DNA from: Epilithonimonas xixisoli
Lineage (GTDB): Bacteria > Bacteroidota > Bacteroidia > Flavobacteriales > Weeksellaceae
Direction of reading: 5' to 3'
NCBI RefSeq assembly: GCF_004365655.1
Contig: NZ_SOEO01000002.1
Span: forward strand, 558,001-622,000
Length of the DNA: 64,000 nucleotides
The position numbers and the translations under genes were made by a program. The stretch's first letter is position 1. Each line of letters starts with the position of its first letter. Below, piece after piece: positions 1-64,000 of this stretch. The notes below the pieces were generated by a model. That model was not told the origin of the DNA, did no database searches, and was given only the letters and a program-made list of their open reading frames with translations.

Positions 1-764
1 AAGCTCATCAAAACGTAATACACAAACATCGTAATCGGAATCATAAAGAAACCAATATTCACAACATTGGCAACAGGAAGCGCAAGAACGTAGAAAACGA
101 TAAATTTTTTGATGAATGATGAATATGAATAAGGAATCGGCGTATTTTTGATTCTCTCACAACCACCACAAACATCCAGAAAACCAGATAATTGAACATC
201 CAAAAACAGCATTTCTGTATCTGAAATTTTGCCTTCTTTTTTGAGTTGAAAAAGTTTTTTGGTTAATAGAAAAACCAATTCTGCCGGAGGATGGTGTTTC
301 AGCTCTTGGGCAAGGTCAGCAAAATCCTTATCCAAAACCAATCTCGTAGATTCTTTGGAAAGGTGACTTGCTAAAAAGTGAGGGAAAAACTTGAGATATT
401 TCGCAATCTGAGTTCGACTTTTAATGTCTTTTTCGTCCAGAATGCTATTAATCTTAATCATAAAATTCCGGCTGTCATTCACCAGTTTTCCCCAAAGTTT
501 TCTACCTTCCCACCAACGGTCGTACGCCGTATTGGTACGAAAAACCAAAAGCAGAGACAAAACAAACCCAAGTAAAGAATGGACGATTCCAATATTATTG
601 ACTGATGATTTGGAGGTTAAATCCAGATATTCTACTTCCAAATAATACATCCCGTACGAGTAAGCTCCCACGAGGAGCATTGTTGGGAACAGGATTTTCA
701 GCGTATCGGTCTTGTGAAGACTGACGAGGATTTTCAGGAAATTTTTTGTGTTGTAAGCGCGCAT
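1..764 (-). CDS. Bestrophin-family (UPF0187) membrane channel protein, C-terminus cut off by window
   Basis: Reading the minus strand from the ATG at 764 gives about 254 codons without a stop, running off the left edge. Seen: an N-terminal hydrophobic segment, then the stretch RTNTAYDRWWEGRKLWGKL near residue 75, which is the signature of bacterial bestrophin-like proteins, and further hydrophobic segments close to the window edge. Bestrophins are pentameric anion channels of the inner membrane; the physiological role of the bacterial members is mostly unknown. A -7 box (TATCTTTG on the minus strand, 782-789) lies 17 bases before the start, but no good -33 box was found. The gene is divergent from the DUF853 ATPase. 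The family call is firm; the substrate is not. Confidence 0.85.
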   Translation of the reverse strand, partial: MRAYNTKNFLKILVSLHKTDTLKILFPTMLLVGAYSYGMYYLEVEYLDLTSKSSVNNIGIVHSLLGFVLSLLLVFRTNTAYDRWWEGRKLWGKLVNDSRNFMIKINSILDEKDIKSRTQIAKYLKFFPHFLASHLSKESTRLVLDKDFADLAQELKHHPPAELVFLLTKKLFQLKKEGKISDTEMLFLDVQLSGFLDVCGGCERIKNTPIPYSYSSFIKKFIVFYVLALPVANVVNIGFFMIPITMFVYYVLMS

Positions 765-836
765 AGAATGGCATTTGATTGCAAAGATAATTGATATTTA
801 ATCAATTTTGTTAAGAGCCTATTCAAAAAATATTAA

Positions 837-950
837 ACCACATAGACACATAGAAAAACACATTTTCCATTTAAAAAAAGATAAAATAGAGTTAAGCATA
901 ATATTCTATTTCATCTTAAAATCAATATAAAAACTATGTGTCTATGTGGT
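837..950. repeat. Intergenic inverted-repeat element
   Basis: A perfect 17-base inverted repeat (837-853 against 934-950; the right arm reads CTATGTGTCTATGTGGT) encloses a smaller nested inverted repeat (878-889 against 906-917, 11 of 12 bases). It fills the middle of the otherwise empty 765-1061 gap between divergent genes. The word ACCACAxAGxCAC recurs in palindromes at 22915-22990 and, changed, at 58727-58779, so it looks like one member of a dispersed family. No coding capacity was seen. Confidence 0.7.
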
Positions 951-1061
951 AATAAAAACTTTTCAATGTAAATTTAAGCAGACTCTAAGTTTATAATTAA
1001 TGAAAGTTTTAAAACGATTCTGAAAATTATTTTTAAATTTAAAGATTGAAAAAACAAATCG

Positions 1062-2594
1062 ATGTCAAATAAAGAAAAATTCATAACCGACCTCAATTCA
1101 AAATACAATCCAAAAGGCGACCACATCATCCTTGGAAAAGGAATGTTAGACGGCGAAATCGTCACTGAAGTTAATGTCTCGATTCCCCTGAAAACTGTGA
1201 ATAGACACGGCTTGATTGCGGGCGCAACCGGAACCGGAAAAACCAAAACGCTTCAGGTTTTCGTGGAACAATTGTCTCACGCCGGAATCCCGACTTTGGT
1301 AATGGATATCAAAGGTGACCTTTCCGGAATTGCCGAAAGTGGAACAGAAAACGACAATATCAAAGAACGATACGCCAAAACAGGATTGCCTTATTCGCCA
1401 CAGAATTTCCCAGTAGAATTGATGACAATTTCTGGCGCAAAAGGTGTGAAACTTCGAGCGACCGTTTTGGAATTTGGACCAATTTTATTGAGTAAAATTC
1501 TTGGTCTGAATGATACTCAGCAAAGCATAATGTCCATCGTTTTCAAATATTGCGATGACAAAGCTTTGCCTTTGGTGGATTTGAATGATTTGAAAAAAGT
1601 CCTTCAATATGTGACAGATAATCCGATTGGCAAAAAGGAATTGGCTGATAATTATGGTTCGATTGCACCTGCATCTTTGGGCGCAATTCTTCGTTCCATT
1701 GTTGCGATGGAACAACAAGGTGCAACCGCTTTCTTCGGTGAACCAAGTTTTGATGTAGAAGACCTTTTGCAGACCAGAGACGGAAAAGGCGTTGTGAATA
1801 TTTTCCGAGTTGATGATATTCAGAGTAAACCAAATCTTTTCTCAACCTTTATTTTATCGTTGTTTGCTGAGATTTATATGACTTTTCCTGAGGAAGGCGA
1901 CAGTGGAAAACCGAAGTTGGTTTTGTTCATCGATGAAGCGCATTTGCTTTTCAAAGAAGCGTCAAAAACTTTGCTTTCTCAGATTGAAACGATGGTGAAA
2001 TTGATTCGTTCGAAAGGCATCGGAATTTATTTCATCACTCAAATTCCGGGTGATGTTCCGGAAAATATCTTGAGCCAACTTGGTTTGAAAATCCAGCACG
2101 CTTTGAGAGGTTTCACTGGAAAAGACAAAAAGGAAATTGATAAAGCCGTTGAAAATTATCCAACAACCGAATATTACAACGCCAGCGAATTGATTCAAAA
2201 TCTTGGAATCGGGGAAGCTTTTGTGACAGCGCTGAATGAGAAAGGAATTCCGACGCCGTTGGTTCATACTTATTTGATTTCGCCGGAAAGTAGAATGGAT
2301 ATTTTGACCTCATCGGAAATTGATGATTTGACAAGAAATTCTGACCTCGTTCAAAAATATGAAGAAAATCTCGACAAAGAAAGCGCCTACGAAATCCTCA
2401 ACAAAAGAATTGAAGAACATACACAAACCGTAATTCCAACGCCAACGCGAGGAAGAACTGCTCAACCGAAAGAAGAACCTGGAATGCTGGAACAAGTGAT
2501 GGAAAGCCGAGCAGGAAAAACCTTTATGACAACGCTTGCAAGAGAAGGTGCCAAGTTTATTTTGGGAATGTTTAGTATGAAGAAAAGAAGATAA
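1062..2594 (+). CDS. HerA-like / DUF853 (YjgR) P-loop ATPase
   Basis: A 510-residue protein with Walker A GATGTGKT at 54-61 and Walker B LVLFIDE at 286-292, the layout of the DUF853/YjgR family, which is related to HerA-FtsK DNA-pumping ATPases. The N-terminus (HIILGKGMLDGEIV) and the downstream helical region are typical. The C-terminal tail is low-complexity and basic and ends KKRR. No membrane segment is visible, so it should be cytoplasmic. The family has no settled role; a DNA- or envelope-associated motor is an inference. It is monocistronic or leads into the two small membrane-protein genes that follow. ATG start. Confidence 0.88.
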   Translation: MSNKEKFITDLNSKYNPKGDHIILGKGMLDGEIVTEVNVSIPLKTVNRHGLIAGATGTGKTKTLQVFVEQLSHAGIPTLVMDIKGDLSGIAESGTENDNIKERYAKTGLPYSPQNFPVELMTISGAKGVKLRATVLEFGPILLSKILGLNDTQQSIMSIVFKYCDDKALPLVDLNDLKKVLQYVTDNPIGKKELADNYGSIAPASLGAILRSIVAMEQQGATAFFGEPSFDVEDLLQTRDGKGVVNIFRVDDIQSKPNLFSTFILSLFAEIYMTFPEEGDSGKPKLVLFIDEAHLLFKEASKTLLSQIETMVKLIRSKGIGIYFITQIPGDVPENILSQLGLKIQHALRGFTGKDKKEIDKAVENYPTTEYYNASELIQNLGIGEAFVTALNEKGIPTPLVHTYLISPESRMDILTSSEIDDLTRNSDLVQKYEENLDKESAYEILNKRIEEHTQTVIPTPTRGRTAQPKEEPGMLEQVMESRAGKTFMTTLAREGAKFILGMFSMKKRR

Positions 2595-2623
2595 TTGGTT
2601 TTGAAAATAAAATTAAGCAAGAA

Positions 2624-2875
2624 ATGAATCAGGATGAATTGAAAAACTTGAGCAATGAAGAATTATCAAAAAAATGGAAGGTTTCCAAATCTTCATTAAA
2701 AGTTACTATAATCTCATTAATACTTATCATCGCAATAACAATTGCACTTTGTACCATAAAAAATGACTGGGGAATCCAAGTCCTATTACCTATATTTATA
2801 TCGTCTTTAACGATTATTAATTGGAAAAACTATAAGTTAATGGAAGCAGAAATCAAATTGAGAAATTTAAACTAA
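2624..2875 (+). CDS. Small two-helix membrane protein, unknown function
   Basis: 83 residues: a charged N-terminal stretch (LSNEELSKKWKVSKSS), two hydrophobic segments (about 26-43 and 51-65), and a charged C-terminal tail ending EAEIKLRNLN. This resembles small flavobacterial proteins sometimes labelled 'redox-active disulfide protein 2', but only one Cys is present, so that label is not supported. It lies 29 bases after the ATPase gene and 2 bases before the DUF3667 gene, so it is probably co-transcribed with the latter. Confidence 0.6.
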   Translation: MNQDELKNLSNEELSKKWKVSKSSLKVTIISLILIIAITIALCTIKNDWGIQVLLPIFISSLTIINWKNYKLMEAEIKLRNLN

Positions 2876-2877
2876 AG

Positions 2878-3678
2878 ATGGCGGAAAATTGTCAAAATTG
2901 CAATGAAGTTATAACTGCAAGTTTTTGTGGAAATTGCGGGCAGAAGAAATATAAAAGAATCGACAGAAAGTATGTTTGGGACGAGATTCAGTACACGTTT
3001 CTCCATACCAACAAAGGTTTTCTGTACTCCGTAAAAAACATAATCAAAAATCCAGGAAAGACTGCCAGAGATTTTATTGATGGAAATCGAGTGAATCATT
3101 ACAAACCGATTTTGTTAGGTTTTGTCTTAAGTGGTATTTCTGCTTTTATTTCTTATAAAATAATTGGCTTGAGTAAGGTCATATCAGAGATGTATGCTAG
3201 TGATAAAAGGTTGAACTCGCAGGCTATGAACGATTATATGACTGTAACAAACAGTTATAACTCTATCATAATGCTAATGTTGATTCCGTTTTTTGCATTA
3301 TGTTCAAAATTAGCATTTCGAAAATGGGGGCATAATTATTATGAACACGTTGTAATGAACGCCTTCATCCTTTGTTTTTACACCTTATTTAACATCATAA
3401 TAATATATCCTATTATGTATTTTTTGAAGGATAATCCCAGCAATATCATCTCATTGTCAGGTGTATCAATGCTACTTTCACCTTTAATGTTGATTTGGTT
3501 TTTTAAAGAATTTTATAAAGATAGAAAGACAATAAGCATTGTAGGACGTGTTGCCTTGATAGTCCTCTATTCTATCATTGGACTCTTTATCTTGATGATA
3601 ATAGGTGGCTTAATAGGTTTAGTTTTTGCAATGATGAAGGGGCCAGAAGCTATGGAATATTTGAAACCAAAAAAATAA
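2878..3678 (+). CDS. DUF3667 membrane protein with N-terminal zinc ribbon
   Basis: 266 residues. The N-terminus has two Cys pairs (C5/C8 and C17/C20, the latter as CGNCG) that should bind zinc, followed by the DUF3667 stretch with FLHTNKGFLYSVKNIIKNPG and FIDGNRVNHYKPI, then five or so membrane segments. DUF3667 proteins are common in Bacteroidota and have no assigned function. The start is 2 bases after the stop of the preceding small membrane protein gene, suggesting translational coupling. It is convergent with the AraC-type regulator. Confidence 0.85.
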   Translation: MAENCQNCNEVITASFCGNCGQKKYKRIDRKYVWDEIQYTFLHTNKGFLYSVKNIIKNPGKTARDFIDGNRVNHYKPILLGFVLSGISAFISYKIIGLSKVISEMYASDKRLNSQAMNDYMTVTNSYNSIIMLMLIPFFALCSKLAFRKWGHNYYEHVVMNAFILCFYTLFNIIIIYPIMYFLKDNPSNIISLSGVSMLLSPLMLIWFFKEFYKDRKTISIVGRVALIVLYSIIGLFILMIIGGLIGLVFAMMKGPEAMEYLKPKK

Positions 3679-3765
3679 CAAAATCCTGTTAACGTTTTGA
3701 TTTTATGCAATCTATCAAAAATCACATCTTTAATTCTATGTTCATTAAATATTATACAAAGCTAA

Positions 3766-5469
3766 TTATTGAATTTTTTCTTCGTCCTTATCCAAACGTT
3801 TTAAAAAATAAGAAGGAGAGATATTATACTTTTCTTTAAAATTTTTGGAGAAACTTTGCGCAGTATTAAATCCGGATTTGTGAGCAATTTCCTGAATCAT
3901 CAAATGTTTTGTTTTAGGATTTGTCTTCCATAACTGAACGACATATTCTAATCGGAGATTATTTATGTAAGACAGGAAATTGTCTTTTTTGTATTGATTG
4001 ATAACTTTGGAAAGGTAAGAGACGTTTGTACCACATTGTTGTGCTAACTGTTGTATATTCAAATCTTTTTCGAGATACTTTTTCTCTTTTTCAAATTTTT
4101 CCAAAAAAAGTAAAATGTTTTCGACAATCAAAGGATTGATTTCGGATAGCTCTGGAACCATTCCAATATTTTCAGAATCCGGATTTGTTATTATCCTAGA
4201 TTGATTTTCTTTTTCATAGGACTTATTTTGGTTATAAGCGTATAGTAGATTTTTGTAATGCTTTTTTCTTTTGTAATTGCTATAGGCATATAATCCCATT
4301 GCTGAAAAGAATACAATGCCTAATCCCGACATTAATATTTTTCTTCGCTTTTCCTGTTTAAGCTCATTTTCCAGCTTTAGTTTTTCTGCCTGCCATTTAG
4401 GTGGGTCATAATCTTTTTGTAGTGTGTCATAGAGCTTTTTATAATCTCTTTCATAAGTTTTGCCTAAGGCAAGCACTTTTTGCACATATTCCAATTGTTT
4501 TGCCGTATGACCTTGTTCCTTGTAATAATCAAACAAAAATTCCAGAGCAGGGCGAAATAGTGGGTCCAGCTTCCCTTTGGTTTTATATTCTTCATCAAGT
4601 AATAATAAATAGGGAAGTGCAGAATTTTTATCTCCCTTGTGCCAATAACTCAATCCCAGATAGTAATTCTCTGTCAAATGTCCCCAATTACCGCGATACT
4701 GCTTTAAGGCTTCATTCAGATTTTGAATGGCAACATCATATTTCTTCTGATGATAAGCATCAATCCCTTTAGCAGAGATAAAATAGGCTGAATAATCCGG
4801 ATAATTATTTTTGGCAATGAAATCCATTCCCTCCCGAATCAAATTTTTATTTTCTTCAAAATGACTAAGATGGCTGTTGGTATCTATGGCTGAAATAAGA
4901 GCATAAATATAATACAAACTATAATCGGTATCGTTTATTTTTTCCTGGTTTTTCCTATAAAATGCAAGCACGTTTTTCAATATGTTTTGTGCTTCTTGAT
5001 ATTCCACAAGATAAATTTTGGTCTGAGCGATAAGATATTCTGCATTATGAACCAGATAGGGATTGTTTTTCTTTTTGATGTAATCGTATCCTTTCAAATA
5101 ATTCTTCAAAGCTTCTGGATACCTTTCTTCAATCATATAAATACTCCCTTTTGCAAGGTAACAATCGCCAATGATATCCGTATCATTCTGTCTATAGGCC
5201 GTTGAAAGAAGACTGTCGGAATATTTTAATTGTTGTTCTCCTCTGGAGTATGTGCTTGCTAATGAGTATGCCCGATGTTGTTTTTTTATATTATCTTCTT
5301 TTCTAGCTTTATCAGTCATTTTTTTTATATAAACCCATTGTTCAGCAGGTTTTTCCTTTAGACTATTAATCTTACTCTCCAAAAAAGAGTAAGACATCTC
5401 CGAATTATTTTGGGAATTAATGATAGAAAAACTAAAAAAACAGATTAAAAGACATAAAAATCTTTTCAT
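3766..5469 (-). CDS. TPR-sensor AraC-family transcriptional regulator, membrane-anchored
   Basis: 567 residues in the hybrid layout typical of Bacteroidota: signal peptide (1-19), a periplasmic TPR-type helical region (about 30-360), one membrane helix (379-398), a cytoplasmic linker, and a C-terminal AraC/HTH_18 DNA-binding domain (about 465-562, with NIQQLAQQCGTNVSYLSKVI and the second helix-turn-helix in IAHKSGFNTAQSFSKNFKEK). It should sense a periplasmic or envelope signal and regulate nearby genes directly. It is divergent from the delta-60 cluster at 5683-11211, which is the obvious candidate target, but no operator was identified. Confidence 0.88.
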   Translation of the reverse strand: MKRFLCLLICFFSFSIINSQNNSEMSYSFLESKINSLKEKPAEQWVYIKKMTDKARKEDNIKKQHRAYSLASTYSRGEQQLKYSDSLLSTAYRQNDTDIIGDCYLAKGSIYMIEERYPEALKNYLKGYDYIKKKNNPYLVHNAEYLIAQTKIYLVEYQEAQNILKNVLAFYRKNQEKINDTDYSLYYIYALISAIDTNSHLSHFEENKNLIREGMDFIAKNNYPDYSAYFISAKGIDAYHQKKYDVAIQNLNEALKQYRGNWGHLTENYYLGLSYWHKGDKNSALPYLLLLDEEYKTKGKLDPLFRPALEFLFDYYKEQGHTAKQLEYVQKVLALGKTYERDYKKLYDTLQKDYDPPKWQAEKLKLENELKQEKRRKILMSGLGIVFFSAMGLYAYSNYKRKKHYKNLLYAYNQNKSYEKENQSRIITNPDSENIGMVPELSEINPLIVENILLFLEKFEKEKKYLEKDLNIQQLAQQCGTNVSYLSKVINQYKKDNFLSYINNLRLEYVVQLWKTNPKTKHLMIQEIAHKSGFNTAQSFSKNFKEKYNISPSYFLKRLDKDEEKIQ

Positions 5470-5495
5470 AAAACTCTCTATTTGTGTTGAGATGT

Positions 5496-5525
5496 CAAAT
5501 TTAGTCTAAATCAATAGTTAACAAA
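5496..5525 (-). promoter_or_regulatory. Promoter of the AraC-type regulator
   Basis: On the minus strand TTTG (5522-5525), an 18-base spacer, and TAAATTTG (5496-5503) match the Bacteroidota sigma-A consensus. Transcription would start about 20 bases before the ATG. Confidence 0.55.
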
Positions 5526-5682
5526 GCACGATCGATTTTCCTGCTTCTAAATTTAGCTTTCTACCTGTATTTTTTTTGTTTTTATCGCTAAAATACTTTT
5601 TTCTAACACTCGTAATCTGTGTTTTTACATTATTATTTTGCATCACAATCGTCTTCTTATTAAATTTGAAAAAAATACAAAT

Positions 5683-7209
5683 ATGAAAATACATTTATTC
5701 GTAATCCCTGTATTGTTCTTTTTTTCAAGAACATACGGGCAGAGCCAGTATTTGGATTCAACATTCAATGGAACAGGTTTTTTGAAATCCGATTATAAAG
5801 CGGAAAGCTATGATGAAACTACACTGATTAAGCTTTCAAATAACACATTATACGCAACAGGAAGAGTTTCCATAACTGATTATAAATTCTACGAAAGTGG
5901 ATTTGGGGTTCTGAAGCACAAACTTACTTCAGGATTGGACGAAACGTTTGGTAACTCGGGAAAAGCACATTACTATTATGATTCTTACCATCAAGCGGAT
6001 TATACTAAAGATTTTCACGAGTTTGCGGATGGATCGCTACTTTATCTTTCGGGAATGGGTCTTGTGAAAACAGACAAAAATGGTGCTTTGGATGCCAATT
6101 TCGGTTTTCACGGGAAGCAGGAGTTTGAACCTGGAGGCAATAAACAATATAATAAATTGCTGATTCTGCCGGATGGCAAAATCTATGTTTTCGGACAAAA
6201 AGATGATAATCTGTATTTGGAAAGGTACAATTCGGACGGATTTTTAGATTTTTCTTTCGGAAATCAAGGAACGCAGATGTTCGATCTGGGAACTAATGAA
6301 GAAATAAACGATGCAAAATTGATGAACAACGGTGAAATCCTCATCATCGGTCATAGTCAAAAACAAATTAATAACAATACATCAGGAAATTACAGACACA
6401 ATTTCATCAGAAAAATCAGTCAAGACGGAACTCTTAATCCTAATTTCATATTCGATAATGTAACTGGAATGTATGATCAAGTAGGTGACTTCAAAAAAAT
6501 ACTGTTAAATGATGACGAAAGTTTTGCATATATCATTAATCAGGTAAACGATTGTAATCACAGGGTTTTAAAAATAAATATGCAAAACCTTACTTTTTCG
6601 AATCTTTTCTATGCTTCAGTTGGTGGTCCGTTTCCTTGCGATATATTAAATCCCCAATATAGCATCAATGATATTGCTTTGCATAAAAATCAGATTTATA
6701 TCGCTGGAAATGAGCATTCAGGAAGTAGCACGGCAATGTGGATCACAAGATATAATCTGGACGGAACTATTGATTCGTCCTTTGCAGATCAGGGAAAATT
6801 TAATTATTTTCTTTCTCCCGAATCCACAAACAATAGCTTGCAAAGTATTCAGGTTGATTCTGATGGGACCGTATATGGAGGAGGGAAATTGGATTATGAC
6901 TTTCTTGTTTTCAAAATTTCAAAAACGATTACTTTGGATGTAAATGAAAATAATAGTGAAAATAAAATTCTGAAGGTGTATCCTAATCCGGTAACAGATT
7001 TCCTATTCGCTGATGTTAAGAGTCTTAATGGCAAGGAAATAACAATATCAGTTTATGATCTTTCCGGAAAATTAGTAAAAAAACAAATGGTAAATGCAAA
7101 TTCCGGAAGTAAGATTTCCATTAATCTTTCCGGGTTGCTGGCTGGTAATTATGTGGTAAAGTATAAGTCTCAAAACTTCTCCGAATCTGTTAGGATTATC
7201 AAAAAATAA
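5683..7209 (+). CDS. Delta-60 repeat secreted protein with T9SS type A sorting domain (first of three)
   Basis: 508 residues from the ATG at 5683; an upstream ATG at 5638 would put 15 charged residues before the signal peptide and is rejected. A signal peptide (MKIHLFVIPVLFFFSRTYGQ) is followed by repeated units of the form LDxxFGxxG (for example LDETFGNSG, LDANFGFHG, LDFSFGNQG), which is the delta-60 repeat thought to form beta-propeller blades. The last 80 residues form a T9SS type A sorting domain (KVYPNPVTDFLFADV to the end, SESVRIIKK). The protein should be exported across the outer membrane and anchored or released there. Function unknown. Confidence 0.85.
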   Translation: MKIHLFVIPVLFFFSRTYGQSQYLDSTFNGTGFLKSDYKAESYDETTLIKLSNNTLYATGRVSITDYKFYESGFGVLKHKLTSGLDETFGNSGKAHYYYDSYHQADYTKDFHEFADGSLLYLSGMGLVKTDKNGALDANFGFHGKQEFEPGGNKQYNKLLILPDGKIYVFGQKDDNLYLERYNSDGFLDFSFGNQGTQMFDLGTNEEINDAKLMNNGEILIIGHSQKQINNNTSGNYRHNFIRKISQDGTLNPNFIFDNVTGMYDQVGDFKKILLNDDESFAYIINQVNDCNHRVLKINMQNLTFSNLFYASVGGPFPCDILNPQYSINDIALHKNQIYIAGNEHSGSSTAMWITRYNLDGTIDSSFADQGKFNYFLSPESTNNSLQSIQVDSDGTVYGGGKLDYDFLVFKISKTITLDVNENNSENKILKVYPNPVTDFLFADVKSLNGKEITISVYDLSGKLVKKQMVNANSGSKISINLSGLLAGNYVVKYKSQNFSESVRIIKK

Positions 7210-7219
7210 CACAAACAAA

Positions 7220-9649
7220 ATGAAAAAAAACATAATTTTAGTCCTGTTTTTGGGCTTATTTACCTCTGCATTTTCTCAACAGGGAACTCTTGATTCTAAT
7301 TTTGGACTTGGAGAATACAGTTTTGTAGAAAATGAAAATAATGAAGTGCTAACAGCTGTAGAATTTGCCAATGGTAATCTTTATGCTACAGGATATAAAA
7401 CCATTTCAAGCGATTATCGCGATTATTTTCCGAATAAAGATTCTTTCTTTTTCTACAATCGCACGACAAATAAAAGAACAGAAATTTCCATTGGGGATAA
7501 TGGTTCCCGAGCAAACGCTATTAAATATCACGAAAACTACATCTACCTTGCAGGATATTCCAAAGACAAAAACAATAAAAGCATCGCTGTTGTAAAACTA
7601 CACGCAGAAGATGGGGAAATACCTAATCAGGGAGATTTCAACAAAGACAGCAAAATCATTACAGACATTACGAATGATGATGAAGCCAACGCTATTGATA
7701 TTAAAAACAATAAAATCTGGGTTGCAGGAAAATCCGGAAACCAATCAATAATTGTCCGCTACAACCTTTCTACGGGATACATAGATAGGACATTCAATCA
7801 AAAGGGATTCATACTGTATAATATTGGAACAAAATCCGAAATCAAACAATTTAAAATCCTTTCCGATGACAAAATGATAATCGCAGGAACCGCAAGTAAT
7901 GGAGTCAACACAGATTTCTTTGTGGCAAAACTCAACGCCGATGGTAGTTATGACACTTCATTTGGTATTAATGGTGTCTTAAAAATCGATTTTCTTGGAA
8001 CCGATGACAGATTAAACAGTATGAAAATCTTGGACAATGGCAAAATATTATTGGGAGGATATTGTACAAAAACTCCCACAAATATTGATGCTACAATCGC
8101 CCGAGTAAATGCGAACGGTACTTTGGACACCACCTTTAAATCAACAGGTAAAATGAATTATGAAGGCGGAACCAAAGAAGATGTTTTCAATTATCTTGAT
8201 GTAAAGAAAAACAATTGGAACGAAGAAATAATCCACGCAATAGGCTATAAGAAAAATACAAACTACAAAGACGTGTTCTATGTTACATTTTATGCAGACG
8301 GTAGTCTTGAAAGAAGTTCCAATGTAAGCAACCTAAGTTTTTATAATGATTATCTTATAGGAGGAGCATTCGGGGTTTATCCTGAGGAAGAATCGTCCAG
8401 CGGATTGATGACGATGTTTGCCAATGTGTTTTGCAGGGAATCTTCAGGATATTTTCAGGCATTTTCCTCTACCTCTGGAATGCCGGCATTGCCATCTAGC
8501 TGTGGAGAAACCAGCTCGACAGACCTATTGAATGTAAATGTGATAAAAGAAAGACAAGACGGAAAATTTTATGTTGTGTATCAGAATAAATTAAAAAGAT
8601 ACCTCAGCAACGGCAATATTGACCTTTCTTTTGGGGACAATGGAACTTTTAATGAGATGTTTGTTTCTCAGTTTGATTTGCTTCCCGATAATAAACTTAT
8701 AGTACCAATTCATAAACCCGGAATTTCTACATCACAATACACAGTTATTATCGATGATAACGGAAAGATTGTTGACAATTTTGAATTCAAAAAATTTCAA
8801 GGTGCAGATTTGCAATACCTCAACAGAATGGATTACTCTCCTGTTACAAATAAGCTGTACGCTTATTATGCAACACCATATCACCCTTCTCTTCCTAATC
8901 CAGTGATGTGCAGATATAATTTGGATGGTACGATAGATACTTCTTTTGCGAATAACAACCAATATATTCCAATAACTGGTTCTTATGGAAGTTCAGCTCA
9001 TATAGATTTTCAAAAAATAGATTTAACATCAAATGGAATCGTTACGATTGCTTTTGCAGAAAATAAAAAAATCATAACACGGTATGACCTGGATGGAAAT
9101 CTCGTTTCCGGTTTTGGAAACAAGGGAGTTGTTGAAATTTCTTTCACCAACGGCAATGAAGTTTTATTCAAAAAAATACTTTTAGATAATGTCAATAATA
9201 TTTATTTGATGACTGAAAAAATTGAAAATTCCGGTCGTAGAGTTGAGGTTGAAAAATACAACTCTCTAGGAAGCATAGACTCTTCTTATGGTAATAACGG
9301 GGTATTCAGCTATTTTTATGACACGACTAATTCTTCAGTCTATTTTTATGATGCCAAAATTCAAAATGATAATAAACTTCTGATTTCTGGAGAAAGATCC
9401 AAACCATCTGAAGGTGATCACGGATTCGTTTTAAGAGTAAATACAAACGGAACATTGGACACCACTTTTGGCGGACAGAACAACGGCGTTTTCTCTGATT
9501 TTCACACCAACAATCCCAATGATTTTTTTGAAACCATAAGTGTAATGGGACTTACTGCTGATAATAAAATCATCGTAGGAGGGCTTAATAAAACAATAAG
9601 TGTAGGAAATTCTCCCACCTATAATTCAAAAATTAAAAAACTTAAATGA
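7220..9649 (+). CDS. Large delta-60 repeat secreted protein lacking a T9SS sorting domain
   Basis: 809 residues with a signal peptide (ending SAFSQQG) and many delta-60 units (LDSNFGLG, YDTSFGING, LDTTFKSTG, IDLSFGDNG, IDTSFANNN, LVSGFGNKG, LDTTFGGQN), enough for two propellers. Unlike both neighbours it ends right after the repeats (NSKIKKLK) with no YPNP-type sorting domain, so it may stay periplasmic or use another route. No frameshift explaining the loss was seen: the stop overlaps the ATG of the next gene. It starts 10 bases after the previous gene, so the three are very likely one operon. Confidence 0.82.
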   Translation: MKKNIILVLFLGLFTSAFSQQGTLDSNFGLGEYSFVENENNEVLTAVEFANGNLYATGYKTISSDYRDYFPNKDSFFFYNRTTNKRTEISIGDNGSRANAIKYHENYIYLAGYSKDKNNKSIAVVKLHAEDGEIPNQGDFNKDSKIITDITNDDEANAIDIKNNKIWVAGKSGNQSIIVRYNLSTGYIDRTFNQKGFILYNIGTKSEIKQFKILSDDKMIIAGTASNGVNTDFFVAKLNADGSYDTSFGINGVLKIDFLGTDDRLNSMKILDNGKILLGGYCTKTPTNIDATIARVNANGTLDTTFKSTGKMNYEGGTKEDVFNYLDVKKNNWNEEIIHAIGYKKNTNYKDVFYVTFYADGSLERSSNVSNLSFYNDYLIGGAFGVYPEEESSSGLMTMFANVFCRESSGYFQAFSSTSGMPALPSSCGETSSTDLLNVNVIKERQDGKFYVVYQNKLKRYLSNGNIDLSFGDNGTFNEMFVSQFDLLPDNKLIVPIHKPGISTSQYTVIIDDNGKIVDNFEFKKFQGADLQYLNRMDYSPVTNKLYAYYATPYHPSLPNPVMCRYNLDGTIDTSFANNNQYIPITGSYGSSAHIDFQKIDLTSNGIVTIAFAENKKIITRYDLDGNLVSGFGNKGVVEISFTNGNEVLFKKILLDNVNNIYLMTEKIENSGRRVEVEKYNSLGSIDSSYGNNGVFSYFYDTTNSSVYFYDAKIQNDNKLLISGERSKPSEGDHGFVLRVNTNGTLDTTFGGQNNGVFSDFHTNNPNDFFETISVMGLTADNKIIVGGLNKTISVGNSPTYNSKIKKLK

Positions 9650-11211
9650 TGATATACAGATTTATTATAACAATTTTTCTTATTCCCGTATTCTGTTTTG
9701 CTCAGAATCAATATCTTGATACCTCTTTCAATGGGACAGGAAAATTCTTTTTGGGAACGGTATTCAATTATCCAAACAGCAATTCCGAATACATCACAGA
9801 TGCCGTTGAACAGCCGGATGGAAAAGTAATCTTTCTGGGAATTTCACATAGCAATTCAGGATTTTTTGAACCTATCTACTGCACTGTTTTCAGGTTGAAT
9901 ACCGATGGTACTTTGGATGATTCCTTTGGAAATGAAGGAGTTTTCCAATATTCTACATATCAACATCAAAGAAATTTATTTAATGTTGCTTCCAAAATTG
10001 TATTGCAGAATGATGGAAGTTTATTGATTGCAGGCGTTGGTTATGCGGTTGCAAACAATCTGAACAGTGATTTGATTGTTATGAAGCTCAATGCAAATGG
10101 CTCTATTGATACGTTTTTCGGTGAAAACGGAATATCAAGATTACCAATATTGATAGGAAATAACCTGAAAATTAATGATATGATTGTGTATAACGATGTA
10201 ATTTACACCGCTGGAAGAGCCAATTCCTACGCTTATATTGCAAGCATCAATCTCGATGGTTCAATAAATACAAATTTTAATGGTCTGGGAACATTGATTC
10301 TTGATGATACAAGTCTTTACTATAATGATATTAAAAAGCTCAAAATTGTTTCAGGTAAATTATTGGCAATTGGAATTTCTAAAGATTCATCTTTTAACAT
10401 TCGCCTTTCGCTCGCTAGAGTTTTTCTGGACGGAAGTTTAGATATATCTTATGGCACTTCAGGAATAGCAACCCCAGCTTTGATAGGAGAAACCAATGAA
10501 AGCATACTAGACTATCAGCTTTTGCCAGATGACAAGCTTCTCACAATAATCGGAGGAAATTTTTATCAAGTCAATAAATATGGTCTACTGGATGCCACTT
10601 TTGGTACAAATGGTTTCATAAAAAACCCTTACAACGAAAGCTTTTTGACGGCAACTATTACTGCGGATAAGAAAACCATTCTTTCCAAATCTATTATAGA
10701 TGGTCCAGCCGATATTTATCAATCATTCAAAACAGTCAGAATCAATTCTGATTTCACAAAAGATGCAGGATATTACAATAATGGTCAGGTTCTCACCAAT
10801 GTTTTGGCACCAGAACACTATGTCCAGGCTCCTGCGAAGGTTCTCGCTCTTTCAAATGGTAAAACCCTTGTTGCCGGAACAGTTACGACCATTCCAAATC
10901 CGAATGTTTCCAGCATTAAGCAACAGAAATATGTAGTCGTAAGATATACCACAGCAGGAACTTTGCAAACCCAAGATACAGATAAACGTGAATTTTTAAC
11001 CTATCCTAACCCTGTAAAGAATACAATTAATTTCAAAACTTTGGAAAAAGTTAAAAAAGCGGAAATCTACGACTTGTCCGGAAGATTGATAAAAGCTGAA
11101 TCGAAAATTGAAAATAATAAGATAGACGCATCTGCATTAAAATATGGAGATTATATTTTAAAAATAACAACGGACAAACAAGTATATCATTCAAAATTTA
11201 TTAAGGAATAG
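9646..11211 (+). CDS. Delta-60 repeat secreted protein with T9SS type A sorting domain (third of three)
   Basis: 521 residues. The ATG overlaps the previous stop (ATGA), with a second ATG three bases on; either gives a signal peptide ending CFAQNQ. The mature N-terminus YLDTSFNGTG is nearly the same as in the first paralogue (YLDSTFNGTG), supporting tandem duplication. Delta-60 units are followed by a T9SS type A domain (FLTYPNPVKNTINFKTLEK to the final FIKE). A strong terminator follows within 10 bases, closing the operon. Confidence 0.85.
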   Translation: MMIYRFIITIFLIPVFCFAQNQYLDTSFNGTGKFFLGTVFNYPNSNSEYITDAVEQPDGKVIFLGISHSNSGFFEPIYCTVFRLNTDGTLDDSFGNEGVFQYSTYQHQRNLFNVASKIVLQNDGSLLIAGVGYAVANNLNSDLIVMKLNANGSIDTFFGENGISRLPILIGNNLKINDMIVYNDVIYTAGRANSYAYIASINLDGSINTNFNGLGTLILDDTSLYYNDIKKLKIVSGKLLAIGISKDSSFNIRLSLARVFLDGSLDISYGTSGIATPALIGETNESILDYQLLPDDKLLTIIGGNFYQVNKYGLLDATFGTNGFIKNPYNESFLTATITADKKTILSKSIIDGPADIYQSFKTVRINSDFTKDAGYYNNGQVLTNVLAPEHYVQAPAKVLALSNGKTLVAGTVTTIPNPNVSSIKQQKYVVVRYTTAGTLQTQDTDKREFLTYPNPVKNTINFKTLEKVKKAEIYDLSGRLIKAESKIENNKIDASALKYGDYILKITTDKQVYHSKFIKE

Positions 11212-11216
11212 GTTTA

Positions 11217-11268
11217 GAAAAAAACCTTTCACAAATTCCAAATCATTACATTTGTGAAAGGTTTTTAT
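11217..11268 (+). terminator. Intrinsic terminator of the delta-60 operon
   Basis: A 15-base inverted repeat (11221-11235 with 11251-11265, arm AAAACCTTTCACAAA) with a T-rich right flank. It ends only about 10 bases before the TTG start of the exonuclease gene, so that gene needs its own promoter or depends on read-through. Confidence 0.8.
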
Positions 11269-11276
11269 TTAGTCAT

Positions 11277-12506
11277 TTGTATACAATAATAGATATAGAA
11301 AGTAACGGCGCACCATTTCGGAAAGAAAGCATCATCGAGATTGCAATCTATCGTTTTGACGGTCACGAGATTACAGACCAATTTATCTCACTCGTGAATC
11401 CCGAAAGTGAGATTTCTTCTTTTGTTCAAAAGTTGACAGGAATCTCATCGAAAATGGTTTTGACCGCTCCAAAATTTCACGAAATTGCAAAACGTGTTGT
11501 GGAAATTACGCAGGATTCAACTTTGGTTGGACACAATATTGATTTCGATTACCGGATGCTTCGCCAATCATTCAAACGGCTTGGTTACGAATTCAATATC
11601 AATACTTTAGACACTATTCCATTAGCTAAAAAATTGATTCCGGAAGAGAAAAGTTATTCCTTGAGTAAACTTTGCAAATCCATCGGAATTCCGTTGACAG
11701 AAGCGCACCGAGCAAGTGGCGATGCCAGAGCGACTTTGGACTTATTCAAATTGTTGATGATTAAGGACAAATCCAATGAGATCATCCAATCTCAACAGGA
11801 AGAAAATCACGCCAAAAGTTTTCTAAACAAAATCCAATTGTTGACGGAAGACCTTCCAAATGAGCGCGGAATCTTATATTTTCAGAATTCTGACGGGAAA
11901 ATTATCTATTCTGATGTTGTAGAAGATTTATATAAATCAGCAAAAAAAATCCTTGAATCTGATTCAAGAAAATATAAAAACATTCAAGAAGACTCAGTTT
12001 TGACTTCTTATGAATTGACAGGAACTGACCTGATTGCCAAACTAATGATGAAAAATAAAGGCATCAGCAAAACGCAACCTTTGCCTTTCGGATTGTTTCA
12101 CAGAAAGAATAAATATATTCTTGAGAAAATCAAAAAAGAGCAGGAAGAGAAACCTTATTTGAGATTCAAAAGTTTTACGCAAGGTTTGAAAGCCATCAAT
12201 TACATCAAATCCAAACCGGAGCTGAAAGAAAATCTTGATGAATTCACGCAGAAAATCAATCTTAAAAAGAGAAACGAAATCTGGACTTCATCGGGCAGAA
12301 CTTTGGGTGAAAAGTCCTTCCTCATTTTAGAAAACGGAAAACTGACTGGTTTTGGGTTTTACGATTTGTATCATCAAATCCAATCTTTGGAAAAAATCAA
12401 AAAACTGATGTTGCCTGTTTCCAGATTCTCTCAGGATTTGCAGAATGATTTGCAGTTGGCGCTTTTGAGGAATGAGTTTGAGGTTTTTCCGCTTCCTGAA
12501 AAATAA
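11277..12506 (+). CDS. DnaQ-like 3'-5' exonuclease fused to a degenerate GIY-YIG-like domain
   Basis: 409 residues, start codon TTG. Residues 1-165 are a DEDDh exonuclease: DIESNG (Exo I), GHNIDFDY (Exo II) and HRASGDAR (Exo III, carrying the H and last D). A second region (about 195-285) aligns by eye with the UvrC/Cho N-terminal domain: LPNERGILYFQNSDGKIIYS matches the 'LPxxPGVYxFxDxxGxxIYVGKA' pattern, and TGTDLIAKLMM matches the 'TGSELEALLLE' helix. The GIY and YIG signatures are changed (GILY, IIYSD), so nuclease activity is doubtful. The role is probably in DNA repair or editing. The start rests on family N-termini (MYxIIDIESNG) and the absence of an in-frame ATG. Confidence 0.82.
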   Translation: MYTIIDIESNGAPFRKESIIEIAIYRFDGHEITDQFISLVNPESEISSFVQKLTGISSKMVLTAPKFHEIAKRVVEITQDSTLVGHNIDFDYRMLRQSFKRLGYEFNINTLDTIPLAKKLIPEEKSYSLSKLCKSIGIPLTEAHRASGDARATLDLFKLLMIKDKSNEIIQSQQEENHAKSFLNKIQLLTEDLPNERGILYFQNSDGKIIYSDVVEDLYKSAKKILESDSRKYKNIQEDSVLTSYELTGTDLIAKLMMKNKGISKTQPLPFGLFHRKNKYILEKIKKEQEEKPYLRFKSFTQGLKAINYIKSKPELKENLDEFTQKINLKKRNEIWTSSGRTLGEKSFLILENGKLTGFGFYDLYHQIQSLEKIKKLMLPVSRFSQDLQNDLQLALLRNEFEVFPLPEK

Positions 12507-12511
12507 AATTA

Positions 12512-12991
12512 ATGAAAAAAATTCTACCATTTTTTATTTTCTTCATTCTTTTTACAACTTTTTTTAATTGCTCAAAATCGGCTGATAATAAACTCAAAAA
12601 AGATAAAGATTTTGTTCGTGACTGGAAAGTTTTAAGATATCCTTATTCAAATGCAGTTTTAAGTTTATTCGGAAACAATGAATTTAAATATTCTGAAACT
12701 GGTCATACTTCTGAATTATATTCTGAAGGTTTATGGTCAATGAAAAACGATACGCTTATATTAAATTCTCTCAGACCTAATGAATGCTTATATATTGACG
12801 ATTTTTCTTTAAATGAAAAAGAGACTTTCGAATCAATGAAAACCACTTTGAAAAATTGTAATCCAAAACCTAATTCTAAATTTTTCACAGAATTTAATAA
12901 TTCGAAATTCATAGTAAAAACTGATTCTTTGATTTATTTGAACTTGAATAGTGATTACAAGAGACAATATGGAAATTATAAAATTTATTAA
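12512..12991 (+). CDS. Putative lipoprotein, unknown function
   Basis: 159 residues with a hydrophobic signal peptide and a lipobox-like FFNC, the Cys at position 20, so a lipoprotein is likely. The mature part is hydrophilic with two Cys (in NECLY and LKNCN) and no recognised motif. It starts 5 bases after the exonuclease stop and may be translated from the same mRNA. The folded region (WKVLRYPYSNAVLSLFGNNEFKYS...GLWSMKNDTLIL) has the look of small lipocalin-like lipoproteins, but this is only an impression. Confidence 0.65.
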   Translation: MKKILPFFIFFILFTTFFNCSKSADNKLKKDKDFVRDWKVLRYPYSNAVLSLFGNNEFKYSETGHTSELYSEGLWSMKNDTLILNSLRPNECLYIDDFSLNEKETFESMKTTLKNCNPKPNSKFFTEFNNSKFIVKTDSLIYLNLNSDYKRQYGNYKIY

Positions 12992-13012
12992 CCATCTAAT
13001 TAGAATGCTATT

Positions 13013-13105
13013 CCCGCAGCCCGACTTGAGTGGAAATCCTTTTTTGTGGCTGGAAAAGCGTGGGCAAAAAAGATTGGGAACGGAAGGCGGATAAAGCTGC
13101 CCAAA
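13013..13105 (+). ncRNA. Structured RNA element, family A copy 1
   Basis: Seen: helix P1 GCAGC/GCTGC (13016-13020 with 13096-13100); directly stacked P2 CCGACTT/AAGGCGG (13021-13027 with 13084-13090) with one A-G mismatch in the middle; a five-base bulge ATAAA between the 3' strands; an internal loop holding GTGGA and CGGA; and P3 (13035-13046 with 13065-13075) made of AATC(C)TTTTTTG. A second copy at 57723-57803 keeps P1, P2, the bulge length and both loops but has a different P3. A minus-strand relative lies at 22748-22836. It could belong to the Flavo-1 RNA motif reported from flavobacteria; I could not check. It is the only feature, apart from the hairpin at 13278, in the gap before lysA. 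Confidence 0.6.
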
Positions 13106-13277
13106 ATAAAAACCAATCCAAAAATTGCGAGATTTACAGATAAACTCTAATTTTGCGAAAAATTTTAACAACAAGCAATGCAATATTTTAAACAAAGCAA
13201 AATCGGAAAAAAGGGAGCTGTAAGGTTCTCTAAGGTTTGGAATGTATAATGAGTTGCGTGCATAAGATATCTATTGC

Positions 13278-13315
13278 GGCAGACTCTTTATATAAGAATC
13301 TGCCTTTTTATTTTT
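13278..13315 (+). terminator. Terminator-like hairpin directly upstream of lysA
   Basis: GGCAGA (13278-13283) pairs with TCTGCC (13299-13304), followed by TTTTTATTTTT. It ends 13 bases before the lysA ATG. It may end the transcript holding the RNA element upstream or work as an attenuator of lysA. No lysine-rich leader peptide and no known lysine riboswitch core was recognised. Confidence 0.55.
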
Positions 13316-13328
13316 AAAAATCTACCTT

Positions 13329-14528
13329 ATGACAAATCAGGATTTGCTGGCTATAGCAAAAGAATTCGGGACGCCCGTGTATGTTTATGACGTTAATTCC
13401 ATCAGCGAACAATATAAAAAGCTGACGTCTTCTTTCTCGAAGACCACGCGTTTTTTCTACGCTGCAAAGGCTTTGACCAATATCAATATCCTGAAGTACG
13501 TAGAAAAACTGGGCGCATCTTTGGACTGCGTTTCTATCAACGAGGTAAAATTGGGTCTGAAAGCTGGTTTCTCCAACGAAAGAATTCTATTCACGCCAAA
13601 CTGTGTTGACTTGGCTGAGATCGAGGAAGCAATGTCTCATAAAGTTCATATCAATATCGATAATATTTCGATTCTTGAACAATTCGGGAATAAATTCGGT
13701 GGTTCTTATCCGATTTTTGTGAGAATCAATCCACACATTTATGCTGGTGGAAATCATAAAATCTCGACCGGACATATCGATTCCAAATTCGGGATTTCGA
13801 TTCACCAAATGCGTCACATCGAACGTGTGATGAAATCTACCAATCTGAATGTGGAAGGTCTTCATATGCACACCGGAAGCGAGATCAAAGACCCAGATGT
13901 TTTCATCCAAGGTCTTGAGATTATGTTTGAATTGGCAGAACATTTCCCAAATTTGAAATATCTGGATATGGGAAGTGGCTTCAAAGTGCCTTATCAAGAA
14001 GGCGACATCGAAACGGATGTGAAATCTCTTGGTAAAAAAGTCAACGCATCCATCAAAAAATACGAGGAAGAATCTGGCAAGAAATTCCAGCTTTGGTTTG
14101 AGCCGGGGAAATTTTTGGTGAGTGACAGTGGACATTTCTTAGTAAAATCGAATGTCATAAAGCAAACCACAGCAACGGTTTTCGTAGGCGTGAATTCTGG
14201 TTTCAATCATTTGATTCGTCCGATGTTCTACGATTCTTATCACATTATTGAAAACTTATCCAATCCAAAAGGTGCGGAAAGAATTTATACGGTTGTCGGA
14301 AACATCTGTGAGACAGACACTTTCGCTTGGGACAGAAAAATAAATGAGGTAAGAGAAGGCGACGTTTTGGTTTTCAGAAATGCGGGCGCTTACGGTTTTG
14401 AGATGAGTTCTAATTTTAATTCAAGATTGAAACCTGCAGAAGTGATGTTTCTGGACGGAAAAGCGCACCTCATCAGAAAAAGAGATGAGTTTGAAGATCT
14501 ATTGAAAAATCAGATCGAGGTTTTGTAA
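13329..14528 (+). CDS. lysA: Diaminopimelate decarboxylase
   Basis: 399 residues of the fold-type III PLP decarboxylase family. The PLP lysine is K47 in FFYAAKAL; GLHMHTGSEI, the glycine-rich MGSGF, and CETDTFAWDR near residue 336 (active-site Cys) are all present. The last step of lysine synthesis: meso-diaminopimelate to L-lysine plus CO2, in the cytoplasm. Length is normal (about 400-420). It appears monocistronic: a terminator-like hairpin lies just upstream and the next gene encodes an unrelated secreted protein 64 bases on. Confidence 0.93.
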   Translation: MTNQDLLAIAKEFGTPVYVYDVNSISEQYKKLTSSFSKTTRFFYAAKALTNINILKYVEKLGASLDCVSINEVKLGLKAGFSNERILFTPNCVDLAEIEEAMSHKVHINIDNISILEQFGNKFGGSYPIFVRINPHIYAGGNHKISTGHIDSKFGISIHQMRHIERVMKSTNLNVEGLHMHTGSEIKDPDVFIQGLEIMFELAEHFPNLKYLDMGSGFKVPYQEGDIETDVKSLGKKVNASIKKYEEESGKKFQLWFEPGKFLVSDSGHFLVKSNVIKQTTATVFVGVNSGFNHLIRPMFYDSYHIIENLSNPKGAERIYTVVGNICETDTFAWDRKINEVREGDVLVFRNAGAYGFEMSSNFNSRLKPAEVMFLDGKAHLIRKRDEFEDLLKNQIEVL

Positions 14529-14592
14529 ATAATTCTGTATCAGAACTATTTTGGCATAAAATTTCTTTCATAATTTTTCAAAATCAAAATCT

Positions 14593-15099
14593 ATGAAATC
14601 ATTATTACTTTCCTTTAGTTTATTAATAAGTTCATTGGCTTTCGCACAAAACAGCGATGTGGAAGATATGATGAACATCGATATTCCAATGAACGACGCA
14701 TCTTTAAGTTCCGTTGCTTACAATGTGAGAGGTATTTATCAACTTAAGGATGATAATTGCGACCCTGCAAAGTTCAAAACTTTAAAATATCCAGGCGGTG
14801 CAGAAGCTTACATCAAGGAATTGAAAGAAAAACTGGCGCAAAATGTGAATTGGAAAACTTACGTTATCAACGGTTTGTTCTTCGTGAAATTGGACATTAA
14901 TAAAGATGGAAATCTTGCAAAATTGGAAGCCGGACCAAAAGTAGCTAACAGCGATCAATTTCTAAATGACCTGAAAGAAGCGGCAAAAAAAGTGAACAAA
15001 ACCTGGACGCCGGCCAAATGCAATGGAAATCCCATCGATTCTCAAGCAATGCTTAAGATTGATTTTTCATCGATGGCTTATGACAATGCTTTTAACTAG
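14593..15099 (+). CDS. Secreted protein with a TonB C-terminal-like domain
   Basis: 168 residues with signal peptide MKSLLLSFSLLISSLAFAQ. The mature part has the pattern of a stand-alone TonB C-terminal fold: GGAEAYIKELKEKL, then VKLDINKDGNLAKLEAGPKV, then a KTWTPAKCNGNPIDSQAMLKIDF finish, matching the 'W.PA..NG.PV......F' end of energy transducers. There is no N-terminal membrane anchor and no proline-rich spacer, so it is unlikely to be a working TonB. Two Cys (near 56 and 137) could form a disulfide. Function unknown. A strong terminator follows. Confidence 0.7.
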   Translation: MKSLLLSFSLLISSLAFAQNSDVEDMMNIDIPMNDASLSSVAYNVRGIYQLKDDNCDPAKFKTLKYPGGAEAYIKELKEKLAQNVNWKTYVINGLFFVKLDINKDGNLAKLEAGPKVANSDQFLNDLKEAAKKVNKTWTPAKCNGNPIDSQAMLKIDFSSMAYDNAFN

Positions 15100-15150
15100 A
15101 TGCAAGAAATTTGCCTTTAGATATTAGATTCTTTCTAGAATCAACATATT

Positions 15151-15179
15151 AAAACCGCCTGTGATGGCGGTTTTTTTTT
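15151..15179 (+). terminator. Intrinsic terminator
   Basis: AAAACCGCC, the loop TGTGAT, and GGCGGTTTT, followed by a run of T: a textbook rho-independent terminator for the gene ending at 15099. Confidence 0.85.
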
Positions 15180-15311
15180 ATGCAATTTGAAACAGGATTA
15201 AAATTAATTTCATTTTTTATCAAAATAATAATTTATTATATCATTAAAAATAAGTATCATTGCATTCTTTTTTGACAAATTAATCTTATAATTATTAACA
15301 ATACAATTAGC

Positions 15312-16076
15312 ATGAAGAAATTTTTATTATCTCTTTCAATAATCGGTTCAAGTTTATTTTTTGGACAAATCAATAATACAGAAGGTTTTGAAACCAGCAA
15401 TGGAAGTTTTACAAACGTTGGGTTTTTCCGAAGCAAGTTTACATCATTTTGCAGTGGCGAATATGCATTGAGCAGAAACCTTTACAGCGCTGCGCTTACT
15501 GGCTCTACAACATTTTCATCCTCTGCATCTTCTGGTGCAGCGATAGATGTTTCTTTCAGCTACAGAACTTTCAATTATCCTGCAGATGCTAGCAAAAAAG
15601 TTTCTGGAGAAATCGTAATCGAATATTCTAAGGACGATGGTGTAACGTATTCACCAATCTCTACGATTGAGTTGAATTCTATTTTCACTTGCAAAACTTT
15701 TACTTACAAAATACAGGAAGGACTTGTGCCTGCAAATTCTAAATTCAAATTCCGTGTGACGGGAAATCAAAAAACGGACGGTGATTTCTATTTGATTCTA
15801 GATGATTTCAAATTTACACAGTCAACTCTTGCGGTATCAGAACTTTCCAAGAATAAAATTGGAATCTATCCAAACCCGGTTTCTGATGTTTTGAACTTGA
15901 GCGATTACAAAAATGTGAAGTCTGTAAGTGTTTCCGACATCACAGGAAGACAATTGAAAACGATTGCCAATCCGGAAAGCGCGATTCAATTGAAAGATTT
16001 GAAAGCGGGGAATTACATCGTGACAATCAACAATGTTGACGGGACTTCGCACAACACCAAGATCATCAAAAAATAA
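15312..16076 (+). CDS. T9SS type A sorting domain secreted protein
   Basis: 254 residues: a signal peptide (MKKFLLSLSIIGSSLFFGQ), a middle of about 150 residues rich in Ser and Thr with the look of a beta-sandwich (jelly-roll adhesin or carbohydrate-binding type), and a C-terminal T9SS sorting domain beginning IGIYPNPVSDVLNLSDYKN and ending TKIIKK. Two Cys (SFCSGEY and FTCKTF) may pair. Secreted to the cell surface or medium; the target of the middle domain is unknown. It is transcribed alone, between two strong terminators. Confidence 0.82.
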   Translation: MKKFLLSLSIIGSSLFFGQINNTEGFETSNGSFTNVGFFRSKFTSFCSGEYALSRNLYSAALTGSTTFSSSASSGAAIDVSFSYRTFNYPADASKKVSGEIVIEYSKDDGVTYSPISTIELNSIFTCKTFTYKIQEGLVPANSKFKFRVTGNQKTDGDFYLILDDFKFTQSTLAVSELSKNKIGIYPNPVSDVLNLSDYKNVKSVSVSDITGRQLKTIANPESAIQLKDLKAGNYIVTINNVDGTSHNTKIIKK

Positions 16077-16098
16077 CTAACTATACTTTTTCTAAAGA

Positions 16099-16132
16099 AA
16101 ACGCCTCAAAAATTTTTGAGGCGTTTCTGTTT
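16099..16132. terminator. Bidirectional terminator
   Basis: A perfect 12-base inverted repeat (AAACGCCTCAAA at 16099-16110 with 16115-16126) between convergent genes, with a T-rich right side and an A-rich left side. Confidence 0.85.
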
Positions 16133-16824
16133 TATTTTTTCAGGTTTAATTTCACAAGATATTGATCATTCTCATCTGTGTAAATCAATTCTGTGACCCA
16201 GCCTTCTTCCGAAGCAATTTTTTCTAAAGTTTCCTCATCCAGATAAAGCCATTTGAACCAATCTGTGAGTTGTTTCTGATATTCGTATAGACAAAAAACT
16301 TCGCCATAATAACGGTCTGTTGGGAAAATATCATCCTCGTACATATAATTGATATCCGAAGAATCGAAAATCAAAACTCCATTTTCATTGAGCAAAGTTT
16401 TAGCTTTTTGGAGAAATTTTCTGAAGCCATCCAAATCTCCACACAATCCGATTCCGTTCATCAATAGCAAAAGTGTGTCAAACTTTTCATTGTCTAATTT
16501 GAAAATATCTTCACAAAGCACATTTTTCAAACCTCGGTTTTTCATCACTTCGCAAGCTGCTGGTGAAATTTCCAATCCCACAGCTTCCTGATTTCGGCGT
16601 TGAAGAACCAATGCGTGACTTCCTGCACCAGCACCAATATCCAAAGTTTTTCCTTTGCATAGATCCAGAGCTTTCTTCTCGAGAGTCGGCATTTGTTTTT
16701 CGTTTCGGAAATAGATGGAAATCGGCATTTCTACCCTTGGTCCAAAAGTGTCGTGAACGTAGAGTTTGCCTCGGCTGGTTTTCTCGTGAAAATTTTTGAT
16801 GGCAATTCCTGGTAAATCGGTCAT
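16132..16824 (-). CDS. Class I SAM-dependent methyltransferase
   Basis: 231 residues from the ATG at 16824. Motif I LDIGAGAGSHALVL, an acidic strand II end (VGLEISP), and LLLLMNGIGLCGDLDGFRKFL and GVLIFDSSD downstream are typical of a Rossmann methyltransferase. The substrate is not evident. A longer reading from 16899 would cover a terminator hairpin and a -7 box (TATCTTTG on the minus strand, 16842-16849), so the shorter start is preferred. The N-terminal FHEKTSRGKLYVHDTFGPRVEMPISIYFR is shared with flavobacterial homologues often labelled only 'class I SAM methyltransferase'. Confidence 0.82.
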   Translation of the reverse strand: MTDLPGIAIKNFHEKTSRGKLYVHDTFGPRVEMPISIYFRNEKQMPTLEKKALDLCKGKTLDIGAGAGSHALVLQRRNQEAVGLEISPAACEVMKNRGLKNVLCEDIFKLDNEKFDTLLLLMNGIGLCGDLDGFRKFLQKAKTLLNENGVLIFDSSDINYMYEDDIFPTDRYYGEVFCLYEYQKQLTDWFKWLYLDEETLEKIASEEGWVTELIYTDENDQYLVKLNLKK

Positions 16825-16854
16825 AGAAAAAAAACTTACCGCAAAGATAATATT

Positions 16855-16922
16855 AATAAAAAAAGCATTCAGATCTCTCTGAACACTTTTTTTCGTCATT
16901 CGGAACTTACATTCTGAATGCT
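16855..16922 (-). terminator. Terminator of the surE-crp unit
   Basis: AGCATTCAGA (16864-16873) and TCTGAATGCT (16913-16922) form a perfect 10-base inverted repeat with extra pairing inside. On the minus strand the hairpin is followed by a run of seven T, as expected for termination after the Crp-like gene. Confidence 0.65.
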
Positions 16923-16968
16923 CACAACAAATGTAAATTTTATTTATTACAGATAAAATGAACCTCGG

Positions 16969-17538
16969 TTAAGAAATCCGTCTTCTTATTCTGCTCAATG
17001 CTTGTGGCGTAATTCCCATATAAGAAGCAATATGTTTCAGCGGAATCAATTGGAAAAGATTGGGTTGCTCTTTTAATAATTTAAGATATCTTTCTTCCGC
17101 CGTCTCACTTAGAAAAGAAAATTCCCGGTTCAGTTTCTCCACATATAATTGTTCCACAGTCAGCCTCCCAATCAGATTTCCAACGACGTGTCTTCTGTAA
17201 AGATCCTGCAAATTATCATAATGAACCCTCCAAACAACCATATCCGTGAGTGCTTCTACATTACATCGGGAAGGCGTTCTTTGTGTGAAAGAATCATAAG
17301 CAGTCAGATGTTGATATTTGAATACAAAACGTATGGTCAATTCTTTACTTTCCCTCTCAAAAAAAAGTCTCGCGACACCTTCTTCCACTACGGATAGATA
17401 ATTTTCTACCTCTCCAACTTTTAGAATAACATCTTTCTTTTTATACTCTGTTCTTGTATGTTTAGCAGAAAACTCATTCCAATCGTTGTCATTAAGCGGA
17501 ATATTTTTCGAAAGCAAATACTGTTTTACAAACTCCAT
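16969..17538 (-). CDS. Crp/Fnr-family transcriptional regulator
   Basis: 189 residues. An N-terminal cyclic-nucleotide-binding-like barrel (KKKDVILKVGEVENYLSVVEEGVARLFF) is followed by a dimer helix and a short C-terminal helix-turn-helix (HIASYMGITPQALSRIRRRI). The cNMP phosphate-binding signature (GE..RSA) is replaced by DSFTQRTPS, so cAMP binding is not expected; this is typical of the large 'Crp/Fnr family' of Bacteroidota. No Fe-S Cys cluster is seen. It starts 7 bases after surE, so the two are likely co-transcribed. Confidence 0.87.
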   Translation of the reverse strand: MEFVKQYLLSKNIPLNDNDWNEFSAKHTRTEYKKKDVILKVGEVENYLSVVEEGVARLFFERESKELTIRFVFKYQHLTAYDSFTQRTPSRCNVEALTDMVVWRVHYDNLQDLYRRHVVGNLIGRLTVEQLYVEKLNREFSFLSETAEERYLKLLKEQPNLFQLIPLKHIASYMGITPQALSRIRRRIS

Positions 17539-17544
17539 TCATTT

Positions 17545-18309
17545 TTATTTATAAATTGAATTGAGTTCGTTCATATATTCATAAGCTGTCATATCAAATT
17601 TCACTGGAACAATGCTGATGTAACCGTTTGTCAGAGCTGTTTCGTCTGCATCTTCAGACTGATCCATATTGTTGAAATAGCCAGAAAGCCAATAGTATTT
17701 TTTTCCGTGCGGATTGGTTCTTTCGTCGAAGCTTTCTTCCCATTTTGCATTCGCTTGCTTGCAGACTTTAACGCCTTTGATTTCCTCTTTTTTAAGATTT
17801 GGAATGTTGACATTTAACACAACACCTTTCGGCATTGGGTTTTCCAAAGTTTTCAGAATAATATCTTTGATAAAATCTTCGGCTTGATCAAAATCGGCTT
17901 CCCATTTCAAATCTCCCAAAGAAAATCCAATCGCTTGCAAACCTTCTACACCAGCTTCCACGGCCGCACTCATCGTTCCGGAATAGATAACATTAATGGA
18001 AGAATTCGCTCCGTGATTGATTCCAGAAACAACCAAATCTGGTTTTCTTGGAAGGATTTTGTCTAAGGCCATTTTCACGCAATCAACAGGTGTTCCGGAG
18101 CAAGAGAAATCTTTCTGAGGTCCGTCCAGATTCAATTCTTCGAAGCTTAAAGTGGAGTTGATGGTGATGGCGTGACCTTTTCCACTTTGAGGTGAATTTG
18201 GAGCAACTACGATGACATCTCCAATTTGGTTGACTATGCTGATTAATTTTCTAATTCCTGGCGCTGTGATTCCATCGTCATTGGTTACCAGTATCAATGG
18301 TTTACTCAT
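17545..18309 (-). CDS. surE: 5'/3'-nucleotidase SurE
   Basis: 254 residues from the ATG at 18309, the normal SurE length. N-terminal ILVTNDDGITAPGI with the metal-binding NDDG at 10-13, then PNSPQSGKGHAIT, GTPVDCVKMAL and VVSGINHGANSS are the SurE signatures. It dephosphorylates nucleoside monophosphates (and short polyphosphate in some species) in a metal-dependent way; the role is survival under stress. The open frame continues upstream to 18441 but that part is hydrophobic and unlike the family. It is divergent from prc. Confidence 0.93.
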   Translation of the reverse strand: MSKPLILVTNDDGITAPGIRKLISIVNQIGDVIVVAPNSPQSGKGHAITINSTLSFEELNLDGPQKDFSCSGTPVDCVKMALDKILPRKPDLVVSGINHGANSSINVIYSGTMSAAVEAGVEGLQAIGFSLGDLKWEADFDQAEDFIKDIILKTLENPMPKGVVLNVNIPNLKKEEIKGVKVCKQANAKWEESFDERTNPHGKKYYWLSGYFNNMDQSEDADETALTNGYISIVPVKFDMTAYEYMNELNSIYK

Positions 18310-18480
18310 AAATTTTTCTTTAATTTTTTCCGCTTTTTGCGATATTTTCATAATTCTTTCAAAAATAACCAATTTATAATACTTTAATAAAAATAAGGTG
18401 TTAAATTTGGTTTCGTTTTTGAATAAGCAAGTAACATTCAAAAGAAAATTTTGACTAATTTAAGTACAGATTAAAAATTT

Positions 18481-20601
18481 ATGTTCAAAAAAATCAAGTT
18501 CCGGAAACTACTGATGTTTGCGCCTCTTATGACGCTGATGTTCTGTTTCAACTCCCCTCAAAATGATGATGAAAAAATGCAGACCATAATGGTAAGCGTG
18601 AAAAATACACTTTCCTATCTTCATTATAACCCAAAACCTATCAATGATGCTTACTCTCAAGATGTTTATGAAAAATATTTTGAAAGTGTAGATGCGTCTA
18701 AGCGTTACTTTTTACAATCCGATATGGATGAGTTCAAAAAGCACAATACAAAGCTGGATGATTACCTCAACAACGGAAATCTCGTTTTCTATAAATTGAC
18801 AATCGACCGTCTTTACCAACGTGTGGATGAGATTGATAAAATGACTCAAGATATTCTTTCCAAGCCAATTAGTTTGGAAGAAAATGACGAATTGATCCTC
18901 GAGCCTAAAAAAAGAATCAATCCTGCTGATGCAAAACAACAGCGTGAAGAATGGAAAAAGTACATCAAGTACAACATCCTTCAGGAGATTGAAACCCTTT
19001 CCAGCAAAGAAGAAGCTCAGAAAAAGAAAAAAGATTCTGTTGTGAACAACAAACTACAGGATACAATAAAATATGCGCCAACTTCTATGGAACAGAAGCG
19101 TGTAAAAGCGACTGCAGAAGTAAAAGATTTGATTACCGACTCTTTCAGAAGATTCAAGAAAAGAAAGAAAATGGATTGGTTCTCTGTCTATATGAATGCT
19201 TACACAGAAGTTTTTGATCCTCACACCAATTATTTCTCGCCACAAAACAAGGAGGAATTCGATATGAATTTCACCGGAAAGGTAATTGGCATTGGCGCAA
19301 TCATCCAAGAAAAGAGAGGATTCTTATATCTTGGCGCGTTGACGATTGGTGCACCAGCGTGGAAATCCAAACAATTGACAGAAGGCGACAAAATCCTGAA
19401 AGTCAAATCCAAACCGAAAGAAGAAGCGGTAAACGTTGTCGGAATGTTGTCTGATGAAGCTGTAAGACTAATCCGTGGTGAAAAAGGAACGCCGGTCACT
19501 TTGACGGTTGAGAAAAAAGACAAGACCATCAGAGAAGTGACGATGATCCGCGAAGAAGTGGCTATTGAAGACACATTTGCGAGAAGCATTACAGTTAATT
19601 CCAAAAATGGTAAAAAATATGGATTCATCTATTTGCCAAGTTTCAACGTAGATTTTGAAAATCCGAAAGGCAGAAATGCTTCTGACGATATCAAAGCAGA
19701 ATTGATCAAGCTTAAAAAAGAAAATGTAGAAGGAATCATCCTGGACCTTAGAAGCAACGGCGGTGGATCTCTTACCGAAGTTGGTGATATTATGGGTTTG
19801 TTTATGAATGCTGGACCGTATGTTCAGGTGAAAGACAGCCGAGGAAAAATCCAAGTTCTAAGTAATAAAATGAACGAGCCAATCTGGACAGGACCATTGG
19901 TTGTGATGCAAAACGAATTGTCTGCATCGGCATCAGAAATCCTTGCTGGTGCGTTCCAAGATTATGGTAGAGCAGTGGTGATTGGTTCGCCAAGTTCTTT
20001 CGGAAAAGGAACGGTTCAGACTTTTGTGGAACTTAACAGATTCCTTAATACCAATGACGATTTTGGTGCTTTGAAATTGACGATTCAAAAATTCTATAGA
20101 GTTTCCGGAGAATCAACTCAGAGAAAAGGAATTGAAGCAGACATTAAAATGAAAGACTTCTTCTCCTACGCAGAAGTGGGCGAAAGATTTGACCAATATG
20201 CTTTGCCTTGGGACAAAATCGAAGCAACGTCTTACAAAAAACTGACAGGACTCAATATTGCTCAACTGAAAACCGAAGTAGAAAAACAAATCGCTGAAAG
20301 CCCAAGTTACAAATTGTTGCAACAATCTGCAGAATGGAAGGAAGCTTTGGACAAAGAAGAAACGATTACGTTGAATCAAACCAAATTCAATGAGTTGATG
20401 AAAACGCGTAAAGCACAAATCGAGAAGTTCAAAGGTTTGGATAAATTCAATAATGGATTGAAATTCACCCTTCATCCGGACGAAGCGGAAAGAATCAAAA
20501 AAGACGAAGCATTTGCCAAAAAAACAGAAAACTGGAGAAAAAATCTTGAACGAGATTTCTATCTGGAAGAAACGGTGGATGCACTTTCGAAGATTAAATA
20601 A
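18481..20601 (+). CDS. prc: Carboxy-terminal processing protease Prc/Tsp (S41A)
   Basis: 706 residues. An N-terminal hydrophobic segment (about 8-24) for export or anchoring, a long helical N-domain, a PDZ domain (about 255-345, with the GIGAIIQEKRGFLYLGAL strand), and the S41 peptidase core with GIILDLRSNGGGSL (418-431). The catalytic Ser-Lys pair is S483 (LSASASEI) and K509 (SSFGKGTVQ). The C-terminal helical tail after 550 is typical of the large Tsp form. It degrades or trims periplasmic proteins and lipoproteins. It is followed by a strong terminator. Confidence 0.92.
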   Translation: MFKKIKFRKLLMFAPLMTLMFCFNSPQNDDEKMQTIMVSVKNTLSYLHYNPKPINDAYSQDVYEKYFESVDASKRYFLQSDMDEFKKHNTKLDDYLNNGNLVFYKLTIDRLYQRVDEIDKMTQDILSKPISLEENDELILEPKKRINPADAKQQREEWKKYIKYNILQEIETLSSKEEAQKKKKDSVVNNKLQDTIKYAPTSMEQKRVKATAEVKDLITDSFRRFKKRKKMDWFSVYMNAYTEVFDPHTNYFSPQNKEEFDMNFTGKVIGIGAIIQEKRGFLYLGALTIGAPAWKSKQLTEGDKILKVKSKPKEEAVNVVGMLSDEAVRLIRGEKGTPVTLTVEKKDKTIREVTMIREEVAIEDTFARSITVNSKNGKKYGFIYLPSFNVDFENPKGRNASDDIKAELIKLKKENVEGIILDLRSNGGGSLTEVGDIMGLFMNAGPYVQVKDSRGKIQVLSNKMNEPIWTGPLVVMQNELSASASEILAGAFQDYGRAVVIGSPSSFGKGTVQTFVELNRFLNTNDDFGALKLTIQKFYRVSGESTQRKGIEADIKMKDFFSYAEVGERFDQYALPWDKIEATSYKKLTGLNIAQLKTEVEKQIAESPSYKLLQQSAEWKEALDKEETITLNQTKFNELMKTRKAQIEKFKGLDKFNNGLKFTLHPDEAERIKKDEAFAKKTENWRKNLERDFYLEETVDALSKIK

Positions 20602-20605
20602 AAAG

Positions 20606-20638
20606 AAAAGCGGAACTAAATTTTAGTTCCGCTTTTTT
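20606..20638 (+). terminator. Intrinsic terminator of prc
   Basis: AAAAGCGGAACTAAA pairs with TTTAGTTCCGCTTTT and is followed by T residues, 5 bases after the prc stop codon. Confidence 0.88.
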
Positions 20639-20660
20639 GTGCTTTATTAATTTTTCTTTG

Positions 20661-20734
20661 TTTCCCCCAGCTCTAAAGGGAGCAAAGAAAAATCAATTTA
20701 CTCCCTTTAGGGTTGGGGGAATAAATTGATTTTT
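20661..20734. repeat. Nested inverted-repeat element between prc and htpG
   Basis: Two interlocked inverted repeats. TTCCCCCAGCTCTAAAGGGAG (from 20661) can pair imperfectly with CTCCCTTTAGGGTTGGGGGA (20701-20720), and AAAAATCAATTTA (20688-20700) is the perfect reverse complement of 20722-20734. The two helices cannot form fully at the same time as a simple hairpin. Looks like a dispersed repeat; no coding content. Confidence 0.65.
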
Positions 20735-20737
20735 ATA

Positions 20738-22627
20738 TTACTTCAAACTCTCAAAACTACGCTTGATAAAATCTGTCAGCTCCTTCCCTTTCAAAAGATT
20801 CTGAGACAATTTCGCAAGATCCAAAGCTTGATTAATCATCGCACTTTTCTCTTCCGCATTCTCTTTCTTCAATAATTCTCCAGCAAAATCTGAGTTAGAA
20901 TTCACAACCAAATTATACATTTCTGGGAAACCGCCCATTGCGAACATTCCGCCTCCGCCAGTTGCTTGCATATCTTTCATTCTTCTGATGAACTCCGGCT
21001 GAGTCAAAGTAAACGGTGCATCGGTAGAATCTAAATCTTCTAATTGAACCGTAAACTTCGTGTCATTGATAGATTCCTCGATTTCTTTCTTCAAAGTCTC
21101 CTTGTCTGTATCATTCAATTTAGAAATAACTGGTTCATCTTTTTTGATTAAGTTATTGATGTGATCCGCATCCACTCTAGCAAAAGAAACATTCTCTTTA
21201 GAACTTTCCAATTTCTGAATCAAGTGTGGAACGATTGGAGAATCAAGCAACAAAACTTCATAACCTTTATCTCTCGCAGACGAGATGTAGCTGTGTTGTT
21301 CATCAGCATTGGTTGCGTAAAGGATCACTGTTTTTCCGTCTTTGTCCGTTTGAGTCGGTTTGATTTTCTCCACCAATTCATTCCAAAGATAATATTGACC
21401 TTCCGTCGTTGGATAAAGTGCAAACTTGTCAGATTTCTCATAGAATTTATCTTCAGAGATCATTCCGTACTCGATAACGATCTTGATGTCATTCCATTTT
21501 TTCTCGTAATCTTCACGATTTTCATTGAATAATGAAACCATTTTGTCCGCCACTTTCTTCGTGATGTAAGAAGAGATTTTCTTCACTGCGCCGTCAGCCT
21601 GCAAGTAAGAACGGGAAACGTTCAACGGAATATCCGGAGAATCGATCACGCCTCTCAGCAACATCAAGAAATCCGGAACAATTCCTTTCACCTCATCCGT
21701 CACATAGACCTGATTTTGGTACAACTGAATTTTATCTTTCTCAATATTAAGGTTATTCGCTAATTTCGGAAAGAACAAAACGCCCGTCAAATTGAATGGA
21801 TAATCCACGTTCAAATGGATATGGAACAACGGATCCTCAAACTGCATTGGGTACAATTCCCTATAGAAATTGTTGTAATCCTCAGCTTTCAGTTCACTCG
21901 GCGCTTTTGTCCAAGCTGGATTTGGATTATTGATGATGTTATCTACCTCAACCGATTCAGGTTTTGCATCTTCCGCAGAACCTTCTGGTAAAGGCAAAGT
22001 CTCGGTTTTCGTTCCAAATTTAATTGGAATTTGATTGAATTTGTTATACTTCGTCAAAAGCTCACGGATCTTGGATTCCTCCAAAAACTCCAAAGAATCC
22101 TCTGCAATATGAAGCACGATCTCCGTTCCTCTGTCAGATTTTTCCGTTTCTTCCAAAGTATATTCCGGACTTCCATCGCATATCCAACGAACTGCTTTAT
22201 TATCTTCTTTGTAAGATTTCGTAAAGATTTCCACCTTCTCCGCCACCATAAATGCCGAATAAAATCCAAGACCAAAATGTCCGATAATTCCCGCATCTTT
22301 CGCAGAATCCTTATATTTTTCAAGGAATTCCTCCGCGCCGGAAAACGCCACTTGGTTGATATATTTTTCAACTTCCTCACCCGTCATCCCAAGACCTTGA
22401 TCCTTGATCGTCAGCGTTTTCGCCTCTTTATCAATTTTAACCTCGATGATCGGATTGCCATAATCCACTTTCGCTTCACCAATCACGGTCAGATGTTTCA
22501 ACTTCGTCGTTGCATCCGTTGCGTTGGAGATCAATTCACGAAGAAAGATCTCGTGATCGCTGTAAAGAAACTTCTTGATCAGCGGAAAAATATTCTCCAC
22601 CGACACATTAATACTTCCTGTTGACAT
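20738..22627 (-). CDS. htpG: Chaperone HtpG (bacterial Hsp90)
   Basis: 629 residues. The N-terminal GHKL ATPase is complete: LFLRELISNATDAT type helix (IFLRELISNATDATTKL), DQGLGMT, and GIIGHFGLGFYSAFMVA. The middle domain (FPLNLTGVLFFPKLA and GVIDSPDIPLNVSRSYLQ with the catalytic Arg) and the C-terminal dimer domain are present. The tip has a Gly/Met-rich stretch GGGGMFAMGGFPEM. Cytosolic ATP-dependent chaperone. The 5' region holds a structured RNA element on the same strand (22748-22836). Confidence 0.95.
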   Translation of the reverse strand: MSTGSINVSVENIFPLIKKFLYSDHEIFLRELISNATDATTKLKHLTVIGEAKVDYGNPIIEVKIDKEAKTLTIKDQGLGMTGEEVEKYINQVAFSGAEEFLEKYKDSAKDAGIIGHFGLGFYSAFMVAEKVEIFTKSYKEDNKAVRWICDGSPEYTLEETEKSDRGTEIVLHIAEDSLEFLEESKIRELLTKYNKFNQIPIKFGTKTETLPLPEGSAEDAKPESVEVDNIINNPNPAWTKAPSELKAEDYNNFYRELYPMQFEDPLFHIHLNVDYPFNLTGVLFFPKLANNLNIEKDKIQLYQNQVYVTDEVKGIVPDFLMLLRGVIDSPDIPLNVSRSYLQADGAVKKISSYITKKVADKMVSLFNENREDYEKKWNDIKIVIEYGMISEDKFYEKSDKFALYPTTEGQYYLWNELVEKIKPTQTDKDGKTVILYATNADEQHSYISSARDKGYEVLLLDSPIVPHLIQKLESSKENVSFARVDADHINNLIKKDEPVISKLNDTDKETLKKEIEESINDTKFTVQLEDLDSTDAPFTLTQPEFIRRMKDMQATGGGGMFAMGGFPEMYNLVVNSNSDFAGELLKKENAEEKSAMINQALDLAKLSQNLLKGKELTDFIKRSFESLK

Positions 22628-22747
22628 ATTATATTATTTTTTGTTAATTTTTATTTCCAAACACCCGAACTCTCAAACCCTAAAACTCTCAAACGTCACT
22701 TCGGGCGACTGCCAAAAGCCAAAGCTAAATCCCACGCTATTTTGTCA

Positions 22748-22836
22748 CCGGGCTATCCGCTACAATCTTTTGCTTTTCACGATTTGTTATCAGTTGACAC
22801 ATTTCCCAAGCAAAAGGATTTCCACTTCTATCCCTG
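22748..22836 (-). ncRNA. Structured RNA element, family relative (copy 3), upstream of htpG
   Basis: Read on the minus strand the element has helix GGG-A-TA / TA-G-CCC (one A-G mismatch), an internal loop with GAAGTGGA and GCGGA, and a long apical helix AATCCTTTTGCTT / AAGCAAAAGATT (+ strand 22808-22820 with 22764-22775). The order, spacing and the words GTGGAAATCC, GATTG and CGGA match copy 1 at 13013, while the helix pairs differ compensatorily. The outer GCAGC/GCTGC helix of family A is not present. It lies about 120 bases before the htpG start. The 22628-23107 gap holds this element, a palindromic repeat at 22915, and short repeats of 'AACTCTCAAAC' type near 22660-22695. Confidence 0.55.
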
Positions 22837-22914
22837 TCGCGTGCTTTCGCAATCAAACAACATTTCACAAAAAAAAGACCATCCAACAATTAATGACAAA
22901 TTGTCGCTTGCCGA

Positions 22915-22990
22915 AACCACAAAGACACAATGCTTTCACAAAGAACATTAAGACTTTGCGTTCATTGATGAGTTTTACGTCTTTGCGACT
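22915..22990. repeat. Palindromic repeat upstream of methylmalonyl-CoA mutase
   Basis: AACCACAAAGACACAA (from 22915) is opposed by ACGTCTTTGCGAC (22978-22990), eight of nine core positions pairing, with further CACAAAG and CTTTGCG words in between. It is the same kind of element as at 837-950 and 58727-58779. Confidence 0.5.
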
Positions 22991-23107
22991 TTAAAATGTT
23001 TTCAATATTGGGAAAAAAATCTTTGCGGGCTTTGCGTTTAAAACAAAAATTAAGATTTTCACTTTCCCAAAATTCCTTACATTTACTTTCCACAACAAGA
23101 AAGTAAA

Positions 23108-25228
23108 ATGCGTCACAAAATCCAAAACCAAAACCCTGATTTTAAGAACATTACATTCGATTCCAATTCAGAAAATTACACTTTTGAAAAAGACGGCTTG
23201 GAACTGAAATCAAAATACACCAGCGAAGACGTCAAAAACAAAGACATCAAAGCTGGCTCTGCAGGAATTGCGCCTTTTCTCCGTGGTCCGTATTCTACAA
23301 TGTATGTTCAGAAACCTTGGACCATTCGTCAATACGCAGGATTTTCCACAGCCGAAGAATCGAATGCTTTTTACAGAAGAAATCTCCAAGCCGGACAAAA
23401 AGGACTTTCTGTAGCGTTCGATTTGGCAACACACAGAGGCTATGATTCAGACCACGCAAGAGTCGTTGGCGACGTTGGAAAAGCAGGCGTTGCTATAGAT
23501 TCTGTTGAGGATATGAAGATTTTGTTCGACCAAATTCCGTTAGACGAAATTTCAGTTTCGATGACAATGAACGGCGCAGTTTTGCCGATTTTGTCTTTTT
23601 ATATTGTTTCAGCAGAAGAACAAGGAATCTCGATGGATAAGCTTTCCGGAACTATTCAAAATGATATTCTGAAGGAATTTATGGTGCGAAATACTTACAT
23701 CTATCCGCCAACACCTTCAATGAAAATCATCGCCGACATTTTCGAATACACTTCCAAAAATATTCCGAAATTTAATTCGATTTCAATCTCAGGTTATCAT
23801 ATGCAGGAAGCTGGTGCAACACCGGTTTTGGAAATGGCCTACACCTTAGCCGACGGTTTGGAATACGTTCGAACCGGAATCAAGGCCGGAATGAACGTAG
23901 ATGATTTCGCGCCAAGATTATCATTTTTCTGGGCAATCGGAATGAATCATTTTATGGAAATCGCTAAAATGCGAGCTGCAAGATACATTTGGGCGAATCT
24001 TCTGAAACAATTCAATCCTCAGAATCAAAAATCTTTGGCTTTAAGAACACATTCTCAAACTTCTGGCTGGAGTTTGACAGAGCAAGAACCTTTTAATAAT
24101 ATCACTCGAACAACAATTGAAGCGTTGTCTTCAGCTTTAGGCGGAACTCAATCTTTGCACACGAACGCTTTAGACGAAGCGATTGCTTTACCAACAGATT
24201 ATTCAGCGAAAATCGCGAGAAATACGCAGATTATTCTTCAGCAGGAAAGTGGAATTTGCGACGTCGTTGACCCAATGGGCGGAAGTCATTTGATTGAGAC
24301 TTTAACCCAACAAATGATCGAAGAAGCAATGAAATTCATCGATGAAGTAGAGAAAGAAGGCGGAATGACCAAAGCCATCGAAGCGGGAATCCCAAAAATG
24401 AGAATCGAGGAAGCGTCGGCAATCAAACAGGCAAAAATTGACAGCGGAGAAGAATTTATCATCGGCATCAATTCCTTCAAATCAGATTTAAAACAAACCG
24501 AAATCGAAATTCTCGACATCGATAATACGGAAGTTCGCAGAAAACAAATCGAAAGATTAGACATAATTAAATCTGAAAGAGATTCAGAAAAAGTGTCAGG
24601 AATTTTAAATAAAATCCGAGAAACTGCCAAAACCGGAAACGGAAATCTTCTGGAACTTTGCATTGAAGCCGCTCGCAGAAGAGTCACACTTGGTGAAATG
24701 AGCGATGCAATGGAAGAAAGTTTCGGGCGTTACAAAGCTAATATCAGAACCATATCAGGAGTTTACGCAATGAATGCAAGCAAAAATGAATACTTTGAAA
24801 AAGCGGTTGCTTTAAGTCAAAAGTTCGAAGACAAAGAAGGACGACGACCAAGAATTATGGTTGCCAAAATGGGACAAGACGGTCACGACCGTGGCGCAAA
24901 AGTCGTAGCAACCGCATTTGCAGATATGGGATTTGATGTCGATGTTGCACCTTTGTTTCAAACGCCAGAAGAAGTTGCGAAACAAGCCGTGGAAAATGAC
25001 ATTCACATTTTGGGCGTTTCGTCTTTGGCCGCAGGTCACAAAACTTTGGTTCCGCAAGTGGTGGAAGAACTTAAAAAACTTGGAGCTGATGATATTACAA
25101 TCGTTGTCGGCGGCGTAATTCCTCAACAAGATTACGAATTTTTATACGCAAACGGCGCACATCATATTTTTGGACCGGGAACGAATTTACCGAAAAGTGC
25201 GATGGAGATTTTGGAGAAAATGCTTTGA
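23108..25228 (+). CDS. scpA: Methylmalonyl-CoA mutase, catalytic large subunit
   Basis: 706 residues. The N-terminal half is the TIM-barrel substrate domain ([68 protein letters not shown]). The C-terminal B12-binding domain has the base-off signature DGHDRG near residue 590 and VVGGVIP. It isomerises (R)-methylmalonyl-CoA to succinyl-CoA using adenosylcobalamin. The protein is slightly short compared with the E. coli enzyme but has all landmarks. No small subunit gene (mutA) sits directly upstream, so it may be homodimeric or use a distant partner. The helper GTPase MeaB follows 650 bases downstream. Confidence 0.93.
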
Positions 25229-25241
25229 TAAAATTTATTGA

Positions 25242-25469
25242 ATGCCTAAAACCAAAAGCCTTCTCATCATTATATTTCTAAGTTTATTAGGATTAATTTT
25301 AGGAAAATATTTAACAAAAATCTACGGTATCGATCCACCTAACATTTACTTTTGGAGCGGAATGATTCTCAATTTATTCTCGAGCTTGATAGGAATTATA
25401 ACAATTATATTATTAATCATTAATTTCATAAAACAAAAAAAAGGAAGCCCAATAAGCTTCCTTTATTAA
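25242..25469 (+). CDS. Small membrane protein, unknown function
   Basis: 75 residues with two hydrophobic segments (about 6-26 and 37-62) and a short polar tail KQKKGSPISFLY. It begins 13 bases after the mutase stop, so it is probably co-transcribed. The terminator hairpin of the unit lies inside its last codons, which shows how tightly this end is packed. No family recognised. Confidence 0.55.
   Translation: MPKTKSLLIIIFLSLLGLILGKYLTKIYGIDPPNIYFWSGMILNLFSSLIGIITIILLIINFIKQKKGSPISFLY
25439..25466 (+). terminator. Terminator overlapping the end of the small membrane protein gene
   Basis: AAGGAAGC (25441-25448) and GCTTCCTT (25456-25463) form an 8-base stem with T-rich sequence after it and A-rich sequence before it. 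It can serve both the mutase unit and the convergent cytochrome gene. Confidence 0.7.
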
Positions 25470-25475
25470 TTAAAA

Positions 25476-25784
25476 TTATTTCTTCGCATTAGCATTCACA
25501 TACGCCAAAACCCAGTTGGTTTCCTCCGCATTCAGTTTTGCTTTTGGCGCCATTGATGCCATAATTGGTTTCCAATCTTCTACGGTAAAGTCAGACGGTT
25601 TTGGTAAATCGTGACATCTTCCGCATCTCAGATTAAATAAATCCTCTCCTTTTTTCAGCATTTCTTCTTTGGTAAGATTGGCTGTTATGGTAGATGTTTC
25701 AGTTGTGGTAGTGGTTGTTTGCTGTGTTTTACAAGAATAGACGATCACACCGACAAGACAAACACTGTATAAGTATTTTTTCAT
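25476..25784 (-). CDS. Small c-type cytochrome lipoprotein
   Basis: 102 residues. Signal peptide with a lipobox-like VYSC (Cys 18), then a Thr-rich linker (TTTTTTETST), then a heme c motif CGRCH (54-58) in LFNLRCGRCHDLP. A Met in the C-terminal part (PIMASMAP) may be the distal ligand. Expected to be a membrane-tethered periplasmic electron carrier. It is a lone gene between the mutase unit and meaB; no partner oxidase or reductase is adjacent. Confidence 0.82.
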   Translation of the reverse strand: MKKYLYSVCLVGVIVYSCKTQQTTTTTTETSTITANLTKEEMLKKGEDLFNLRCGRCHDLPKPSDFTVEDWKPIMASMAPKAKLNAEETNWVLAYVNANAKK

Positions 25785-25875
25785 TATTTTTGAATTTGAT
25801 TTCCATCAAAAATAATTAATTTGAACACAGCTTCTCACAATCTGTCCTAATTTGTAACAATTCCAAATTTCCAAA

Positions 25876-26862
25876 ATGACCAGAACACTCAGTTTACCGG
25901 ATTACATCCACGGAATCAAATCTTCTGACAAAAGGATTTTGGGAAAAGCCATCACGCTCGTCGAAAGTAAGAAGCCTGAACATCGGGAAATTGCAGATCA
26001 ATTGCTGAAAGAAATCTTACCATTTACCGGAAAATCTATCCGAATTGGAATTACCGGAGTTCCCGGCGCTGGAAAATCAACTTTCATAGAAACTTTTGGA
26101 AAACTAGCGATTGAAAAAGGAAAAAAAGTCGCTGTTTTGGCAATCGATCCCAGCTCGTCTATCAACAAAGGAAGTATTCTTGGCGATAAAACTAGAATGG
26201 AAGAATTGGCAAAAGATCCAAATGCTTTCATCCGGCCAAGTCCGAGTTCCGGATTTTTGGGTGGCATTGCGAACACAACGTTTGAAAGTTTGTTAATTTG
26301 TGAAGCGGCTGGTTTTGATTATATTTTGATAGAAACGGTTGGTGTGGGACAAAGCGAAACTTTGGTGAATGATATTACAGATGTTTTTCTTTTTCTAAAA
26401 GTCATCGGAACGGGTGACGAACTGCAAGGCATCAAACGTGGAATAATGGAGATGGCAGATTTGATTTTCATTAATAAAGTGAATTCCGAGAATCTTTCGA
26501 AAGCCAAAATGACGAAAACCGAATTGACAAGAGCTTTGCAATTCATAACTCCGAAAGAAAAAGATTGGAAAATCCCTGTGCTGATTGGTTCTGCTTTGGA
26601 AAAAACTGGTCTTGATGAAATTTATAATAAAATTGAGGATTACATTTCTTTGAAAACCAAAAATGGAACTTTTCTCGAAACCAGAAAAAATCAGGCTCAA
26701 AAACGATTTGAATTTTGGGTGAGAGAATACATCCTTGAGAAAGCTAAGAATGACCATTTGCTCGAAAATTCTTTCCAGAAACACAAAAAAAACGCTTCAG
26801 AACTCTTGTCCAATCCAAGTTCCGAAGCGAGTGATTTTGTAAAGAAATTATTAGGAAATTAA
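25876..26862 (+). CDS. meaB: Methylmalonyl-CoA mutase-associated GTPase MeaB
   Basis: 328 residues of the G3E P-loop GTPase family: Walker A GVPGAGKST at 61-69, AIDPSSSINKGSILGDKTRM, the switch region IETVGVGQSE, and FINKVN as the guanine-binding NKxD-like motif. MeaB guards and reloads the cobalamin of methylmalonyl-CoA mutase, matching the mutase gene close by. Its last bases overlap by four the stop of the convergent DUF4251 gene. Older databases call the family ArgK, a misleading name. Confidence 0.92.
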   Translation: MTRTLSLPDYIHGIKSSDKRILGKAITLVESKKPEHREIADQLLKEILPFTGKSIRIGITGVPGAGKSTFIETFGKLAIEKGKKVAVLAIDPSSSINKGSILGDKTRMEELAKDPNAFIRPSPSSGFLGGIANTTFESLLICEAAGFDYILIETVGVGQSETLVNDITDVFLFLKVIGTGDELQGIKRGIMEMADLIFINKVNSENLSKAKMTKTELTRALQFITPKEKDWKIPVLIGSALEKTGLDEIYNKIEDYISLKTKNGTFLETRKNQAQKRFEFWVREYILEKAKNDHLLENSFQKHKKNASELLSNPSSEASDFVKKLLGN

Positions 26863-27389
26863 TTTTTTGCTGCTGAAATATTTCCGTCAAAACTTATCGG
26901 TTGTCTGTTATTGGAATTGATTGATAAAAATCCACTTCCATTTTTAAAAATCTCCAGATTGAAAACATAGTTCTCTTTTGCATCTCTTGGTGTGATGACC
27001 AAAAGTGTATTTCCTTTTTTAGTAACAGATTGTTTTACTGTAAATTCTTTCGATTCAAAACGGATTCCGCCATTACTCGTGTCAGCAGGATTGGCACTAA
27101 AAGCGCGTCCAAAATAAGGCAAGTAAACGCTGAACAAATCTTTTTTCAAATTGAATCCATAGCCGGGATCCAAATTCAGAAGTCTTCCAGCAGCGCCTCC
27201 TCCAGGGAATGAGTTTAGAATATTATTCACGCCATTATTATCCAGCGGAAAAGCTCTGGTGGCGTTGTAATCAAATTCTTTATTATCGATTGCCGATTTC
27301 AGATTCGTCGGATTCATATAAATCTGACTTCCACAGCTGATGGTCATCAAGGCAAAACTTATTATTAAAACAAAAGCTCTCATATTCAT
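26859..27389 (-). CDS. DUF4251 lipoprotein
   Basis: 176 residues with a signal peptide and lipobox TISC (Cys 19). The mature protein matches the DUF4251 layout: NNGVNNILNSFPGGGAAGRLLNLD, then DLFSVYLPYFGRAF, then the GGIRFESKEF strand. These are Bacteroidota outer-membrane or periplasmic lipoproteins without known function. ATG at 27389; a second ATG two codons on is equally plausible. Confidence 0.8.
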   Translation of the reverse strand: MNMRAFVLIISFALMTISCGSQIYMNPTNLKSAIDNKEFDYNATRAFPLDNNGVNNILNSFPGGGAAGRLLNLDPGYGFNLKKDLFSVYLPYFGRAFSANPADTSNGGIRFESKEFTVKQSVTKKGNTLLVITPRDAKENYVFNLEIFKNGSGFLSINSNNRQPISFDGNISAAKN

Positions 27390-27452
27390 TTATTTAAGGA
27401 AAATTAATAATCAAAAATCGTACAAACTTTAGATGATAAAAAAAGCAAAAGG

Positions 27453-28559
27453 TTAATGACCCATTTCCAATTCTTTTCGTGCTTCGCTGAAAAGTTTCAG
27501 AATTTTCTCTTCCTCATTTTCCCAGCACAGCTCATCTGCGGCAACATTCAGATTGTGAAGATAGGTTGCTTTTCCGTTTTTCAAAACGGCATTCAGTTTT
27601 TCAGCAAGATGTTCCGGCGAGTGATTTTCGATGATCTCTCCCACTTCAAAGGTCTTGATAATATTCCTCATCTCCGGAAAATCCGACACCACAACTGGAA
27701 CGCGAGATTGGATGTAATCGGAAATTTTATTTGGCAAAGAATAGAAATAACTAAGTCCATTATTCTCCTCAATGCTAATTCCCACATCCGCTTTTGGCGT
27801 TATTTTTCTTAAATCTTCAGGGTTTAATTTTCCAAGAAATTTGACTTTGTCTTCTACTCTAGCGTCTTTTGCAATTTGTCTAAACTCATCTTCCATTGGT
27901 CCTCCGCCTGCAATCCAAAGTTCCGCATTTTCAATCGATTGCATTGCAAGAATGGCTTTATCAATTCCACGTGAATAGTTGAGCCAACCTTGATAGAGTA
28001 TTATTTTGGTTTGATTTTCATTCGTCCCATGGAAAGCTATTTTTCTTGGAAGATTTCGGACAATGATTGGTTTATTAATTTTATATTCCTTCACAAACCA
28101 ATTGGCGTAACTGTCGCTGGCTGTGATCATTTTCGAAATTTTCGGGACAAAACTTTTCTCAATTTTCTTCCAAACATGTTTTACCCAACGGCCTTGGATG
28201 GTTGGCATTTCTGTAAAAATCTCGTGGCTATCAAAAACAATTGGAAGATGGAGAGATTTGGAAATGAGATAATTTGGCATTATTGTCTCCAGATCGTTCG
28301 CTAATAAAATGGTCTTATTGTCAGCATTTTTTTTAATTTCTTGAAACAATTTTCTCTGAAATTCTATATAAGCAAATCTTAGTTTTTTTGATTTTAAAGG
28401 AATTCTAATAAACGGATAAGGCCTTTGCATTTCTGGCGCTCCCAACCAATCGTTTCCAATCAAAATCGGCTGATATCCATTGTCATAAAGTGTTTTGCAG
28501 ACCTTCTCTACACGTTGATCTGTGTACAGATTATTAAAAACACTCACGATCACTTTCAT
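27453..28559 (-). CDS. Glycosyltransferase, GT4-like
   Basis: 368 residues from the ATG at 28559; an upstream extension to 28610 overlaps the preceding gene and is rejected. An N-terminal Rossmann half (KVIVSVFNNLYTDQRVEKVC), DSHEIFTEMP in the middle, and a C-terminal GT-B half with LYQGWLNYSRGIDKAI, the nucleotide-sugar-binding SYFYSLPNKISDYIQSRVP and a conserved Glu (VGISIEENNGLSY). Probably adds a sugar in surface glycan synthesis; donor and acceptor unknown. It starts 1 base after the small membrane protein gene upstream, so they form an operon. Confidence 0.85.
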   Translation of the reverse strand: MKVIVSVFNNLYTDQRVEKVCKTLYDNGYQPILIGNDWLGAPEMQRPYPFIRIPLKSKKLRFAYIEFQRKLFQEIKKNADNKTILLANDLETIMPNYLISKSLHLPIVFDSHEIFTEMPTIQGRWVKHVWKKIEKSFVPKISKMITASDSYANWFVKEYKINKPIIVRNLPRKIAFHGTNENQTKIILYQGWLNYSRGIDKAILAMQSIENAELWIAGGGPMEDEFRQIAKDARVEDKVKFLGKLNPEDLRKITPKADVGISIEENNGLSYFYSLPNKISDYIQSRVPVVVSDFPEMRNIIKTFEVGEIIENHSPEHLAEKLNAVLKNGKATYLHNLNVAADELCWENEEEKILKLFSEARKELEMGH

Positions 28560-28560
28560 C

Positions 28561-28776
28561 CTAATCTTTTTTAATAATATTATAAATCTGAATAAAGGCA
28601 AGAATCCCATTCGGAATGATGACCGGCCAAAGCATACCGCTGTAAATACCGTAAATCACGAAACAAATGCAACCCAACAAATTGACAGTTCTAATGGCTT
28701 TGATATCTCTCATCAGAAAACTCGCAACGATAAAAACCGAAGCCAGATAACCAACGTATTGCGACCAGTTCTCCAT
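28561..28776 (-). CDS. Small YgjV/SemiSWEET-like membrane protein
   Basis: 71 residues with three short hydrophobic segments: QYVGYLASVFIVASFLMRD, TVNLLGCICFVIYGIYSG, and LWPVIIPNGILAFIQIYNI. Size and pattern fit the single three-helix unit of the YgjV/SemiSWEET superfamily. The typical PQ motif of SemiSWEET sugar carriers is missing (it has FLMRDI), so transport of sugar is uncertain. It is directly upstream of the glycosyltransferase gene. Confidence 0.65.
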   Translation of the reverse strand: MENWSQYVGYLASVFIVASFLMRDIKAIRTVNLLGCICFVIYGIYSGMLWPVIIPNGILAFIQIYNIIKKD

Positions 28777-28942
28777 AAACCATCTATTAAGGTTTACAAA
28801 CCTAAAACATTTTTTAAAATAATATGGTCATAAAGTCCGTTTTTTTCTAATGGCAATCTATTTGCAACCAAATATTTAAATTTTACAATAAATAATTGTA
28901 GGATTGATTATAAAAAACATAACTTAGTGTATAATTTTAATT

Positions 28943-31477
28943 ATGGATTATAAATTTTCAGACGGTTTGAACCGCGTGTTCAAGCAAAGCAAAAATGAAG
29001 CAAGACGTTTGCAGAGTGAGTTTCTGAATACTGAACATTTCCTTTTAGGAATTATCAAAACTGAAAATTCTGCGAAAGAGATTCTTGAAAGTCTTAGCGT
29101 AGACCTCACCCAGATAAAGCGAAAAATAGAAACCCTGAGCGCCGTAAACTCAAATCCGTTTACAGCCAATATGGGAAGTATTTCTTTTACAAAAATGGCA
29201 GATCAGGCTGTAAAAAGATCTGAGCTGGAATGTCGCCAATATCAATCGGCGGACATCAATACGGTGCATTTGCTTTTGGGCATTTTGTACAAACAGGAAG
29301 ATCCAAGTTCCAGCATTCTTCAGGCTTATGACATCGATTATGATGCCGTGCAAAAAGCGTACAGAACAATGTTGAAAAATACAGACCAACTTCCTCAAAA
29401 CAGCGCGTATGACGATGATGATGAGAAAGACGAGCCGTACAGCCAAATGAAAAAACCAACTGGAAATCTTGGCGCACAGAAAAGTAAAACACCAACGTTG
29501 GACAACTTTGGTCGTGATTTGACTTCGCTTGCCAGAGACGGAAAATTGGATCCAGTAATCGGTCGCGAAAAAGAAATCGAAAGAGTTTCTCAGATTTTAT
29601 CAAGAAGAAAAAAGAACAACCCACTTTTGATTGGTGAACCAGGCGTTGGTAAATCAGCAATTGCAGAAGGTTTGGCTTTGAGAATTCAACAGAAAAAAGT
29701 TTCTCGCGTTCTTTATGGAAAACGTGTAATTACTTTGGACTTAGCAAGTTTAGTTGCCGGGACAAAATATCGTGGACAATTCGAGGAAAGAATGAAAGCG
29801 ATAATGACCGAATTGGAAAAAAACCGTGACGTCATCCTTTTCATTGATGAGCTACACACGATTGTCGGCGCAGGAAGTTCTACAGGAAGTTTAGATGCTT
29901 CCAATATGTTCAAACCAGCTTTGGCACGAGGAGAAATCCAATGCATCGGAGCAACAACTTTGGACGAATACAGACAATATATCGAGAAAGATGGCGCTTT
30001 GGAACGTCGTTTCCAAAAGGTAATGGTAGAGCCAACTACGGTTGAAGAAACCATTCAAATCCTTCATCAGATCAAAGATAAATACGAGGATCATCACAAT
30101 GTTCATTATTCTGATGAAGCCATCAATGCTTGTGTGAATTTAACATCAAGATATATCACAGACAGATTCCTTCCGGACAAAGCCATTGATGCGATGGACG
30201 AAGCTGGATCCAGAGTTTATATCAAGAATATGAAAGTTCCTACAGAAATCATCGATCACGAAGCTCGTATCGAAGAAGTGAAGGAATTGAAACAAAAAGC
30301 GGTGAAAGCCCAAGATTATCTTGAAGCCAGAAAACTGAAAGATGAGGAAGAAAGACTTCAAATCGAATTGAATCTTGCCCAAGAACAATGGGACAAAGAT
30401 GTCAAAGAGAAAAAAGAAGAAGTTACGGAGGAAAGTGTAGCCGAAGTGGTTTCTATGATGAGTGGCGTTCCTGTAACCAAAGTTGGTAAAAATGAGCTTG
30501 ATAAATTGGCTCAAATGGACGAAAAATTGAATGGAAAAGTAATCGGACAAGAAGACGCTGTGAAAAAAGTGGTGAAAGCCATCCAAAGAAACAGAGCTGG
30601 ATTGAAAGATCCAAACCGTCCGATTGGAACCTTCATTTTCCTTGGAACAACTGGTGTTGGTAAAACGGAATTAGCCAAAGTAATGGCGCGCGAATTATTC
30701 GAATCAGATGAATCATTGGTCAGAATCGATATGAGCGAATATATGGAGAAATTTGCGGTTTCCAGATTGGTTGGTGCGCCTCCGGGATACGTTGGATACG
30801 AGGAAGGCGGACAATTGACGGAAGCGGTTCGTAGAAAGCCTTACGCTGTTGTTTTGCTTGATGAGATCGAAAAAGCGCATCCAGATGTTTTCAATATTTT
30901 GTTGCAGATTTTGGACGAAGGTTTTGTGACTGATTCTCTTGGAAGAAAAATTGATTTCAGAAATACAATCATTATTCTAACTTCCAATATCGGAACCAGA
31001 GACTTGAAAGATTTCGGTGATGGTGTAGGATTCGGAACCAATGCGAAGAAAACCAATACCGATGCAAGAGCAAGATCTACCATCGAAAGTGCTTTGAAGA
31101 AAGCATTTGCGCCGGAATTCCTAAACAGAATTGATGACATTGTAATCTTCAACTCACTAGAGCAAAAAGACATCAAGAAAATCATTGATCTGGAATTGTC
31201 TAAACTTTACGGAAGATTAGAAAAATTAGGATACCACGTAGAATTGACAGATGAAGCCAAAGATTTCATCTCAGAAAAAGGTTGGGACAAAGATTTTGGA
31301 GCAAGACCATTGAAAAGAGCAATTCAAAAATACATCGAAGATCTGTTGGCGGAAATGCTTGTCAACAAACAATTCAGTGAAGGAGAAACGGTGATTCTGA
31401 AAGTCAACGAAGCGAAAGACGGACTGGAAGGAGAAACGGTGAAAGAGAAAAGCTCTAAAGAAAGCATTAAAGAATAA
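28943..31477 (+). CDS. clpC: ATP-dependent Clp protease ATP-binding subunit ClpC
   Basis: 844 residues: a two-repeat N-domain (FSDGLNRVFKQSKNEARRL and the second repeat at about 80-140), AAA-1 with GEPGVGKSA and LFIDELHTIVGAG, a short middle domain with a UVR-like helix (AQDYLEARKLKDEEERL), and AAA-2 with GTTGVGKTE and LLDEIEKAHPDVFNILLQILDEG. An unfoldase that feeds ClpP. Length and the UVR motif indicate ClpC rather than ClpA or ClpB. The 5' gap (28777-28942) shows no clear promoter box. A strong terminator follows. Confidence 0.95.
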   Translation: MDYKFSDGLNRVFKQSKNEARRLQSEFLNTEHFLLGIIKTENSAKEILESLSVDLTQIKRKIETLSAVNSNPFTANMGSISFTKMADQAVKRSELECRQYQSADINTVHLLLGILYKQEDPSSSILQAYDIDYDAVQKAYRTMLKNTDQLPQNSAYDDDDEKDEPYSQMKKPTGNLGAQKSKTPTLDNFGRDLTSLARDGKLDPVIGREKEIERVSQILSRRKKNNPLLIGEPGVGKSAIAEGLALRIQQKKVSRVLYGKRVITLDLASLVAGTKYRGQFEERMKAIMTELEKNRDVILFIDELHTIVGAGSSTGSLDASNMFKPALARGEIQCIGATTLDEYRQYIEKDGALERRFQKVMVEPTTVEETIQILHQIKDKYEDHHNVHYSDEAINACVNLTSRYITDRFLPDKAIDAMDEAGSRVYIKNMKVPTEIIDHEARIEEVKELKQKAVKAQDYLEARKLKDEEERLQIELNLAQEQWDKDVKEKKEEVTEESVAEVVSMMSGVPVTKVGKNELDKLAQMDEKLNGKVIGQEDAVKKVVKAIQRNRAGLKDPNRPIGTFIFLGTTGVGKTELAKVMARELFESDESLVRIDMSEYMEKFAVSRLVGAPPGYVGYEEGGQLTEAVRRKPYAVVLLDEIEKAHPDVFNILLQILDEGFVTDSLGRKIDFRNTIIILTSNIGTRDLKDFGDGVGFGTNAKKTNTDARARSTIESALKKAFAPEFLNRIDDIVIFNSLEQKDIKKIIDLELSKLYGRLEKLGYHVELTDEAKDFISEKGWDKDFGARPLKRAIQKYIEDLLAEMLVNKQFSEGETVILKVNEAKDGLEGETVKEKSSKESIKE

Positions 31478-31488
31478 ACCAAAACAAT

Positions 31489-31522
31489 ATGACCACCTAA
31501 AAATTTAGGTGGTCATTTTATA
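31489..31522 (+). terminator. Intrinsic terminator of clpC
   Basis: ATGACCACCTAAA (31489-31501) pairs with TTTAGGTGGTCAT (31504-31516) followed by TTTTA. It ends a few bases before the next ATG, leaving no room for a separate promoter after it. Confidence 0.8.
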
Positions 31523-31527
31523 CAGCT

Positions 31528-32112
31528 ATGACAACCGAATTAAAAGATTATCTATTAAGAAACGTTCCCGGACTCACTCCGGAGGATTTAGAAATACTTT
31601 TACCATCCATCAGCTTCAAAAAATATAAATCGGGCGATATTTTCATCTCTCCTGGCGACAACAACACCAAAGTTTTTTACATTAAAAGTGGGATCATCCG
31701 TGTGTATCATCTTTTGGAAAATGGCACAGAAAAGACAATGCTTTTTCACAATAAAAAAAGCTTTGTTGGTAATTATGGCGGGATTATTTTTAAACGTCCT
31801 TCAAGATTTTTTTATCAAGCGGTGGGCGAAACAGAAGTGTTTGAATTGACTTACGATGCCATAGACAAAGGCGCGCAGAAAAGCATTTCACTTAATAATT
31901 TGCGTGGAAATATGTTTTTGATGATGATAGGGATTTTGTTAAACAATATTGAAGATTTTGTACTTCTGAAACCCGAAGAAAGATACCAGAAACACTTAGA
32001 AGAAAACGCTCAAGTTCTGCAAAAAGTACCATCAAAATATATCGCTTCTCTACTGGGAATCACGCCAGTATCTCTCAGCAGAATAAAAAAACGGATTTTT
32101 AAAGGAAATTAA
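31528..32112 (+). CDS. Crp/Fnr-family transcriptional regulator
   Basis: 194 residues with a cNMP-like barrel (KKYKSGDIFISPGDNNTKVFYIKSGIIRVYHLLENG) and a C-terminal helix-turn-helix (KYIASLLGITPVSLSRIKKRI). This HTH is very like that of the regulator at 16969-17538 (HIASYMGITPQALSRIRRRI), so they belong to one subfamily. No FNR-type Cys cluster. The gene starts 11 bases after the clpC terminator, so its transcription must either read through the terminator or start within it. Confidence 0.87.
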   Translation: MTTELKDYLLRNVPGLTPEDLEILLPSISFKKYKSGDIFISPGDNNTKVFYIKSGIIRVYHLLENGTEKTMLFHNKKSFVGNYGGIIFKRPSRFFYQAVGETEVFELTYDAIDKGAQKSISLNNLRGNMFLMMIGILLNNIEDFVLLKPEERYQKHLEENAQVLQKVPSKYIASLLGITPVSLSRIKKRIFKGN

Positions 32113-32161
32113 CAAACGTTAATTTTTATTCGAAAATAACTCTTTATTTTTGCATCCTCAA

Positions 32162-32222
32162 TAAAGCCCTCTGAAAAATTCAAACAAACACAAATGATGA
32201 ATATACAGGAGGGTTTTATTTT
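32162..32222 (+). terminator. Long-loop terminator-like hairpin
   Basis: AAAGCCCTC (32163-32171) can pair with GAGGGTTTT (32209-32217) around a 37-base loop, followed by a T-rich stretch ending at the stop of the convergent barrel gene. A -7-like TATTTTTG sits just upstream at 32145-32152, so a short independent transcript is possible. Confidence 0.45.
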
Positions 32223-32223
32223 T

Positions 32224-32748
32224 TTATAAGCCTACCACAAAGCCCACTGTTGGAACAAATCCCGTACTGAAGATACTGTTGTTCTCTTTCCAAAGCACAT
32301 TGTACATTATTCCCAATTGCATAAACGCATTATTCCCCATACTCTGCATATAACCGCCACCGAGATAAAGCGCAGTTTCGTCGGTAGAATATTTGTAATT
32401 GTTATACTTTTCTGTTGAATTAATGAAATATTGCTGGAGATTGGCGCCAACGAAAAACGATCGTGCAAAGTAATAATTCGCAAACGGACCAATCCCAAAC
32501 ATCGTCGATTTGTAAAAATCCGAGGTTTGCCACGAGACATTTCCAATCATTCCGCCTTCCAACTGATCGGTGATTTTGTAACCAACTCTCGGCGAAACCT
32601 GGAGATTAAACGAGCTGTTACTTCCAAAACCCAAACCCAATCCGCCACCAAAAGTCCAGCGGTTGGCTGATGTTTGTGGACTCATTGCGATTTGGGAAAA
32701 GCAAAAAATGCTAATTGCTATAAAACTTAATGTCAAAATTTTCTTCAT
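32224..32748 (-). CDS. Outer-membrane beta-barrel protein
   Basis: 174 residues with a signal peptide (ending FCFSQ) and about eight amphipathic strands of alternating pattern (WTFGGGLGLGFGSNS, QVSPRVGYKI, NVSWQTSDFY, FGIGPFANYYF, FFVGANLQQYF, LYLGGGYMQSM, LGIMYNVLW, TGFVPTVGFVVGL), the size of OmpA/OmpX-type eight-strand barrels. Function unknown; adhesion or envelope stability is typical of such barrels. Confidence 0.78.
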   Translation of the reverse strand: MKKILTLSFIAISIFCFSQIAMSPQTSANRWTFGGGLGLGFGSNSSFNLQVSPRVGYKITDQLEGGMIGNVSWQTSDFYKSTMFGIGPFANYYFARSFFVGANLQQYFINSTEKYNNYKYSTDETALYLGGGYMQSMGNNAFMQLGIMYNVLWKENNSIFSTGFVPTVGFVVGL

Positions 32749-32862
32749 AAGATTGTTTTTATCAATCCTTAAAATTATGGTTTTTTTTGCGAAAGTTTTA
32801 ATTGTATTTTTGCAATCTCAAACTAAGAACTCCCGTCAAGAGTTTCGTAAAATTGAAATCAA

Positions 32863-34050
32863 ATGAAAATAGTCGTTGGCCTCTCTGGAGGCGTAGATTC
32901 TAGCGTGACAGCTTATCTTTTGCAACAGCAAGGTCACGAAGTTATCGCACTTTTTATGCGAAACTGGAACGATGCATCGGTAACATTGGAAGATGAATGT
33001 CCGTGGATTGAAGACAGCAATGATGCGCTTCTCGTCGCTCAAAAATTAGGAATTCCTTATCAGGTCATCGATATGAGCGAGCTCTACAAGGAGCGAATTG
33101 TGGATTATATGTTTGAAGAATATCAGAAAGGCAGAACGCCAAATCCTGATGTTCTCTGCAATCGCGAAGTGAAATTCGATGTGTTTATGAAAACGGCTTT
33201 ATCGCTTGGTGCTGAGAAAGTCGCAACAGGACATTATGCGCGCGTGACTTCTACTTTTGATGAAAACGGGAAGGAAATTTTCCACTTGCTTGCAGGGAAA
33301 GATAATAACAAAGACCAAAGTTATTTTCTTTGTCAATTGAGTCAAGACCAATTATCAAAAGCGCTGTTCCCAATTGGAGAATTAACGAAACCGGAAGTAC
33401 GTGAAATCGCTAAAGAAATTGGATTGGTAACGGCGGATAAGAAAGATTCTCAGGGACTTTGCTTCATCGGGAAAGTGAGCTTACCGACTTTTCTTCAGCA
33501 ACAATTGGTTCCAAAGGAAGGCGAAATTGTGGAAATTTTCAATGATTTTGCTGAATTCCATAAAGAAGTTCCAACTTTTAATTCGAAATTAGAAGAATTG
33601 GAATATCTGTCGGCGAAAATCAATTATAAAAAAGAGGACGGAAAAGTGATTGGCAAGCATCAAGGTGCGCAGTTTTTCACCATCGGACAAAGTAAAGGTT
33701 TGGGAATTGGTGGACACAAGGAATCTTGTTTTATCATCCAGCGAGAAATGGAAAACAACATTATCTTCGTAGGTGAAGGGAAAAATTTCCCCGGACTTTT
33801 TCGCAAAGCTTTGAAAATTGAAAACGACGAACTGCATTGGGTTCGAGAAGATTTGAAGTTGAAAAACGGCGAATCTATGGACGTTTTGGCAAGAATCCGT
33901 TATCGTCAAACTTTGGAAAAGGCTACGATTTATCAATTCGAAGATGGATTTTATATGGACTTTGAAAATCCTCAGTCTGCGATTGCGGAAGGTCAGTTTG
34001 CTAGTTGGTATTTAGAGGATGAATTGATTGGAAGTGGCGTTATTAGCTAA
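32863..34050 (+). CDS. mnmA: tRNA-specific 2-thiouridylase MnmA
   Basis: 395 residues. PP-loop SGGVDSS at 8-14; the catalytic Cys pair C99 (in [11 protein letters not shown]) and C200 (in [10 protein letters not shown]); ATGHYARV; and the C-terminal beta-barrel domain. It places sulfur at C2 of wobble U34 in Lys, Glu and Gln tRNAs. Length is slightly above the E. coli protein (368), mainly in the middle insertion (about 220-240). A TATTTTTG -7 box lies at 32805-32812 with a TTG 15 bases before it, short of the usual spacing. Confidence 0.94.
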
Positions 34051-34070
34051 AAATTAAAAAAATATTTTTC

Positions 34071-34109
34071 AAAAACCCTTTCAAAGTTTGAAACGCTGAA
34101 AGGGTTTTT
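34071..34109. terminator. Bidirectional terminator
   Basis: AAAAACCCTTTCA (34071-34083) and TGAAAGGGTTTTT (34097-34109) form a perfect 13-base stem between the convergent mnmA and LytTR genes. Confidence 0.85.
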
Positions 34110-34111
34110 CA

Positions 34112-34855
34112 TTATCCAGCCAACCAATCTTTAAAATCCTTCACACGTTCTCTACTCACCGTAATTTCTTCTTCCGGCTGGAATTCCAAATCAACTTTGT
34201 AATTCGGGGAAGTATGAATATTTTTGATGTAATCTGAACTGATGATAAACTGTCTGTTGACACGGAAAAATTTGGATGGCTCCAGAACATTTTCCAATTC
34301 ATCCAAAGTAAAATCCGTTGGGAAATTTCGTTCTTTGGTTTGAAGATAGACGATTTTGTTCTCGCTGTAGAAACAACTGACTTCATTGATGGAAACGACT
34401 TTCAGATTGTAACCAATCTTAACCAAAATTCTTGAAAGTGTCGCTTGTTCTTTTTTAACGATTTGTCTGATTTCCTGAGAATTAACAGCACCTTGTTCTG
34501 GTAAAAACGATTTGAATTTCTCAATTGCTTTTGCCAAATCTTCTTCCTCAATCGGCTTCAAAAGATAATCGATGCTGTTGAGTTTGAAGGCTTTCAGAGT
34601 GTATTGGTCAAACGCCGTTGTGTAAATGATAAAAGCTTTGGTTGAGACTTTATCAAAAATATCAAACGACAATCCATCGCCCAAAACAATGTCCGAAAAA
34701 ATCAGTTGTGGATGTTCATTATTCTGAAACCAATCGACTGCTTCCTCCACAGAATTGAGGCTTGCAACAACTTGTAAATCAGAAAACAAACCTAATAATT
34801 TTTCAAGTCTTCTGACTGCTGGTTTTTCGTCTTCGATGATTATCGTTCTTATCAT
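34112..34855 (-). CDS. LytTR-family response regulator
   Basis: 247 residues. Receiver domain 1-120 with acidic pair E8/D9, phospho-acceptor D55 (LIFSDIVLGD), and the Lys in YLLKPI. LytTR DNA-binding domain about 140-245 (VSINEVSCFYSENKIVYLQTKERNFPTDFTL, LEPSKFFRVNRQFIIS). The cognate kinase is almost certainly the LytS-type protein at 35777-37105; the two flank three small 2TM genes on the same strand. Confidence 0.92.
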   Translation of the reverse strand: MIRTIIIEDEKPAVRRLEKLLGLFSDLQVVASLNSVEEAVDWFQNNEHPQLIFSDIVLGDGLSFDIFDKVSTKAFIIYTTAFDQYTLKAFKLNSIDYLLKPIEEEDLAKAIEKFKSFLPEQGAVNSQEIRQIVKKEQATLSRILVKIGYNLKVVSINEVSCFYSENKIVYLQTKERNFPTDFTLDELENVLEPSKFFRVNRQFIISSDYIKNIHTSPNYKVDLEFQPEEEITVSRERVKDFKDWLAG

Positions 34856-34896
34856 TTTTGTAGTTTATTTTTTTATCATTCGAAATTAGCAAAATA

Positions 34897-35199
34897 TTAT
34901 TTTTCCTTATCCATTAATTCCCGAATCTTTCGCTCTTCCCAATTTTTTCCAAGCACAAATTGTGGAAAAAAAACACTCAATCCGTGAACTGCCAAACCAA
35001 TTCCCCAGAAAAATAATGTGATGAAATTCTTATACTGAAAATAACTTTCACCAGATTTCAAATCTTGAATATTAATAAACACAATCAACAAATTTACAAG
35101 AACATAAATCGTCAAATGTGAATAAAAACTTTTGAGTTTTTTCACTCTTTTTTTGGCTTCAAGATATTTGATATTGTCTTGATTATTAATAGTTTCCAT
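34897..35199 (-). CDS. 2TM domain protein (third stand-alone copy)
   Basis: 100 residues of the 2TM family: a helical start EAKKRVKKLKSFYSHLTIYVLV, two membrane segments separated by a short loop with ESYFQYKNFITLFFWGIGLAVHG, and the typical end FVLGKNWEERKIRELMDKE. Overlaps the upstream gene by 14 bases. It is one of four 2TM copies in this operon (three free, one fused to the kinase). Function unknown; association with LytS-type signalling is an inference from context. Confidence 0.85.
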   Translation of the reverse strand: METINNQDNIKYLEAKKRVKKLKSFYSHLTIYVLVNLLIVFINIQDLKSGESYFQYKNFITLFFWGIGLAVHGLSVFFPQFVLGKNWEERKIRELMDKEK

Positions 35200-35485
35200 T
35201 GCTTTGTTTTTTCATTTCTTTGTTGATCATATCATTTTCCCAATCAGAATTGAAAAAAAATAATTTTATTCCTTTGATTGCCAGAATCAATCCCCAAATG
35301 ATAAATATCCAAGAAACCTGCATCTCTCCGAGGTTTTGAGGAAAACCGTGCTTGAAGAATTTGATTCCATAAATAATCCCAAATACGATTGCGAAAACCA
35401 AAACGCCTGTGTAGAATTTTTTGATTTTCTGAACTCTTTCCACAGCTGTGGCATAACGTGGATTTTCTCTGTTTATATTTTCCAT
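35186..35485 (-). CDS. 2TM domain protein (second stand-alone copy), divergent member
   Basis: 99 residues. YATAVERVQKIKKFYTGVLVF is the 2TM start; two membrane segments follow; the end (NSDWENDMINKEMKKQ) keeps the W and the charged helix but lacks the KxWEERKI core of the others. It is the most divergent of the four copies in the operon. The stop codon lies inside the start of the next gene, so translation is probably coupled. Confidence 0.83.
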   Translation of the reverse strand: MENINRENPRYATAVERVQKIKKFYTGVLVFAIVFGIIYGIKFFKHGFPQNLGEMQVSWIFIIWGLILAIKGIKLFFFNSDWENDMINKEMKKQSNGNY

Positions 35486-35502
35486 TTTGATTAATTTTAG
35501 AA

Positions 35503-35769
35503 TTATTTTTTATTGTTCATTATTTGTCTAATCTTCCTTTCTTCCCAGCTTTTTCCTGCAAAAAGGTACAGTCCATATCCCAACACACTGAGTCCGCATC
35601 CAATCAGTGGGAACCAAAACCATTGCGTTTGTGGATCCGTTTTCAAATTGATGAAAATAAGAAAAGGCATCAGCAGAAAATATCCTGTAAGCATTATGTA
35701 AAATGCCTTCTCTTCTTCCATTCTTTCTTTAGCACGTTTGTACTTTCGGGTTTCCATTTGATTTTCCAT
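35503..35769 (-). CDS. 2TM domain protein (first stand-alone copy)
   Basis: 88 residues: KYKRAKERMEEEKAFYIMLTG, two membrane segments (FLLMPFLIFINL and WFWFPLIGCGLSVLGYGLYLF), and AGKSWEERKIRQIMNNK at the end. It is most similar to the 2TM domain fused to the histidine kinase (which ends VGKNWEEKKIQEIMNNE and shares the PFLIxxNLxT..xxxWFxxPxxGxG pattern), suggesting a recent duplication. It lies 7 bases after the kinase gene. Confidence 0.86.
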   Translation of the reverse strand: MENQMETRKYKRAKERMEEEKAFYIMLTGYFLLMPFLIFINLKTDPQTQWFWFPLIGCGLSVLGYGLYLFAGKSWEERKIRQIMNNKK

Positions 35770-35776
35770 AGTTCAA

Positions 35777-37105
35777 TTATTTGCTAAATTTTTCGTTGTT
35801 CATTATCTCCTGGATTTTTTTCTCTTCCCAGTTTTTACCGACTGCGAAAACCTGCATTGCGTGTGATATAACTCCAATTCCCCAACCCAACATTGGCCAA
35901 TAGAACCATAAATATTTGGGTGAAGTGATAAGATTGACGATGATCAAAAATGGAATCACGATGCAGTAAGAAATCAAGTTTCCGTAGAATCCTTTCAGTT
36001 CTTTTACTCTTTTTACCGCTTTTTCGTAAGCTAAATTTTCTGTGGATTGTGATGTGTAAGTTGTCATTTGATGTGTATTTTTTTCGATTAATATTGGTAC
36101 TTTAACTTTAAAATTTTGTTCTGATTTTTCGATAAAAACATTTTCTTTGGTAAGAAGTGCGTAACGCTGAACGATGTTTGCCAAACCAATTCCCGCGCTT
36201 TCCGTCAATTGTTCTCTCACTTGGAGATTATTTTCTATGCAGAGAAATTTTCCTTCTGTAAAGATTCTGATGTTCAACGGTTTGGATGACGTTGCGAAAT
36301 TATGTTTGATGCAATTCTCCAGTAATAATTGCAACGAAAGTGGAACTACCAATTTTTGCAAATCGTCATCATTAAGATCAAAAGTGAAATTCACGCTGTC
36401 TTCGAATCTGGTTTTCAGAAGGTTGCAATATATTTTTGCAAATTCAATTTCGTTTTCGATTTTTACCAATTCTTTGTCCTTTTGCTCCAAAACATATCGG
36501 TAAACTTTCGACATCGATGTGGTGAATTTCTGCGCCTGCTCCGGGTTTTCATCAATTAAAGCTGTTAAGACATTTAACGAATTAAAAAGAAAATGAGGGT
36601 CCAATTGATTCTTCAAAGATTCGAATTGGGCGTTGGCAGATTTTGCAATCAGTTTTTGTTCTACAACTTCTTTTTTGGTATTCTTCTTCAATTCTTCCAT
36701 AAAACCTTTGGCGTGAAGGAAAGCCGAAATCATCAAGGCAATATTAATGGTAAACCAATTGATAAAACTATACTTCGCAGAGAAAAAAGTTTCGAAAGTT
36801 GCTGTTTTTTGAATGACCACAAAATTGAGATAGCCACACAAATAACTCACCACAACATTCACGATGACCAATGCAACAATACCAATAATGGTTCGAGTTC
36901 TGGTCTGCTCTGCCCAAGGAAATTTTCTGTTCAGAAATTCATTAGTCAAACCATTACTAACACCGATGAAAACTGAGTACATCAAACAAACCAAAAGCCC
37001 GTAGAAGAAGTTCTCTACAGTTTTCTCATCCGTATCTATGATGAAGAAAAAGAGGTTAACTCCAAAACCTACCCAAAGCAGTGATATGATACTTTTTCTA
37101 TTCAT
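35777..37105 (-). CDS. LytS-type sensor histidine kinase with a C-terminal 2TM domain
   Basis: 443 residues from the ATG at 37105; a TTG start at 37126 would fall inside the -7 box and is rejected. Four or so membrane helices (1-135), then the His_kinase domain with phospho-acceptor H171 (LKNQLDPHFLFNSLNVLTAL) and an ATP-binding HATPase part (LLLENCIKHN, GIGLANIVQRY), and finally a 2TM domain (about 361-438) homologous to the three genes downstream. The kinase should phosphorylate the LytTR regulator at the end of the operon. The 2TM fusion on a kinase is unusual and links the small proteins to signalling. Confidence 0.9.
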   Translation of the reverse strand: MNRKSIISLLWVGFGVNLFFFIIDTDEKTVENFFYGLLVCLMYSVFIGVSNGLTNEFLNRKFPWAEQTRTRTIIGIVALVIVNVVVSYLCGYLNFVVIQKTATFETFFSAKYSFINWFTINIALMISAFLHAKGFMEELKKNTKKEVVEQKLIAKSANAQFESLKNQLDPHFLFNSLNVLTALIDENPEQAQKFTTSMSKVYRYVLEQKDKELVKIENEIEFAKIYCNLLKTRFEDSVNFTFDLNDDDLQKLVVPLSLQLLLENCIKHNFATSSKPLNIRIFTEGKFLCIENNLQVREQLTESAGIGLANIVQRYALLTKENVFIEKSEQNFKVKVPILIEKNTHQMTTYTSQSTENLAYEKAVKRVKELKGFYGNLISYCIVIPFLIIVNLITSPKYLWFYWPMLGWGIGVISHAMQVFAVGKNWEEKKIQEIMNNEKFSK

Positions 37106-37123
37106 TATTTTAATTTCTTGGTT

Positions 37124-37154
37124 CAAAATTAGGATAGAAAAGAAAGTTGAGCAA
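37124..37154 (-). promoter_or_regulatory. Promoter of the LytS-2TM-LytTR operon
   Basis: On the minus strand TTG (37152-37154), a 20-base spacer, and TAATTTTG (37124-37131) match the Bacteroidota consensus. Transcription would begin about 12-15 bases before the ATG at 37105, supporting that start. Confidence 0.6.
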
Positions 37155-37293
37155 TTATATATGACCGAATTGTTAAAAAAACCGGCTGAACTGTAAAAAT
37201 CACAGTTGAAATCTTAAATTATCTTAAAGATTTGAAACAAAAATTCAAAAAGGAACATCTTTTGCTTTTCAAAAAACCACAAATCAATATAGT

Positions 37294-37488
37294 ATGAACA
37301 GAAATGTAGAAATAGTTCTTGCCGGAATCTTTGGAACAGCGACTGTTCTTGGCATTTTGGTAGCAAGAAAATATTTAAAAAACAGAATTTACAACAGCGA
37401 CTATTCTGACCATCATTTGCTATTTGGAAATCAAAAGAAATCCTATGCAAATCCCAATGATGGTGTAGAATTGGACGCATTCTTATAG
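37294..37488 (+). CDS. Small single-pass membrane protein, unknown function
   Basis: 64 residues: one membrane helix (EIVLAGIFGTATVLGILVA) followed by a basic, then mixed tail ending PNDGVELDAFL. A hairpin terminator follows on the same strand, which supports it being a real gene rather than a chance frame. The opposite-strand frame of similar length has no such support. No family recognised. Confidence 0.6.
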   Translation: MNRNVEIVLAGIFGTATVLGILVARKYLKNRIYNSDYSDHHLLFGNQKKSYANPNDGVELDAFL

Positions 37489-37517
37489 AAACACACACTA
37501 TTTAAATTATACAGATT

Positions 37518-37545
37518 TCCGGTTCGCAAGAGCCGGATTTTTTTG
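37518..37545 (+). terminator. Intrinsic terminator with a GCAA tetraloop
   Basis: CCGGTTC, loop GCAA, GAGCCGG (one G-U pair), then seven T. A stable GNRA-type tetraloop hairpin ending the small membrane protein transcript. Confidence 0.8.
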
Positions 37546-37612
37546 TGGAAAACTTTCCGAAATTTTAAGAGAGATTTTATTTTTCTAATGATAATTTTAT
37601 AGTTCAAAATTT

Positions 37613-37653
37613 AAGGTTTCATGTTCAAAGTTTTTATGAAATAATGAAACCTT
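37613..37653. repeat. Hairpin upstream of the radical SAM gene
   Basis: AAGGTTTCAT (37613-37622) is the exact reverse complement of ATGAAACCTT (37644-37653), with a 21-base AT-rich loop. No T run follows, so it is not an obvious terminator. Confidence 0.45.
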
Positions 37654-37686
37654 GGTTAACAGATTCCAAACTTCAAACCCCAAACA

Positions 37687-38727
37687 TTGAACTCTCAAAT
37701 TCCAAAAGGGCAAGGCGCTCAACGAAATGTCATCAACAAATTTGACCGATTCACCCACGAACCGGAAGATTTTGAATTGGATTTAATCAAAACACAAGTT
37801 ACAGAAGTTTTCCCGAAAAGCATCATCAATATCATCAAAAGTCCAGACCTGATGATGGATTATTCGATGAATCCGTACCAAGGTTGCGAACACGGCTGTT
37901 CCTACTGTTTCGCCAGACCAACACACGAATTTTGGGGTTACAGCGCAGGCGTAGATTTCGAAAGAAAATTAATGGTTAAGAAAAATGCACCAGAACTTTT
38001 GGAGAAAACGTTTCAGAAGAAATCTTACGTTCCAAAAACGATTATGCTCTCTGGCAACACAGATTGTTATCAGCCGATTGAAAGACAATTCGAAATCACG
38101 AGAAATTTGCTTAAAGTTTGTTTGGATTACAGACATCCGGTTTCTATCATTACCAAAAACGCTTTGGTTCTGAGAGATATTGACATTCTCGAAAAAATGG
38201 CGGAGAAAAATCTGATTTCCGTTTCGCTCAGCATTCCAACTATCAATGAAGATTTGCGACGCGTGATGGAACCACGAACTTCAACCGCAAAAAATAAACT
38301 GAAAGCCATTGAGGTTTTATCATCGAAAAATATTCCCGTGAATGTGATGATTGCGCCAGTCATTCCAGGATTGACGAGCGACGAAAGTCTTGGCATAATG
38401 AAGGCTGTTTCCGAAGCCGGCGCGAGAAGTTGCGGTTACACTTTGGTCAGATTAAATGACACCGTGGAACCTGTTTTCATCCAATGGCTGGAAACGCATT
38501 TCCCTGATAGAAAAGACAAAGTCCTAAATTTAATCCGCTCAATGCGAGGTGGAAATCTTGGTGAAAAACGATTTTTCCAACGTTATCAAGGTGAAGGAAA
38601 TATTGCAGAGATGATTCATAAAACCTTTGAAATTGGGAAGAGGAAGTTTTTCGCAAATCAGGAAAGAGCAAGTCTCACAACTGAACATTTCACGGGAAGC
38701 AGAACGCAACAATTGCGATTGTTTTAA
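37687..38727 (+). CDS. PA0069-family radical SAM protein (SPL-like)
   Basis: 346 residues. Radical SAM core with the cluster Cys motif in NPYQGCEHGCSYCFARP (C-x3-C-x2-C), followed by TIMLSGNTDCYQPIE and a barrel pattern to NVMIAPVIPGLT. The early KGQGAQRNVINKFDRF and the distal GSRTQQLRLF are typical of the PA0069 group, related in fold to spore photoproduct lyase; the reaction is unknown. The only start codon between the upstream in-frame stop (37657) and the conserved KGQGAQ is TTG at 37687. Confidence 0.87.
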   Translation: MNSQIPKGQGAQRNVINKFDRFTHEPEDFELDLIKTQVTEVFPKSIINIIKSPDLMMDYSMNPYQGCEHGCSYCFARPTHEFWGYSAGVDFERKLMVKKNAPELLEKTFQKKSYVPKTIMLSGNTDCYQPIERQFEITRNLLKVCLDYRHPVSIITKNALVLRDIDILEKMAEKNLISVSLSIPTINEDLRRVMEPRTSTAKNKLKAIEVLSSKNIPVNVMIAPVIPGLTSDESLGIMKAVSEAGARSCGYTLVRLNDTVEPVFIQWLETHFPDRKDKVLNLIRSMRGGNLGEKRFFQRYQGEGNIAEMIHKTFEIGKRKFFANQERASLTTEHFTGSRTQQLRLF

Positions 38728-38788
38728 GGGAGTTTGAAAGCTTTTGATTAAATTTGCAATCAGAATTAATTTTCAGTAAATTTCACAA

Positions 38789-40453
38789 ATGAAGCAATAT
38801 TCCGCAAAACGAAGCATCCAAATTCTCGCACATATTCTTGAACAATACGGCATCGATAAAATCATCATTTCTCCAGGTTCCAGAAATGCGCCTTTGTCGA
38901 TTCATTTTTCTGAGATTGATGCGTTTCAATGTTACAGTATTGTGGACGAAAGGTCGGCTGGATTCGTTGGTTTGGGTATTGCGAAATCTATTAAAAAACC
39001 TGTTGCACTCACTTGTACGAGCGGTTCTGCGGTTGCAAATTATTATCCTGCAGTGGTGGAAGCTTTTTATCAGAACATTCCACTTTTGATTCTTAGCGCA
39101 GACAGACCTTCGGATTTTGTGGATTTATTTGACGGTCAAACAATTAGACAGAAAAATATTTTCCAGCAACATTCTTACGGCGATTTCGAATTGTTGGAAG
39201 ATGAGAAAGACGGCGCAGAAGATTACAACTTCGAAACCATCAAAAAAGCAGTGGAACTTTGCATCGAGAAAAGCGGTCCGGTTCACATCAACATTCCTTT
39301 GAATGAACCTCTTTACAATCTGGTAGATGAATTGCCAGTTTTGCCAATTGTAGAAAAAACGATACAGAAAAAGACTTATGAGATTCCGTCAAGTCTGATT
39401 GCGGATTGGCACACTTCAAAACGAATTTTGATTCTTGCCGGAACATTAGCACCAAATCCAGAATTGCAAGCGCAACTTTCACAATTGGTTAAAAATCACA
39501 CCGTTGTAGTTTTAACGGAAATGAATTCCAATCTTCAGCACGAGAAATTTTTTGCACATATCGACCGATATATCACAGATTTTACTGAAGAAGATTTCAG
39601 GACTTATGCGCCAGATTTGTTAATTACAATCGGGCAAAATGTAGTTTCAAAACGGGTAAAACAATTCCTTCGAAAAGCGAAACCACTTCAACATTGGCAC
39701 ATCGATGAATATTGGCAACCTGATACTTACTACGCATTAACTCAAAAAATTGAAACGAAAGCAGAGATTTTCTTTTCCAAATTGTTGAAATCGATTAATC
39801 TTGAGCCAAGACCTTTCTTCAATCTTTGGGACGTTTTGAAGGACAAAAAAGATGCAAAACACGAGGAGTTTTTGAACAAAGCACCTTTCTCGGATTTTTA
39901 TTTGTTTAAGCTTTTGGCTACTCAAATTCCTGAAAATTATAAAATTCATTTCTCCAATAGTTCAGCGATTCGATATGCACAATTGTTTGATTATCAGAAG
40001 CACGACGTGTATTGCAACCGAGGAACCAGCGGAATCGACGGTTGCACTTCTACCGCAATGGGATTTGCGATGATGGAAGATGCACCTACGATTTTGATTA
40101 CCGGAGATTTGTCATTTTTCTATGACATCAACGGACTTTGGAACCAATATATCCCGCCATACACGAGGATTGTAATTTTCAACAATGGTGAGGGAAACAT
40201 TTTCAAAATCATTCCTGGACCAAGCGGAACCAACGCTTTGGACGAATTTATTGCCACCAAACATAATAGAAACGCAGAATTATTAGCAAAAAATTTCGGT
40301 TTTGATTATACGAAAGTGGAAGACGAAATCACATTGGACAGAGTTTTACCAAACTTCTTCAAACCCAATCCGAAACCAAAGATTTTGGAAGTAATGACTT
40401 CTGAGTGTAATAATGCGGATATTTTGAAGCAGTATTTTGTGGAGTTGAAGTGA
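38789..40453 (+). CDS. menD: 2-succinyl-5-enolpyruvyl-6-hydroxy-3-cyclohexene-1-carboxylate synthase
   Basis: 554 residues of the thiamine-diphosphate enzyme family. N-terminal IISPGSRNAPLSIHF and the catalytic Glu region (VDERSAGFVGLGIAK), TCTSGSAVANYYPAV, and in the C-terminal ThDP domain GTSGIDGCTSTAMGFA and ITGDLSFFYDINGLWN with the metal ligands (GDL...NNGEG). It joins 2-oxoglutarate to isochorismate in menaquinone synthesis. The other men genes are not in the window. A -7-like TAAATTTG sits at 38749-38756. It is the last conserved gene before the toxin-antitoxin pair. Confidence 0.93.
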   Translation: MKQYSAKRSIQILAHILEQYGIDKIIISPGSRNAPLSIHFSEIDAFQCYSIVDERSAGFVGLGIAKSIKKPVALTCTSGSAVANYYPAVVEAFYQNIPLLILSADRPSDFVDLFDGQTIRQKNIFQQHSYGDFELLEDEKDGAEDYNFETIKKAVELCIEKSGPVHINIPLNEPLYNLVDELPVLPIVEKTIQKKTYEIPSSLIADWHTSKRILILAGTLAPNPELQAQLSQLVKNHTVVVLTEMNSNLQHEKFFAHIDRYITDFTEEDFRTYAPDLLITIGQNVVSKRVKQFLRKAKPLQHWHIDEYWQPDTYYALTQKIETKAEIFFSKLLKSINLEPRPFFNLWDVLKDKKDAKHEEFLNKAPFSDFYLFKLLATQIPENYKIHFSNSSAIRYAQLFDYQKHDVYCNRGTSGIDGCTSTAMGFAMMEDAPTILITGDLSFFYDINGLWNQYIPPYTRIVIFNNGEGNIFKIIPGPSGTNALDEFIATKHNRNAELLAKNFGFDYTKVEDEITLDRVLPNFFKPNPKPKILEVMTSECNNADILKQYFVELK

Positions 40454-40504
40454 AAACCAATTTTGTAAAATATTAAAATATAAGACTTTACATCAATTAC
40501 AATA

Positions 40505-40532
40505 TTTGATAAATAATAAATTTGTAACTTTG
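40505..40532 (+). promoter_or_regulatory. Promoter of the Panacea toxin-antitoxin pair
   Basis: TTTG (40505-40508), a 16-base spacer, and TAACTTTG (40525-40532). The ATG at 40537 is 4 bases after the -7 box, where transcription should start, so the mRNA is probably leaderless. Confidence 0.6.
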
Positions 40533-40536
40533 CAAA

Positions 40537-41115
40537 ATGATGAGTAATGTTCCTTACACAAAATATAACAAAACCCAATTAGAAAAAATCGGGAATACTG
40601 TTGTGTACCTAAGTGATAATATTCCTCAACTTTCAAAAACTAAACTCCTAAAACTTTTATATATTTTAGACGAGATTTCAATTAAAAAAACTGGGATTCC
40701 TTTTTTAAATCTGAAGTATAAAGTTTGGAAATTTGGTCCTGTTTCGGAAGAACTGTTCATCGATTTGTCTTCAGAACCAAAACTATTGGAAGGTTATATT
40801 GAGAAAAATAGTGAAGACGGCGTGAACTTCGTTGTGTCAAAATCTGTTTTCAATGACGATGAGTTTTCCGACAATGATATAGAATTAATGGATTACACCA
40901 TTGCTAATTTTGGAAATAAATCAGCGAAGGAATTAATTTCATACACACATAGAACCAACTCGCCTTGGCACAATACGGCTAAACAAAGCGAAGTGTTGGA
41001 ATTGTTGGAAAAGGAAATAATCAACAATACAGAATATGTAATCGATATGAGTCAACTGATTTCGCACGACGAAAGAAAAAAAAGTATCTATACCGAATTT
41101 CTTGAGTCACATTAA
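40537..41115 (+). CDS. Panacea-domain (DUF4065/SocA-like) antitoxin
   Basis: 192 residues. The Panacea domain is recognised from LSKTKLLKLLYILDEISIKKTGIPFLNLKYKVWKFGPVSEEL, the helix-and-loop pattern shared with SocA and prophage GepA proteins, and LISYTHRTNSPWH further on. Panacea proteins act as antitoxins to many unrelated toxins. The downstream gene overlaps by one base (TAATG), the usual antitoxin-first arrangement. Two ATGs in a row at 40537 and 40540; both fit. No DNA-binding domain is visible, so autoregulation is not obvious. Confidence 0.85.
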   Translation: MMSNVPYTKYNKTQLEKIGNTVVYLSDNIPQLSKTKLLKLLYILDEISIKKTGIPFLNLKYKVWKFGPVSEELFIDLSSEPKLLEGYIEKNSEDGVNFVVSKSVFNDDEFSDNDIELMDYTIANFGNKSAKELISYTHRTNSPWHNTAKQSEVLELLEKEIINNTEYVIDMSQLISHDERKKSIYTEFLESH

Positions 41116-41555
41116 TGTTTGAAGAAGGCAACATCATCTATTTTGACCCATTTTATTTCAAAAATGGAAATCCTGCGAAGCCTAAATATTTTGTTGTACT
41201 AAAAAATGATGGTTATCAAAACATTGTCGCATCATTGCCAACAAGAACAGATTCAATCCCACAAAAAGATACAATTGAAAGTGGATGTGTAGAAATCCCG
41301 TCTATCAATCTCAATTGCTTTGTTTTTGCTCCTTCGCAAATCATTACAAACTGCAATAAGTTTTTTGATTTTCCAACCCATTTGTATGGTCACCAGATAG
41401 ATGATTATACTATTGAGTCATTACAAGAATTATATCCAAACGAAGGAACAGATTATTCACTTTGGGGCAAAATGAAATCAAATTTATTTGAAGAATTAAT
41501 CAATTGTTTCAAAAATTCCAAATCGGTTAAAAGAAAGTATAAAAAACTTTTGTAA
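41115..41555 (+). CDS. Putative toxin partner of the Panacea antitoxin, MazF/PemK-like fold suspected
   Basis: 146 residues. The beginning (GNIIYFDPFYFKNGNPAKPKYFVVLKND, then IVASLPTRTDS) follows the MazF/PemK barrel pattern 'GDIhhhDF...KxRPhhVhs...hhhhhlTS', although the catalytic Arg position carries Lys. The C-terminal third (DYTIESLQELYPNEG to KRKYKKLL) is helical and basic. Its position, one-base overlap with the antitoxin gene, and size all suit a toxin. A ribonuclease activity is an inference; the fold call is by eye only. Confidence 0.6.
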   Translation: MFEEGNIIYFDPFYFKNGNPAKPKYFVVLKNDGYQNIVASLPTRTDSIPQKDTIESGCVEIPSINLNCFVFAPSQIITNCNKFFDFPTHLYGHQIDDYTIESLQELYPNEGTDYSLWGKMKSNLFEELINCFKNSKSVKRKYKKLL

Positions 41556-41560
41556 AGCCA

Positions 41561-42187
41561 TCAAAACTCCAAATCCGTTTCCTCTTTCGGCAAATTGATT
41601 ATTTTCTCAATCGGATAAATGAACATTTCATCAAAATCGTTCAAAGCATTAATCAATTGAAAATGAGAATATTCTTTGATATTATCAATTGTAATTTCGG
41701 TTTCTTTTATTTTTTTCGAGGCTAATAAACTTTGTCGCATTACGCCATTCAGAAGATAAGTTTTCGGCGTGAACCAAGTTTTATCTTTCAGGAAAAGAAG
41801 ATTGGAATAGGACGTGTCTGTGATTTGATTTTCTTTGATGATGATGATTTCTTCGGCGTCACTTTTTTCTTTTAATTTTTGAAATTGAGTTCTGTCCGCA
41901 AACTTAAAGTGATAATCAAGTTCATTATCAATAACCAATTCGAAATCATCGTGTTCCGAAATCGCGTGTGGTACAATTTGAGTTTTGAAATTGTTTTCCA
42001 AATCATATTCGATTCGGAATTTGTAAAGGCCGTCTTCATCGTGTTCGAGATTTAAGAATAAAGTTTTGATATCGATTTTACACTCTTTCCCGAAATTGGA
42101 AAATGTCTCATTCATTCTTTTTTGATGAAGATCTACCAAGAATATTTTCTGGTCTTCTACTTTGATGCTTTCAATAAATCGGGACAT
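41561..42187 (-). CDS. Aminotransferase class IV, aminodeoxychorismate lyase-like
   Basis: 208 residues, shorter than PabC (about 270). Landmarks: YKFRIEYD, and EIIIIKENQITDTSYSNLLFL, which matches the 'E..xVTExxxSNhF' PLP-phosphate segment, and LLNGVMRQSLL. The PLP Lys is probably in the ADRTQFQKLK region. It is paired with a pabB-like gene whose end it overlaps by 17 bases, so the two should make p-aminobenzoate from aminodeoxychorismate for folate. A D-amino-acid or branched-chain role is less likely given the partner. Confidence 0.78.
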   Translation of the reverse strand: MSRFIESIKVEDQKIFLVDLHQKRMNETFSNFGKECKIDIKTLFLNLEHDEDGLYKFRIEYDLENNFKTQIVPHAISEHDDFELVIDNELDYHFKFADRTQFQKLKEKSDAEEIIIIKENQITDTSYSNLLFLKDKTWFTPKTYLLNGVMRQSLLASKKIKETEITIDNIKEYSHFQLINALNDFDEMFIYPIEKIINLPKEETDLEF

Positions 42188-43142
42188 AGATTTTGTTTTT
42201 CATTTCTTCGTATTCGCTGGTCAAGTCGCTTTGGTGCGTGATTCCGCCACCGCTTTTGAAAAAGAGTTTTCCGTTTTCTTTTTCAATAAATCTAATCATC
42301 ACACAAGAATCGAGATTTTTTCCATCAAAATAACCTGCAATTCCTGTATAAAAACCGCGGTCATATTTTTCAGCTTCCAGGATGATTTCCAAAGTTTTTG
42401 GTTTTGGAGCGCCGAGAATAGAACCAGCTGGCAACAATTTTTGAAGAATCGAACCAATCTTGTTTTGAAATTCAGGTTTTATTTCGCCTTCGATTTCGGA
42501 ACTCATTGCGAGGAGATTTTTTTGTTTTGTCTTGATTAAATCTATTCTTTGAAAATCCTTAACACGAACATTATTGGCAACTATACTCAAATCATTTCTC
42601 AACAAATCGACAACGGTGTAATGTTCCGCTTTTTCTTTCGGGTCGTTTTTCAGAATATTTTTTGCATCTTCTATTTCCGCATCGATAGTTCCTTTCATTG
42701 GATGCGTAAAAATCTTGTTATCAACAATTTCGATGAAAGTTTCTGGGGAAAAACAGACAAATTCGTCAAGAACAAGGATTTTATATTTTGCTTTTGAGAA
42801 TGTGAAAATATCTTCTAACGTCAAGTTGGTTTCAATTTCGGTTTTTCTGGTGTAATTGGTGAGATAAGAATTTCCTTTCTTCAAATTTTCTTGGACAATT
42901 TCAAATCCTTTTTGATAATCTTCAAGAGTTTCGGGAAAAGATTTCCATTCGAAGTTTGGGATGGTCGCGTGTTCCTCATCTACGTTTGTAACATACGGAA
43001 AATCAATTAACAAACTGTTATTTTTAATTTCTTTTTGAGTGAAAATCTTGACATCATCCATCAAAAAATTAATCAAGAAAAAAAAAGGCTCTTTTCTTTC
43101 TGACAATTCGTCCATTCTTAGAAACTGAGGATTCTGAAACAT
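42171..43142 (-). CDS. pabB: Aminodeoxychorismate synthase component I-like protein
   Basis: 323 residues, the short single-domain form. Chorismate-binding landmarks: KGNSYLTNYTRKTEI, FSPETFIEIVDNKIFTHPMKGTIDA, EKAEHYTVVDLLRNDLSIVA, PAGSILGAPKPKTLEII, YTGIAGYFDG, and IRFIEKENGKLFFKSGGGIT. Converts chorismate to 4-amino-4-deoxychorismate with a glutaminase partner that is not in this window. MKGTIDA is the PabB-type motif. Co-transcribed with the PabC-like gene, which starts before its stop. Confidence 0.86.
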   Translation of the reverse strand: MFQNPQFLRMDELSERKEPFFFLINFLMDDVKIFTQKEIKNNSLLIDFPYVTNVDEEHATIPNFEWKSFPETLEDYQKGFEIVQENLKKGNSYLTNYTRKTEIETNLTLEDIFTFSKAKYKILVLDEFVCFSPETFIEIVDNKIFTHPMKGTIDAEIEDAKNILKNDPKEKAEHYTVVDLLRNDLSIVANNVRVKDFQRIDLIKTKQKNLLAMSSEIEGEIKPEFQNKIGSILQKLLPAGSILGAPKPKTLEIILEAEKYDRGFYTGIAGYFDGKNLDSCVMIRFIEKENGKLFFKSGGGITHQSDLTSEYEEMKNKIYVPIY

Positions 43143-43239
43143 AAAAACAAAAATAAGAGAAAAGATGATAGAGAAAAGATAAAAGACTTAAAATATGGTT
43201 TATCAATTCCTAACGAGTATTTTTGCAAAAATTTTGAGA

Positions 43240-43947
43240 ATGACGACGCAAAAACCGGAAATTGGAAAAGTGCTGACAGAGGCGTATCAATATTGGATGA
43301 AAACACTACCGATGCAGTTTATATTCTGTGTGATTTATTTCGCCATTTTTATGTTTGCAGCAATGTACGCTTACCGCTACTACGGACTTTTTGACGAAAT
43401 GCAGAAATTTCAAAATTTGCTCTACACTGACAGTGGCGCATTTCTGAAAAAATATGAGGTGCTGATGCAGACCGAAAATGCGATGTCTTTTACGATGGCT
43501 GTTTTGGTAATCAAAGCGATTGTTTTTCCTTTGAATCTGGGTTTTTTGAAAGTTTACAGAAAATTGGATTTAGGCGAAGTTCCAGAAACAAGTGATCTTT
43601 TCACAGGTTTTCGAGGACATTACTTTTTCATTTTTGCGATTTACTCTTTGTTTTGGAGTGTTGTCAACAGCTATTTGTCGTTTTTCACTCTGTTGTGGAT
43701 TCCGATGATGTTGCTGGTTCCTTCCTTGATTTTCTTTAAGAATTACAATTTTTTTGAGGCTTTTAAAATCAGTATTTTGACATTTCAGAAAAATCCGATT
43801 TTGATTTTGGTCGCAAGTTTGGTTGCGATTGTATTTTCGTACAGCGGAATTATAGCTTTCTTTTTTGGACTTTTTCTGACTTTTCCGTTTTGGAATGCGA
43901 TGATTTATGTCCTTTACAAAAATCTGATTGGTGAATTTGAGGAATAA
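43240..43947 (+). CDS. Multi-pass membrane protein, unknown function (first of a tandem pair)
   Basis: 235 residues from the ATG at 43240. A longer reading begins at 43195, but a TATTTTTG -7-like box at 43218-43225 falls inside it, so the shorter start is preferred. About six membrane segments. It shares its plan (DLFTGFRGHYFFIFAIYSLFWS, then FFEAFKISILTFQKNP, then a hydrophobic hairpin) with the next gene. Similar flavobacterial proteins carry the unsupported name 'beta-carotene monooxygenase'. Function unknown. Confidence 0.68.
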   Translation: MTTQKPEIGKVLTEAYQYWMKTLPMQFIFCVIYFAIFMFAAMYAYRYYGLFDEMQKFQNLLYTDSGAFLKKYEVLMQTENAMSFTMAVLVIKAIVFPLNLGFLKVYRKLDLGEVPETSDLFTGFRGHYFFIFAIYSLFWSVVNSYLSFFTLLWIPMMLLVPSLIFFKNYNFFEAFKISILTFQKNPILILVASLVAIVFSYSGIIAFFFGLFLTFPFWNAMIYVLYKNLIGEFEE

Positions 43948-44016
43948 TTGTTTCTGAGTTCATTCTTTTCAGGAAATTTTTATGTAGATTTGATAATAAA
44001 CTTCAAACTTAACTAC

Positions 44017-44760
44017 ATGGAAAATTTTAATGAATTCGAAAACACAGGCACAGTCCCTGACAGAGACACAGGAAATATTATCTCTCACGCTTTCGAGATT
44101 TATAAGGGCATCTTTATGTATCCCTTGGTTGCCGGTATCCTTTATTTTATCGCTTTATCTGTGATTGCATCGATCACGGGACTAGGAGCACTGTTTATGG
44201 AAATGGGTCAAAACTCTCAATCTATGGGAAGTTATGATCCAGAAATGTACAATGACATCTATCGTAGTACGCCATTCCTGACTTTTATGGGTGGTTTTTC
44301 TATCATCAACATCTTGCTGTTTTCTCCGCTAATTGTCGGAACAATTTACATTGCACACAAGAAAAATCTGAATCAAAAAATAGATTTCTCCGATCTTTTC
44401 ATTGGATACAGACAAAATTTCCTACACATCGTTTTGTACGGTTTGATATTTTCCATCGCATCTATCATCTGTACTAATCTTTGTTATGTTCCAGCAATTT
44501 TTGTGATGCCTTTCTTATTTTTAGGTTACCCATTCTTACTGTTTCAGAATGTTTCTGCAATTGAAGCCTTAAAGAATTCTTTTGAAATTGTGAAAAATAA
44601 TTACGGAAATTTCTTACTACTCAATCTCTTAGCTTTTCTGTGCTCCTATTTAGGATTGATTGGATGTTGTATTGGCATAATACTTACTTATATGTTTTAC
44701 TACTCTACAATGTACTCTGCTTATTGTGCTTATGTTGCATTGCCAAGACAATTAGACTAA
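44017..44760 (+). CDS. Multi-pass membrane protein, unknown function (second of a tandem pair)
   Basis: 247 residues from the ATG at 44017; a TTG-started extension to 43948 would place 23 unconserved residues in front and is rejected. An acidic soluble start (MENFNEFENTGTVPDRDTGN) precedes six or so membrane helices. DLFIGYRQNFLHIVLYGLIFS and AIEALKNSFEIVKNNYGNFLLL align with the previous protein. Probably a diverged duplicate. Next is an AI-2E family transporter gene 16 bases on. Confidence 0.7.
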   Translation: MENFNEFENTGTVPDRDTGNIISHAFEIYKGIFMYPLVAGILYFIALSVIASITGLGALFMEMGQNSQSMGSYDPEMYNDIYRSTPFLTFMGGFSIINILLFSPLIVGTIYIAHKKNLNQKIDFSDLFIGYRQNFLHIVLYGLIFSIASIICTNLCYVPAIFVMPFLFLGYPFLLFQNVSAIEALKNSFEIVKNNYGNFLLLNLLAFLCSYLGLIGCCIGIILTYMFYYSTMYSAYCAYVALPRQLD

Positions 44761-44776
44761 ATTAAACAAAAAAACT

Positions 44777-45865
44777 ATGTCAGACTTCGGTAAACCAATA
44801 GAATCTGTTGTGATAAAGCAGATTGCATTAATTCTTTTAATTTGTGTTTTAGTTGGACTCATTTGCTGGAATCTGGCATTGTTTATTCCCTCATTTTTAG
44901 GTGCATTGACACTCTATATCGTCTGTAGAAAGTACAATAATTATCTCGTAGAAGAAAAAAACTGGAAACCTTGGCTGGCTGCTAGTTTTATAATGTTGGC
45001 ATCTTTAATCATTTTGATTCTTCCCGTTTATTTTATCATCGATATGTTGGTGGCGAAGATTGGGAATGCTCAGGTTTATATGGAGAAATTCAATGTATTC
45101 CTGGAAAAGATTCATCATTTTGTATTGGAAAAAGTTGGGTTTGATATTCTCAGCAAAGAGAATATCAACAAAGTCACTAATTTTGCCAGTTCCTTTTCTA
45201 CAAAGGCTTTGAGTACAACGGTCAACACTTTTACAGTCATTATGTCGATGTACTTTATCCTGTATTTTATGTTTGTACGCGCCAAAGTTTTTGAAAGAAT
45301 TGTTTCCAAAGCAATGCCATTCAAACGTGCCAACACGCAACTCTTGGGTGATAAATTCACAAAACTGGTGATGGCAAATGCCATTGGGATTCCTGTTGTA
45401 GCCATTGGTCAAGGCGTGGTTGCGCTTATTGGATATTGGATTTTTGGAGCCCCAAGTGCGATTCTTCTATTTGCATTAACGGCTGTGGCATCTATGCTTC
45501 CTGTTGTGGGTGCGGCTATTATTTATGTTCCCGTTGGAATTTTCATGATTGCAGAAGGCAACACAGGCGGCGGTGTCGGCGTTTTGATTTACGGACTTGT
45601 GGTCGTGGGACTCACAGATAACTTGCTGAGATTCACACTATTAAAGAGACTAGAAGACATCCATCCGTTAGTAACAGTTTTCGGAATTATTTTGGGGATT
45701 AATTTATTTGGATTTATGGGATTGGTTTTCGGACCCATTATGATGTCCATCACGGTTTTACTGATTCAGGTTTACAGAGACGAATTCTCAGAAGAAGAAA
45801 TTCCAGCACTGGAACTTCCCAATCAAGACATCGAAATAGAGAATAAAACCGATCTTATTATTTAA
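44777..45865 (+). CDS. AI-2E family (PerM/YdiK) membrane transporter
   Basis: 362 residues with about eight membrane helices in the family pattern: paired helices at the start, a soluble middle (about 90-150), then VAIGQGVVALIGYWIFGAPSAILLFALTAVASMLPVVGAAIIYVP, and the terminal GIILGINLFGFMGLVFGPIM. The family is named for autoinducer-2 export by TqsA, but most members have other or unknown substrates, some being cation/proton antiporters. The tail is acidic (EIPALELPNQDIEIENKTD). Confidence 0.88.
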   Translation: MSDFGKPIESVVIKQIALILLICVLVGLICWNLALFIPSFLGALTLYIVCRKYNNYLVEEKNWKPWLAASFIMLASLIILILPVYFIIDMLVAKIGNAQVYMEKFNVFLEKIHHFVLEKVGFDILSKENINKVTNFASSFSTKALSTTVNTFTVIMSMYFILYFMFVRAKVFERIVSKAMPFKRANTQLLGDKFTKLVMANAIGIPVVAIGQGVVALIGYWIFGAPSAILLFALTAVASMLPVVGAAIIYVPVGIFMIAEGNTGGGVGVLIYGLVVVGLTDNLLRFTLLKRLEDIHPLVTVFGIILGINLFGFMGLVFGPIMMSITVLLIQVYRDEFSEEEIPALELPNQDIEIENKTDLII

Positions 45866-45868
45866 AAA

Positions 45869-46132
45869 ATGGAAGGAATCAATCCTCAAATCTTAAAAGA
45901 AATCTGCGAAGTCAGAATGCCTTTCGGAAAATATAAAGAAACTATTCTTGCCGACTTACCCATATCTTATCTGGAATGGTTTTTGAGAAACGGCGGTTTT
46001 CCCAAAGGAAAATTGGGAATGCAACTGTCCACTATCTATGAAATTAAACTGAATGGATTGATGGATTTATTAATTCCAATCCGTGGAAACGTCAGCCATT
46101 CTAAAGATAAAAAGACGACTTATAAGTTTTAA
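45869..46132 (+). CDS. DUF3820 family protein
   Basis: 87 residues: MPFGKYKETILADLPISYLEWFLRN, then GFPKGKLGMQLSTIYEIKLNGL, the complete DUF3820 pattern. Similar domains occur next to exonuclease modules and as small free proteins of unknown function. It begins 3 bases after the transporter stop and is followed after 3 bases by the GT9 gene, so it sits inside an operon. Confidence 0.85.
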   Translation: MEGINPQILKEICEVRMPFGKYKETILADLPISYLEWFLRNGGFPKGKLGMQLSTIYEIKLNGLMDLLIPIRGNVSHSKDKKTTYKF

Positions 46133-46135
46133 TTA

Positions 46136-47176
46136 ATGAAAGTTTCGAAACGGACAAATCTTCTCAGAAAGCGCGTGATGCAAAGCCTTACCAAAAATAT
46201 CGGTAAATCACAAGCAATTCCGCAGCTTCAAAAAGAGATTGAAATAAAACGGATTCTCATCTCCCGACCCAATCACAGATTAGGGAACTTACTTTTATTA
46301 ACACCTTTGGTTCAGGAAGTGAGCAGAATTTTTCCCGATAGCAAAATCGACTTGTTTGTAAAAGGTGGCATTTCTCCAATTATCTACAAGAATTACGAAA
46401 ACATAGACCACTTTATCCAACTTCCAAAGAAACCTTTCAGCCATTTGTTTCAATACATCCAAGCGTGGTTTCAGTTGAAATCACGGAAATATGACTTGGC
46501 CATTAATGCAAATCAAGGTTCGTCTTCCGGAAAATTATCTATCCAACTTGCGAATTCTACCTACAAATTTTTTGGAGAAGAAGATGAAGCGCTGAATTTA
46601 AAATACTCTGATTACCAGCACGACGCCAAGAAAACAATCTATAATCTGAGAAAATATCTAAAGGATTTTGGCATTAATGAAAATATCGAAAAAGCGCCTT
46701 CATTGAAATTAAAATTAGATCCTGAAGAGATAGAAATAGGAAAAATTAATCTTGAAAAACTGGTCCAAAACGATAAAAAAACCATCTGCCTTTTTACCAA
46801 TGCAACCGGTGAAAAAATATATTCTGAAGAATGGTGGGAAGCTTTTTACAACAGGCTAAAATCTACATTTCCAGACTATAACATTATAGAATTGTTGCCT
46901 GTAGAAAATATTTCGAAGTTGAATTTCAATATCCCAAATTTCTACAGCAAAGACATTCGGGAAATGGGTGGATTTCTAGCAAATTGTGCACTTTTCATAG
47001 CCGCAGACAATGGCGTGATGCACCTCGCAAGTTCTGTAAATGTTCCAACTATTGGACTTTTCAAGGTGACCGATGAAGCAAAATATCAACCTTACAACGA
47101 CAGAAGTTTTTCCATCAATACCAACAATATGGATTTGGATAAAGTAATAGACCTCATCAAAACGTCTCTAGAATAG
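46136..47176 (+). CDS. Glycosyltransferase family 9 (heptosyltransferase-like)
   Basis: 346 residues. KRILISRPNHRLGNLLLLTPLVQEV is the GT9 N-terminal motif; the C-terminal half has ADNGVMHLASSVNVPTIGLF, the conserved donor-binding loop. The family transfers heptose or other sugars onto the lipopolysaccharide core, cytoplasmic side. The kinase-like gene directly downstream strengthens a core-assembly role. The Asp normally in the 'RxDxLGD' motif is changed (NHRLGN), as is common in the Bacteroidota. Confidence 0.87.
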   Translation: MKVSKRTNLLRKRVMQSLTKNIGKSQAIPQLQKEIEIKRILISRPNHRLGNLLLLTPLVQEVSRIFPDSKIDLFVKGGISPIIYKNYENIDHFIQLPKKPFSHLFQYIQAWFQLKSRKYDLAINANQGSSSGKLSIQLANSTYKFFGEEDEALNLKYSDYQHDAKKTIYNLRKYLKDFGINENIEKAPSLKLKLDPEEIEIGKINLEKLVQNDKKTICLFTNATGEKIYSEEWWEAFYNRLKSTFPDYNIIELLPVENISKLNFNIPNFYSKDIREMGGFLANCALFIAADNGVMHLASSVNVPTIGLFKVTDEAKYQPYNDRSFSINTNNMDLDKVIDLIKTSLE

Positions 47177-47190
47177 TACAGCAGTGAATT

Positions 47191-47958
47191 ATGAACTTTG
47201 TCCTGTCCGAAAATTATTCGCATTACCGAAATGACATCCTCAACATTTTAAAGAATTTTAAAAATGAAGGTGTTTTGATTCTTAATGACAACAAAAAAAG
47301 AAACACTATTAAGTTCTTCCATATCAACGACTTAAGCTTTAATTTCAAATCTTTCAAACAGCATAATATCATCAATCGGCATGTTTACAAACATTACCGA
47401 AAATCCAAAGCCAGACGTTCCTACGAATATGCAAATCTGCTTCTCAGCAAGAATTTTTACACACCTCAGCCAATCGCTTTTATAGAAAATCACGATTTCA
47501 TTGGCGTGACTTCCAGCTATTACGTGAGCGAGCAATTGGAAGATTCTTTCACTTTGAAAACAGTTTTTGATGATGAAAATTTCACTGATAGAAATGACAT
47601 TATCAGATCTTACACTCTGTTAATCCACCAATTGCACGAAAATGGAATTGAGTTCATCGATAATGCGCCCGGAAATTTTCTCATTAAAAAGATTGATGAT
47701 TCCTACCAGATTTTCCTCGTAGATCTCAACCGAATGAATTTCCACGAAGAAATCGACATCCAAAAAAGGCTCAAAAATTTTTCGCGAATATCTGAGAATT
47801 TGGAAATCCAGAAAATCATTGCATCAGAATACGCTTTGCTGTCAGGAAATTCTTATGATTTTTGTGAAAAAACCATTGCAGAAGCATCAAACAAGCGTAT
47901 TCGAAAATTGAAAATAAAGAAAGTCCTTAAGTTTTATAAATATTTTTTGAAGAATTAA
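47191..47958 (+). CDS. Lipopolysaccharide kinase-like protein (Kdo/WaaP superfamily)
   Basis: 255 residues with a protein-kinase-like plan. The catalytic loop is LHENGIEFIDNAPGNFL, where D157 and N162 take the place of the loop Asp and Asn (the usual HGD reads FID), and FLVDLNR carries the metal-binding D178. Likely phosphorylates a core sugar of lipopolysaccharide (Kdo or heptose) in the cytoplasm. It starts 14 bases after the GT9 gene. Its last codon overlaps the uvrB stop codon by four bases, the genes being convergent. Confidence 0.78.
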   Translation: MNFVLSENYSHYRNDILNILKNFKNEGVLILNDNKKRNTIKFFHINDLSFNFKSFKQHNIINRHVYKHYRKSKARRSYEYANLLLSKNFYTPQPIAFIENHDFIGVTSSYYVSEQLEDSFTLKTVFDDENFTDRNDIIRSYTLLIHQLHENGIEFIDNAPGNFLIKKIDDSYQIFLVDLNRMNFHEEIDIQKRLKNFSRISENLEIQKIIASEYALLSGNSYDFCEKTIAEASNKRIRKLKIKKVLKFYKYFLKN

Positions 47959-49946
47959 GCTTTCAACGCTGCAATTTCATCTCTCAGTTTTGCCGCTTTT
48001 ATGAAGTCTAGACTCTTGGCTGCATTTTCCATTTCTTTCTGTTTCTGAGCCACGATTTTCTCAATATCTTCGCTTCCATAATTGGCTTTGGTTTCGGCAA
48101 CTTCTTGTAGAATTTCTTTGTGAGTGTATTTTGCATCTGGGAAATCTTTGCTTCTTCCCACCAAGTTTTCACTGATTTTTTTGTTCAAAGCTTGAGGAAC
48201 TTTACCGTGATCCGCATTATATTTCATCTGTTTTTCACGACGATAATTGGTTTCATCAATGGTTGCCTGCATCGATTTTGTCATCTTGTCCGCGTACATT
48301 ATCGCGCGACCATTCAGGTTTCTCGCCGCTCTACCAACGGTTTGGATCATCGATCTTCGGGAACGCAACATTCCTTCTTTATCAGCATCCAAAATTGCAA
48401 CAAGTGAAACTTCTGGCAAATCCAAACCTTCTCTCAAAAGATTGACACCCACCAAAACATCAAACAAACCAAGACGCAAATCCTGCATAATCTGAATCCT
48501 TTCCAAAGTCTCCACATCGGAATGAATATATCTTGTTCTGATGCCCACTTTTGTAAAATATTTCGTGAGTTCTTCCGCCATTTTTTTGGTTAATGTTGTC
48601 ACCAAAACTCTTTCGTCGGCTTCTTCTCTTTTATGGATTTCTTCGATGAGATCATCAATTTGATTCATCGTCGGACGAACATCAATTATTGGATCCAAAA
48701 GCCCAGTCGGACGGATAATTTGCTCGATATAAGTTCCGCCAGATTTCTCCAATTCATAATCTGCTGGCGTTGCCGAAACATAAATGACTTGATTCTGCAT
48801 ATCCTCAAACTCATTGAATTTCAAAGGTCTATTGTCCATCGCCGCTGGCAAACGGAAACCGTGTTCTACCAGAACTTCTTTTCGGCTTCTATCTCCACCG
48901 TACATCGCGTGAACCTGTGGAACAGTCACGTGACTTTCATCGATGACCATCAAGAAATCTTTCGGGAAATAATCTAATAAACAAAAAGGTCTTGAGCCAG
49001 GCAAACGACCATCCATATATCGGGAATAATTTTCAATTCCGGAACAATATCCAAGTTCACGAATCATTTCGAGATCCAGTTCTGTTCTCTCCTCCAGACG
49101 TTTGGCTTCCAAAGGTTTTTCGATTTCTCGGAAGAAATCAACTTGCTTCACCATATCATCCTGGATTTGACGAATCGCACCTTGCATTGTCTCAGCTGTG
49201 GTTACGAAAAGATTGGCGGGATAAATATTGATAATGTCAAAATTCGAAATCACACTTCCAGAAACGGGGTCAAAACTTTGGATTTTCTCCACATCATCGC
49301 CAAAAAACTGAATCCTAATTGCCGTATCAGCATAAGCCGGATAAATATCAATCACATCACCTTTCACACGAAACGTTCCTCTTTGAAACTCATTCAACGC
49401 TCTGGAATATAATGCACTGACTAATTGATGAAGCAATCTGGTCCTGGAAAGCTTTTCATTTTTTTCAATGGTAATCAATGACTTATGAAACTCACTCGGA
49501 TTTCCCACACCATAAATACAAGAAACCGAAGCCACGATCAAAATATCTCGTCGCCCAGAAAGCAAACTTGCGATGGCAGAAAGTCTCAATTTTTCCACTT
49601 CTTCATTGATGCTCAAATCTTTCTCGATGTAAGTATTTGTGGATGCAATGAACGCTTCTGGCTGATAATAATCGTAGTAACTCACAAAATATTCTACCGC
49701 ATTATCCGGAAAAAACTCCTTGAACTCCATAAAAAGCTGGGCCGCCAAAGTCTTGTTGTGCGCCATCACAATCGTGGGACGTTGCACACTTTCCACAACA
49801 TTGGCAACCGTAAAAGTTTTTCCAGAACCCGTAACGCCGAGAAGCGTCTGATACTTTTCGCCGATATTGATGCCTTCTACCAATTTCTCGATGGCTTGTG
49901 GCTGATCTCCAGTGGGTTTATATTCTGAGTGAAGTTTAAAATCCAT
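47955..49946 (-). CDS. uvrB: Excinuclease ABC subunit B
   Basis: 663 residues from the ATG at 49946 (MDFKLHSEYKPTGDQPQAI, the normal UvrB start). Walker A LGVTGSGKT, the beta-hairpin stretch YYDYYQPEAFIASTNTYIEKD, helicase motifs through VGVNLLREGLDLPEVSLV and QTVGRAARN, and a C-terminal UVR domain (AKSLDFIKAAKLRDEIAAL). Damage recognition in nucleotide excision repair together with UvrA and UvrC, which are not in this window. A promoter ends 4 bases before the ATG, so the mRNA is probably leaderless. Confidence 0.95.
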   Translation of the reverse strand: MDFKLHSEYKPTGDQPQAIEKLVEGINIGEKYQTLLGVTGSGKTFTVANVVESVQRPTIVMAHNKTLAAQLFMEFKEFFPDNAVEYFVSYYDYYQPEAFIASTNTYIEKDLSINEEVEKLRLSAIASLLSGRRDILIVASVSCIYGVGNPSEFHKSLITIEKNEKLSRTRLLHQLVSALYSRALNEFQRGTFRVKGDVIDIYPAYADTAIRIQFFGDDVEKIQSFDPVSGSVISNFDIINIYPANLFVTTAETMQGAIRQIQDDMVKQVDFFREIEKPLEAKRLEERTELDLEMIRELGYCSGIENYSRYMDGRLPGSRPFCLLDYFPKDFLMVIDESHVTVPQVHAMYGGDRSRKEVLVEHGFRLPAAMDNRPLKFNEFEDMQNQVIYVSATPADYELEKSGGTYIEQIIRPTGLLDPIIDVRPTMNQIDDLIEEIHKREEADERVLVTTLTKKMAEELTKYFTKVGIRTRYIHSDVETLERIQIMQDLRLGLFDVLVGVNLLREGLDLPEVSLVAILDADKEGMLRSRRSMIQTVGRAARNLNGRAIMYADKMTKSMQATIDETNYRREKQMKYNADHGKVPQALNKKISENLVGRSKDFPDAKYTHKEILQEVAETKANYGSEDIEKIVAQKQKEMENAAKSLDFIKAAKLRDEIAALKA

Positions 49947-49950
49947 ATAA

Positions 49951-49978
49951 CAAAAATACAAAATAAAAAACGTCCCAA
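49951..49978 (-). promoter_or_regulatory. Promoter of uvrB
   Basis: Minus strand TTG (49976-49978), a 17-base spacer, and TATTTTTG (49951-49958). The -33 box lies inside the terminator hairpin of the upstream gene. The ATG is 4 bases past the -7 box. Confidence 0.6.
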
Positions 49979-49993
49979 TTTTGGAACGTTTGA
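49966..49993 (-). terminator. Terminator of the lipoprotein gene upstream of uvrB
   Basis: AACGTCCCAA (49969-49978) against TTGGAACGTT (49981-49990), nine of ten pairing, followed on the minus strand by six T. Confidence 0.7.
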
Positions 49994-50006
49994 CATTTTT
50001 TGGAAA

Positions 50007-50447
50007 TTATTCTTCCGATATTTGAAGTCCTTGGAGCAAGAATTCTTTGTTGATTTTATTAGAAGAATCACTCACTGCAACTGTTATCGGAATCTTGTTG
50101 ATAATCGTATCCTTATAAACAAAACCTGGCTTTTTCTCTTGGTTATCAATCAAAATATAATAATCTGTATCAATGACTTTCGACTTTCCGTAGAGCAAAA
50201 TATTTTTGAATTTTGGTTTTTTTCCAACTTTCAATTTTTTGTATTCCTTGGAATCATTTGCAAAATCGAAACCGCCGAAAGATTGATATTTAATTTTCAA
50301 ACTATCGTTGGTAATACAAAGAAAAATATTGTCTTCTCCACAGTTTTGAACTTTGTTGAATTTGGAATATTGATTAAAAGCTGTACAAGAATTAAAGCAA
50401 AAACCAATTAAAATCAACAAAATAATTCCAATATATTTTCCCATCAT
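50007..50447 (-). CDS. Putative lipoprotein, unknown function
   Basis: 146 residues with a signal peptide and lipobox FNSC (Cys 21). The mature part is charged and holds a few Cys (VQNCGEDNIFLC). Its ATG directly follows the stop codon of the BlaR1-like gene, so it is the last gene of the blaI-blaR1-like operon. No family recognised; a role in the same signalling unit is inferred only from position. Confidence 0.65.
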   Translation of the reverse strand: MMGKYIGIILLILIGFCFNSCTAFNQYSKFNKVQNCGEDNIFLCITNDSLKIKYQSFGGFDFANDSKEYKKLKVGKKPKFKNILLYGKSKVIDTDYYILIDNQEKKPGFVYKDTIINKIPITVAVSDSSNKINKEFLLQGLQISEE

Positions 50448-51809
50448 TTATTGAAACTGCATTGTGATTGGAAGTTGGAAAACAGTCGCTGTTGGATTTC
50501 CTTCTTCGGTTGCGGGTTTCCAAGTTTTACCTTTTGTAGCAGTCTTGAATGCTTTTACAGCTTCCTCATTGAATTTCTGATGAGCGCCATCTGGCTTTAC
50601 CTCAACAGCTTCTCCATTTTTGTTGATCGTCACATAAAGCATTGTTTTCAACGTTACTTTTTCATTTTTTCCTATGAATGAAGAATCGAAAGCGTCCGCA
50701 ATTCCTTTCCTCAATTCATTCAACCCTTCCGGAAATTCTGCATTACTGAAATTGACTGCTGGTGGCGGTGGAGGTGGCGGAGGAATTGGAAGTTCGTGAT
50801 CTTCAAATTGTTTTTTCGAGTTGTGCTTTTCAGATCTTTTTGATTTTTTGACTTTGGAATTTTCAGTCTTAAAATCCTTCACAACTACGACTGTATCGGT
50901 TTTTAAAGAACTGTCAATTTGAAATTCCGGATTCAGATTGACATTTTCATTGGTTCCCGAAGCATAGACTTTTTGAACAAAGAAAAAGCTGGATCCTGCG
51001 ATTACTGAAACTGCAAAAAGCTTTTTGAAGTTTTCGAGTTTTGATTTTTTGGTCGTCATCATAATAAATCGTTGTTTGGTGTTATTAAAATTAAATTGAT
51101 TGATAACTGACAGATTCTGAACCTGTAAAACTTCTGTCAAAATCAATTTTTGATAATCTTTGATATTAAATTCTTGGTTAATAATTTCTTCATCCGCCAA
51201 AAATTCGTGGTTGTCTGTGATCGCTTTTTTATAAAAATAAATCGCAGGATTGAACCAGGAAATTGCTTTTAGAAATTCAACAAAAATCAAGTCTAGAGAA
51301 TGTTTTTGAGTCAAATGGGTTTTTTCGTGGAGGAAAATTCTACGGTCAATCTTTTCATTTTCGAAGTAAGATTTGTTGAGATAAATCTTGTTCCAAAAAC
51401 TAAAAGGAGGCAAATCTTTTTCTATCAGTTTTATGTTTTGATTTTGATAAATTAAATCAATTCCTTTTAAGTTTGTAATTTTAAAAATTGAAATCAACAT
51501 TTTGATAATCAAAACAACAGAAACCAAACTGTAAATCATTAAAATGAAATTCATCCAATCAAATTCTGAAGTTTGAGCCGTGTTTTGAATGAGTTGTTGC
51601 GTTTTGATTTCTTCAAAAATCAATTGGTTTTTCTGCTCAGAAATTGCTGGTAAATTAATCTGAACAAAAGGAATCGCATAAGAAAAAACCAAAGCAAAAA
51701 GCAAGAAAAATCTGTTGAAACGGAACATCTTTTCTCTTTGCAAAAACAAATAGTAAATCGCTATCATCAACGATGAACAAAGGATTATTTTAAGAATAAT
51801 TGTAATCAT
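50448..51809 (-). CDS. BlaR1/M56-family membrane peptidase with a TonB C-terminal domain
   Basis: 453 residues. Three N-terminal membrane helices, the M56 zinc site HEKTH (161-165) with HEFLADEE (201-208) as third-ligand region, another helix (about 265-285), a proline-rich spacer (eight prolines near 344-352), and a TonB C-terminal-like domain (about 360-453, ending GKTWKPATEEGN...LPITMQF). There is no penicillin-binding sensor. This is the form common in Bacteroidota, where the signal is not a beta-lactam in most cases. It should cut the BlaI-type repressor encoded directly upstream. Confidence 0.87.
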   Translation of the reverse strand: MITIILKIILCSSLMIAIYYLFLQREKMFRFNRFFLLFALVFSYAIPFVQINLPAISEQKNQLIFEEIKTQQLIQNTAQTSEFDWMNFILMIYSLVSVVLIIKMLISIFKITNLKGIDLIYQNQNIKLIEKDLPPFSFWNKIYLNKSYFENEKIDRRIFLHEKTHLTQKHSLDLIFVEFLKAISWFNPAIYFYKKAITDNHEFLADEEIINQEFNIKDYQKLILTEVLQVQNLSVINQFNFNNTKQRFIMMTTKKSKLENFKKLFAVSVIAGSSFFFVQKVYASGTNENVNLNPEFQIDSSLKTDTVVVVKDFKTENSKVKKSKRSEKHNSKKQFEDHELPIPPPPPPPPAVNFSNAEFPEGLNELRKGIADAFDSSFIGKNEKVTLKTMLYVTINKNGEAVEVKPDGAHQKFNEEAVKAFKTATKGKTWKPATEEGNPTATVFQLPITMQFQ

Positions 51810-52180
51810 CAGTCCGTGATTTCTTTATCAATAATATCTCGAAGTTCTTTCAATTGTTTCTGAGAAAGCTTTGCATTCGAGGTAAAAAATGATGCAAATT
51901 GACTCACAGAATTATTAAAAAAACGGTCAATCATAGAAGTCATTTCGCCTTGGAAATAATCTTCTTTTTTCACTTTTGGAAAATACTGACGTGAGTTTCC
52001 AAAAAGTTTGTAGCCTACCAAATCTTTGTTCTGCATTCTCTTCAACAGCGTTGCAATCGTGGTTGACGCAGGTTTCGGATCGGCATAATCTTCCAAAATA
52101 TCTTTCATAAAAACCTTTTCTTTTTGCCAAAGGATTTCCATTAATGTCATTTCGGTTTCAGTTAATTTTTGTTCGTTCAT
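51809..52180 (-). CDS. BlaI/MecI/CopY-family transcriptional repressor
   Basis: 123 residues with a winged helix (LTETEMTLMEILWQKEKVFMKDILEDYADPKPASTTIATLLKRMQNKDLV) and a C-terminal dimer region. The stop codon overlaps the ATG of the peptidase gene by one base. The intergenic region upstream carries a palindromic operator on its promoter, so autorepression relieved by proteolysis is likely. Confidence 0.9.
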   Translation of the reverse strand: MNEQKLTETEMTLMEILWQKEKVFMKDILEDYADPKPASTTIATLLKRMQNKDLVGYKLFGNSRQYFPKVKKEDYFQGEMTSMIDRFFNNSVSQFASFFTSNAKLSQKQLKELRDIIDKEITD

Positions 52181-52235
52181 TCTACAAAATCAAATTATGT
52201 TCTACAAATGTAGAATTAAATTTCAAACCGACAAA
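52180..52235 (-). promoter_or_regulatory. Promoter with superimposed BlaI-type operator
   Basis: On the minus strand TTTG (52232-52235), a 19-base spacer, and TACATTTG (52205-52212) form a full-consensus promoter. The -7 box lies inside a palindrome TTCTACA-AA-TGTAGAA (52200-52215), containing the TACA/TGTA half-sites typical of BlaI/MecI operators. A further half-site TTCTACA is at 52180-52186, touching the start codon. Confidence 0.72.
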
Positions 52236-52280
52236 TTTTGGTGGCATTATTTTTTCATTGAAGTCATCAAAATAAATCTT

Positions 52281-53480
52281 ATGTTAAAATCCACATTACC
52301 AACTCTTTTTTGTTCGTTCTTTCTTTTATACTCTTGCAATTGGAAAGGACAACCAAGCAAACCCACTTCTCTCGAAGAAAAAGCAAACACCGACTACAAA
52401 CCCGCTTTCGCAGGACAAACCAGAATTACACCTATAAAAACCAAAACAGCTTTCAATGTAGAAGTGCTCAATACTTCACTCGGAAAACCTTGGGGAATTG
52501 TCAATTTGCCCGACGGAAAATTCTTAATTACCGAGAAATCTGGATTTATGAATGTCGTTTCTGCAGATGGAAAGCAAGTTTCGAAAGTTGAAGGTTTCCC
52601 AAAAGTGGATGACAAAGGACAAGGCGGAATGCTGGACGTGGCGTTGGATCCAGATTTTAAGACAAATAATATAATTTTCTTCGTTTTCTCAGAGCCATTT
52701 GAAAACGGAAATCTAACCTCTATCGCAAAAGGAAAATTGTCCGCAGATTTGAAATCAATTTCTGGTGTGAAAGTAATTTTCCGAGCAACACCTTCTTACG
52801 ATGGCGACAAACACTTCGGAAGCCGATTGGTTTTTGACAAAGACGCAAATTTGTTCGTAAGCACGGGCGAAAGATCTGATAAAGAAATGAGAGTTCACGC
52901 TATCAAACCGGATAATTATTTAGGTAAAATTTTAAAAATTACGAAAGACGGAAAACCAGCACCTGGAAATCCTTTCATTGGAAAAGCGGGTTACAAACCT
53001 GAGATTTTTGCTTATGGAATCCGCAGTCCGCAAGGTTTGGCTTTGGATGAAAAAGGACAACTTTGGGACATTGAAATGGGACCAAGAGGTGGTGACGAAA
53101 TCAACCTTATCCAAGCTGGAAAAAACTATGGTTGGGGCGATGTCACTTATGGAATCGAATATACAGGCGCAAAAATCAACAATGGAACTACGCAAAAAGC
53201 TGGAACAGAACAGCCCGTTTACTATTGGGATCCAGTGGTTTCGCCAAGTGGCGTGACTTTCTACACAGGAAATATCGACGAGTGGAAAAACAATCTATTC
53301 ATCGCGTGTTTGAGCGGACAGCACATTAACCGAATTGTTATCAAAGATAATAAAGTGGTTGGTGAAGAACGCTTATTGCTCGATCAAAAAGAAAGATTCC
53401 GAGATGTTCTGAACGGAATGGACGGTAATCTCTACGGAATAACCGATAGCGGAAAACTTTACAAAGTATCTAAAAAATAA
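52281..53480 (+). CDS. PQQ-dependent sugar dehydrogenase-like lipoprotein (GSDH family)
   Basis: 399 residues from the ATG at 52281; the frame continues upstream to 52197 through the BlaI promoter and that part is rejected. Lipobox LYSC (Cys 18). A beta-propeller with GKPWGIVNLPDGKFLITEKSG, FGSRLVFDKDANLFVSTGER, and YGIRSPQGLALDEKGQLWDIEMGPRGGDEINLI, where the conserved His of soluble glucose dehydrogenase (NPQGL...EHGP) is replaced by GPRGG; the catalytic status is therefore unsure. Oxidises aldose sugars in the periplasm in the best-known members. Divergent from blaI. Confidence 0.84.
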   Translation: MLKSTLPTLFCSFFLLYSCNWKGQPSKPTSLEEKANTDYKPAFAGQTRITPIKTKTAFNVEVLNTSLGKPWGIVNLPDGKFLITEKSGFMNVVSADGKQVSKVEGFPKVDDKGQGGMLDVALDPDFKTNNIIFFVFSEPFENGNLTSIAKGKLSADLKSISGVKVIFRATPSYDGDKHFGSRLVFDKDANLFVSTGERSDKEMRVHAIKPDNYLGKILKITKDGKPAPGNPFIGKAGYKPEIFAYGIRSPQGLALDEKGQLWDIEMGPRGGDEINLIQAGKNYGWGDVTYGIEYTGAKINNGTTQKAGTEQPVYYWDPVVSPSGVTFYTGNIDEWKNNLFIACLSGQHINRIVIKDNKVVGEERLLLDQKERFRDVLNGMDGNLYGITDSGKLYKVSKK

Positions 53481-53483
53481 ACC

Positions 53484-53512
53484 TAAAAATCCTGATTCGT
53501 TCAGGATTTTTT
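53484..53512. terminator. Terminator between convergent genes
   Basis: AAAAATCCTGA, loop TTCG (plus T), and TCAGGATTTTTTT. It runs into the tsaB stop codon and can serve both convergent genes. Confidence 0.8.
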
Positions 53513-54187
53513 TATGCGGTCTGCTTTCTTAATACCTTGGAAATCTTTCAGATAAAAAGGTTCGAAATACGCCACATCTTCAAAATCTTTTTGATTGAAT
53601 TTTTCAACAGATTTTTTAATCAAGCCTTTTGCTGATGGATAAATATCAGACTTGAATTCTGCATTTGGAAGACTGAGAATTTCCTGCGCTTTTTTTGCGC
53701 CGTCGCCAATGAACAAAACTTTCTTATCCGCTAATTCAGAAAAGGAATTTTCATCGAGAATTTTAGCTTCAGTTTCCTTAATCATTTCGCCGGAAGTCCC
53801 ATCAAAAAGTGCGGTGTAAACTTCCATTCTTCTGGCGTCAATCAATGGAATAATTAATTCAAAACCTTGATTTAAAAATTCTTCCACCATAGAATCTAAC
53901 GAATTGATGGCAATCAAAGGAAGTTTCAAACCATAGCAAAAACCTTTGGCAGAAGCCGACCCAATTCTAAGACCCGTGTAAGAACCGGGACCTTTTCCCA
54001 GAGAAATCGCATCCAAATCTTTCAAAGAAATTTCTGCGCCTTCCAAAGCCCATTCTACAAAACTGTGAAGGCTTTCGGACTGTTTGTAATTATCGGAAAC
54101 TTCTTCGCAAAGACAAAGGATTTCTTCGCCATCAGAAATGGCAACAGAACAGTTTTTGGACGAGGTTTCTATGTGGAGGATTTTCAT
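53501..54187 (-). CDS. tsaB: tRNA threonylcarbamoyladenosine biosynthesis protein TsaB
   Basis: 228 residues: ILHIETSSKNCSVAISDGEEIL, then LDAISLGKGPGSYTGLRIGSASAKGFCYGLKLPLIAINSL, the classic TsaB block, and PLIDARRMEVYTALF. A TsaD paralogue without the metal site; it forms part of the TsaBDE complex for the t6A37 modification of ANN-decoding tRNAs. A promoter ends 4 bases before the ATG, pointing to a leaderless mRNA. Confidence 0.92.
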   Translation of the reverse strand: MKILHIETSSKNCSVAISDGEEILCLCEEVSDNYKQSESLHSFVEWALEGAEISLKDLDAISLGKGPGSYTGLRIGSASAKGFCYGLKLPLIAINSLDSMVEEFLNQGFELIIPLIDARRMEVYTALFDGTSGEMIKETEAKILDENSFSELADKKVLFIGDGAKKAQEILSLPNAEFKSDIYPSAKGLIKKSVEKFNQKDFEDVAYFEPFYLKDFQGIKKADRIKKS

Positions 54188-54191
54188 TCTG

Positions 54192-54225
54192 CAAATGTAA
54201 GAATTTAGAGAATTACGATTTCAAA
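54192..54225 (-). promoter_or_regulatory. Promoter of tsaB
   Basis: Minus strand TTTG (54222-54225), a 22-base spacer, and TACATTTG (54192-54199), 4 bases before the ATG at 54187. The -33 box lies in the last codons of the upstream gene. Confidence 0.55.
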
Positions 54226-54644
54226 GTCACACTCTGCCTACTCCACAATTTCCAACTCCCTTTTTGTCGAATCCAGATTTCGAGGACGGAAAGTTTCATT
54301 TCGAAGATTTCATTTTTGTAAAGTCCTTTCACAGCAATGATTCTTCTGATATTTGCGAATTTACTTGTGACTTTAATTTCTTTCAATTCGGTTTGATTGA
54401 CGGATTGATATTTCACTTTTCCGGACTCGAAATCTTTTTTGAAATCCTGATAATTCTGAACCCAACCGTTTGAATGTCCAAACGAAACATCATCAGAAAA
54501 CAAAGTCAGAATTTTTGAATCGTTTTTCTGCATCAAAGAATCAAGCTTTAAAATTTGAGAGATTAACGCATTTTCTTGTTTTGAATAACTCTGTGAAAAT
54601 CCAAAAACAAAAGTGAATAAAAATAAAAATGACAACAATTTCAT
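54213..54644 (-). CDS. Secreted NTF2-like (DUF4440) protein
   Basis: 143 residues with a signal peptide ending GFSQ. The mature part follows the SnoaL/DUF4440 cone fold: ALISQILKLDSLMQKNDSKILTLFSDDVSFGHSNGWVQNYQDFKKDF, then VKYQSVNQTELKEIKV, and the end VLEIWIRQKGSWKLWSRQSVTL. Such proteins bind small molecules or are enzymes of unknown type. It begins 6 bases after the stop of the short-chain dehydrogenase gene, so the two are likely co-transcribed. Confidence 0.82.
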   Translation of the reverse strand: MKLLSFLFLFTFVFGFSQSYSKQENALISQILKLDSLMQKNDSKILTLFSDDVSFGHSNGWVQNYQDFKKDFESGKVKYQSVNQTELKEIKVTSKFANIRRIIAVKGLYKNEIFEMKLSVLEIWIRQKGSWKLWSRQSVTLKS

Positions 54645-54650
54645 CTTAAA

Positions 54651-55403
54651 CTAAACATTTCGGTAAATCGTTCTAGGTTCTGCCTGCGCTTTTGGATAAA
54701 TTGTGAATTCAGCAATGGAAACACGCTCTGGAACATTGATACAATAAGCAATCGCATCAGCAATATCCTCTGCCTTCAAAGCTTCATAACCAGCGTAAAC
54801 TGTTGAAGCTCTTTCTGCATCACCTTTAAATCTTATTTTAGAGAAATCCGTTGCAACGGCACCAGGCTGAATAGTCGTGACACGGATTCCGAATTCTGTC
54901 AGCTCAATTCTCATTCCTTCAGAAATCACATCAACCGCTTTTTTGGAAGCACAATAAACGACACCGTTTGCATAAGTTTGCCTAGCAGCAACTGAGCTGA
55001 TATTGATGATTTGTCCGTTATGTTTTTCTTTCATCAATTTGATGATTGGCTGAGAAACGTAAAGCAAACCCTTTATATTGCCGTCCATCATTGCGTTCCA
55101 GTCATCCGGATTTCCGTCTGCGATAGAATCTAATCCGTGGGCATTTCCAGCGTTATTAATTAGAACATCGGTATTTTTCCAATTTTCTGGAAGTGAATTG
55201 ATGGCTTCAAAAACTTCGTCAGAATTTCGGACATCAAAACTTAATGTGAAAACTTCGGTTTCCTTAGACAATTCTAACTTCAATTCTTCAAGAACGGTTT
55301 TATTTCTTCCGCAGAGAATGATTCTATTTTTTTGATTTGCTAAAAGAATTGCAGTAGCTTTTCCTATGCCGGAAGTAGCTCCGGTGATGAATATTGTTTT
55401 CAA
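54651..55403 (-). CDS. Short-chain dehydrogenase/reductase (SDR)
   Basis: 250 residues, start codon TTG (an in-frame stop lies three codons upstream, and no ATG gives the full nucleotide-binding strand). TGATSGIGKATA for NAD(P), VLINNAGNAHG, the catalytic SSVAARQTYANGVVYCASKKA with Ser, Tyr and Lys, and PGAVATDFSKIRF. The basic residue after the first strand (CGRNK) suggests NADPH. It resembles YdfG-like 3-hydroxy acid dehydrogenases acting on serine or similar hydroxy acids; the substrate is not proven here. Confidence 0.88.
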   Translation of the reverse strand: MKTIFITGATSGIGKATAILLANQKNRIILCGRNKTVLEELKLELSKETEVFTLSFDVRNSDEVFEAINSLPENWKNTDVLINNAGNAHGLDSIADGNPDDWNAMMDGNIKGLLYVSQPIIKLMKEKHNGQIINISSVAARQTYANGVVYCASKKAVDVISEGMRIELTEFGIRVTTIQPGAVATDFSKIRFKGDAERASTVYAGYEALKAEDIADAIAYCINVPERVSIAEFTIYPKAQAEPRTIYRNV

Positions 55404-55466
55404 ATTACTTTAGATTTAAAGAACAAAATTAACGCAAAGTCCCAAGTATTTTTGAATCTGAACCTA

Positions 55467-55498
55467 AAAAAAGTCGCAAATAAAACTTTGCGACTTTT
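55467..55498 (-). terminator. Terminator of msrB
   Basis: A perfect 12-base stem (AAAAGTCGCAAA at 55469-55480 with 55487-55498), 6-base loop, followed on the minus strand by seven T. The arm words (AAAGTCGCAAA, TTTGCGAC) recur in the palindromic repeat near 22978, so the terminator may derive from the dispersed element. Confidence 0.75.
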
Positions 55499-55540
55499 AA
55501 CAATATTTTTTAAAGACTTTTTGTGCCTTTGCGATAAATC

Positions 55541-56083
55541 CTATTTTTTGCTGTCAGCTTGAAAATCCAAACTTACAGAATTCATACAATATCGTGTTCC
55601 AGTCGGTGGCGGACCATCATTAAAAACGTGACCCAAATGCGAGTCGCATCGTTTGCAAAGAACTTCGATTCTTTCCATTCCGTGGGTGGAATCTCGTTTG
55701 TAGCTCACGCCTTCTTTGTCAGCTTCGAAGAAACTTGGCCAGCCACAAGTGCTTGCAAATTTGGAACTTGAACGGAACAAATGATTGCCACAAACTGCGC
55801 AGTAATATTCGCCGAGTTCATCAAATTCATTGTATTTTCCGGTGAAAGGATATTCTGTATTGGCTTCTCTTGCGATGGCGTAAACCTCGGCGGGAAGGAT
55901 TTTTTTCCATTCTTCGTTGGAAACATTCAATTTAGTTCTATCGGTTCTTGAATAGTAAGGATTGTTGGCGTGTGTATTATCTTCCATTGTCTTTTGTTGT
56001 GGTTGTTTGGTTAAATCAACTTTTTTCTGCGTGCATTGTTGCAAAAATGAGGTCATTAATATTAAAAAAAATACATTTTTCAT
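55541..56083 (-). CDS. msrB: Peptide-methionine (R)-S-oxide reductase, lipoprotein form
   Basis: 180 residues from the ATG at 56083; an extension to 56125 lacks conservation and pushes the signal peptide inward. Lipobox FLQQC (Cys 17). MsrB domain: YPFTGKYNEFDELGEYYCAVCG, CGWPSFF, VLCKRCDSHLGHVFNDGP, and the catalytic RYCMNSVSLDF. The two CxxC pairs bind zinc. It repairs methionine R-sulfoxide in periplasmic or outer-membrane proteins. The lipoprotein signal marks it as an envelope form. Confidence 0.9.
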   Translation of the reverse strand: MKNVFFLILMTSFLQQCTQKKVDLTKQPQQKTMEDNTHANNPYYSRTDRTKLNVSNEEWKKILPAEVYAIAREANTEYPFTGKYNEFDELGEYYCAVCGNHLFRSSSKFASTCGWPSFFEADKEGVSYKRDSTHGMERIEVLCKRCDSHLGHVFNDGPPPTGTRYCMNSVSLDFQADSKK

Positions 56084-56131
56084 TATTGTAAATTTACGAA
56101 ATCTATTAGAAGATTCCATTATCATAAGGTA

Positions 56132-57490
56132 TTAAACAAACGCACTCATTCCCGTAATCGAACGGCCGACAATCAACGAATTGATTTCTTTGGTTCCTTC
56201 ATAAGAATAAATAGCTTCCGCATCGGCTACAAATCTGGCAACATCGTGTTCGAGCAGAATTCCGTTTCCGCCCATCACTTCTCTCGCTTGTGCAACAACA
56301 TCACGCGTTCTAAGGCTACAAAATACTTTTGCCAAAGAAGCGTGTTCGTCTTTCAAAATATCTTGGTCTTGCATTTCCGAAAGCCTGAAAACCAAAGTCT
56401 GCATCGCCGTCAGATTGGACAACATTTCCACCAAATGTCCTTGAATTAATTGGAAAGAAGCAATTGGTTTTCCGAATTGTTCACGTTTTCTGGTGTAATC
56501 CAAAGCGCTTTCATAAGCACCTCTCGCACAGCCTGTCGCCATCCAGGCAACTCCAGCTCTCGTCATTTGAAGCACTTTTGCGGTGTCTTTGAAACTGTTG
56601 GCGTGCTCCATTTTTTGAGAATCGGCAACGAAGCAATCCTTCATCGTAATCAATCCGTTTTGCACAATTCTGAGCGCCATTTTCCCTCGGATTTTTTCAA
56701 CGGAGAATCCAGCGGTGTCTTTTTCAACAATGAAACCTTTGACCTGATTGTCATCTAAATCTCTTGCCCAAATAATAATCACATCAGCAAAAGTTGCATT
56801 TCCAATCCATTTTTTCTGTCCGTTCAGAATCCAACCACCTTTTACTTTTTTACAAGTTGTTGTCAATCCACCTGCTGCGCCCGAACCAACTTCAGGCTCC
56901 GTCAATCCAAATGCGCCAATCAAATCGAATTGTTGCATTCCGGGAAGGTATTTTTGTTTCTGTTCTTCGGAACCGCACATATAAATTGAACCCATCGATA
57001 ATCCGGATTGAACACCGAAAAATGTTGCCAATGACGCATCGACTCTGGCAATTTCCATTGCTATAACGCCTTCCATCAAGAAAGGTAAATTCGGGCAACC
57101 ATAACCTTCATAAGTGACACCACAGAGATTTAGTTTTTTGAATTTTGGGATAAGCTCGTGCGGGAAATCGTCTGTCAGCCAATATCTGTTGACCAAAGGT
57201 TTGGCTTCTTTTTCCATAAACTCACGTACTTTTAGTTGAATCGCTCTTTGCTCGTCTGTCAGTTTCAAATGCAGTTCATAAAAGTCACCGTTGATTGGTG
57301 GTAATTCTCTTTTCTTTCCTGATGAGTCCAGCATTTTGGTCAAACTGTTCAATTGATTTTTATCGAGTTTTGAAAACTGATGCATCAATTTTGGAAGGTC
57401 GACTTTTTGTGAGATTTGGGACAGTTGGTCTATGTCGATATTTTTTAAAAGGTTGAAAACGCCTTTAATCTTGGAGATTGTACTGTTCAT
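56132..57490 (-). CDS. Acyl-CoA dehydrogenase, glutaryl-CoA dehydrogenase-like
   Basis: 452 residues. After an unusual N-terminal 55-residue helical extension comes the standard fold: LTDEQRAIQLKVREFM, FFGVQSGLSMGSIYMCGSEEQKQKYLP, IGAFGLTEPEVGSGAAGGLTTT, and the C-terminal GNGILLEHDVARFVADAEAIYSYEGTKEINSLIVGRSITG, where Glu of YEGT is the expected catalytic base. The middle part resembles glutaryl-CoA dehydrogenases most. FAD enzyme of the cytoplasm, oxidising a short or dicarboxylic acyl-CoA. No electron-transfer flavoprotein gene is near. Confidence 0.87.
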   Translation of the reverse strand: MNSTISKIKGVFNLLKNIDIDQLSQISQKVDLPKLMHQFSKLDKNQLNSLTKMLDSSGKKRELPPINGDFYELHLKLTDEQRAIQLKVREFMEKEAKPLVNRYWLTDDFPHELIPKFKKLNLCGVTYEGYGCPNLPFLMEGVIAMEIARVDASLATFFGVQSGLSMGSIYMCGSEEQKQKYLPGMQQFDLIGAFGLTEPEVGSGAAGGLTTTCKKVKGGWILNGQKKWIGNATFADVIIIWARDLDDNQVKGFIVEKDTAGFSVEKIRGKMALRIVQNGLITMKDCFVADSQKMEHANSFKDTAKVLQMTRAGVAWMATGCARGAYESALDYTRKREQFGKPIASFQLIQGHLVEMLSNLTAMQTLVFRLSEMQDQDILKDEHASLAKVFCSLRTRDVVAQAREVMGGNGILLEHDVARFVADAEAIYSYEGTKEINSLIVGRSITGMSAFV

Positions 57491-57722
57491 AGATTTTGTT
57501 TTTCTAATTAATGCAATTAATATTCCTAAAAAGAACTTACAATTCTGTTTTTATCACTTTTTCTTTGAAAATCTATTTTACAAAACACTCATTTTCAATA
57601 TTTTAAAATCGTAGCTGATTTACAATTAGTTTCGGATTGATTTGCGGAATTACTTTCATTTTAATTATCAATTTTGGTAAAGAAGGTTTCAAATAATTGA
57701 CAAAACTTGATTTGGAAACGAA

Positions 57723-57803
57723 TCCCGCAGCCCGGCTTGAGTGGACTCTTCGAGAACCTCAGAGTGACAAATTGGGAACGGAAGACGGAAATAGCTGCCC
57801 AAA
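57723..57803 (+). ncRNA. Structured RNA element, family A copy 2, in the 5' region of the DUF4349 gene
   Basis: P1 GCAGC/GCTGC (57727-57731 with 57794-57798), P2 CCGGCTT/AAGACGG (57732-57738 with 57782-57788), and the five-base bulge AAATA match copy 1 at 13013 in order and length. The P2 mismatch is G-A here and A-G there. The tip helix is quite different: ACTCT/AGAGT (57745-57749 with 57761-57765) within a dispersed repeat found again at 59195-59219. It ends about 32 bases before the next ATG. Apart from this element the 57491-57835 gap shows nothing recognisable. Confidence 0.6.
57744..57768 (+). repeat. Dispersed palindromic repeat, copy 1 (inside the RNA element)
   Basis: Shares the 11-base loop TCGAGAACCTC and flanking bases with the copy at 59195-59219. 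The stem is CTCT/AGAG here and GTCT/AGAC there, one compensatory change. It forms the apical hairpin of the family A element, where copy 1 of that element has an unrelated helix. Confidence 0.6.
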
Positions 57804-57835
57804 ATTTAAAATTTAATCTCTAAAAATAATCTATT

Positions 57836-58720
57836 ATGAAAACCAAAATCTTATCAATCAGTTTACTTACTTTACTTTTAATTGGATGTAAAAAGGGAGA
57901 ATACGCGGAATCTGCTTATGCAACTGCAGATAGCGTGGCGGTTGTTTCTGACAATGTTTCTGTGGCTGCGACTCAACAAATCGAAGGCAAACAATTTGTG
58001 AAAACGGCGGAAGTGGATATGGAAGTGAAGGATGTGTATGGCGCGACGATATCAATCGAGAAACATTTGATTTCTCTTGGTGGATTTGTGACGCGAAGCC
58101 GAATGGAAGCACAGACTTTGTCTGAAAACACTTATAATATTTCTGATGAATCATCGATGTTGATTAGGAAATTTCAGAATAAGAATAGAATGCAAGTGAG
58201 AGTTCCGACTGAGAAATTGGGTGATTTTTTGGATTTCATTAATGATAAAAAAGTGTTTTTGAATTCCAGAATTATTTCTGCTGAAGATATGACTGCAAAT
58301 ATCAAATTGTCTAAAATGGAAGCGGAAAGACAAGCGAAAACCAGTTCGAACATTTCTCAATTGAAAGTTGGAAAAGATAAAGTGAAACTTGATGATGAAA
58401 ATATGTCTCAAGCGAATTCTCAAAAATATTCTGATGAAATTCTGGTCGACCAACTGAAATATTCTACTGTAGATATTTACATCAAAGAACCAAGCACGAG
58501 TGTTGCGAAAATCCCGATTGTCAATACCAAAAATATTGATAACGAGTACAAATACAATTTCTTCTTTGATGTAAAAAATGCTTTTGTGGAAGGCTTTTAT
58601 CTGATTCAGCAGATTTTTGTTTTTCTAATTTCCATTTGGCCAATTGTTTTGCTTGGAGGTTTGGTGTTTTATTTTTGGAGAAGGAGAAAACCACTTGCTA
58701 AAACCGATTTTGAGAAGTAA
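57836..58720 (+). CDS. DUF4349 lipoprotein
   Basis: 294 residues: lipobox LIGC (Cys 18), the DUF4349 domain (FVKTAEVDMEVKDVYGATISIEKHLISLGGFVTRS, then RMQVRVPTEKLGDFLDFIND and a helical coiled stretch with LSKMEAERQAKTSSN), and a membrane helix near the C-terminus (IFVFLISIWPIVLLGGLVFYFW) followed by a basic tail RRRKP. DUF4349 proteins are envelope proteins of unknown function. Preceded by a structured RNA element and followed by the palindrome at 58727. Confidence 0.86.
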   Translation: MKTKILSISLLTLLLIGCKKGEYAESAYATADSVAVVSDNVSVAATQQIEGKQFVKTAEVDMEVKDVYGATISIEKHLISLGGFVTRSRMEAQTLSENTYNISDESSMLIRKFQNKNRMQVRVPTEKLGDFLDFINDKKVFLNSRIISAEDMTANIKLSKMEAERQAKTSSNISQLKVGKDKVKLDDENMSQANSQKYSDEILVDQLKYSTVDIYIKEPSTSVAKIPIVNTKNIDNEYKYNFFFDVKNAFVEGFYLIQQIFVFLISIWPIVLLGGLVFYFWRRRKPLAKTDFEK

Positions 58721-58726
58721 TTTTTG

Positions 58727-58779
58727 AACCGCAAAAGGCATAAAAGAAAAATGACAAAACTTTTGTGCCTTTTGTGGTT
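58727..58779. repeat. Palindromic repeat between the DUF4349 and Cys-rich genes
   Basis: AACCGCAAAAGGCATAAAAG (58727-58746) faces CTTTTGTGCCTTTTGTGGTT (58760-58779). Eighteen of 20 positions are complementary and the other two would be G-U pairs in RNA, so a 20-pair hairpin can form. It may end the DUF4349 transcript, but its right arm also carries the -33 box of the next promoter. Confidence 0.7.
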
Positions 58780-58800
58780 AATTTAAATTTCCTAATTTTG
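58771..58800 (+). promoter_or_regulatory. Promoter of the Cys-rich gene and probable metal cluster
   Basis: TTTG (58771-58774), an 18-base spacer and TAATTTTG (58793-58800), both full consensus. The ATG at 58808 is 7 bases on, so the mRNA is leaderless or nearly so. The -33 box lies in the palindrome arm. Confidence 0.65.
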
Positions 58801-58807
58801 CAAAACG

Positions 58808-59179
58808 ATGTTGAGAAAACTGCAACTTTTTTTTATGATTTTCTGTTTGGGAATTTTTGTATTTCCGAAGCAGAGTTTCAATGCGCAAGTTGCTCAGAGT
58901 TCTTGTTGTGAATCTCAATCCAATAATTCTGACTGTTGCGAGAAAGAAGATGCGTCTTCCAAATCTTGCAATCACGATTCGAAAAAGGAAAAAGATTGCA
59001 AAGACAATTGCACGACTTGCAAAACCTGCAGTTCCGGATTCGTGTTTTCTGTTGTTTTGAATAACTTCGACAACAAACTGAGAACGCCAATTTTCCAAAT
59101 CGAAAATCAATATTCTTATTATTCTCAATCGCCATTAGCGCGAGCATTCATTATTTGGCAACCGCCGAAGCTTGGTTAA
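58808..59179 (+). CDS. Secreted Cys-rich protein, putative metal-binding
   Basis: 123 residues with a signal peptide (about 1-26, ending FNAQ). The mature first half is packed with Cys: SSCCESQ, SDCCEKED, SKSCNHD, KDCKDNCTTCKTCSSG, ten or more Cys with His and acidic residues in about 45 positions. The second half is ordinary and ends FIIWQPPKLG. Cys pairs of this sort suggest binding of a soft metal ion (copper, zinc or similar), and the neighbouring HMA genes support that. Not a known metallothionein. It is the first gene of the cluster. Confidence 0.72.
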   Translation: MLRKLQLFFMIFCLGIFVFPKQSFNAQVAQSSCCESQSNNSDCCEKEDASSKSCNHDSKKEKDCKDNCTTCKTCSSGFVFSVVLNNFDNKLRTPIFQIENQYSYYSQSPLARAFIIWQPPKLG

Positions 59180-59194
59180 TTTTTTTTATTTAAA

Positions 59195-59219
59195 TGTCTT
59201 CGAGAACCTCAGACTGACA
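59195..59219. repeat. Dispersed palindromic repeat, copy 2
   Basis: GTCT (59196-59199) pairs with AGAC (59211-59214) around TCGAGAACCTC, the same loop as at 57744-57768. The reverse strand reads like the common GTCAxxCTGAGxxxxTCGAAGAC intergenic repeat of many bacteria. It lies between the Cys-rich and HMA genes. Confidence 0.6.
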
Positions 59220-59276
59220 ATACTGTCGATGATTTTTGAAAAGGCTTTATCATTAAACAAATTAAAATTAATCAAA

Positions 59277-59669
59277 ATGAATTCTATTATAAAATCAGGG
59301 ATTATATTCCTTTCTATATTTCTATTTTCAAATTTTTCTGCACAGACGAAAACCTTCAAAGCAAAAGTGGAAGGCAACTGCGGAATGTGCAAAGACCGTA
59401 TCGAAACGGCTGTTAAAGCTAATAAAAACGTAAGTTCTGCCAACTGGAGTATGAGCAAAAAAGTCTTGACTGTAAGCTATGACGCTTCCAAAACAGACAA
59501 AAAATCTATCCTGAAAAGCGTAGCCGATGTTGGTCACGACAACGAAATGTACCGTACGTCCAGCAAAGTCTATGAAGATTTGGAAGTTTGTTGTCAGTAC
59601 GACCGTCCGGACAACAGTAAAAAGTTGGCGAAAAATTGCGACCCAAAACAAGTTTGCGAACTTAAATAA
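59277..59669 (+). CDS. Secreted heavy-metal-associated (HMA) domain protein
   Basis: 130 residues from the ATG at 59277; a longer frame to 59172 is unlike a signal peptide. Signal peptide ending NFSAQ, then an HMA (ferredoxin-like) domain with the metal site GNCGMC (C35 and C38), SSANWSMSKKVLTVSYD, and a distal VGHDNEMYRTSSKVYEDLEVCCQY with a conserved Cys pair. The same domain, with the same distal Cys pair, starts the TonB receptor encoded next. It probably carries a soft metal ion in the periplasm. No transporter ATPase is in the window. Confidence 0.85.
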   Translation: MNSIIKSGIIFLSIFLFSNFSAQTKTFKAKVEGNCGMCKDRIETAVKANKNVSSANWSMSKKVLTVSYDASKTDKKSILKSVADVGHDNEMYRTSSKVYEDLEVCCQYDRPDNSKKLAKNCDPKQVCELK

Positions 59670-59690
59670 TCCATTCAAAATTTTTTGACG

Positions 59691-62021
59691 ATGAACAATT
59701 TAAGTAAAAAACTGATGTTTTTTGTGCTGTTGCTGACGTCTGTTTTTTTCTTTGCACAAGCTGTTACAGAACAGTTTTTGGTAAAAGGAAATTGCAATAT
59801 GTGCAAGGCCAGAATAGAAACAACCGCCACAAAAGCAGGCGCAATCTCCGCCAACTGGAGCGCAGAAAACCAAACTTTGACAATGGTTTTGGACGAATCC
59901 AAAGTCACTTGCGACACGATTCTTAAACAAGTAGCAGAAGCCGGACACGACAACGAGAAATACAAAGCGCCGGATAGTGTTTACAAATCTTTGCCAGCTT
60001 GTTGTCTGTACACCAGAGGTTCGGGTAAAAATGAAAATATTCACACAGATTCGGATTCTGATGCAAAACAAATCGAAGGTGTGAAATTAGTTAGAGAAAA
60101 AGAGGCAACTGCAATCAGCAAAAAGGAAGCAGGTTTGATTTTCAATATCAATTCCAAGGAATTATTGAAGGCAGCGTGTTGTAATCTCTCCGAAAGTTTT
60201 GAAACCAACGCGACTGTGGATGTTTCTTTCAGCAATGCAGTGACAGGAACCAAACAATTGAAAATGTTGGGATTGGACCAAAAATACACGCTTCTAACCA
60301 AAGAACAATTACCAGAAATCCGTGGTTTGGCTTCGGCTTATGGACTGAATTTCATTCCTGGAAAATGGATTGGCGGAATCCAGTTGACGAAAGGCGGAAG
60401 TACCGTAGTCAATGGCTACGAAAGTATTACAGGACAAATCAATACAGAACTTTTGAAGTCTCACGACGATGATAAAAAATCGGAAACGGAAATCAATTTG
60501 TTTTCTGATAACAACGGCCGCGTTGAAGCTAATGTAACGAGCACTTCACCAATTTCTGACAAATGGAATCAAAGTGTTTTGCTTCACGGAAACGGAACTT
60601 TTGGAGATACGGATATGAATTATGATAACTTTCTGGACAGACCAAAAGGAAGTCAATTAAATGTAGCTTATTTATTGAATTACAATGATTTGGAAAGCTC
60701 TGGATTCGCTTCGCATTTCGGAATTAATTTTTTGAAAGATGAGCGAACTGCCGGACAAATTGGATTTAACAAAAGGATTCCGCAGAAAGACCAATCGCTT
60801 TATGGTGTTGGGATTGATATTTCAAGGTTTCAATTGTGGAACAAAACGGGTTACATTTTCAAAGGGAAACCTTATCAAAGTTTGGGTTGGATGAATCAAT
60901 TGACTTATCATCAGCAAGATAGCTTTTTCGGATTGAGAAATTATTTCGGAAAAGAAACGTCTTATTATTCTAATTTGATTTTCGAAAGCATCATCGGAAA
61001 TACGAACAACAAATATAAAGTTGGTGCGAGTTTCCTTTATGACAAGTACGATGAGGATTATCTTTTGGACAATTACAAAAGAACTGAAACGGTTCCGGGA
61101 TTGTTCGCTGAATACACTTTGACAGGCGAAAAATTCACTTTGGTGACGGGTGCGCGCGTTGATTTTCACAATCTTGCGGGAACGCAGTTTACACCGAGAA
61201 TGAATTTCAAATATGATTTGACACCAAAAACGATTTTCAGAATTTCGGCAGGAAGAGGTTTCAGAACTGCGAATATCTTTGCAGAAAGCCAGTCATATTT
61301 TGCTTCGAATCGAGAAATTCAAGTTATTAATAATGGTGGTGAAATCTACGGTTTGAAGCCTGAAATCGCTTGGAATTATGGAGTAAGTCTTCAGCAGGAA
61401 TTCAAATTTTTTGGAAGAAAATCAACCATTTTAGCTGATTTTTTCAGAACAGATTTCCAAAATCAAGTCGTTACAGATTTGGAAGAATCTGCTCAGAAAA
61501 TCTTATTCTATAATCTTGAAGGAAAATCTTTTGCCAACAGTTTCCAGACACAATGGGATTTTCAGCCAGTGAAAAATCTGGAATTCCGTGTGGCTTACAA
61601 ATATTATGATGTGGCTTTGGATTATTTGAGCGGATTGAAAAAAGTACCGTTTATGGCGAAACATCGTGGATTTGCTAATTTGGCTTATTCAACCAATAAA
61701 ACGGAGAAAGGCAGATTTTGGAGCTTTGACACGACGTTAAATTTAGTTGGAAAACAAAGACTTCCAAACACAAAATCGAATCCTACGGAATTCCAGATTG
61801 GAGATTATTCACCAAGCTATTCCACTTTGAATGCTCAGATTTCAAGAAACTTTTCTGAAAAAATCAGAGTTTATTTGGGCGGAGAAAATTTGACCGGTTA
61901 TCAGCAGAAAGTGGCGATTCTGGATGCAGGGAATTCTTTCGGAAATTACTTTGACGGTGGAATGGTTTATGCACCAATTATGAAACAAAATTTCTATGTT
62001 GGTGTGGACTTTAAGTTTTAA
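59691..62021 (+). CDS. TonB-dependent receptor with an N-terminal HMA domain
   Basis: 776 residues from the ATG at 59691. Signal peptide (ending FFFAQ), an HMA domain (about 25-100) with GNCNMC (C35 and C38) and AGHDNEKYKAPDSVYKSLPACCLY, then a plug domain (about 150-260: ELLKAACCNLSESFETNATVDV and STVVNGYESITGQINTEL) and a beta-barrel to the end (YVGVDFKF). In related receptors the N-terminus is a carboxypeptidase-regulatory-like domain; here an HMA domain takes its place. Expected to import or sense a metal complex at the outer membrane. Starts 21 bases after the HMA gene. Confidence 0.87.
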   Translation: MNNLSKKLMFFVLLLTSVFFFAQAVTEQFLVKGNCNMCKARIETTATKAGAISANWSAENQTLTMVLDESKVTCDTILKQVAEAGHDNEKYKAPDSVYKSLPACCLYTRGSGKNENIHTDSDSDAKQIEGVKLVREKEATAISKKEAGLIFNINSKELLKAACCNLSESFETNATVDVSFSNAVTGTKQLKMLGLDQKYTLLTKEQLPEIRGLASAYGLNFIPGKWIGGIQLTKGGSTVVNGYESITGQINTELLKSHDDDKKSETEINLFSDNNGRVEANVTSTSPISDKWNQSVLLHGNGTFGDTDMNYDNFLDRPKGSQLNVAYLLNYNDLESSGFASHFGINFLKDERTAGQIGFNKRIPQKDQSLYGVGIDISRFQLWNKTGYIFKGKPYQSLGWMNQLTYHQQDSFFGLRNYFGKETSYYSNLIFESIIGNTNNKYKVGASFLYDKYDEDYLLDNYKRTETVPGLFAEYTLTGEKFTLVTGARVDFHNLAGTQFTPRMNFKYDLTPKTIFRISAGRGFRTANIFAESQSYFASNREIQVINNGGEIYGLKPEIAWNYGVSLQQEFKFFGRKSTILADFFRTDFQNQVVTDLEESAQKILFYNLEGKSFANSFQTQWDFQPVKNLEFRVAYKYYDVALDYLSGLKKVPFMAKHRGFANLAYSTNKTEKGRFWSFDTTLNLVGKQRLPNTKSNPTEFQIGDYSPSYSTLNAQISRNFSEKIRVYLGGENLTGYQQKVAILDAGNSFGNYFDGGMVYAPIMKQNFYVGVDFKF

Positions 62022-62054
62022 TTTAAAAATGTTAAATTTGATAAAATTAGAAAA

Positions 62055-62498
62055 TTGAAAAAAATAACAATCCTTATAGCAAGCGTTGCACTTTTATATT
62101 CGTGTGACAAAGCAAAGACGAGTGAAACCGTATCCGAAGCTCCGAAAAGTGATTCGGCAATTGTTGCAAATGATTCTGTAACTTCCGTCTCTGCAACAGA
62201 AAATGCAGTAACTCCAGCTCCTTTGAATGCTTCTCCTATTGCTTCAACTTCTGGAAAACCAGCTTTGAATCCGGAACACGGGCAACCATATCATCGTTGT
62301 GAAATCGCAGTTGGTGCGCCAATAGACAGTGCACCGACACAAAATGCGGCTCCTCAACAAGCAGCGCCATCGATTTTGAGTCCAAATGTTGCGCCTGCTC
62401 CACAATCTCAGTCACTCGGACCAAAACCAGCTTTGAACCCAGCTCACGGCGAACCTCATCACCGTTGTGAATTGGCTGTTGGTGCGCCTTTGACTTAG
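62055..62498 (+). CDS. HRC-repeat lipoprotein, putative metal-binding
   Basis: 147 residues, start codon TTG; no ATG exists in frame, and KKITILIASVALLYSC is a complete lipoprotein signal (Cys 17). After a Ser/Thr/Ala/Pro-rich linker come two copies of the motif ALNPxHGxPxHRCE(I/L)AVGAP, at about 70-89 and 126-145, separated by a Pro/Ala-rich linker. His and Cys in each copy suggest metal binding. Position, directly after the HMA receptor gene, supports this. Similar motifs occur in flavobacterial proteins near copper genes, from memory. Confidence 0.75.
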   Translation: MKKITILIASVALLYSCDKAKTSETVSEAPKSDSAIVANDSVTSVSATENAVTPAPLNASPIASTSGKPALNPEHGQPYHRCEIAVGAPIDSAPTQNAAPQQAAPSILSPNVAPAPQSQSLGPKPALNPAHGEPHHRCELAVGAPLT

Positions 62499-62522
62499 AA
62501 TTATTGAAAATTCAGATAAACG

Positions 62523-62551
62523 AAATGCAACTTTTAGGAGTTGCATTTTTG
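62523..62551 (+). terminator. Terminator of the metal cluster
   Basis: AAATGCAAC, loop TTTTAGGA, GTTGCATTTTT and a T-rich end, 25 bases after the lipoprotein stop. Confidence 0.82.
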
Positions 62552-62577
62552 TTTGTTTTAAATATTTGGAATAAAAT

Positions 62578-62802
62578 TTAAGCTTCCTGATTATAGAAAC
62601 CTTCCATCAATTCATTCGCTTTTTCGAAGTCATTTTCCGAGACTTTCAATTGAACTCCACCGCTTGTTGTGTTGAACAAGTTGTAAGTATTCGCCAAAAT
62701 ATTCCCGAAAACAAAGGTTTCTACGCCATTGGTTTCCAAGAAAATCTTGAGCATTTCCGCTTCTATTTCTGTGTTGAATATTTTGAGTGTAACGAGTTCC
62801 AT
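62578..62802 (-). CDS. DUF2007 family protein
   Basis: 74 residues: LVTLKIFNTEIEAEMLKIFLETNGVETFVFGN and GGVQLKVSENDFEKANELMEGF, the complete DUF2007 pattern (a small ACT-like or PII-like fold labelled 'putative signal transducing protein'). Single-domain form. Function unknown. It is 90 bases downstream of pyrD's start region on the same strand and separate from the metal cluster. Confidence 0.83.
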   Translation of the reverse strand: MELVTLKIFNTEIEAEMLKIFLETNGVETFVFGNILANTYNLFNTTSGGVQLKVSENDFEKANELMEGFYNQEA

Positions 62803-62892
62803 AATTGATGATTGATAAATGATGATTGATTTGGATTCAACTGATTTAAAGTAAAATTTAATTCAGATTTCATTGTTTCTTAAACCAAAAAA

Positions 62893-63900
62893 TTAGCCAC
62901 GATTCAATATTTCTCGATTTATTTCATTAATCAATTCCGGACCTTCGTAAATGAATCCTGTATAAAGCTGAACCAAGCTTGCGCCAGCATCAAGTTTTTC
63001 TATCGCATCTTGTGCAGTATGGATTCCGCCAACGCCAATGATTGGAAATGCTTTTCCACTTTTTTCGGATAAAAATCTGATAACTTCCGTCGAGCGTTTT
63101 GTTAAAGGTTTTCCGGAAAGTCCGCCAGTTTCGGTTTTGTTTTCTGATATTAAATTTTCTCTTGACAAAGTTGTATTTGTCGCGATAACGCCTGCAATTT
63201 GAGTTTCTTTGATTATATCGATAATATCCAAAAGTTGCTCATCCGTCAAATCTGGTGCGATTTTTAGAAGAATTGGTTTTTGTTTCTGCTTTTTAAGATT
63301 GAGGTTTTGAAGCGTTGACAGCAATTCTGTCAATGGTTTTTTGTCTTGAAGTTCGCGAAGATTTGGTGTGTTTGGCGAGCTGACATTCACCACGAAATAA
63401 TCAACGTAAGGGAATAATTTTTCGAAACAGATTTTGTAATCGTTGACGGCTTCTTCGTTTGGTGTCACTTTATTTTTCCCGATGTTTCCGCCGATGAGAA
63501 CGTTTTTGTTTTTCTTCAAACGTTCGATAGCTTCGTCCACGCCACCATTATTGAAACCCATTCGGTTGATGATTGCAGAATCTTCTTTCAGTCTGAACAA
63601 TCTTTTTTTATCGTTTCCAGCCTGAGGTTTCGGTGTCAAAGTTCCGATTTCGATGAAGCCAAATCCGAGGTCAGAAAGTTCATTGAACAATTTAGCATCT
63701 TTATCAAAACCTGCTGCCAAACCAACCGGATTTTTGAATTTCAACCCAAAAACTTCACGTTCCAGACGTTTGTCTTCAATTGGTTTTGGTAAAAATAATT
63801 TGGCTAAAAATCCAAAATTCTTTAGAGCAGAAAAGGTAAAGTGATGAACTTCTTCTGGGTCGAATTTGAATAGAATCGGGCGAATTAAGCTTTTATACAT
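62893..63900 (-). CDS. pyrD: Dihydroorotate dehydrogenase (quinone), class 2
   Basis: 335 residues. The class 2 N-terminal helix pair ([25 protein letters not shown]) for quinone access, [37 protein letters not shown], the active-site loop [16 protein letters not shown] with the catalytic Ser, and the FMN site [33 protein letters not shown]. Converts dihydroorotate to orotate at the inner membrane, giving electrons to (mena)quinone, in pyrimidine synthesis. Confidence 0.94.
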
Positions 63901-63952
63901 CGGAGAAAAGTTTTACAAATTTAGGTTTTTGTAATGATAATACGATATTATT

Positions 63953-64000
63953 ATGAAAGATATCGTTTCGGAAATGATAAATGGAAATCTTTATTATCTT
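63953..64000 (+). CDS. Possible start of a gene cut by the window edge
   Basis: ATG at 63953 opens 16 codons (MKDIVSEMINGNLYYL) up to the right edge. Divergent from pyrD with a 52-base gap. Too short to identify. Confidence 0.3.
   Translation, partial: MKDIVSEMINGNLYYL

What the first reader, a model, noticed from the sequence alone, without database searches (positions are those of the whole stretch)
13013..13105. Two + strand copies of a structured RNA element with a swapped purine-purine mismatch
Copies at 13013-13105 and 57723-57803 share helix P1 (GCAGC/GCTGC), helix P2 (CCGRCTT/AAGRCGG), a 5-base bulge and the loop words GTGGA and CGGA, yet their tips are unrelated. The central P2 mismatch is A-G in one copy and G-A in the other. 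A mismatch that keeps two purines but changes places is expected from selection on a non-canonical pair, not from neutral drift. The element is probably a non-coding or leader RNA. It may be a form of the Flavo-1 motif, but I cannot confirm that.
Basis: partly seen in the sequence, partly recalled or inferred. Interest (0 to 1): 0.78.

Follow-up and report, generated by a model that had tools for sequence, protein, structure and literature searches.

The report
Dispersed hairpin repeat, Flavo-1 relative
The two sequences belong to a large family of short hairpin repeats scattered between the genes of this bacterium and its relatives; their stems stay paired and keep one special mismatch while their tips are swapped wholesale, and they look more like DNA repeats oriented by replication than like a gene-control RNA.

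Summary
Copies at 13013-13105 and 57723-57808 share P1, P2, the RY/RY helix, the 5-base bulge and the loop words, with A•G in one and G•A in the other. They belong to a subfamily ("B") of Rfam Flavo-1 with about 98 places in this genome. Copy 1 scores 39.0 bits (cut-off 42), copy 2 has no Flavo-1 hit, a third window copy (22742-22842, -) scores 49.7. Covariation is strong. Among 180 distinct B copies the mismatch is A•G 85, G•A 88, G•G 4, A•A 1, other 2; it changes in place at two orthologous sites. A leader/sRNA reading is not supported for the family: orientation to genes is mixed and mostly antisense; copies are polarised by replication (56:19 of 75 sites in one complete genome; permutations 0, 0, 1 of 1000 in three). 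Tips are exchangeable: one tip has 41 copies in one genome, 12 or fewer in the other 22. Best reading: a REP-like DNA hairpin family with exchangeable caps. None of 13 Y1 transposase genes is flanked by it; the spreading enzyme and the acting strand are unknown.

The parts
13013..13105 (+). Copy 1, B subfamily, A•G mismatch, short tip (GTGGCTGGAAAAGC..)
   Evidence: Rfam RF01705 39.0 bits; R1 103 bits (copy 1 is in R1's own alignment)
13016..13020 (+). P1 5' strand GCAGC, pairs with 13096-13100 GCTGC
   Evidence: P1 98.8% paired over 50 copies; variants GCGCC/GGCGC, GCAAC/GTTGC, GCGTC/GACGC, GCGAC/GTCGC
13021..13027 (+). P2 5' strand CCG-A-CTT, pairs with 13084-13090 AAG-G-CGG; mismatch A13024•G13087
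13030..13031 (+). RY helix GT, pairs with 13080-13081 AC, between two GA-rich internal loops
   Evidence: GC/GC 21, GT/AC 13, AC/GT 13, other 3 of 50
13084..13090 (+). P2 3' strand AAG-G-CGG, then 5-base bulge 13091-13095
13096..13100 (+). P1 3' strand GCTGC
57723..57808 (+). Copy 2, B subfamily, G•A mismatch (G57735•A57785), tip CTCTTCGAGAACCTCAGAGTGACA
   Evidence: no Flavo-1 hit at E<=10; R1 62.1 bits (copy 2 is in R1's own alignment); a B element stands at this site in 16 of 17 genus genomes that have the downstream gene
22742..22842 (-). Third copy, subfamily C of Flavo-1, A•G
   Evidence: Rfam RF01705 49.7 bits; same site occupied in G015, G020, G003
13329..14528 (+). Context: PLP-dependent decarboxylase (lysA-type, name recalled) downstream of copy 1; copy 1 lies upstream of its conserved promoter-like and leader region
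57836..58720 (+). Context: DUF4349 protein gene downstream of copy 2
   Evidence: PF14257

Best explanation
The two copies belong to a subfamily ('B') of the Flavo-1 structure. I read this as a dispersed, REP-like DNA hairpin repeat and not as a leader RNA or sRNA. SHOWN: about 98 B plus 63 A/C/D places in this genome; a shared architecture of P1, P2 with a central R•R mismatch, an RY/RY 2-bp helix between GA loops, an upper stem and a free tip; strong pairing covariation; the mismatch kept as A•G or G•A in nearly all copies; placement polarised by replication and by transcription; tips replaced at the same chromosomal site between species. INFERRED: the folded single-stranded DNA form is what is recognised, so arms and R•R pair are held by that recognition while the tip is free; copies spread or are converted among sites by a process that uses single-stranded DNA at forks or in transcription bubbles; the GA internal loops are the seams where modules are exchanged. 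UNKNOWN: the enzyme, and which of the two strands is the folded one.
For: Copy number and spread (R1 at E<=1e-8 finds 20-97 matches in each of 23 genus genomes, a few of them A-type, with only 97 candidates scored per genome). Covariation in own copies and in 81 distinct copies from named contigs (95.7% paired, 10 of 22 pairs double-changed, 0/500). Mismatch coupling: of 74 copies selected only for G on the left, the right partner is A in 69, G in 3, and 2 have no recognisable right arm; copies with left A have G in 92 of 92 with a right arm, 4 more lack one. Replication polarity: best two-segment split G015 15+/60- inside, 31+/13- outside (n=119); G022 26/9 and 14/45 (94 of 103 matches); G004 6/19 and 25/6 (56 of 65 matches); permutations 0, 0, 1 of 1000. 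With replichores set by eye from GC skew, element opposite the leading strand: on it = 56:19 over 75 sites (p 2e-5); divergent intergenics 17:6 (p 0.035), genes on leading 22:1. Tips: at the DUF4349 site flanks align while upper stem and tip differ among species; one tip has 41 copies in G020, 12 in G013, 9 in G001, one each in G000, G002, G015, G016 and none in 16 genomes, reversed control 0, and sits on arms of both mismatch states and several P1 and RY types. At the one site where arm state is informative, G015, G003 and G020 share G•A arms while only G020 has the new tip. G·T 17 versus A·C 12 in the 13 lower pairs of 180 copies, p 0.46. PMC9723704 (passages): Flavo-1 hits in F. psychrophilum lie indistinctly sense or antisense and many lie outside transcribed regions.
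Against: No mobilising gene found: none of 13 Y1-transposase genes in six genomes is flanked by the element; one lies about 1.4 kb from a B copy with a gene between. No clean empty site with exact junctions: where the window lacks a copy that G015 or G003 has, the intergenic DNA differs more widely, so gain and loss are not separated; one G015 site keeps a 3'-arm remnant, a loss. Every A, C or D site that could be compared was occupied, which fits slow mobility or a local function; the DUF4349 site is occupied in 16 of 17 genomes. Polarity is also tied to transcription (genes on lagging 11:10) and could come from selection against a stable hairpin in mRNA or exposed DNA. Of 23 parsed copies with the spreading tip, 6 have an imperfect RY helix and 1 an A-T at the mismatch. 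Over 18 pairs G·T is 37 versus A·C 21, though 17 of the G·T fall in one column of copies carrying inserts. No transcript data were available. GC skew is weak and came from 40 sampled stretches; dnaA does not lie at the switch points, and strands binned over the own genome's contigs show no clean pattern.
Confidence: 0.6

Rival explanations
1. A structured RNA: cis-acting leader or 3'-UTR element, or sRNA, bound by a protein through its GA loops and R•R pair, as the first reader and Rfam's type imply.
For: Rfam lists Flavo-1 as sRNA; the RNA minimum-energy fold of copy 1 equals the covariation structure; copy 2 lies sense and upstream of a DUF4349 gene in 16 of 17 orthologs; some Flavo-1 hits coincide with 5' transcribed regions in F. 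psychrophilum (passages).
Against: Orientation to genes is mixed and antisense between codirectional genes (52:21 in own genome; 32:12 in G015); replication polarity; G·T not clearly commoner than A·C; RNA folds no more stable than shuffles. Flanking genes were not annotated as a set, so a shared gene class is not excluded.
Confidence: 0.2
2. A REP or REPIN mobilised by an IS200-like Y1 (RAYT) transposase of the host.
For: Copy number, intergenic hairpin, paired changes that keep stems, strand polarity like lagging-strand-targeting elements (PMC6006769, passages), which also reports atypical flanking structures for Bacteroidetes subclass 2.6.
Against: Two own Y1 genes read in full carry hairpins of their own: AACCCCTTCAGAGTTT on both sides in L034, GCGCGAGC/GCTCGTGC type in L033; palindromes near L031 and L032 show only as chance hits of miRNA models. 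No Flavo-1 (Rfam; at its cut-off for nine of the loci) or R1 hit flanks 13 Y1 loci within 1.5 kb except the L034 neighbour. No GT[AG]G foot at the stem base.
Confidence: 0.1
3. A chromosomal site with a host function in replication or segregation (an oriented signal), kept by selection in one direction relative to the fork.
For: Polarity in three complete genomes; presence in 23 of 23 genus genomes; strong structural conservation.
Against: Copy number varies from 20 to at least 97 at one threshold; B sites differ between close species; tips and subtypes turn over.
Confidence: 0.1

Closest known systems
Rfam RF01705 Flavo-1 (Weinberg et al. 2010, PMC2864571; passages seen)
   Same: Same layout: basal stem, A•G mismatch, 2-bp helix between two GA loops, GGAAAUCCUUUU..AAAAGAUU upper stem, free tip (model alignments).
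   Different: B has its own P1 (GCAGC/GCTGC and variants), one extra G in the 3' loop (GGGA), a shifted lower loop, and A•G or G•A, whereas the mismatch is A•G in all 49 A/D copies aligned. Copy 1 is under the cut-off and copy 2 has no hit.
REP/REPIN repeats with RAYT transposases (PMC2817692, PMC3733652, PMC6006769; passages seen)
   Same: High-copy intergenic hairpins with compensated stem changes.
   Different: No GT[AG]G foot, about 70-140 nt, fixed internal mismatches, not flanking any of 13 Y1 genes; two own RAYT-like genes have other repeats.
IS200/IS605-family ends
   Same: Imperfect hairpins and lagging-strand-related polarity (PMC6006769, passages).
   Different: No transposase-bearing form with Flavo-1 ends was found among the Y1 loci examined.
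Integron attC sites (recalled, not tested by search)
   Same: Structure-conserved hairpin with mismatches and a variable terminal part.
   Different: RYYYAAC/GTTRRRY ends not seen in the B copies read; integrase genes and cassette arrays were not searched for.

Membership tests
Rfam Flavo-1 (RF01705) | Score at or above the gathering cut-off of 42 bits | tested here: not met
   Copy 1 39.0, copy 2 no hit at E<=10. 6 of the 50 own B copies read do exceed 42 bits, and the C copy in the window scores 49.7. So: a related subfamily, not filed as a plain member.
Rfam Flavo-1 (RF01705) | Consensus secondary structure with conserved GGA/GA loops and A•G | tested here: met
   Alignment of copy 1 to the model; B covariation. 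B adds the G•A state.
Rfam Flavo-1 as an sRNA | Expressed as a small RNA | not testable with these tools
   No transcript data; PMC9723704 passages report hits in both orientations and many outside transcripts.
REP with RAYT | RAYT gene flanked by the repeat | tested here: not met
   No Y1 gene flanked in 13 loci of six genomes; one own Y1 gene has a B copy about 1.4 kb away with a gene between.
REP with RAYT | GT[AG]G tetranucleotide at the stem foot | tested here: not met
   The 50 B copies read have GC-rich P1 strands at the foot; GTGG occurs only inside, where GT varies with GC and AC.
REP-like repeat in the wide sense | High-copy dispersed intergenic imperfect palindrome with compensatory changes | tested here: met
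Leader / cis-regulatory RNA | Constant orientation and position before a set of genes | tested here: not met
   Own contexts -E- 52, +E+ 21, -E+ 22, +E- 17, one at a contig end, of 113; gene classes not examined
Integron attC | Nearby integrase and cassette array | not tested
   No integrase search was run

The most novel reading that the evidence does not exclude
Flavo-1 is not an RNA family but a replication-polarised single-stranded-DNA hairpin element built of concentric, separately exchangeable modules: a recognised base (P1, P2 with a swappable purine-purine pair, RY helix, GA loops) and a cap that an unknown ssDNA-processing enzyme cuts and replaces at the GGA loops, so that one cap can sweep through dozens of existing sites in one species.
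Probability: 0.22. Interest if true: 0.82.

Novelty: new variant of a known kind. Interest (0 to 1): 0.56.

Why it matters
Rfam and a 2022 review (PMC9029176, passages) list Flavo-1 among small RNAs, with no function given in the review's table. If most copies are DNA repeats oriented by replication, the annotation of dozens to over a hundred 'sRNAs' per genome in this group changes meaning, and a tractable system appears for studying how hairpin repeats spread and exchange tips. A purine-purine mismatch that stands in either order yet very rarely becomes A•A, G•G or a Watson-Crick pair is a sharp handle for finding the protein that reads it.

Tried and rejected
RAYT linkage: expected Y1 genes flanked by Flavo-1; two read in full carry other repeats and none of 13 is flanked by Flavo-1. 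The first orientation table took loci L001-L030 as already turned to the element's strand; they were not, and one search corrects it. Replichores of the own genome could not be set from 3-kb pieces, and own strand counts by 150-kb bins show no clean pattern, so complete relatives were used. Exact insertion junctions and target duplications were looked for and not found. A first tally of A-type pairs failed on a wrong pattern and was redone. Folding energies gave no support. Rfam hits of other families on copy 2 (L2-Alphaproteobacteria E 0.093; Yar_1 E 1.1) are chance-level. attC was considered from memory only. Paper searches listed no paper that from title, abstract start or the passages I read treats Flavo-1 as a DNA repeat or reports the swap or the tip exchange; six papers were opened, passages only, and the library is open-access only.

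Rows dropped: of 116 rows (150 of 968 candidates scored), 112 were read and typed; of the 4 not fetched, three reappear. Of 98 places assigned to B, 50 were read in full; the other 48 rest on R1's score and on not being a known A/C/D place. L113 was left out of alignment A2 as broken, and the 13 C copies were not aligned. One search printed 150 of 168 rows, so G022 and G004 counts use 94 of 103 and 56 of 65. For context 60 of 104 G015 sites outside 0.5-0.9 Mb (best-scoring first) were fetched, plus all 15 inside. One search parsed 23 of 36 printed copies. G015's site 721539 had no matching flanks in the window.

Full report
What is in the window. Rfam places only 22742-22842 (-) above its Flavo-1 cut-off (49.7 bits). 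Copy 1 reaches 39.0 of 42 bits over the whole model, copy 2 has no Flavo-1 match at E<=10. Searching the whole genome with RF01705 gives 116 rows at E<=10, 64 over the cut-off, with 150 of 968 candidates scored.

Subfamilies. I read 112 of these 116 places plus copy 2. By simple patterns they fall into A (AGCCCCGATNGNARYGGA..RYGGANAGCGGG), B (GCAGC-CCGRCTTGARYGGA..GGGARYGGAAGRCGG-NNNNN-GCTGC), C (AGGGATAGNARYGGA..AGCCCG) and D (A with a CCCACAGC tip): 38, 50, 13 and 12 copies. These labels are mine. A covariance model of the 50 B copies (R1; both window copies are in it) gives 124 rows at E<=0.01 in the own genome; after removing A-type places I count 98 B and 63 A/C/D places, 48 of the B places by score alone. 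At E<=1e-8, R1 finds 20-97 matches in each of the 23 genomes of the genus, some of them A-type and with 97 candidates scored per genome, and none in 16 genomes outside it; RF01705 at E<=1e-9 hits 26 of 39, three of them outside the genus. B is not confined to the genus by name: an exact scan for the left arm with G at the mismatch found 74 stretches in named Epilithonimonas, Chryseobacterium and related records. Contig lengths equal to records (e.g. 1083768) suggest that G003 is E. lactis and that the genus is Epilithonimonas; that is an inference.

Pairing. Fifty own B copies pair in 99.1% of cells, with double-sided change at 9 of 22 pairs; 0/500 shuffles reach four of the five measures, 8/500 the number of further pair types. 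Eighty-one distinct copies from the named contigs give 95.7% and 10 of 22, 0/500 on all five, on an alignment fitted to the model. P1 appears as GCAGC/GCTGC, GCGCC/GGCGC, GCAAC/GTTGC, GCGTC/GACGC and GCGAC/GTCGC. The 2-bp helix is GC/GC 21, GT/AC 13, AC/GT 13 and other 3 of 50.

The mismatch. Own copies: A•G 35, G•A 15, like pairs 0. Of 74 copies chosen only for G on the left, the right partner is A in 69, G in 3, and 2 have no recognisable right arm; copies with left A have G in 92 of 92 that have a right arm, and 4 more lack one. Over 180 distinct copies: A•G 85, G•A 88, G•G 4, A•A 1, other 2. Seventy-two of these (69 G•A, 3 G•G) come from the scan for left G, so the ratio of the two states means nothing; the coupling does. 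One like-pair copy (L243) mismatches at several positions at once and looks like a recombinant of two subtypes. Among 23 further parsed copies with one tip, 18 are A•G, 4 G•A and 1 A-T. In A and D the pair is A•G in 49 of 49. At orthologous sites the state changes in place: own is G•A while the other 15 occupied genomes read by eye as A•G at the DUF4349 site, and own and G020 are A•G versus G015 G•A at the site of L054. Caution: subtypes are shared among copies, so the number of independent swaps is unknown and the shuffle controls overstate it. The data also read as C•T/T•C on the other strand.

Tips. At the DUF4349 site R1 finds an element in 16 of 17 genomes with the gene, one of them weak (29.8 bits). 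Flanks align, yet upper stem and tip differ (GGAGCTC.., AAATCC.., TCCCGAT.., CTCTTCGAG..). At copy 1's site, upstream of the decarboxylase gene, R1 finds an element in 9 of 22 genomes whose upstream DNA is long enough; one more (L182) shows a broken one by eye. One tip, TCCCGATNTAAAATCGGGA with its GGA edges and up to 2 mismatches, has 41 copies in G020, 12 in G013, 9 in G001, one each in G000, G002, G015 and G016 and none in 16 genomes, with 0 for the reversed control. It sits on arms of both mismatch states and several RY and P1 types; 6 of 23 parsed copies have an imperfect RY helix. At four sites G020 carries it where G015 or G003 carry other tips. At G015:C1:596292 / G003:C6:573414 / G020:C1 about 1350314 all three keep G•A arms while only G020 has the new tip: arms inherited, tip replaced. 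This is the one site where the arm state is informative. Ordinary conversion with short flanking homology could do this; so could a cut at the GGA loops.

Placement. Contexts of 113 own copies, element read as +: both neighbours on the other strand 52, both on the same strand 21 (p 0.0004), divergent 22, convergent 17, one at a contig end; genes were called by a simple ORF rule. In three single-contig genomes strands split into two large segments: G015 15+/60- and 31+/13-; G022 26/9 and 14/45; G004 6/19 and 25/6; permutations that re-search the split reach this in 0, 0 and 1 of 1000. In G015 the split roughly follows the sign of GC skew in 40 sampled stretches. Taking 0.58-3.0 Mb, set by eye from that skew, as one replichore, 75 sites give element opposite the leading strand: on it 56:19; genes on leading 22:1, genes on lagging 11:10, divergent 17:6 (p 0.035), convergent 4:2, unclassified 2:0. 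Either the complement is the strand that inserts, or the better-folding strand is kept out of exposed DNA and mRNA: as DNA, copy 1's reader strand folds at -13.5 and its complement at -9.8 kcal/mol; copy 2 at -8.9 and -6.5.

Is it RNA? G·T 17 versus A·C 12 in the 13 lower pairs (p 0.46) shows no clear wobble preference; over 18 pairs it is 37 versus 21, but 17 of these G·T lie in one column of copies with inserts. RNA folds are not more stable than shuffles. PMC9723704 (passages) found Flavo-1 indistinctly sense or antisense and often outside transcripts. None of this excludes a function of single copies, e.g. at the DUF4349 site.

Mobility. Three B sites of G015 (655810, 672514, 685840) have no element at the matching place in the window, but the intergenic DNA there differs too widely to read a junction; at the place matching G003:C6:554144-554255, G015 keeps only a 3'-arm remnant, a loss. 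Every A, C or D site that could be compared was occupied. Y1 transposase genes: 4 in the own genome (one under Pfam's cut-off) and 9 loci in five more genomes (two broken by stops; a sixth genome had none); none is flanked by the element, and one own gene has a B copy about 1.4 kb away with a gene between. Two own RAYT-like genes carry other repeats.

Verdict. The family is Flavo-1 in the wide sense, as a subfamily that Rfam's cut-off mostly misses. The RNA reading is not supported for the family as a whole. I favour a REP-like DNA hairpin with exchangeable caps, with the enzyme unknown.

Noticed in passing
window 13178-13249 and 13278-13303: Upstream of the decarboxylase gene at 13329 lies a short ORF (MQYFKQSKIGKKGAVRFSKVWNV, 5 Lys of 23) followed by a terminator-like hairpin and T run; by eye alike in most of the 22 upstream regions printed (one cut short). 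A leader-peptide attenuator candidate (fold z -2.82).
   Followed up: partly
L034:1429-1461 and 2072-2104: A 201-aa Y1/RAYT-like gene (1462-2067; under Pfam's Y1_Tnp cut-off) is flanked on both sides by a perfect hairpin AACCCCTTCAGAGTT(T)/(A)AACTCTGAAGGGGTT.
   Followed up: partly
L033:1060-1270 and 1790-1930: A 183-aa Y1 gene with SHIH, WQ and YIHQNP motifs, resembling subclass 2.6 of PMC6006769, is flanked by GCGCGAGC/GCTCGTGC-type hairpins.
   Followed up: partly
L167, L169, L175, L280, L285, L345, L352: Second repeats (CCCTTCGACAAGCTCAGGATAAACTACAG and CACTTCGTTAGGTTTG types) sit inside B elements at or next to the internal loops, as if these loops were insertion spots.
   Followed up: no
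G004, G015, G022: dnaA lies near the middle of one polarity segment in all three single-contig genomes, not at a switch point, so the origin may be far from dnaA.
   Followed up: no
L031:1126-1319 and L032:1245-1435: Stretches next to Y1 genes hit eukaryotic miRNA models on both strands, below their cut-offs, probably because they are palindromes.
   Followed up: no
G020 (41 places): A burst of one tip sequence inside repeat copies of one genome.
   Followed up: yes
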